22,392 bases of DNA, taken from positions 1 through 22,392 of the IMG/VR virus record IMGVR_UViG_3300042429_001131. One strand, given 5' to 3'. Position 1 is the first letter of the stretch, and each line of letters opens with the position of its first letter. This document shows, one piece after another, positions 1 through 22,392 of the stretch. The DNA is from a virus. The notes below the pieces were generated by a model that saw nothing but the letters and a program-made list of their open reading frames with translations, did not search any database and had not been told where the DNA came from. The translations under genes were made by a program, and so were the position numbers.

Positions 1-108
1 AATTTCACCGTTTTTCTTCAATATATTAGACAAAGACTCCATTGAAATATCGAAAATCACTCCAGTCTCTTTATCTCTTAGAGTTATGATACTATTCCCT
101 TCAACACA
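1..108 (-). other. Intein N-terminal segment inside the large terminase
   Basis: The segment starts at Cys173 of the terminase and runs CVEGNSIITLRDKETG, then an I-x-M-E-S-L stretch, to the window edge (36 residues seen). This matches intein block A: Cys1, a small polar stretch, a hydrophobic strand, then a basic turn with T-G and a second strand. It falls just after R-G-S-T-I-Q, where gp17 homologues go straight into the Walker B strand, so it interrupts conserved extein sequence. Inteins at conserved terminase sites are known, including the naturally split AceL-TerL intein. Whether this one is contiguous or split, and whether it carries a homing endonuclease, cannot be seen here. Confidence 0.82.
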
Positions 109-624
109 TTGGATGGTGCTTCCCCGTGCTGCTGAACTACTTGTAGTTGCAATTCCAATATTAGAACCATTGGAAAATTCGGTGCTTTCCTGACCCCATG
201 TTGTAACTCCGGGTTTCAACCAGTTGGGCAATTCCTCATATGCCAATTTGACACGCTTGAAGATCATTTTGGCAGTGTCTTCCTTGTTTGCAACGATCAC
301 GGTATTTCTATAATCCTTGAAACAAGTCTCATGCAATGCCAAGATGGTTAGACATGTAGTTTTTCCCGATTGACGGCTTGAGTTTACAATATTGAATCTA
401 TTATCCCTAAAAGCATTTAATAACCTTTTCTGATATGGTAACAAGGGAATTTTTATCTTCCCCAAATCCGGCTCAATAATAAAGAAATAATTTTCTGCAA
501 AATATAAAATATCATCTTTACATTTTTGAATCTCCACCACCATTTCTGGAGTATATTCAAACGTAGCATTTGCAGTGGGAAGATTCGGATTCCCCATGTA
601 AGAATGTTTCTTTTTAGCTGCCAT
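1..624 (-). CDS. Terminase large subunit (T4 gp17-like), N-terminal part, interrupted by an intein
   Basis: This is the motor ATPase that packages DNA into the prohead. The gene is partial: 208 codons run from the ATG at 624 to the left edge with the frame still open. Residues 64-65 (YQ) fit the adenine-binding Q motif, and residues 82-90 (SSRQSGKTT) are a Walker A loop of the T4 gp17 type (SRQxGKTT). Residues about 145-170 follow the gp17 pattern LPxxLxPGxxxW, NGSxIG and SSxxAxRG that leads to the Walker B strand. Instead of Walker B, residue 173 is a Cys that opens an intein-like sequence. The start is fixed by the first ATG and a CTAAATA box 6 nt upstream. The stop codon of the upstream neck-like gene lies inside that box. 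The family call is from recognised motifs and order of motifs; the C-terminal nuclease lies outside the window. Confidence 0.9.
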   Translation of the reverse strand, partial: MAAKKKHSYMGNPNLPTANATFEYTPEMVVEIQKCKDDILYFAENYFFIIEPDLGKIKIPLLPYQKRLLNAFRDNRFNIVNSSRQSGKTTCLTILALHETCFKDYRNTVIVANKEDTAKMIFKRVKLAYEELPNWLKPGVTTWGQESTEFSNGSNIGIATTSSSAARGSTIQCVEGNSIITLRDKETGVIFDISMESLSNILKKNGEI

Positions 625-630
625 TTGTAT

Positions 631-636
631 TATTTA
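631..636 (-). promoter_or_regulatory. YTAAATA late-promoter-like box of the terminase gene
   Basis: Minus-strand CTAAATA, then 6 nt, then the terminase ATG at 624. The TAA of the box is also the stop codon of the upstream neck-like gene. It resembles the T4 late promoter TATAAATA. Confidence 0.6.
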
Positions 637-1425
637 GAAATAATTCCCGTAAACACTACCATCACTACCTCCGGTGGATGGGGGGAACACATCCCTTTGC
701 ACGATTTCATCGGAATTTTGTGTATAAATCTTGTTATCGTCCAGCACACTTGAGAGTTCGGGGAACATGACGGAGGACAGCTTGCCAAAATACGAATTGT
801 CTGCAATCTGCTGGTTATATTCCTCCCTTGGTTCGTTGGTGGTGAAGTTATGCTCACTACGGACAGCTTTGAGCCTCCACACATAATGTCCCATTGCTGG
901 ATTGAGTTCCGCCTGATCCTCATCTAAGGCTTCTGTCACCTCAAATATCTTGGCTCCCCTACCATTTGGTCTATCACAACCGAATGGATACACAATGATC
1001 TTATCCTGTGATTTGGGTTCCACTGGATGGTTCTGGAAATAGCTTAGGGATGCGAATTTTGTTTCGAAATCGTCAATATGTAGATATAATGTTATGGTAT
1101 CGGGAGAATCCATACCAGCCAGAGCATATATGGGGGAACCGTTCTCCATCTGGATATATGCCTTGATTTCCACGGCACTCAACCAATACATGGTTGTATG
1201 TTCCCCATATATGGAATTCATCTGATCGGGTTCAAACGTGTTGACTTGGTATCCGATTGTCACTCCATAGTTATTGATAAGTTCCCCAAATTGGGAATTG
1301 AATATTGCCCGTTCCGCCTGAAAGTTGGACGGATCGGCAAATCCCCCACAATTGGGGCGATAAACACCAGCGAAGATGTTTTCAGGGGTGAGACATGATA
1401 AAGGTATTGTAGGACATCCAGCCAT
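634..1425 (-). CDS. Putative neck protein (T4 gp14-like)
   Basis: A 263-aa protein that I assign only tentatively. In T4, gp14 is a 256-aa neck protein that joins the filled head to the tail, and it is encoded a little upstream of gp17; here the gene sits directly before the terminase. The middle has the pattern Y-G-E-H-T-T-M-Y-W-L followed by a stretch S-Q-D-K-I-I-V-Y-P-F and K-I-F-E-V-T-E-A-L, which resembles the part of gp14 where a flat strand (D-L-I-Y-F-P) leads to F-E-I-x-x-V. The C-terminus is rich in Gly, Ser and acidic residues. There is no signal peptide or membrane segment. Its ATG shares one base with the stop of the upstream gene (TAATG at 1423-1427), so it is probably translated by coupling; it has no clean YTAAATA box. 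A different head-completion or connector protein is possible. Confidence 0.5.
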   Translation of the reverse strand: MAGCPTIPLSCLTPENIFAGVYRPNCGGFADPSNFQAERAIFNSQFGELINNYGVTIGYQVNTFEPDQMNSIYGEHTTMYWLSAVEIKAYIQMENGSPIYALAGMDSPDTITLYLHIDDFETKFASLSYFQNHPVEPKSQDKIIVYPFGCDRPNGRGAKIFEVTEALDEDQAELNPAMGHYVWRLKAVRSEHNFTTNEPREEYNQQIADNSYFGKLSSVMFPELSSVLDDNKIYTQNSDEIVQRDVFPPSTGGSDGSVYGNYF

Positions 1426-1781
1426 TATTTTTTAATTTCTACGATTTTCCCACATTGTTGCCCATGAAGATTTGTAAACAGCTTCAATATCTGATTGCTA
1501 TTTTTTCTTTTGATCTCCTTACCATCCTTGAACTCCACACCATTGAGTTGTCCCAATTCTTTCAACAGATCATCCCCAATCAAAATCTCTCCCGCTGTTC
1601 TGATCTTCTTATATGGTCCTTTGTTCCAAGGTATCTTTCTTGTGAGGGGATCGATTGTGATGTTTTCACCCTTCCCATTACTCGGATGAATGGATTGTTT
1701 GATACCCCCAAAACCATCCTTGTGTCGATACTCAAGTATCACACCATTGCGCTCTTCGAAAAATTCCAGAAAGGACTTCAT
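1425..1781 (-). CDS. 118-aa hypothetical phage protein with capsid-targeting-like N-terminus
   Basis: I do not recognise the family. The start is set at the ATG at 1781, five codons inside the longest open frame (which would begin with TTG at 1796), because a TTAAATA box lies 5 nt upstream. The N-terminus M-K-S-F-L-E-F-F-E-E resembles the capsid-targeting peptide of T4 internal protein III (M-K-T-Y-Q-E-F-I-A-E). The rest is basic and soluble, with a Gly/Lys-rich middle (residues about 15-50) and a hydrophobic-basic C-terminus. An intrinsic terminator lies directly upstream, so it is probably transcribed from its own promoter together with the neck-like gene, whose ATG overlaps its stop. The location among head genes fits a small head or packaged protein, but that is inference. 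Confidence 0.7.
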   Translation of the reverse strand: MKSFLEFFEERNGVILEYRHKDGFGGIKQSIHPSNGKGENITIDPLTRKIPWNKGPYKKIRTAGEILIGDDLLKELGQLNGVEFKDGKEIKRKNSNQILKLFTNLHGQQCGKIVEIKK

Positions 1782-1786
1782 GATAC

Positions 1787-1792
1787 TATTTA
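1787..1792 (-). promoter_or_regulatory. YTAAATA late-promoter-like box of the 118-aa gene
   Basis: Minus-strand TTAAATA, then GTATC, then ATG. The box begins within 2 nt of the U-tract of the terminator at 1795-1826, so if that terminator works, transcription of the next gene has to start at this box. Confidence 0.65.
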
Positions 1793-1794
1793 AC

Positions 1795-1826
1795 AAAAAA
1801 AGAGGGAATCATCACGATCCCCTCTT
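1795..1826 (-). terminator. Intrinsic terminator after the acidic head/core gene
   Basis: Read on the minus strand, AAGAGGGGATC (1826-1816), loop GTGAT, and GATTCCCTCTT (1810-1800) form an 11-bp stem with one G-T pair, followed by a run of T (1799-1795). It starts about 26 nt after the stop codon at 1852. Confidence 0.8.
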
Positions 1827-1851
1827 CTTAGGTTTATTTTTTTTATTCACA

Positions 1852-2490
1852 TCAACGGAAGAAGTCTTCCGCTTGTCTGATGTCTGAAACTTTGTTCTGT
1901 TTGCCCATATCGGGTTGTCTTGCACCATGGAGAGCATGACCGTAATCACCGTCATTACCAACCTTATCGGTGGTTCCCACTACCTTGGTTTTTTGACCCT
2001 TTGGTTGGGGACGACCATTAACCTTGTTGCTACGACCTTGGAGTTTGTGTTGTTGACCACCACCTTTGCCATCCTTGGCACCTACGGTTCCGTCATTACC
2101 AACCTTATCAGTTGGGAAGGTTCCGCGCTCTTCATCTTCGTCATAAGAGAAATCGTCATCCTCTTCTTCGTTGTCTTCATCCATTTCATCATCTCCACCA
2201 AAATCATCTTCGGTATCAAAGTCAAGATCATCATCTTCACCCATGTCCATGTCTTCTTCTCCACCACCGACAGCGGCTTGAAGTAGGTCGAGGAATTGTT
2301 GGGCAACGGCACGATCAATGGTAAGAGTAACTTGATCCTCTTCACCACCAAATTCGTCATCTCCAAACTCATCGTCCATGGGGGCATCACCAAGGCCAAG
2401 GGCATCAACTTCTTGAGCATCCTCTTGTTGGTCAAAATTATTACCCATAACGGATTCAAACAACTTATCAAATGTAGATTTCTTAGTCAT
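1852..2490 (-). CDS. Possible nested C-terminal product of the acidic head gene
   Basis: ATG at 2490 (codon 139 of the 350-aa frame) is preceded by CTAAATA and a 5-nt spacer, the same arrangement as at the other late genes. The 212-aa product would begin MTKKSTFDKLFESVMG, which matches the F-D-x-[LV]-[YF]-E-S pattern at the N-termini of three other proteins in this window. The box also encodes residues L-N-T-F of the long form, so chance is not excluded. Nested in-frame scaffold genes are known (for example lambda C/Nu3), and this would be a similar arrangement. Confidence 0.5.
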   Translation of the reverse strand: MTKKSTFDKLFESVMGNNFDQQEDAQEVDALGLGDAPMDDEFGDDEFGGEEDQVTLTIDRAVAQQFLDLLQAAVGGGEEDMDMGEDDDLDFDTEDDFGGDDEMDEDNEEEDDDFSYDEDEERGTFPTDKVGNDGTVGAKDGKGGGQQHKLQGRSNKVNGRPQPKGQKTKVVGTTDKVGNDGDYGHALHGARQPDMGKQNKVSDIRQAEDFFR

Positions 2491-2904
2491 AAATGTATTT
2501 AGTCTATCTCTTGCAATTTTTTTGGATTCCTTGTGAATTCTCTCTTCCGCTTCCTCTCTTTGGATTCCACTCTCCATTCTTGCAATTTCTTTTTTAAGAG
2601 ATTCTTTCTGTTTATCAGAAAGATTGGGATTCTTCAACTTTTCTTTAAGCTTATCAAGATTATCATACTTACGCTCTTCATCCTCATCATAAGTATCATT
2701 CAGAGCTTTATGATAACCGCTTTTCTCAGATGGGCCACCTTTTTGCAAGGGATTTGTTTCATTGAAAGCGTTTTTGGATTGCTTGGGAATTTTTTTGGAC
2801 TTGTTGATCACTTCATCAGCACATAGATCACATTTTTCCTCCACTACGGCAACTTTTTTAAGCATTTGTCCGTAGATATCCCCCAATGTTGGTTGTTTTT
2901 TCAT
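1852..2904 (-). CDS. Acidic head/prohead-core-like protein with internal in-frame start
   Basis: A 350-aa protein of unrecognised family. Residues 1-138 are charged and helical, with a Lys/Glu-rich coiled-coil stretch at about 75-130 and a C-x-x-C (residues about 25-28). Residues about 139-155 (MTKKSTFDKLFESVMG) look like a fresh N-terminus. Residues 170-260 are extremely acidic (Asp/Glu/Gly runs) around a compact segment V-T-L-T-I-D-R-A-V-A-Q-Q-F-L-D-L-L. The C-terminal 90 residues are Gly/Lys-rich and contain T-D-K-V-G-N-D-G twice. Acidic, low-complexity composition next to neck and terminase genes fits a prohead core, scaffold or internal protein, but I cannot name a T4 counterpart. The start has a TTAAATA box 6 nt upstream, and an intrinsic terminator follows the stop. 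Confidence 0.72.
   Translation of the reverse strand: MKKQPTLGDIYGQMLKKVAVVEEKCDLCADEVINKSKKIPKQSKNAFNETNPLQKGGPSEKSGYHKALNDTYDEDEERKYDNLDKLKEKLKNPNLSDKQKESLKKEIARMESGIQREEAEERIHKESKKIARDRLNTFMTKKSTFDKLFESVMGNNFDQQEDAQEVDALGLGDAPMDDEFGDDEFGGEEDQVTLTIDRAVAQQFLDLLQAAVGGGEEDMDMGEDDDLDFDTEDDFGGDDEMDEDNEEEDDDFSYDEDEERGTFPTDKVGNDGTVGAKDGKGGGQQHKLQGRSNKVNGRPQPKGQKTKVVGTTDKVGNDGDYGHALHGARQPDMGKQNKVSDIRQAEDFFR
2496..2501 (-). promoter_or_regulatory. Internal YTAAATA box within the acidic head gene
   Basis: Minus-strand CTAAATA, CATTT, ATG (2490). It lies inside an open reading frame, unlike the other boxes. Confidence 0.45.
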
Positions 2905-2910
2905 ATAAAG

Positions 2911-2916
2911 TATTTA
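2911..2916 (-). promoter_or_regulatory. YTAAATA box of the 350-aa acidic head gene
   Basis: Minus-strand TTAAATA, CTTTAT, ATG (2904), within a 36-bp gap. Confidence 0.6.
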
Positions 2917-2940
2917 ATGATTGTCGATGATTTTTCAATA

Positions 2941-3351
2941 TTATACTGTGAGTGATGCTCCCAACGTGAATAATTCATCAATTTCATCAGAATCTAATCC
3001 AAGCACTGTCGCAATATTGAGTATGGTTGGGGAATTTCTTTCGAAATTTGCCCCGTTTTGAAATGCAGTAATGGCCAATATCTTTTCAGCACCATCGGGA
3101 AGAGCGTTGAGAATTTGAACAACTGCATCATATAATGTTGCATCACCATAAGGAGTAAGCTTGAGTGCCGTATGTGCTTGCCAAGCCGATATAGAGTTTG
3201 ACAATCCGTTTTTTAAACTCACTTCAAACTTATCAGCATTGTTAGAACTACCCTCCCAAATTGTATAAGGAGTGGATGTGGTAGTTCCTTCCGCATTATC
3301 AATACGTTCGATAATTTCTTTAGTGTCTGCGTTGTAAATGATACGTGTCAT
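2941..3351 (-). CDS. Small tail-fibre-associated protein
   Basis: A 136-aa protein encoded 4 bp after the tail-fibre gene. The N-terminus (M-T-R-I-I-Y-N-A-D-T-K-E-I-I-E-R) is a short strand-turn-strand. The C-terminal half has a helical pattern ending R-N-S-P-T-I-L-x-I-A-x-x-L-G-L-D-S-D-E-I-D-E-L-F, preceded by a segment with A-L-P-D-G. This 'L-x-A-L-P ... R-x-S-P-x-x-x-x-L-x-x-x-L-G-L-x-x-x-x-I-D-x-L-F' layout is common in small phage proteins encoded next to tail or fibre genes; their role (assembly or minor tail component) is not settled. The start ATG has only a degenerate CTAATATC before it, so it is probably read from the fibre mRNA. No signal peptide or membrane segment is visible. Confidence 0.65.
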   Translation of the reverse strand: MTRIIYNADTKEIIERIDNAEGTTTSTPYTIWEGSSNNADKFEVSLKNGLSNSISAWQAHTALKLTPYGDATLYDAVVQILNALPDGAEKILAITAFQNGANFERNSPTILNIATVLGLDSDEIDELFTLGASLTV

Positions 3352-3355
3352 GATA

Positions 3356-4699
3356 TTAGGCGTTAAGTGTTACCGTAGCTCCACGGGCAATGAGAGTATT
3401 TCGAGCAGTTACGGCGGCGGGTGTTAGTGCGGCAAGACCAGAACTAGTTCCCCCTGATAAATTAACTGCCCTACCCGATCCCCATGTGGTTGTTCCGTTG
3501 GTTCCGTTGAGAGTTGCAAGAGCCACTAGAATGTTCTCAACACTAGCTTGGGTGAGGGCTGCACCAGTTATTGAGACGGGACCACCGATATTTTTAAGAG
3601 TTCCGTTTGTGGGTATAGTTACATTAGCCAATGATGGAGTGACGCTGGTAGAGATACCAGACCCAACAGTAACTAAAGCTGGAAGACTTAACGTAGTGAG
3701 GGACGACATGTTGTTTGGCGAAACGAATCCACCAACAGTAACTAAAGCTGGAAGACTTAACGTAGTGAGGGACGACATGTTGTTTGGCGAAACGAATCCA
3801 CCAACAGTAGTTAGAGCCGAGGCACTTAAAGTAGTGAGGGAACCCATAAATGCTGGGTTAAGATTACCCCCAACTGTAGTCAATGCTGGAATACTTAAAG
3901 TTGGGAGGGAAGCCATGTTGTTTGGGGTAAAACTACCCCCAACTGTAGTTAGAGCTGGAAGACTTATTACTGTGAGATTAGCTGCACTGGCAGGAGCAAA
4001 CGTGGTTCCGACTGTAGTTAGAGCTGGAAGACTTATTACTGTGAGATTAGCTGCACTGGCAGGAGCAAACATGGTTCCAACTGTGGTCAATACAGGTAAG
4101 TTAAAAGCGGTGAGAGACGGCATATTAGTAGGAATGATACCACCCCCCACAGTCATCAATGTTGGAAAACTCAAGGTATTGAGTGTAGTCATATTGGTAG
4201 TGTTCAAACTCAACCTAATTGTAGATAGGGATGGGAAACTTAACGTGCTTAGAGAAGGAAGTGCGCTTGAAGTCAAATTACCTCCGATGAAAGCCAGACT
4301 AGAAAGGTTTACACTAGAAAGTGTCGGTATATTAGTGGGGTTATAGTCATTGGCAATCATTACCAAATCAGGTAATGAGATTCCCGTAAGTGTAGTTGCA
4401 CCCAATTCATTAGGAGAAAATCCACTTACACATGGTTTTGGATCGGTGACTCCATTAGATGTGACAATACGTATATCTAATGGGATTAGCATGATCGGTT
4501 GTGATGGTGTGCCTGTTAGTGTCATTATGGGCATACGAGAAGATTGTGATGCCTCAATTTGTTCATTGGCTCCAATGTTGGTGTATATCAATATATTACT
4601 AAGAGATGCGGTATAAGTATCCCCCGATTGGTTCAATATAAAACTCTCATGCCCATCGATGGGATTCGGTGCTACATCTAATTGGGAAATCTTTGGCAT
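3356..4699 (-). CDS. Tail fibre / adhesin with 23-residue leucine-rich-type repeats
   Basis: A 447-aa receptor-binding candidate. The start is the ATG at 4699, 38 codons inside the longest open frame, because TTAAATA lies 5 nt upstream and the longer frame would overlap the divergent gene. Residues 1-50 (PKISQL, P-x-D-G, L-x-x-x-G-x-x-x-x-x-x-S-x-x-x-I-L) look like the virion-attachment N-terminus of many phage fibres. The middle is about eleven repeats of 23 residues of the form LxxLSLPALTTVGGxxxPNN, like the BspA/TpLRR leucine-rich class found in surface adhesins. The C-terminus has N-G-T-N-G-T-T-x-W-G-S-G and an A-x-x-A-R-x-x-L-x-x-R-G-A-T-V-T-L-N-A ending, frequent in such proteins. Two repeat pairs are nearly identical at the DNA level, so the array may expand or contract. 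It is followed after 4 bp by a small fibre-associated gene. Confidence 0.8.
   Translation of the reverse strand: MPKISQLDVAPNPIDGHESFILNQSGDTYTASLSNILIYTNIGANEQIEASQSSRMPIMTLTGTPSQPIMLIPLDIRIVTSNGVTDPKPCVSGFSPNELGATTLTGISLPDLVMIANDYNPTNIPTLSSVNLSSLAFIGGNLTSSALPSLSTLSFPSLSTIRLSLNTTNMTTLNTLSFPTLMTVGGGIIPTNMPSLTAFNLPVLTTVGTMFAPASAANLTVISLPALTTVGTTFAPASAANLTVISLPALTTVGGSFTPNNMASLPTLSIPALTTVGGNLNPAFMGSLTTLSASALTTVGGFVSPNNMSSLTTLSLPALVTVGGFVSPNNMSSLTTLSLPALVTVGSGISTSVTPSLANVTIPTNGTLKNIGGPVSITGAALTQASVENILVALATLNGTNGTTTWGSGRAVNLSGGTSSGLAALTPAAVTARNTLIARGATVTLNA
3663..3800. repeat. Perfect 69-bp tandem duplication in the tail-fibre gene
   Basis: Copies at 3663-3731 and 3732-3800 appear identical base for base and extend about 9 bp into the next, diverged unit. 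Each encodes one 23-residue repeat. Identity without silent changes points to recent duplication. Confidence 0.92.
3942..4079. repeat. Near-perfect 69-bp tandem duplication in the tail-fibre gene
   Basis: Copies at 3942-4010 and 4011-4079 differ at two positions near their ends (GTGGTTCCG versus ATGGTTCCA). They encode two adjacent 23-residue repeats containing A-P-A-S-A-A-N-L-T. Confidence 0.9.
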
Positions 4700-4704
4700 G
4701 GTAA

Positions 4705-4710
4705 TATTTA
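4705..4710 (-). promoter_or_regulatory. YTAAATA box of the tail-fibre gene
   Basis: Minus-strand TTAAATA, TTACC, ATG (4699). It shares the 52-bp divergent gap with a plus-strand TAAATA at 4733-4738. Confidence 0.6.
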
Positions 4711-4714
4711 ACGA

Positions 4715-4742
4715 TTGACATATCAAAAACTCTAAATAAATC
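4715..4742 (+). promoter_or_regulatory. Possible promoter of the sugar / clamp-loader operon
   Basis: A perfect -35 hexamer TTGACA (4715-4720) and a TAAATA at 4733-4738 precede the 73-aa gene. The spacing to TAAATA is only 12 nt, and the 16-nt alternative TAAATC is a poor -10, so the call is weak. TAAATA here is 13 nt from the ATG, unlike the 5-6 nt at late genes. Confidence 0.35.
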
Positions 4743-4751
4743 CCTACATCA

Positions 4752-4973
4752 ATGAAGAAAAACACAATACTAAAAAAATTGGAACTCCACGAAGAGAAAA
4801 TCATAAAATCCATAACAGATTTACAGGATTTTCTTCATACCGTGGATGATGAGGAAATTTCTCAAATGGCAGACGATCTATGTGAGACTTTACAAGAATG
4901 TCTATATGAGAATGACATTTGCAATTTGGAAAACATCAGGGAATTTGTAGAAAACGTATATGAACAAGCTTAA
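4752..4973 (+). CDS. 73-aa acidic helical protein of unknown function
   Basis: A small protein I do not recognise. It is predicted almost fully helical from its heptad-like Leu/Ile spacing (L-K-K-L-E-L-H-E-E-K-I-I-K-S-I) and is acidic in the middle, with three Cys. It is the first gene after the divergent gap and overlaps the next gene by 14 bp (4960-4973), so it belongs to the operon leading to the sugar genes and the clamp loader. Its reality is supported by that overlap and by the fibre gene's corrected start, which removes the conflict between them. There is no obvious Shine-Dalgarno sequence. Confidence 0.65.
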   Translation: MKKNTILKKLELHEEKIIKSITDLQDFLHTVDDEEISQMADDLCETLQECLYENDICNLENIREFVENVYEQA

Positions 4974-5877
4974 TTTATTAATTTTAGGAAAGGGTTACGT
5001 TGGTAATCATCTTCACAATCATTTGAAAAATGATTTCAATGTGATTATTAGATCGGCGGAAGAAATAGATTACCATAAAATGGAAATCCTTCATAAATTT
5101 CTTCTCAATAATGATATTGACACCGTAATAAATTGTTCGGGTTTCACTGGAAGACCCAATATCGATGAAGCGGAGAGAAAAAAAGAACTTTGCTGGGAAC
5201 TCAACACCGCTTCCCCTCTAAGGATAAATACCGTATGCAATTTGAGAGGTGTTAATTATCTTCATGTTTCATCCGGCTGTGTTTATGATGGTTATGAAAA
5301 GGTGTGGAATGAGGAAGATTCCCCGAATTATGGATTATTCTGTAATAGAGCTTCATTCTATTCCAAATCCAAACATGCCTTTGAAAACCTATCAAAAACC
5401 ATGGATAACGTAATTCTACGGGTTCGTATGCCATTTCATTATGAATCATCCGGTAGGAATTATCTGGATAAGATTCGCCAATACAACGATCTGATCAATT
5501 TCCGCAATTCCAAGACATATATTCCCGATTTCTGCGAATTCGTAAAGAATCTCTTGATTAAAAAAGTTGGTAAATGGAAAGGACAGGATATTTATAATGT
5601 CATCAATCCGGGAGCATTGACTACTCAGGAAGTATGTGATACCATGAAAGAATACGGATTCCACAACGATAATTGGAAATTTGTATATCTTGCCGATCTT
5701 CCCATTGCCACTGGTAGGAGCAATTGCGTTCTGGATGGCTCAAAATCAAAAGAAATCTACGAGATGAGATTTGAGAAAGATGTGATGAAAGAGTGCTTTG
5801 AGAAAATGCTTGAGAAACAAGCGGAAGATAAAAGAATTAAAAACGAAATAGAGGAGAAATATGCAAGAAATGATTAA
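4960..5877 (+). CDS. Extended-SDR sugar-nucleotide reductase/epimerase, RmlD-like
   Basis: A 305-aa NAD(P)-dependent enzyme of the extended short-chain dehydrogenase family. Residues 10-15 (GKGYVG) are the Rossmann GxGxxG loop, S104-S105 fit the active-site serine region in HVSSGCVYDG, and Y134-S-K-S-K138 is the catalytic YxxxK. The short length and the overall layout are closest to dTDP-4-dehydrorhamnose reductase (RmlD) and the related plant 3,5-epimerase/4-reductase. The likely reaction is reduction of a nucleotide-linked 4-keto sugar. The next gene is an RmlA-like nucleotidyltransferase that overlaps it by 17 bp, so the two probably act in the same pathway; no RmlB or RmlC is in the window. 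The last 30 residues are a charged helix. Exact substrate unknown. The start overlaps the preceding gene and lacks a Shine-Dalgarno sequence. Confidence 0.85.
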   Translation: MNKLNLLILGKGYVGNHLHNHLKNDFNVIIRSAEEIDYHKMEILHKFLLNNDIDTVINCSGFTGRPNIDEAERKKELCWELNTASPLRINTVCNLRGVNYLHVSSGCVYDGYEKVWNEEDSPNYGLFCNRASFYSKSKHAFENLSKTMDNVILRVRMPFHYESSGRNYLDKIRQYNDLINFRNSKTYIPDFCEFVKNLLIKKVGKWKGQDIYNVINPGALTTQEVCDTMKEYGFHNDNWKFVYLADLPIATGRSNCVLDGSKSKEIYEMRFEKDVMKECFEKMLEKQAEDKRIKNEIEEKYARND

Positions 5878-6613
5878 ACGTGGAATTGTGCTTTCTGGAG
5901 GAAAAGCCACGAGATTATACCCGATTACCAAGGTTATATCGAAGCAACTTTTACCAATTTTCAACAAGCCCTGCATCGCATTTCCACTTCAAACGCTGAA
6001 AGATATGGGATATTTTGATATTCTCATCATTAATGCCGACGAGGATCAACAGAAACAATTCAAGATTCTACTTGGAGATGGGAGTAAATTCGGATTAAAT
6101 CTATCATACGCAATCCAAGATTCTCCCAAAGGATTAGTCGATGCTTTTATCGTTGGGGAAGAATTTGTCAAAGATGCAGATGAAATCTGCCTGATTCTTG
6201 GTGATAATGTTATTATTGGTAATTCCCCAATACAACCACAACCGAACACCATCTACACATATAAAGTGAAAGACCCATCCGCCTATGGTGTGGTTGAAAC
6301 AGATGAAGATGGCAATATTATTCAAATTGTGGAGAAACCGAAAGAATTTATTTCCGAAGATGCAGTGATTGGTCTTTATGTGTTTTCCAATGAAGTTGTG
6401 GAAATGGCTAAGAAAGTCAAACCATCTGCTAGAGGAGAACTGGAAATTGTTGACCTGATTCGCATGATGAATGATAAAGAAGGTGTTGGTGTTGAGAAAT
6501 TGGATGGATTTTGGTTCGACATTGGTGACACTAATTCGCTCCTAGACTGTGCAAATTTGGTTCGGACTATTGACAATCGCTCAAACCATGCTATTGGTTT
6601 GGTAGGCATATGA
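5861..6613 (+). CDS. rmlA: RmlA-like glucose-1-phosphate thymidylyltransferase (short form)
   Basis: A 250-aa nucleotidyltransferase that would make dTDP-glucose (or a related NDP-sugar) from sugar-1-phosphate and an NTP. Motifs follow RmlA in order: LSGGKATRLYPIT (residues 11-23; the usual G-x-G-T-R-L is G-K-A-T-R-L here), KQLLPIFNKP (28-37), LLGDGSKFGLNLSY (70-83), SPKGL (88-92), LGDN (113-116, metal/nucleotide site), EKPKE (158-162), GLYVF (171-175), GELEIVDL (192-199) and a W-F-D-I-G-D-T segment near 218-224. Typical RmlA is about 290 residues; about 40 C-terminal residues of the helical oligomer/allosteric region are missing, so feedback control may be altered. GAGGAG just upstream of ATG 5861 is one of the few clear Shine-Dalgarno sequences; an ATG three codons later is an alternative. 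The stop overlaps the clamp-loader start (ATGA). Confidence 0.88.
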   Translation: MQEMIKRGIVLSGGKATRLYPITKVISKQLLPIFNKPCIAFPLQTLKDMGYFDILIINADEDQQKQFKILLGDGSKFGLNLSYAIQDSPKGLVDAFIVGEEFVKDADEICLILGDNVIIGNSPIQPQPNTIYTYKVKDPSAYGVVETDEDGNIIQIVEKPKEFISEDAVIGLYVFSNEVVEMAKKVKPSARGELEIVDLIRMMNDKEGVGVEKLDGFWFDIGDTNSLLDCANLVRTIDNRSNHAIGLVGI

Positions 6614-7524
6614 GCAATCCTTGGACAGAACGTTACAGACCACAGACGCTAGACGATTTAATGGTGGATGATACCACCAGAAAAATCATTGAAGATTTTG
6701 GCAAAGATGTTCCAAATCTATTATTGACGGGGGTTTGTGGTGTTGGTAAGACAACCTTGGCTAAAATATTGGCAAAGGATATCCTGAATTGTGATTATCT
6801 TTATATCAATGCTTCGGATGAGAATGGGGTGGACACAATCAGGGACAAAGTTATCGGGTTCTCTCAAACGAAGAGTTTTGATGGGGGATTGAAAATCGTC
6901 ATTTTGGATGAGGCTGATTATCTCTCAAAAAGTTCCATGGCTATCTTGAGGAATGTGATGGAATCCTATTCATCCACCACACGCTTCATCCTCACAGGCA
7001 ATTACAAACATCGCATCATTCCCGCCCTACAATCGCGTTGCCAGAGTCTCACACTTCATACATCCCTGAGAGATGTCACCCGTAGGTGTCTGGAGATTCT
7101 TAAAAAAGAAAATGTTGAGATTCCGAATGAACAAAAGAAACCTTTGGTTGCTCTGATCAAAAGCCATTATCCTGATATCAGGAAATGTATCAACGAATTG
7201 GAAAAATATTCCAATTCGGGGATTCTCTCCATTGAGACGAAAAAAGACACTAATCAGGTGATGGATTTGATATATGTAAATCTCCAATCGGGAGATACCC
7301 TGAAAACCCGCAAATTCCTGATTGAGAATGAGGAATTATTTGATTCTGACCATGAATCACTTTTGAAAGACCTATTGAATTATTTCTATGATCTCTCCAT
7401 AGATGATACCATGAAAAAACAGGCTATCCTTATCATTGCGGAGAGCCTGTTTAAGATGATTTCCGTAACGGACAGAGAGATTTGTGCTATTGCTTGCTTA
7501 CTACAGCTTGAGGAATTGTTTTAA
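6610..7524 (+). CDS. Clamp-loader ATPase subunit (T4 gp44 / RFC small-subunit-like)
   Basis: A 304-aa AAA+ protein that would load the sliding clamp onto primer-template DNA for phage replication and, in T4, for late transcription. Residues 5-11 (WTERYRP) are the RFC box; 41-49 (GVCGVGKTT) are Walker A; 100-103 (DEAD) Walker B; T129-G-N131 sensor 1; S142-R-C144 the arginine-finger SRC motif. T4 gp44 is 319 aa. The partner gp62 is not visible next door. It is the last gene of the operon starting at 4752, sharing ATGA with the sugar nucleotidyltransferase, which is an unusual neighbour for a replication gene. Its TAA stop overlaps the stop codon of the opposite-strand gene at 7521. Confidence 0.93.
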   Translation: MSNPWTERYRPQTLDDLMVDDTTRKIIEDFGKDVPNLLLTGVCGVGKTTLAKILAKDILNCDYLYINASDENGVDTIRDKVIGFSQTKSFDGGLKIVILDEADYLSKSSMAILRNVMESYSSTTRFILTGNYKHRIIPALQSRCQSLTLHTSLRDVTRRCLEILKKENVEIPNEQKKPLVALIKSHYPDIRKCINELEKYSNSGILSIETKKDTNQVMDLIYVNLQSGDTLKTRKFLIENEELFDSDHESLLKDLLNYFYDLSIDDTMKKQAILIIAESLFKMISVTDREICAIACLLQLEELF

Positions 7525-8186
7525 CGATCCCAAAACATTTTATCCAAGTCTTCTTCCTGTTCGGGAGCAGCATATTTGGCAAAGGGGTCTTTCCGCACCT
7601 TACCTTTACGGGGATTGGCAGTTGGTTGTGCTTTAGGCTTCTTTTTGATTGCTTTTTTATAAGAATAATCCACGGGATTTTCCGGCTCATCTTCATCAGG
7701 CTCCGGTTTAGACGCTTGCTGTTTGGGTAATGGGGGCGGGGTTGCACCAGATTGTTGTGGTAACGGAGGTGGTGTTGCACCGCTTACGCTTTTCTTGAGT
7801 TGTCCCAGAGCAGCATTGATACCAGACACGATTTCAATGTTACCAATGTCCAGACCAAGCTTTTTGATATCATTTTTGATATCAGCAACAAACGAGTCAA
7901 TACGTTTGTCAATATTCTTTTGAAGATACTGGACTTTGGCATTATGACCGGAAACCATACCTTCTCCAGCGGATCGTTGACCTTGTTGGGATAATTCTTT
8001 ACCTTTTTCTTTACCAGCCATCGTCAGAGCAGAACCAGCAGCTTGTTGAAAGCCACCTTTGATTTGTTGCCCCACACCTTTGGCGGAACCCAAAGCTTCG
8101 GCTCCCCGTGCCTTGAGACGATCCATCCATCCTTCCTCAAGAAGTTCTTCCAAATTGCGCTGATCGTTGTTATTATATTGTGCCAT
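7521..8186 (-). CDS. 221-aa probable internal head/virion protein
   Basis: No family is recognised with certainty. Residues 12-20 (NLEELLEEG) give a short acidic helix with L-L-E that could be a gp21-type cleavage site, followed by basic/Gly-Ala residues (D-R-L-K-A-R-G-A-E-A-L-G). Residues 40-130 are helical with alternating Gln, Lys and Asp. Residues about 138-165 contain two copies of G-A-T-P-P-P-L-P-x-Q, a proline-rich linker. The C-terminus is basic then acidic (P-K, then E-E-D-L-D-K-M-F-W-D-R). No catalytic motif or membrane segment is seen. The gene is in a minus-strand pair with the 184-aa protein, whose stop codon forms part of this gene's TTAAATA box, and it lies tail to tail with the clamp loader. 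A packaged or head-decoration protein is the best guess. Confidence 0.65.
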   Translation of the reverse strand: MAQYNNNDQRNLEELLEEGWMDRLKARGAEALGSAKGVGQQIKGGFQQAAGSALTMAGKEKGKELSQQGQRSAGEGMVSGHNAKVQYLQKNIDKRIDSFVADIKNDIKKLGLDIGNIEIVSGINAALGQLKKSVSGATPPPLPQQSGATPPPLPKQQASKPEPDEDEPENPVDYSYKKAIKKKPKAQPTANPRKGKVRKDPFAKYAAPEQEEDLDKMFWDR

Positions 8187-8191
8187 AATGT

Positions 8192-8197
8192 TATTTA
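8192..8197 (-). promoter_or_regulatory. YTAAATA box of the 221-aa gene
   Basis: Minus-strand TTAAATA, ACATT, ATG (8186). Its TAA (8197-8195) is the stop codon of the upstream 184-aa gene. Confidence 0.6.
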
Positions 8198-8749
8198 AGC
8201 TTTTCTGGATTCCATATAGATATCGGCAAGTTCCTTAGTATAGTCCCAAGCCTTGGATTCTCCCGCCAATTTCAGATCGGTGGGGGTATTCTTACCATTT
8301 CCCTTGTCAGTGACGTTGGTGATGATCTTCGGATCAATTTTTAAGGGCTTGGGCTTGATAATGACCGTATCCTTGCGCTTGAATTGATCGGGAACTGGAA
8401 TTCCTGCGCTCACATCCACCATATCAACCATATCGGGACAGACAACCACTCTACCATAAGTTCTACCGCCACCATGATCGGCAGCAATGGTGAGAACGAT
8501 CTGTGATGCTGGTTTGAATTGATTTCCAATGGAATATCCTGATTGCTTGTCTCCAACTTGGACGACTTTGATGTTCAATCCGCAAGTCGCCAATTCATCC
8601 ACTTCATTTTTCAAAGGGGTTGGCATATACTTGTATGTTTCGGTGTTTTTATAACCATCACGAAATTTTACTATATCGCCCGGCAAAAAACCTCCCGCTT
8701 CAGAACGCTGAATCACACTCTCATACACAAAATCAAATTTCTTACCCAT
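8195..8749 (-). CDS. 184-aa probable virion protein with FDxVYES N-terminus
   Basis: The N-terminus reads MGKKFDFVYESVI, then R-x-x-x-G-G-F-L-P-G-D-I-V-K-F, a layout I associate with conserved structural proteins of large T4-like phages, though I cannot give a function. Residues about 25-150 are strand-rich (I-K-V-V-Q-V, Q-I-V-L-T-I-A, G-R-V-V-V-C-P). The last 50 residues are basic then helical. The Y-E-S stretch at the N-terminus resembles a capsid-targeting peptide with V-Y-E as a possible protease site. The start is fixed by CTAAATA 5 nt upstream. It is followed directly by the 221-aa gene. The upstream gene, 23 bp away, is a homing endonuclease, so this pair may have been split by that insertion. 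Confidence 0.68.
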   Translation of the reverse strand: MGKKFDFVYESVIQRSEAGGFLPGDIVKFRDGYKNTETYKYMPTPLKNEVDELATCGLNIKVVQVGDKQSGYSIGNQFKPASQIVLTIAADHGGGRTYGRVVVCPDMVDMVDVSAGIPVPDQFKRKDTVIIKPKPLKIDPKIITNVTDKGNGKNTPTDLKLAGESKAWDYTKELADIYMESRKA

Positions 8750-8754
8750 ATTAT

Positions 8755-8760
8755 TATTTA
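8755..8760 (-). promoter_or_regulatory. YTAAATA box of the 184-aa gene
   Basis: Minus-strand CTAAATA, ATAAT, ATG (8749). A second TAAATA at 8774-8779, overlapping the stop codon of the homing endonuclease, is 24 nt from the ATG. Confidence 0.6.
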
Positions 8761-8772
8761 GCTATATACAGA

Positions 8773-9687
8773 CTATTTACCCATTTCCTCCAATCTTTTT
8801 ATTCTATTATTCTTTCTAGCTTGTAACATTTTAATTTTTTGTTCCTCTGAGATTCCTCTATTTTTAGCGGATATTCTCATTTTTTCTTTAGATTCCTCCG
8901 ACATTTTCTTACCTTTTTGAGATTCTCCTATTTTTCTTTTATGTTCTTCGGTATGTTTCCTCCCCATTATTTTTTGTCTATGCTCTTCTGTCCATTTTTT
9001 ACCCAAACGGGCTTTTCTCGCCTTTTCAGCATGTTCGGGCGATAATTTTCTACCCCTAAGCTTATTTTTATGTTCTTCGGAAAGTTTTTTTCCCATATTA
9101 GCTTGTCTCAATTTTTCTATGGTTTCTGGCGATTTAACTCTTCCAGTGTGTAATATTCTCAATTTTTCTTTTGTTTCATCAGAATGTTTCTTACCTATGT
9201 TAGCTTGTCGAACCTTTTCTTTATGTTCTTCTGTTAATTTTTTACCTAATTGTGCTTGTCTCATCTTTTTTTTAGTTTCTTCAGAAAACGTTCTACCCAA
9301 TAATGATTGTCTAATATTTTCTCTGTGTTTATCTGATAAAGGCTTACCACCAGTATCCGTTGAATACTCACATATATTATATCCTTTATCATGATTAGTA
9401 GATTCAAATAATTTGATGTAGTATGATTCCCTATCAAGTAACCGATCATTATCACCAACACCATCAAAATTTTCAAAAATCTCTAAAATCTCAACTGAGA
9501 AATTCTCCCAACCATGTTTTGTTATAGCATTCTGTAAGCGATATTTATTAGTGGTAAATTTAGCACAATTTTTGTGTCTATTAATTCTTTTATATAAATT
9601 AGTAGCTTTGCCGATATACACCTTGCCATTGTTATTACAGATTAATTTGTATATTCCCGCCGATTCTGGATATTCTCTTACTCTCAT
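8773..9687 (-). CDS. Free-standing GIY-YIG homing endonuclease with NUMOD3 repeats
   Basis: A 304-aa mobile endonuclease. G11-I-Y13 and Y24-I-G26 give the GIY-YIG core, R34 fits the catalytic arginine and E87 (L-D-R-E-S-Y-Y-I) the metal-binding glutamate. From about residue 112 to the end there are about eleven copies of a NUMOD3-like DNA-binding module (G-K-K-x-S-E-E-H-K-x-K-x-R) of 13-17 residues. This is the layout of T4 Seg endonucleases, but with more modules than usual. It cuts intron- or endonuclease-free alleles and so spreads its own gene. No intron is evident. The sequence is more AT-rich than its neighbours, which fits transfer. It has a late-type CTAAATA box 5 nt before the ATG. 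Confidence 0.95.
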   Translation of the reverse strand: MRVREYPESAGIYKLICNNNGKVYIGKATNLYKRINRHKNCAKFTTNKYRLQNAITKHGWENFSVEILEIFENFDGVGDNDRLLDRESYYIKLFESTNHDKGYNICEYSTDTGGKPLSDKHRENIRQSLLGRTFSEETKKKMRQAQLGKKLTEEHKEKVRQANIGKKHSDETKEKLRILHTGRVKSPETIEKLRQANMGKKLSEEHKNKLRGRKLSPEHAEKARKARLGKKWTEEHRQKIMGRKHTEEHKRKIGESQKGKKMSEESKEKMRISAKNRGISEEQKIKMLQARKNNRIKRLEEMGK

Positions 9688-9692
9688 GTATA

Positions 9693-9698
9693 TATTTA
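9693..9698 (-). promoter_or_regulatory. YTAAATA box of the homing-endonuclease gene
   Basis: Minus-strand CTAAATA, TATAC, ATG (9687). It is at one end of the divergent gap 9688-9801. Confidence 0.55.
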
Positions 9699-9790
9699 GT
9701 CATAATATCAATTTTATCTATCCACCAATCATATTACCCCTTATTACTAATTCATAAATTATCATAAAACACAAATTTAGTCATTTACTC

Positions 9791-9796
9791 TAAATA
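9791..9796 (+). promoter_or_regulatory. YTAAATA box of the 602-aa virion gene
   Basis: CTAAATA, TTAAC, ATG (9802), on the plus strand at the other end of the divergent gap. Confidence 0.6.
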
Positions 9797-9801
9797 TTAA
9801 C

Positions 9802-11610
9802 ATGAAATTCGATGATCTATATAATTTGGCACTGGAAGCAAAGGACGCTCGTGGAGGAAATGCGTATTTTAGGGCGCAACAAAATATAGGACCACAGAAT
9901 ATCAGTGGGCAACAAGCTGGTATTACAGCCGATGGGGGAGTTGCTGGTGCATCCTCTTCCGGTGGGTATTCTGCCAGTCCTGTAGGTAAAGTGGATAACT
10001 TTGAAAAACAAAAACCAATAGATCAGATGAAAAAATATCTTTTCGATCCATCCAAAGTCAAAGGTGATGGTCTGAGAGATACATATGAGTTGGAAGCTGA
10101 AAATAAAAAACGGATGAGAAATGCGTTTTCCTTGCTTTTCAATTCCAAGAATTTCTTTTCAGAATTTAAAAATATTTATAAAAATTACCTTACAAGAGAT
10201 AGCATTTCACTGGCAGATGAGAAAGAATGGAATCGTCTGAAAGACGAAGTGAATGCCAGAGCATCCAAAACAACACAATTTCGTTCAGAACTGGATGGTG
10301 TGAACAAGTTACTTGCCGATGCTGAAAACGCTGGGATGAAAATATCCGAAATACAAGCATATATTAAAAGTTTAAAAGCGAAGAAATCGGGAACAAAAAA
10401 CAAGGAACGAAGAGATAGCTTGCAAGATGAAATAGATTCTGCTGAAATCGATATCAGCAATCTCAAGAATTCCGCGAAAATGTCCAGTATTGATGGGTAT
10501 CGGAAGCAATCCAAAAAGGCGAAGGATGCATTGGTGTCGGAAACCGAAAGGGAAATGATTGCTAGAGATGCCCTCACTGAAATTGAAAATAAAATAAGCT
10601 CCGTCACAGCAAATAATAAAAAATCAAGTGATAATGTCATCATGTTGGTGAAGAAACTTATTAAAAACAAAGCAGAAGGGTTGCTTGATCGCTACATGAT
10701 TGAAAACAACATCTCCGATGAGGAGATTGATTCCAAAAACGTGGATTTCGCCAATGTTCCACAAGACCTCGTATCCAAATTGAAATTGCTTAAAGAATTA
10801 ACAACCGATGACAACCCGATTTTCGCTTTCATAGATTACCATGACGAGGAATTTGGGAAAAGGTTGGAAGAATTTGATGATAAATTACTGAACACCAATA
10901 TCAACATTGGATCAATGAGAATGTTTGATAAATTACCAGCCAAAATTCTTGGAAAATACTTCTCCAGTGTTGCTGGAACTGGAATGGAGCGTAAAGTGAT
11001 TCCTCTGGAAAATCTAGATGCTGATACTGGTTATTTGGCAATCGATTCTTTCATCAAGAAATTGGAACAGATTAACACCAAAGAACAGTGGGAAGCTGCA
11101 AAACCGGAGTTGAAGAAACTTGTCAAGGATTTGCCGCTCAAGAAACCATCCAAAGATGTTGTCCTTTCAAGACTCAAGGGATTTTGGTCGGTGTCAAGAA
11201 GTGGTGCCAATAGCGCAAAGCAATTGCTGACCACGTTGCAACAAATGAGAAATGAGGAAATGGTGAATGAATCCTTTGATGAATTGGCAAACAAATACGC
11301 GTCATCCTTCAATGTTGATATCAACGATTTCATGATCGATCTTCAGGAAGTTGCAGTGTTTTTAGAAAAATCGAAGAAATGCACCAAGGTTACTCAAAAA
11401 GCATCCAGTGATCGTAAGGGTAAAAAATATACTAAGTGTGTAAAAGACCCTGATGGTTCTGGTTATAAAAGAATCCATTTTGGACAAAAGGGTGTGAAAG
11501 CAACTGGTGATAGTGGAAACACCGATAGAAAGAAAGCGTTTCGAGCAAGACATGGTTGTGATAAAGCAAAACCCGGAACTCCAAAAGCTGAAAGCTGTAA
11601 GAATTGGTAA
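9802..11610 (+). CDS. 602-aa coiled-coil virion-associated protein
   Basis: Unrecognised as a whole. Residues 1-12 (MKFDDLYNLALE) share the F-D-x-L-Y pattern seen in other proteins here. Residues 20-65 are a Gly/Ser/Ala/Gln-rich linker. Residues about 90-300 are helical and highly charged, with likely coiled coil at 145-290. Residues 300-525 are mixed helical. The C-terminus (526-602) is a distinct basic domain with four Cys (C527, C546, C586, C599) and the motif F-G-Q-K-G, then R-K-K-A-F-R-A-R-H-G-C and a K-P-G-T-P-K-x-x-x-C-K-N-W ending. Similar tails occur in proteins of large phages and other large viruses; a nucleic-acid or metal role is possible. The stop directly abuts the gp25 start. 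A packaged or baseplate-hub protein is possible. Confidence 0.7.
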   Translation: MKFDDLYNLALEAKDARGGNAYFRAQQNIGPQNISGQQAGITADGGVAGASSSGGYSASPVGKVDNFEKQKPIDQMKKYLFDPSKVKGDGLRDTYELEAENKKRMRNAFSLLFNSKNFFSEFKNIYKNYLTRDSISLADEKEWNRLKDEVNARASKTTQFRSELDGVNKLLADAENAGMKISEIQAYIKSLKAKKSGTKNKERRDSLQDEIDSAEIDISNLKNSAKMSSIDGYRKQSKKAKDALVSETEREMIARDALTEIENKISSVTANNKKSSDNVIMLVKKLIKNKAEGLLDRYMIENNISDEEIDSKNVDFANVPQDLVSKLKLLKELTTDDNPIFAFIDYHDEEFGKRLEEFDDKLLNTNINIGSMRMFDKLPAKILGKYFSSVAGTGMERKVIPLENLDADTGYLAIDSFIKKLEQINTKEQWEAAKPELKKLVKDLPLKKPSKDVVLSRLKGFWSVSRSGANSAKQLLTTLQQMRNEEMVNESFDELANKYASSFNVDINDFMIDLQEVAVFLEKSKKCTKVTQKASSDRKGKKYTKCVKDPDGSGYKRIHFGQKGVKATGDSGNTDRKKAFRARHGCDKAKPGTPKAESCKNW

Positions 11611-12096
11611 ATGAACATCAAAATCAAATCACTCCAAGCATCCAAGATTGACGAAGCATCTCTGAAACAAGATTATTTGTATAAAGATGTGTCGTTTGAT
11701 CTGGAACCGTCATATTCTTTCAACAACCAACTCAACCGTAAAGAGCAATTGAAAGATATTCAAGCTATTTTCGATGTGGAAGCCATCAAGACAAGCATTT
11801 CCAACGCATTCCTGACATCTCCCGGTCAAAAGATACTCAATCCGACCTTTGGTATTGATCTGAGACGCTATCTGTTTGAACCCGTGGATGAATTCACAGC
11901 GGAAGACATTCAGGATGACATTGAAAGGAAATTACCCCGTTCGGAACCACGCATTGTCGTGAGAAACGTGAGCGTTGTGGGTAATGAGGATTTACAGGAA
12001 TATGATGTGTCTCTGCAAATTGATGTCCCGTCTCTGGGTGTTAAGGGACTTTCCCTGAAATCGAAGTTGAATTCCACAGGTTATTCAATTATTTGA
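11611..12096 (+). CDS. Baseplate wedge subunit, gp25-like
   Basis: A 161-aa protein of the GPW/gp25 family (T4 gp25 is 132 aa). In contractile tails gp25 anchors the first sheath ring and forms the core of the baseplate wedge with gp6. Residues about 50-150 carry the family pattern: a helix A-I-x-x-S-I-x-N-x-F-L-T, then P-G-x-K-I-L-N-P-x-F-G-I-D-L-R-R-Y-L-F-E-P, and a strand-rich end with P-R-I-V-V. The first 45 residues are an extra extension. The ATG follows the stop of the 602-aa gene with no gap and no Shine-Dalgarno sequence, so it is probably co-translated. The next wedge gene, gp6, follows after 306 bp. Confidence 0.9.
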   Translation: MNIKIKSLQASKIDEASLKQDYLYKDVSFDLEPSYSFNNQLNRKEQLKDIQAIFDVEAIKTSISNAFLTSPGQKILNPTFGIDLRRYLFEPVDEFTAEDIQDDIERKLPRSEPRIVVRNVSVVGNEDLQEYDVSLQIDVPSLGVKGLSLKSKLNSTGYSII

Positions 12097-12331
12097 ATTG
12101 TTTTGGGGATTGATTGAGGCGACCGATCACAACCCGTAGCCACAGAACACAAAATTGCCAAAGAACCACACCATCCTTTGCTTGGGATCGACATATTGTA
12201 AATAAATGTGTTTGTCGCGTCTCATTAACATCGTATAATGTGTTATACCATAGTGTTCGGCTCATAGTGATGTCGATCATTAATTCATAAATGTGGACGT
12301 TGGCAATTTTTATCAGAGATTCATTTTTCAT
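12089..12331 (-). CDS. Candidate small ORF between gp25 and gp6 genes (opposite strand)
   Basis: This 306-bp gap is the only stretch over 300 bp without a well-supported gene. It holds an 80-aa minus-strand frame beginning 6 nt after a strong sigma70-like -10. Residues 1-40 (M-K-N-E-S-L-I-K-I-A-N-V-H) look like normal protein; the rest looks odd. A second frame, 12127-12225, encodes 32 aa with Y-V-D-P-K-Q-R-M-V-W-F-F-G-N, which also looks protein-like. A frameshift joining the two, two tiny genes, or an RNA product are all possible. The 3' end overlaps gp25 by 8 bp. Confidence 0.3.
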   Translation of the reverse strand: MKNESLIKIANVHIYELMIDITMSRTLWYNTLYDVNETRQTHLFTICRSQAKDGVVLWQFCVLWLRVVIGRLNQSPKQFK

Positions 12332-12337
12332 ACCCGC

Positions 12338-12365
12338 ATTATATCCTATTTTTTAAAGAAGTCAA
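12338..12365 (-). promoter_or_regulatory. Sigma70-type promoter in the gp25-gp6 gap
   Basis: Minus strand: TTGACT (12365-12360), 16-nt spacer, TATAAT (12343-12338), a perfect -10 and a 5/6 -35. The expected start site falls on or next to the ATG at 12331, so the transcript is nearly leaderless or non-coding. It runs against the surrounding late genes. Confidence 0.6.
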
Positions 12366-12390
12366 TCTTGGAGATATTCAGCTTCACCAT

Positions 12391-12396
12391 TAAATA
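12391..12396 (+). promoter_or_regulatory. YTAAATA box of the gp6-like gene
   Basis: TTAAATA, ATTCTG, ATG (12403), on the plus strand. Confidence 0.6.
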
Positions 12397-12402
12397 ATTC
12401 TG

Positions 12403-14211
12403 ATGAGCGAATCACTTGAATATAATTTACCCAAAAATGCGTATATCAACTTCGACGCACTTTCCCTGAAAGATTTCATCATCCAACGGTTGAATGAGAA
12501 TCCCAAATTCACGGATCAGAACTATGAGGGGAGCAATTTGGCTTCTTTCATTGATATCATCGCTTACAGCTACCACACCCTGCTTTTCTATTTGAACCAG
12601 ACAGGATCAGAAGCATTATTCTCCCAAACATCACTCTATGAGAATATGAACAAGATCGTGAACCTTGTGGGATACAATCCTACGGGTAAGCAAACGTCCC
12701 TTGTTCCCGTCACTTGCATCGCCAGTGCCTCCCTAGCGGCAGGGAACTACACTCTCCGCAAGTATTCCTATTTCCTTGTCAATAACATCCAATACACCGT
12801 CCTTAACGATTTCTCCTTTGAGAAAACCACAAGCGGATCGGAGAAAATCGATTCCATTGAAAACAATCTCATTCTCTATCAGGGAACCGTTCAGGAATAT
12901 CCAATTTACACGGCGGAAGGTAAGGAATTTGAAACCTTTCCAGTTGTCGTTGATAATCTGGTGGATGAGAACGATGACCGTTTCATTGCCCATGGAACTC
13001 TCAGTGTTTATGTGAAAGAAATCGGAGATGCCACTTGGTATGAATGGGAAGAGATTGACAACCTGTTCCTCACTCCCGATTCCGATAGATACTATTCGGT
13101 TCGTCTCAATGAGAATGGTCATTATGAACTCAAATTCGGTAATGATGTGTTTGGTAAGAAACTTGCCGAAGGGGATCAAGTTGCCGTCTATTATATCCTG
13201 AGTGATAATAACAAGGGTATTATCAGCAAGAATGTCATCAATGGTAATAAATTATTCAATTTCAACACTTCCCAATTCACAGCAATCTACAATGATGTGA
13301 TTACCGTTGATCCTTCGTCCATCATTGACCTGACAAACAACGCCACCCTGAATTTCTCCAATACCGCCAATTCCACGGCAATTTCCGATGGGGAGACGGT
13401 GGATCAGATTCGTCAAAATGTTCCCAAGTATCTTAGTTCCCAGCTTAGGCTTGTGACAGAGGTGGATTATGACACATATCTTACCAAAAACCTTTCCAAT
13501 GTGCTGCAATCGGTGGAAGTGGTGAACAACAAGAGATTCATTGATGAATATATTGATTATTTCTATAGTATCTGTGTTGACCCCAACAAATCCAATCGGG
13601 TTATATTGAATCAGGTCAATTTCGCGGATTCCTGCGACTTCAACAACGTGAACATCTTCGTGGTTCCCAAGTTTGTCGTCCAAACGGATGCTGAGTATCC
13701 CCCATTCCTTTCAAACAGTCTGAAAAACCTCATCATTGACTCCACATCTGATAAAAAGATGCTCAGTCATGAAGTTGTTCCCCGTGATCCGATCTACACA
13801 GCCTTTGATATTGGATATTCGGCTCAAGCTGCCGATAAGGATGTGTATTTGACATCCAAATTGGAAATCGTTCGCACTTCCAATTCCAAGATCAACAAAG
13901 AGAACCTGAAAAAGCGGATTATTAATATTATTCTGGATTTCTTCAATCCTCTCAACAATTCTCTGGGACAAAGGCTTGATCTTTCGTCCCTGACTTCCAC
14001 AATTCTTGGATTGGAAGGTGTTGACAAGATCAGAACCAGTAATGGGAATGAGATATTCAATGGAATATCATTCATAAGTTGGAATCCTGTCTATGAGGGG
14101 GTGGATGAAGAGTTCGTAAACCAAACCACAACACTCCCATTTTTCAAATTCCCCTATTTTTATAGACCACAAACAATCGGAGATAGAATACTCATTACAG
14201 ATAGTGAATAA
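12403..14211 (+). CDS. Baseplate wedge subunit, gp6-like (baseplate J family)
   Basis: A 602-aa protein (T4 gp6 is 660 aa). In T4, gp6 dimers form the inner ring of the baseplate with gp25 and gp53. Residues about 40-100 contain D-Q-N-Y-E-G-S-N-L, L-L-F-Y-L-N-Q and L-V-G-Y-N-P-T-G-K-Q-T-S, the usual N-terminal pattern of this family. Residues about 245-275 have Y-E-L-K-F-G-N-D-V-F-G-K-K-L followed by G-D-Q-V, the 'FGDGxxGxxP'-like region of gpJ-type proteins. Residues about 335-370 (E-T-V-D-Q-I-R-Q-N-V-P-K-Y-L, L-V-T-E-V-D-Y) are typical of the central domain. It follows gp25 as in T4 and is followed tail to tail by the ADP-ribosyltransferase-like gene, 9 bp away. Confidence 0.9.
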   Translation: MSESLEYNLPKNAYINFDALSLKDFIIQRLNENPKFTDQNYEGSNLASFIDIIAYSYHTLLFYLNQTGSEALFSQTSLYENMNKIVNLVGYNPTGKQTSLVPVTCIASASLAAGNYTLRKYSYFLVNNIQYTVLNDFSFEKTTSGSEKIDSIENNLILYQGTVQEYPIYTAEGKEFETFPVVVDNLVDENDDRFIAHGTLSVYVKEIGDATWYEWEEIDNLFLTPDSDRYYSVRLNENGHYELKFGNDVFGKKLAEGDQVAVYYILSDNNKGIISKNVINGNKLFNFNTSQFTAIYNDVITVDPSSIIDLTNNATLNFSNTANSTAISDGETVDQIRQNVPKYLSSQLRLVTEVDYDTYLTKNLSNVLQSVEVVNNKRFIDEYIDYFYSICVDPNKSNRVILNQVNFADSCDFNNVNIFVVPKFVVQTDAEYPPFLSNSLKNLIIDSTSDKKMLSHEVVPRDPIYTAFDIGYSAQAADKDVYLTSKLEIVRTSNSKINKENLKKRIINIILDFFNPLNNSLGQRLDLSSLTSTILGLEGVDKIRTSNGNEIFNGISFISWNPVYEGVDEEFVNQTTTLPFFKFPYFYRPQTIGDRILITDSE

Positions 14212-14220
14212 TTGGGAAAT

Positions 14221-14853
14221 TTACAATGTTAATTCGCCGCCAAATTGTTGTTTATAATCTTTTAAAATATTTTCCCTGTCATCTACCGCATTTTTAATGT
14301 TTTTAATGTTGGGATTTAATTTTTTCCATGATTTACCATCATTTTCTGAATAAGACGATGCTATGAAAATTTTAGGATTCCATATTACGACTGTGTGGGT
14401 TTCGTTAGATTTATAAAATAAACCATCTTTTTTTAAATAAAATCTTTCGTGGTTATGGGCATATATATCACCATGTTTTAAACTGTGTAATATTTCTTCC
14501 ACTGATAATCCCTGTTCATAATATAAATATTTCTCAAAATTATCATTAGGTCTATATTTCTCGAAAATTTCTTTATCAACTATTAACATGTTGGATAAAT
14601 TCACTTTACCCTTTATTATATATTTTCCATAATTTTTCATCTCATCTGTCAATTGATCACTCAAAAACGAAGTTCCATATAATCCTTTTCCATACAACGC
14701 AGCTTCATTTTTATGATTATTGATCCCATTTAAATGTAGATTACCCGTTTCGGGATTTGTTCTGGTTCGATGATATATCCAAGCAGCCGCGCCAAATACC
14801 TTTTCATTTATCAACGATTCCATCAATCTACGATACAGCGTATCAAATTCCAT
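14221..14853 (-). CDS. ADP-ribosyltransferase-like protein with capsid-targeting-like N-terminus
   Basis: A 210-aa protein starting at ATG 14853, twelve codons inside the longest frame (TTG at 14889), because TTAAATA lies 5 nt upstream. Residues 1-13 (MEFDTLYRRLMES) resemble a capsid-targeting peptide with L-M-E as a possible protease site. Residues 25-31 (W-I-Y-H28-R-T-R) and 54-62 (Y-G-K-G-L-Y-G-T-S) fit the first two strands of the H-Y-[E] ADP-ribosyltransferase/PARP fold, followed by Y-G-K-Y-I-I-K-G-K-V. A C-terminal N-E-T-H-T-V-V-I segment may supply the acidic residue, but I cannot place it with certainty. T4 Alt is a packaged ADP-ribosyltransferase with such an N-terminus, so this may be an injected host-takeover enzyme. 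The gene runs against its neighbours and is visibly more AT-rich, which suggests transfer. Confidence 0.6.
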   Translation of the reverse strand: MEFDTLYRRLMESLINEKVFGAAAWIYHRTRTNPETGNLHLNGINNHKNEAALYGKGLYGTSFLSDQLTDEMKNYGKYIIKGKVNLSNMLIVDKEIFEKYRPNDNFEKYLYYEQGLSVEEILHSLKHGDIYAHNHERFYLKKDGLFYKSNETHTVVIWNPKIFIASSYSENDGKSWKKLNPNIKNIKNAVDDRENILKDYKQQFGGELTL

Positions 14854-14858
14854 ATGAT

Positions 14859-14864
14859 TATTTA
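14859..14864 (-). promoter_or_regulatory. YTAAATA box of the ADP-ribosyltransferase-like gene
   Basis: Minus-strand TTAAATA, ATCAT, ATG (14853). It is the minus half of a compact 35-bp divergent promoter pair. Confidence 0.6.
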
Positions 14865-14876
14865 ATATCAAGTCCT

Positions 14877-14882
14877 TAAATA
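14877..14882 (+). promoter_or_regulatory. YTAAATA box of the 694-aa PKD-domain gene
   Basis: TTAAATA, ATATCA, ATG (14889), on the plus strand. Confidence 0.6.
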
Positions 14883-14888
14883 ATATCA

Positions 14889-16973
14889 ATGGCGAGCTTT
14901 AGCGATATAGAATTTGATGTTCTGGATTGGAAGAACGAGAATGTGTTGAGTTCCTATGCCTTGGAACAGACACCGCTTCGGTTCATTCCCGATCTGGATG
15001 ATTTCAGCTATGTTCGGGTTCTATGGGACTTTGGAGATGGAACCATTTCCAGTTCTTTAACCGCTCAGAAGTATTGGGAGAATCCGGGTAAATATGTCGT
15101 CAATTTCACTCTTTATGATTGCTATTCCAATGCGGTGATTTCCACAGAATACAAGATCATCCACATTATCGATTATCTCAAGCACACGTTCACCGTTGAT
15201 TTTGATAGTCCATCCTATTATGACAATATTTCATGGAAATGCGGGAAGATTAGTGATCCCATCACAATCAAAGCGTATTATCCCCCTACCATTCCAATCA
15301 CAAGCCTGTTCTATCGTATCAGTGGCAGCAACAGCGATTACTATTTTGATGATGTGAACAAATTTCGTCATTTGGATAAAACCTATTCTTTTCATGAGAA
15401 AATTTATAACAATTATCTCTCAAGCTTCCAATATCAGGAAATTGATCGCATTACAACCGAAAACACTTCGGTTTATGCTAAGATATCGGGACTCGATCTG
15501 ATCAATGCCACGGAAGCAGATAACAATTCATTTTTTGTGGGTGTATCAGGAACCAAGGATATCCATTTCAAGGACGATTCCATCAATCGTATCAACATTG
15601 ACCTGTTTTTTGATAGAAGTGTGGAATATCTCAACAATCGGAACAATACCAAGATTTCCCTCTCCGCTCTTATTGTGGATAATGATGAAGTGGAGGATTT
15701 ATCCATCACAAGCAATGGAATGGATGGAGAGTTCTATGAGATTGATTCTTTCAAAATTGATGGTAGAAAAAATTCCAATGTTGATATTCCATTTGTAGTC
15801 AAGATTAAGGATTCTGAGAATTTCAGTGTGAAGAACTTTCCTTTACTATCAGCTTCGGATATTACTGTATTGGTATTGTCCAGTGGAGATGTTATGGATT
15901 CTTCCTATTATGAATTGGAGGATGTGGGGGCTTACTATGGTGCAGCCAGAGGTAAGGTGAAATTCAACACCAATGATGTTGTTCATTATGTCCAGTTGAG
16001 TGCTTCCCTAACCACCACCAACGATCAGGGCAGTGCCTATACCTTGGCGGGGATCACCGATTATTTTGATGTATATCCCAAAAATTATATTTCCATTGAA
16101 AAGAGAAATGAGGATTTTGATGCCCAAGAGACATTCAAGGGTCTTCGTTTTCAGGAATTCCTTCTGGATAAGACTATATTGTTCGATGATTTCATGGGAT
16201 CGGTGTTTGGAACCCTGAGTTCTTCCTATGACACTCTTGGTAAGAAAATCTATGAAAAGATCACCAATTTCGTGGAGAATACCCAAGATGTGGACAGGGG
16301 GGAGATTTTTTCCCTGATTTCCCAAATGAAAATGACGGGAGTTGACAATGATGTGTTTGAGTCCAACCTTTTTACATATCCAGAGAAAATCAAGCGTATT
16401 CTAGATTTGGGATCAATCAGTAAAAACAAGTTGATTGGATATAATAACAAATTTAAGGAAAATTTTGATATCAAGGGATTTTCTTCCAAGGAAATCTTTG
16501 GAACCAATCTGGGAAATGAGATCAATACCAACACCTATATCATATCAGCGGGAACTCCCATTGTCGCTCTGGAAAAGTTCTCTAACCGTTATGTGTTGCT
16601 AAACACCGAACAACCCACAGAATCAACTGGTTTGAGTGCTTATATGTTATCGGGATACAACACAAATTGGGGTTGGCCTTTGGTTCTTCCCGATACCTAC
16701 CAATATTCCGATCTGGAGAAGTATTATCTGTTCTTTGAATATCAAGCAGGGTATGAAAACACCCTTGTTGATAATACAATTGTGTATGATTACACCCTTT
16801 ATGATAATCTCTCTTCCAAACATGTGTTGAGGGATGAGAATGGTGATCCAATACTCACTGAGACATCCCAACCGATCTTTGAAGAGTTCGATTTTGATTA
16901 TAATTCGGAAATGATGAACATTTCTCTAAGGGATACCCTATATCAGAGCTTGTCATTGTATCATTCGCCTTAA
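14889..16973 (+). CDS. 694-aa PKD-domain virion protein, probable baseplate component
   Basis: A large structural protein. Residues about 28-90 form a PKD-type Ig-like domain: W46-D-F-G-D-G51 is the signature, followed by N-P-G-K-Y-V-V-N-F-T-L-Y-D. PKD domains usually mediate protein or glycan contacts outside the cell. The remainder is strand-rich, with many Ser/Asp/Tyr/Asn residues and no catalytic motif. Residues about 400-500 have a more helical part (F-Q-E-F-L-L-D-K-T-I-L-F-D-D-F-M-G). Its place after gp25 and gp6 corresponds to the gp7/gp8 region of T4, so a wedge or peripheral baseplate role is possible, but no T4 homologue is evident from the sequence. The box for the next gene overlaps its stop codon. 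Confidence 0.7.
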   Translation: MASFSDIEFDVLDWKNENVLSSYALEQTPLRFIPDLDDFSYVRVLWDFGDGTISSSLTAQKYWENPGKYVVNFTLYDCYSNAVISTEYKIIHIIDYLKHTFTVDFDSPSYYDNISWKCGKISDPITIKAYYPPTIPITSLFYRISGSNSDYYFDDVNKFRHLDKTYSFHEKIYNNYLSSFQYQEIDRITTENTSVYAKISGLDLINATEADNNSFFVGVSGTKDIHFKDDSINRINIDLFFDRSVEYLNNRNNTKISLSALIVDNDEVEDLSITSNGMDGEFYEIDSFKIDGRKNSNVDIPFVVKIKDSENFSVKNFPLLSASDITVLVLSSGDVMDSSYYELEDVGAYYGAARGKVKFNTNDVVHYVQLSASLTTTNDQGSAYTLAGITDYFDVYPKNYISIEKRNEDFDAQETFKGLRFQEFLLDKTILFDDFMGSVFGTLSSSYDTLGKKIYEKITNFVENTQDVDRGEIFSLISQMKMTGVDNDVFESNLFTYPEKIKRILDLGSISKNKLIGYNNKFKENFDIKGFSSKEIFGTNLGNEINTNTYIISAGTPIVALEKFSNRYVLLNTEQPTESTGLSAYMLSGYNTNWGWPLVLPDTYQYSDLEKYYLFFEYQAGYENTLVDNTIVYDYTLYDNLSSKHVLRDENGDPILTETSQPIFEEFDFDYNSEMMNISLRDTLYQSLSLYHSP

Positions 16974-16976
16974 ATA
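16971..16976 (+). promoter_or_regulatory. YTAAATA box of the 854-aa gene
   Basis: TTAAATA, ATACCA, ATG (16983). The TAA (16971-16973) is the stop codon of the 694-aa gene. Confidence 0.6.
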
Positions 16977-16982
16977 ATACCA

Positions 16983-19547
16983 ATGACTCTAGCATCATTA
17001 GGTTATCCAAACATTCCCAAGTCCATCACCAATCCAAATGTGGTGGTTCGTGATGCTCTGGATGTGAATACCCCCCTTTCTTTCTTACAATTCATCAAAA
17101 CGATGGATGTGTCTTTCAATCCATCCAAAAATCAAGATTATTACACCGCATATCTCAAGGCATGGAATTTCGTAAAGAATACCAAGACAGTGGACGATAA
17201 TTCGGTGATTATTGAGCGTTATCGGGAATTCATTCAGGATGTCAATCTGGAATACACCACTTTGGAGGAGCAAAAGTTCCTTTCCAAGTTGGATTTCAAC
17301 GATCCCCTCGACCTTGACATCGCAATTCCGTTTTATTCCAGAAAATTGATTGAAATTTCGGAATATTACAATAAAAAACGGGATGAGTCCAAATTCCAAA
17401 TCACCAAAAAGAGAATTTCGGGAACAAATTTTGGCTTGACCAAGGATATCAAAGATATTACCATCAATTATCTAGAAAATCTTGATAATAGTAAGATTAA
17501 TTATGACTTTTCCAATCTGAAAAACAATTTGGAAGTTGAAATTGAAGAATTGTATGAAACATATCCTGAATACTTCAATCAGACTCCCAATGATCAGATA
17601 TATGACAACAAGGATTTGGATTATGGGTTGGATATTTTCCTCAAAACCAATGCGGAACTCATTCCTGAAATCTTCGCGGGTGTATCCGCTCCCCTGATAG
17701 AACTGAAAGAAGGGGATTCCTTATTGGATAATAAAAGAAAATTGACGGAAAAATATATTTCCTCCAATTATTATTATCTTTCCACGGGTTCCACTGTATA
17801 TGATTTTATTTCTGGTAAGATGTTGGACGCTGATAATCCGGCAGCTTCTTTTTTCAATACCAAATACCCCACAACAGCCTCCACGCAGAGAAAAGAGTTC
17901 AAAACACCCATGGAAATGGGGTTCTTTCGCCCCCACAAGCTTTCCATCCTCTTGATTGATGGTGAAAGACCTTCATATTCTTTCAATTTTGACAATTTAG
18001 AACCCAATACCATCTACTATTTCCCTGATCCTGATATCAGAGGTAATAATGATGGTGTTCTTACGTTTGTGAACAACGATTTGTTCCTGAAACGCAACGA
18101 TTCATCGGGAAAGGCCAAGAATCAACCGATCAGCGATAAAAGCGATTCCCAATATTATGGATATATCTCACAAACGGAGACTACACCATCAAAATATCTG
18201 GACAAGGTGTTTGAATCCGGTTATATTCAGGATGCCAAGGAGGACATATATAACAATCTCTATGGGCTGTTCAAGAATGATGGAAGTTTCAAACAAACAA
18301 TCAAAGTTGTGTCGGAAACTGAAAAACAATATTACATTCTGGATGGACACACATTCTATGATTTCAAATATGGGGAGGGATATTCATTCGATTATTCAAC
18401 GGTTGATGATTCGACCTTCCAATACACAACCAGATCGGGATTATCCTCATACACAGGAGGTTTCACCACTGATTTCTCCCGACATTACATCCTATTCGGA
18501 GGAAAATTCACGGACGAGTTCGTGTATCCTCCCGATTATTATCCAAATTGCCAAATTCTGGAGGGTTACAGCGTTTTCCGAAATGGTATTCCAACAACAG
18601 ACACCATATCATCTGATTTGAGTGGATATCCTCTTAGTGGCACTTACTATTACTCCCGACTGATTGAAGGAGGTATTCATGATTCGTCACCCCTTCAAAG
18701 AGCCTTGGTCGATCCATCATATCCAACTCTGACTGCAAATGCAACTCAAGAAATCGTTCCGAATGAAACAACAACTTTCATGATTGATGGTGGCAAGGCA
18801 ACCAATTCGTTGTGTGACACACCTTTCCAATTCCCATCCATCTATTACGATCCCACGGTATTGCAATCCAGTGTTTACAATCTCTCATCTTCCCCGACTG
18901 AGAATTACTTCACAAGGTTGTCGTCCCATGGCACACTTTACGTTAGAAACGCATACACCAAAGAGGTTAAACCACTTCAAACAACCTTCAGTTACCTCTC
19001 AACAACCCTGTTGAGTTCTGTTTATAACGAATTATCGGGTGTTTCCTCGTTCGAAGTGGTGGGAGACACCATGTTCATCCAAACCGATAACAATCTAATC
19101 GTTCAAAAAATCCTTTTTGATAATGGAGCTTTTGTAAATCCCAAGGAATCCACATATGTTACATCGTTCAACGATAATCCTTACCAAAAGGTGTCCAAAC
19201 GATTCAAGAAAAAGGATAAGGTGTATTACGCAAGATTGGATGTTGAGACTTATCCAGTGGTGGGCAACAATTTCAAAATATATCCAACAATTTATGAGAT
19301 TGATACCACCAAACATATTAGAAAAATCCATTCTGTTGGTAATTTAACTAATTTCTATACAATATCGGGAGGGTTGAACACATACATCAATGCTGAAGAA
19401 CCCGTATTCGCATACGACAATCGTTCTGATCAATATAACATATCATTCCTGATGAAAACAGTTGATAATCAATTTATCATCCAAGAATTTGATTTCAAAT
19501 TGAATCCGTTCTCCATGATTAACCATAAGCAAATCAAACAACGATGA
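16983..19547 (+). CDS. 854-aa virion structural protein, probable baseplate wedge component
   Basis: The family is not recognised with certainty. The N-terminal 250 residues are helical: F-L-Q-F-I-K-T-M, L-K-A-W-N, and P-F-Y-S-R-K-L-I-E-I-S-E-Y-Y-N-K-K-R followed by a short G-T-N-F-G-L. A layout 'FYxxKLxEIxxYYxxKR' is something I associate with large baseplate-linked proteins of T4-like phages. Residues 250-854 are strand-rich with many Tyr, Ser, Asp and Pro and the recurring word L-S-G, as in its neighbours. No enzyme motif is seen. It is the longest gene in the window and lies where T4 has gp7 (1032 aa), so an equivalent wedge role is plausible. The stop overlaps the next gene (ATGA). Confidence 0.65.
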   Translation: MTLASLGYPNIPKSITNPNVVVRDALDVNTPLSFLQFIKTMDVSFNPSKNQDYYTAYLKAWNFVKNTKTVDDNSVIIERYREFIQDVNLEYTTLEEQKFLSKLDFNDPLDLDIAIPFYSRKLIEISEYYNKKRDESKFQITKKRISGTNFGLTKDIKDITINYLENLDNSKINYDFSNLKNNLEVEIEELYETYPEYFNQTPNDQIYDNKDLDYGLDIFLKTNAELIPEIFAGVSAPLIELKEGDSLLDNKRKLTEKYISSNYYYLSTGSTVYDFISGKMLDADNPAASFFNTKYPTTASTQRKEFKTPMEMGFFRPHKLSILLIDGERPSYSFNFDNLEPNTIYYFPDPDIRGNNDGVLTFVNNDLFLKRNDSSGKAKNQPISDKSDSQYYGYISQTETTPSKYLDKVFESGYIQDAKEDIYNNLYGLFKNDGSFKQTIKVVSETEKQYYILDGHTFYDFKYGEGYSFDYSTVDDSTFQYTTRSGLSSYTGGFTTDFSRHYILFGGKFTDEFVYPPDYYPNCQILEGYSVFRNGIPTTDTISSDLSGYPLSGTYYYSRLIEGGIHDSSPLQRALVDPSYPTLTANATQEIVPNETTTFMIDGGKATNSLCDTPFQFPSIYYDPTVLQSSVYNLSSSPTENYFTRLSSHGTLYVRNAYTKEVKPLQTTFSYLSTTLLSSVYNELSGVSSFEVVGDTMFIQTDNNLIVQKILFDNGAFVNPKESTYVTSFNDNPYQKVSKRFKKKDKVYYARLDVETYPVVGNNFKIYPTIYEIDTTKHIRKIHSVGNLTNFYTISGGLNTYINAEEPVFAYDNRSDQYNISFLMKTVDNQFIIQEFDFKLNPFSMINHKQIKQR

Positions 19548-20026
19548 ACACCAAATTCCTATCATTGTCTTCAACAAACACCAATCAAACCATGACTTAT
19601 TCGACAATCATGGTGGTTGATCATACCTTGTTGACATTATCGCTATCGGGAGCCACTGAACGGATTCTGCCAACACACCTAACCATTGATTGGGGAGATG
19701 ATGTGGAGGATTTCTTCGAGAATGATATTTTACAAAACCAAAACATTGCATCGAACGTGTTTTCATCCCTTCTGATAAACACCTACACACACGAATACTT
19801 CCCATCTGCCATCTCCACAAGCCAAACACTGACAGCGACGGTTTCCCTTTATTATACCAATTCCGATATATCAACTTTTACCTTACCTTTATCAATAACC
19901 AATTATGATTATGCAACATCAGTTGGAGATGTTAGGCTTGTAAATACCGATTATTTGCAGAGTGGTTCCAAGATTCATCAGTTGGTGACGAATGAGGGTG
20001 GTTATCTATTGGAGCTTCGCTGTTAA
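19544..20026 (+). CDS. 160-aa PKD-like virion protein
   Basis: A small strand-rich protein. Residues 46-53 (L-T-I-D-W-G-D-D) and 81-85 (Y-T-H-E-Y), followed by A-T-V-S-L-Y-Y, give the order of a PKD-like Ig fold (D-W-G-D-G ... H-x-Y). Overlap of ATGA with the 854-aa gene and the following YTAAATA box indicate it is co-translated with that gene. No signal peptide; it has many Thr and Ser. It might be a minor baseplate or appendage subunit, or an Ig-like decoration domain encoded alone. The fold is inferred from the motif only. Confidence 0.65.
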   Translation: MNTKFLSLSSTNTNQTMTYSTIMVVDHTLLTLSLSGATERILPTHLTIDWGDDVEDFFENDILQNQNIASNVFSSLLINTYTHEYFPSAISTSQTLTATVSLYYTNSDISTFTLPLSITNYDYATSVGDVRLVNTDYLQSGSKIHQLVTNEGGYLLELRC

Positions 20027-20029
20027 ATA
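20024..20029 (+). promoter_or_regulatory. YTAAATA box of the 741-aa gene; supports a GTG start
   Basis: TTAAATA, ATCTT, GTG (20035). The box TAA is the stop of the 160-aa gene. Because the spacing equals that at ATG starts, the rare GTG start is favoured. Confidence 0.65.
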
Positions 20030-20034
20030 ATCTT

Positions 20035-22260
20035 GTGGCTATTTTGTTTGATAAATTATCCTCCTGCGAATCCGTTACACTTTCCTCAAATTTGGAGGAT
20101 GTGAGGTTTCAGAATTTTTCAAGATATTACAACGGAGATTATACGTTGACGTTTTACAAAGCTCTTTCGGGTATCGTTGATGTCAAAAACAAAAATTATA
20201 CCAATTTCTTACTGACTAGAAACACCAAAATATCAACTATTCTGGAAGAAGAAAATCAAATTTTAAAATCCGATTCGTTGTTAACCAATCTTAATTTTGG
20301 GGGAAATTTCTTAGCATTCCAAAGAGCGGATACCAGAAGATTGGGATTGTCGGGCATCTACAACGAAAGTGAATACTACGGGAATTATAATTTCTCGACA
20401 AACGGTGATACTTTGTCCACAAATTTTATCATTACACTAAAACCCAACAATGTTTGCAACATTTATCAATATTATGACTATAAGAAGTATTATTTGACTA
20501 GAGATGTTAATAATGAATTAAATTTCTATACCCAAAATTTGGGATTAACTGCATATGATTTCAAATACATCTATTCCCGCCCAAACAAAGCGATATTCCT
20601 ATTCCAAACCTTATCGGGAGTCCCCCACTTTGTCAGAAAATCGGGTAATTTGCTGACATTATCACCATCCACATCGGCAAATAAAGCGAGTGTATATACA
20701 AACCCGATTTATCTAAGCAAAGATATCTATTCCAATTTTAATATCAATTCCAACACATCTTATGTAGAATATGGAGATGATAATATTATACCAGAAAATG
20801 GAATACTGAAAGATTTGGAAAATAATTATCTTTTACATAGGGAAAATGATTCAACTGATATAATCATTCTAAAGAACCAACTTACCCAAGATAACACATT
20901 CACATCGGGAAATACATTACTATCTTCTCAAGACCTGAAATTTTTCGTTGATGGTATGCGAAATTATACATCCATTTTCAATGATGTTGATACTGAAAAA
21001 GATGAGACTTTAGCTTTAAATTATGTCCTTTACAACAAATCATACAAAATCCTTCCCGGATTGAATCGTTTTACATCACCTGATGATATGTCCCCATTCA
21101 GCAGGATCAACATTCACGACACGAAATTCGTAGAATCGGGAGCGTTTGGATATCCCACTCCTGAATATGCTGATAAGGTGTATCGTTCTGATATTTCAGT
21201 GGATTATGATGATGGGCAAACCTATCTATGCACTTGGTTATCGGGTTCCCCTCTTGGTAGTGATAAAGTGTGGGTTGATCGTTACTATTATCCCGATTTG
21301 ATTGAAAAATCCTTGGCACTGGTGGGAGATAATTCATTCAATCCCACATATGATGATGTTGTAGAGGAATTGGTAGCTGGAAATACATCAATACAGGACA
21401 GTATCTCATCTTTCACGGTGTTTGATAAAAAAAGTGATATGTTATTTGTCCCAAATGGAAAATATGCATATGAAAGGATTCAAGCAAAAGAGCCTGTAAC
21501 CGATCCGGTAGTGATAACTCCATGTCAGTCTCTTCAAACAACAGGAAACAATATCAATTATTTCAAACAATTGAATGATGCTGGAAAATTCACAGTCAAA
21601 TTCTATTTTGAAGGTGATAGTCAAAATTGGAAATTCAAAAGCAAGCGAAATAATACTGATGGGGGACTCACGATTGACAAGAAAGGAAGTAATCTAATTT
21701 TTACGATGAGCCTTTACAATCCCGGATACCTTGAAACCATCAATTTCACGGAAACCGTTAAATATAAACCATCCCAACGTAATTTTGTATGTGTTTCCAT
21801 TGATGCTATTACAGGAAAATTATATTTCTTCCTAAACAACCAAATTGTGGGATATTACACTTTCGATATCTACCAATTTTATGGGAAAAGGTTGGTGTTT
21901 GGAGATTTTGTGTTAAATGATGTAGATATTTTCACCCAAAACACCTTATCCAAAATTGGTATAACACCGGAATATATTTCAGAAAACCTCGCGTTCATAA
22001 CTCCAATGCTCGATGGGGAATCTAAAATAGACCCAATTACAATTACTTTACCTTGTGGTATGAGAAACAGCACTGACACGATAGAATATCTTCAGAGTGT
22101 ATGTAGTGATCAAGCATATAAATCAAATTTCGTCAACATATTCGTCAAGAACGTTGAATTGGAAGATTCTGATATGGATGGACTTCGTAATCGTATATCT
22201 TCGGAGATTGTTGATCGTTCCCCGATTACAACAGAGATAAATAATCTAACTATACCATGA
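20035..22260 (+). CDS. 741-aa virion protein with LamG-like C-terminal region
   Basis: A large strand-rich structural protein starting at GTG 20035. Residues 1-470 are rich in Asn, Asp, Tyr and Ser with repeated L-S-G words and no known motif. Residues about 505-660 read like a concanavalin/LamG-type sandwich: F-T-V-K-F-Y-F-E-G, then a strand with R-N-F-V-C-V-S-I-D and G-K-L-Y-F-F-L-N-N-Q-I-V-G-Y-Y, and a G-K-R-L-V-F-G-D segment. Such domains usually bind glycans or peptides. The C-terminal 80 residues are mostly polar with a C-x-x-x-x-x-x-x-x-x-x-x-x-x-x-C pair. It sits at the end of the baseplate-linked run and overlaps the next gene (ATGA). A peripheral baseplate, tail-tip or fibre-network protein is likely; a receptor-binding role is inference. 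Confidence 0.68.
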   Translation: MAILFDKLSSCESVTLSSNLEDVRFQNFSRYYNGDYTLTFYKALSGIVDVKNKNYTNFLLTRNTKISTILEEENQILKSDSLLTNLNFGGNFLAFQRADTRRLGLSGIYNESEYYGNYNFSTNGDTLSTNFIITLKPNNVCNIYQYYDYKKYYLTRDVNNELNFYTQNLGLTAYDFKYIYSRPNKAIFLFQTLSGVPHFVRKSGNLLTLSPSTSANKASVYTNPIYLSKDIYSNFNINSNTSYVEYGDDNIIPENGILKDLENNYLLHRENDSTDIIILKNQLTQDNTFTSGNTLLSSQDLKFFVDGMRNYTSIFNDVDTEKDETLALNYVLYNKSYKILPGLNRFTSPDDMSPFSRINIHDTKFVESGAFGYPTPEYADKVYRSDISVDYDDGQTYLCTWLSGSPLGSDKVWVDRYYYPDLIEKSLALVGDNSFNPTYDDVVEELVAGNTSIQDSISSFTVFDKKSDMLFVPNGKYAYERIQAKEPVTDPVVITPCQSLQTTGNNINYFKQLNDAGKFTVKFYFEGDSQNWKFKSKRNNTDGGLTIDKKGSNLIFTMSLYNPGYLETINFTETVKYKPSQRNFVCVSIDAITGKLYFFLNNQIVGYYTFDIYQFYGKRLVFGDFVLNDVDIFTQNTLSKIGITPEYISENLAFITPMLDGESKIDPITITLPCGMRNSTDTIEYLQSVCSDQAYKSNFVNIFVKNVELEDSDMDGLRNRISSEIVDRSPITTEINNLTIP

Positions 22261-22392
22261 CATCCTATTTTAAATTTACATCCGGTGAAGCATTTACCTT
22301 AAATGGTGTCGATTACTCTGGATTCTTTCACGTTGAAGATGGTGTTGCATATACGGAACGAAATAAAAGTGTAACTTCTGAACAGCTTACAC
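22257..22392 (+). CDS. Virion protein, N-terminal fragment cut by the window edge
   Basis: The first 45 codons of a gene overlapping the upstream stop (ATGA at 22257-22260). The start reads M-T-S-Y-F-K-F-T-S-G-E-A-F-T-L-N-G, then Y-S-G-F-F-H-V-E-D-G-V-A-Y-T. This 'F-x-S-G-x-x-F-x-L-x-G-x-x-Y-x-G-x-F' start is a pattern I associate with structural proteins of large T4-like phages. It is too short for a function. No Shine-Dalgarno sequence is present, and translation is probably coupled. Confidence 0.65.
   Translation, partial: MTSYFKFTSGEAFTLNGVDYSGFFHVEDGVAYTERNKSVTSEQLT

What the first reader, a model, noticed from the sequence alone, without database searches (positions are those of the whole stretch)
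1..108. Intein inserted in the ATPase domain of the large terminase
Cys173 followed by CVEGNSIITLRDKETG and an I-x-M-E-x-L stretch fits intein block A. It breaks the gp17 sequence just before the Walker B strand. Terminase inteins include naturally split, very fast ones (AceL-TerL), so this may be a useful or split member. At least 36 intein residues are contiguous here, longer than the 25-residue AceL-TerL N-fragment as I recall it.
Basis: partly seen in the sequence, partly recalled or inferred. Interest (0 to 1): 0.72.

Follow-up and report, generated by a model that had tools for sequence, protein, structure and literature searches.

The report
Split intein breaking phage packaging motor
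In this T4-type phage the gene for the DNA-packaging motor (terminase) is broken in two by a self-joining protein element (a split intein) with a DNA-cutting homing gene in the gap, so the motor should have to be pieced together after translation; the arrangement is known in outline, but this family shows unusually many stages of how such broken genes arise.

Summary
The window is the whole 22,392-b record, so terL runs off its edge after 36 intein residues. Two IMG/VR contigs 98-99% identical to the window continue it. L041 shows the whole arrangement: TerL-N plus a 42-residue IntN, then a stop; a separate GIY-YIG endonuclease ORF; then a 114-residue IntC fused to TerL-C, with junctions STIQ|CVEG... 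and ...ILSKN|CLLLDE (Walker B). TerL catalytic motifs are intact, and intein and endonuclease are under purifying selection. The three-ORF cassette recurs at the same residue in other phages (L005, L044, L046, L047). IntC's best PDB match is CatC, the consensus intein with the atypical split site. So this is a naturally, atypically split intein in a 'fractured gene', a known kind; a GIY-YIG in a fractured gene is published too. Less expected is the family: four terL insertion sites, empty-site relatives ~91-95% identical near the site, and contiguous, IntN-endonuclease-fused, endonuclease-IntC-fused and fully separated forms, plus one terL fractured twice (L047). Several cultured T4-like phages carry relatives labelled only 'terminase large subunit' in two pieces. 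Trans-splicing and homing themselves are inferred, not shown.

The parts
109..624 (-). TerL N-extein, residues 1-172 (T4 gp17-like ATPase, upstream part)
   Evidence: phmmer to gp17 2o0h, E 6.4e-37, residues 5-172; Pfam Terminase_6N
355..381 (-). Walker A motif SSRQSGKTT (residues 82-90), intact; the same place is a second intein site in relatives (GK|TT)
   Evidence: sequence; relatives L015, L031, L035, L038
1..108 (-). IntN, first 36 of 42 residues (CVEGNSIITLRDKETGVIFDISMESLSNILKKNGEI...); continues on L041/L003 with DTFLVE then stop
   Evidence: leave-out profile E 1.3e-7
106..108 (-). Codon TGT of Cys1, the predicted N-terminal splice nucleophile (TerL Cys173)
   Evidence: invariant C1 in 14 aligned TerL IntN; junction shown by empty-site alignment
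631..636 (-). TAAATA, T4-late-promoter-like element 6 nt upstream of the terL start codon
   Evidence: same motif 5-6 nt (once 13 nt) before the start of 13 of 20 window genes

Best explanation
terL of this T4-type phage is a 'fractured gene'. It makes two polypeptides, TerL-N/IntN(42) and IntC(114)/TerL-C, split between intein block A and block B. The two intein halves bind and fold into one HINT domain. Cys1 starts the N-S acyl shift, Cys+1 (first residue of CLLLDELAW) takes over the N-extein, Asn114 cyclises, and TerL with joined Walker A and Walker B is released. The GIY-YIG gene in the gap makes a homing endonuclease that cuts intein-free terL at this site, so repair copies the whole cassette. 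Shown: gene layout, junctions, homology, purifying selection, recurrence at one site. Inferred: trans-splicing, its need for packaging, cutting and homing.
For: Three-ORF layout on L041 and L003 (98-99% identical to the window) and on L005, and again on L044, L046 and L047 at the same TerL residue. Precise junctions against empty-site DNA of L015 (TerL ~91-95% identical near the site), where IntN and IntC abut one Cys codon. Leave-out profiles: IntN E 1.3e-7, IntC E 7e-23. IntC: Pfam Intein_splicing 4.7e-6, though below the curated cut-off. Best PDB relative 6dsl_B CatC: profile E 5.9e-26, single sequence 1.2e-7; Foldseek lists inteins, including 6dsl, titled as having an atypical split site. 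pN/pS between L002 and L005: IntN 0.25, IntC 0.28, endonuclease 0.24, against TerL 0.18-0.23. Walker A, Walker B, TSTP and nuclease motifs all kept. GIY-YIG Pfam 4.1e-9 with conserved Y, YIG, R, E, N positions. No Rfam intron match.
Against: The window itself ends inside IntN; stop, endonuclease and IntC are read from contigs of the same population, not from this record. Catalytic residues deviate: Lys instead of His before the last Asn, and Asn instead of the block F His of L005, so splicing could be slow. The AlphaFold model of IntC alone is weak (mean pLDDT 59). No splicing or cleavage data exist.
Confidence: 0.88

Rival explanations
1. Genes in pieces without splicing: the two TerL fragments associate and work unjoined, as reported for a phage ribonucleotide reductase broken by a homing endonuclease gene, and the intein remnants are only tails.
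For: Such a case is described in PMC10448857. IntC lacks the penultimate His and the block F His.
Against: IntN and IntC are full-length and under purifying selection. C1, TxxH and the Cys+1 junction persist across five divergent cassettes, more than tails would need.
Confidence: 0.07
2. A decayed or very slow intein: the element is recognisable but no longer splices efficiently in this lineage.
For: Non-canonical C-terminal Lys-Asn and Asn for His in block F.
Against: The split intein AceL NrdHF lacks both conserved C-terminal His and still splices well (PMC7891396). TerL would be non-functional, yet its catalytic motifs are kept and pN/pS stays low.
Confidence: 0.07
3. Contiguous intein in the window strain: this record might carry an unbroken intein, the stop being peculiar to L041 and L003.
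For: The record ends before the stop; contiguous TerL inteins exist at other sites (L035, SRB7757, VmeM-32).
Against: L041 and L003 agree with each other exactly beyond the window edge over 410 bases and match the window at 98-99%. L005 and the other site-b GIY-YIG cassettes L044, L046, L047 are all three-ORF.
Confidence: 0.03
4. An RNA intron, or an assembly joint, rather than an intein.
For: T4-type phages often carry group I introns with GIY-YIG genes (PMC2988022).
Against: No Rfam match; the intervening protein matches intein profiles on both sides; the same structure occurs on several independent contigs and in distant phages.
Confidence: 0.01

Closest known systems
Atypically split inteins: Cat consensus (6dsl), AceL-TerL, VidaL (6vgv)
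   Same: Break between block A and block B, short IntN, long IntC; IntC aligns to CatC over its whole length; host protein is TerL in AceL-TerL.
   Different: IntN has 42 residues, against 'about 15 to 25 aa' in PMC11923092, though the extra residues may be an unstructured tail. The insertion site is before Walker B; AceL-TerL as I recall it sits at the later ...|CEFL site (as L165). C-terminus KN rather than HN.
Fractured genes (Dassa et al. 2009, gkp095; paper not held, known from citations and recall)
   Same: Enzyme gene broken by a split intein with a free-standing endonuclease ORF in the gap.
   Different: TerL at a new insertion point; fused and doubly fractured relatives seen here. I could not check whether the 2009 set contains them.
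AceL NrdHF split intein (PMC7891396)
   Same: Fractured-gene layout with a GIY-YIG endonuclease between the halves.
   Different: That one is class 3 (Ala1), split at the usual 98/48 point, in a ribonucleotide reductase gene.
Straboviridae TerL split inteins in public records (phiR1-RT, SEA1, pSe_SNUABM_01, PspYZU05, kaaroe, Thanatos-2)
   Same: TerL broken by a homologous split intein with an endonuclease in the break.
   Different: Inserted about 11 residues further on (YIDE|C...SHN|CAFIPN); endonuclease of a TnsA-like family, in two phages fused to IntN. Annotated only as two 'terminase large subunit' genes or a hypothetical protein.

Membership tests
Class 1 intein (HINT) | Cys or Ser at position 1 with block A | tested here: met
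   C1 invariant in A3; leave-out profile E 1.3e-7
Class 1 intein (HINT) | Block B TxxH | tested here: met
   TPKH in IntC; His54 invariant
Class 1 intein (HINT) | C-terminal Asn (or Gln) followed by Cys, Ser or Thr | tested here: met
   ...LSKN|CLLLDE in L002 and L005; SEQ|C or SHQ|C in L044, L046, L047, L004, L031
Class 1 intein (HINT) | Penultimate His (usual, not universal) | tested here: not met
   Lys in L002 and L005; not required in all inteins (PMC7891396)
Class 1 intein (HINT) | Protein splicing activity | not testable with these tools
   needs expression
Naturally, atypically split intein | IntN and IntC on separate ORFs, break between blocks A and B | tested here: met
   stop after IntN at L041:1545; IntC starts at 2438; on the L041/L003 contigs, not in the window itself
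Naturally, atypically split intein | IntN about 15-25 aa (PMC11923092) | tested here: inconclusive
   42 aa to the stop; the part aligned to relatives is about 35 aa
Fractured gene | Conserved enzyme gene broken by a split intein with a free-standing endonuclease ORF between | tested here: met
   TerL-N/IntN, GIY-YIG ORF, IntC/TerL-C
Fractured gene | Endonuclease cuts the intein-free allele (homing) | not testable with these tools
   patchy distribution is compatible: empty site in L119, about 91-95% identical in the TerL flanks
GIY-YIG homing endonuclease | GIY-YIG domain with catalytic Y, R, E, N | tested here: met
   Pfam PF01541 4.1e-9; conserved Y-YIG, R30, E75, N91 in five cassettes
AceL-TerL orthologue | Same insertion site in TerL | tested here: not met
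   window inserts before LLLDE; the ..EFE|C..SHN|CEFLGS site is occupied in L165; the site of AceL-TerL itself is from recall

The most novel reading that the evidence does not exclude
Endonuclease genes repeatedly invade TerL inteins at the loop between blocks A and B, not at the usual endonuclease point of inteins, and the outcome is gene fission. Relatives show an endonuclease-free contiguous form, all-in-one ORF, IntN-endonuclease fused, endonuclease-IntC fused, and three separate genes. This would be the natural route to atypically split inteins, and in L047 it has broken one terminase twice, so that it needs two trans-splicing reactions.
Probability: 0.45. Interest if true: 0.7.

Novelty: new member of a known kind. 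Interest (0 to 1): 0.5.

Why it matters
An essential packaging ATPase whose Walker A and Walker B lie on different polypeptides should depend entirely on protein trans-splicing. The family gives close relatives with and without the element, and contiguous and split sister inteins (L035 and L015). It also places endonucleases at a point where, according to PMC6801210, intein endonuclease domains are not found (all are said to sit at one conserved site). Cultured coliphages with homologous split TerL inteins make the question open to direct genetics. The short IntN pieces are also candidates for protein-labelling tools.

Tried and rejected
PDB search with the 36 residues alone gave only chance hits to designed beta-trefoils; NCBIfam is silent on them. 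The single-sequence AlphaFold model of the L035 mini-intein was useless (pLDDT 44) and was not used further; the IntC model is weak (59), and only its intein matches in Foldseek are cited. I first took the break to be the N35 split site of PMC6801210 (notebook). From residue spacing and my recall of the Npu DnaE and gp41-1 sequences it lies about ten residues before N35, so that claim was dropped. Group I or II intron: no Rfam match. Cultured phages with the best GIY-YIG matches (phiKT1024, Rhizobium phages) carry it in tRNA arrays, not in terL. The paper on fractured genes (10.1093/nar/gkp095) is not held. Deep branches of the intein tree are poorly supported, so no direction of change (fission or fusion) is claimed from it.

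Full report
WHAT IS IN THE WINDOW. The window is a complete IMG/VR record of 22,392 b. On its minus strand terL starts at 624 and runs off at position 1. Residues 5-172 align with T4 gp17; the similarity ends at 172. Cys173 and 35 further residues follow. No library tried recognises those 36 residues alone. A profile built from IntN pieces of other TerL inteins, with the window and L005 left out, finds them as the only significant hit in all six frames (E 1.3e-7), far above 2000 shuffles.

THE REST OF THE GENE. Contigs L041 and L003 are 99.0% and 98.1% identical to the window over the overlap, and identical to each other over 410 bases beyond it. L041 shows TerL-N/IntN ending in a stop (IntN L041:1417-1545, 42 residues), a 280-residue ORF (1591-2433), and a 535-residue ORF (2438-4045) made of a 114-residue IntC and TerL-C beginning CLLLDELAW. 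L003 carries the first ORF and the start of the second. The 280-residue protein has a GIY-YIG domain (Pfam 4.1e-9) related to homing endonucleases of T4-like phages. L005 (TerL 75-82% identical) has the same three ORFs. Aligned to the empty site of L015, the element sits exactly before the Cys codon.

IS IT FUNCTIONAL. Between L002 (the same contig as L041) and L005, pN/pS is 0.25 for IntN, 0.28 for IntC and 0.24 for the endonuclease, against 0.18 and 0.23 for the TerL parts. TerL keeps Walker A, Walker B, TSTP, GGDVSEG, IERNN and HDDRVMA. Block B (TPKH) and Asn|Cys at the end are present. The penultimate residue is Lys, and L002 has Asn where L005 has the block F His. A published split intein without both C-terminal His residues splices well (PMC7891396). 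Splicing here is an inference.

RELATIVES AT THE SAME POINT. The cassette IntN + GIY-YIG + IntC recurs as three ORFs at the same TerL residue in L044/L045, L046 and L047, whose endonucleases are 46-49% identical to that of L002. With L002 and L005 these form one supported clade of inteins (100/99). The C-terminal residue is Asn in L002 and L005 but Gln in L044, L046 and L047. L068 has IntN and GIY-YIG fused in one ORF; L085 has one ORF through IntN, a shortened GIY-YIG part and the start of IntC, up to its contig end. L004 and L031 carry another intein at the same point: IntN ends in an ORF that overlaps, in another frame, an ORF fusing an unclassified presumed endonuclease region (no Pfam match) to IntC ending SHQ|C. 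Many relatives have the site empty, including L119, about 91-95% identical to L002 in the TerL parts next to the site.

OTHER SITES. I call the sites a (Walker A, GK|TT), b (this one), c (YIDE|CAF, about 11 residues on) and d (EFE or EYD|CEFL or CSFL). At a, L015 is fractured with a different nuclease (weak match to MTES_1575), and its sister L035 is a contiguous 155-residue intein. At c lie the split inteins of the cultured phages phiR1-RT, SEA1, pSe_SNUABM_01 and PspYZU05 (three overlapping ORFs), kaaroe and Thanatos-2 (IntN-endonuclease fused, IntC separate), and contiguous forms in SRB7757, VmeM-32 and CP21. IntC of L002 finds 57 phage records in all; I examined twelve regions. At d, L165 has a GIY-YIG in the break and VP-1 an IntN-GIY-YIG fusion (by eye). 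L047 is fractured at b and d: five ORFs for one TerL. On the intein tree the split or contiguous label needs at least five changes, but deep branches are weak.

COMPARISON. IntC's best solved relative is CatC, the consensus intein with the atypical split site (6dsl), by sequence and it is among the Foldseek matches. Fractured genes with split inteins are known (Dassa et al. 2009, not held, cited in PMC10448857 and PMC6801210), and a GIY-YIG in such a break is reported for AceL NrdHF (PMC7891396). The window element is therefore a new member of a known kind. PMC6801210 states that all endonuclease domains in inteins sit at one conserved point. Here endonuclease genes sit between blocks A and B, in some relatives covalently fused to one intein half. 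In my limited search of open papers I found no description of this TerL series, but the absence of a hit in this library is weak evidence.

CONTROL ELEMENT. TAAATA ends within 15 nt before the start codon in 13 of 20 window genes, in 12 of them at 5-6 nt (binomial P 4e-22), while Shine-Dalgarno sequences are nearly absent. The same motif stands 5 nt before the endonuclease start in L005, L015 and L047 (second endonuclease), and as TAAGTA in L002 and L046, but not at that distance before the IntC ORFs. This suggests that the endonuclease brings a late-type promoter that may also transcribe IntC/TerL-C; not tested.

Noticed in passing
window, upstream of genes at 624, 1781, 2904, 4752, 8186, 8749, 9687, 9802, 12403, 14889, 16983 and others: TAAATA ends 5-6 nt (once 13 nt) before the start codon in 13 of 20 genes (expected 0.2; only 27 copies on both strands), with almost no Shine-Dalgarno: late-type promoters placed for leaderless mRNAs, or a non-SD start signal.
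   Followed up: partly
L047 (IMGVR_UViG_3300016667_001080) 1198-5458: terL fractured twice: five ORFs, two different presumed endonucleases (one GIY-YIG, one without Pfam match), two split inteins, three TerL pieces.
   Followed up: partly
L004 2632-2775 and 2681-; L031 5253-5348 and 5302-: IntN ORF overlaps the following ORF in another frame by 95 and 47 nt; that ORF fuses an unclassified presumed endonuclease to IntC ending SHQ|C. Overlapping genes or frameshifting not distinguished.
   Followed up: partly
L035 4545-5009 and L015 3285-5009: Sister inteins at the Walker A site, one contiguous (155 aa), one broken into a 32-aa IntN, nuclease ORF and IntC: a direct split/contiguous pair.
   Followed up: partly
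L085 3889-4914: Single ORF through TerL-N, IntN, a shortened GIY-YIG segment and the start of IntC, cut by the contig end.
   Followed up: no
L031, L038, L039, L040, L044, L146, L165, Walker A site: Long inteins that look like LAGLIDADG inteins; most begin with Ala, with W, C and T at places that resemble class 3 inteins. Pfam LAGLIDADG checked on L031 only, the class by eye.
   Followed up: no
L110 (Campylobacter phage CP21) 94-4404: TerL with three inteins: contiguous at Walker A, fractured near Walker B with a T5orf172 nuclease, and contiguous just after it; the stretch 2564-3618 has no annotated gene.
   Followed up: partly
L112 (Vibrio phage vB_VmeM-32) 1075-1455: terL begins with an IntC at the Walker A site; the N-terminal part is not in the stretch read, so the gene is probably split there too.
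   Followed up: no
window 8773-9687 (-): Free-standing GIY-YIG endonuclease with NUMOD3 repeats.
   Followed up: no
window 4960-7524 (+): RmlD-like and nucleotidyltransferase (RmlA-like) sugar-nucleotide genes directly before a T4 gp44-like clamp loader.
   Followed up: no
window 3663-4115: 69-bp tandem repeats within the minus-strand ORF 3356-4678; L003 differs there by an indel, probably copy number.
   Followed up: no
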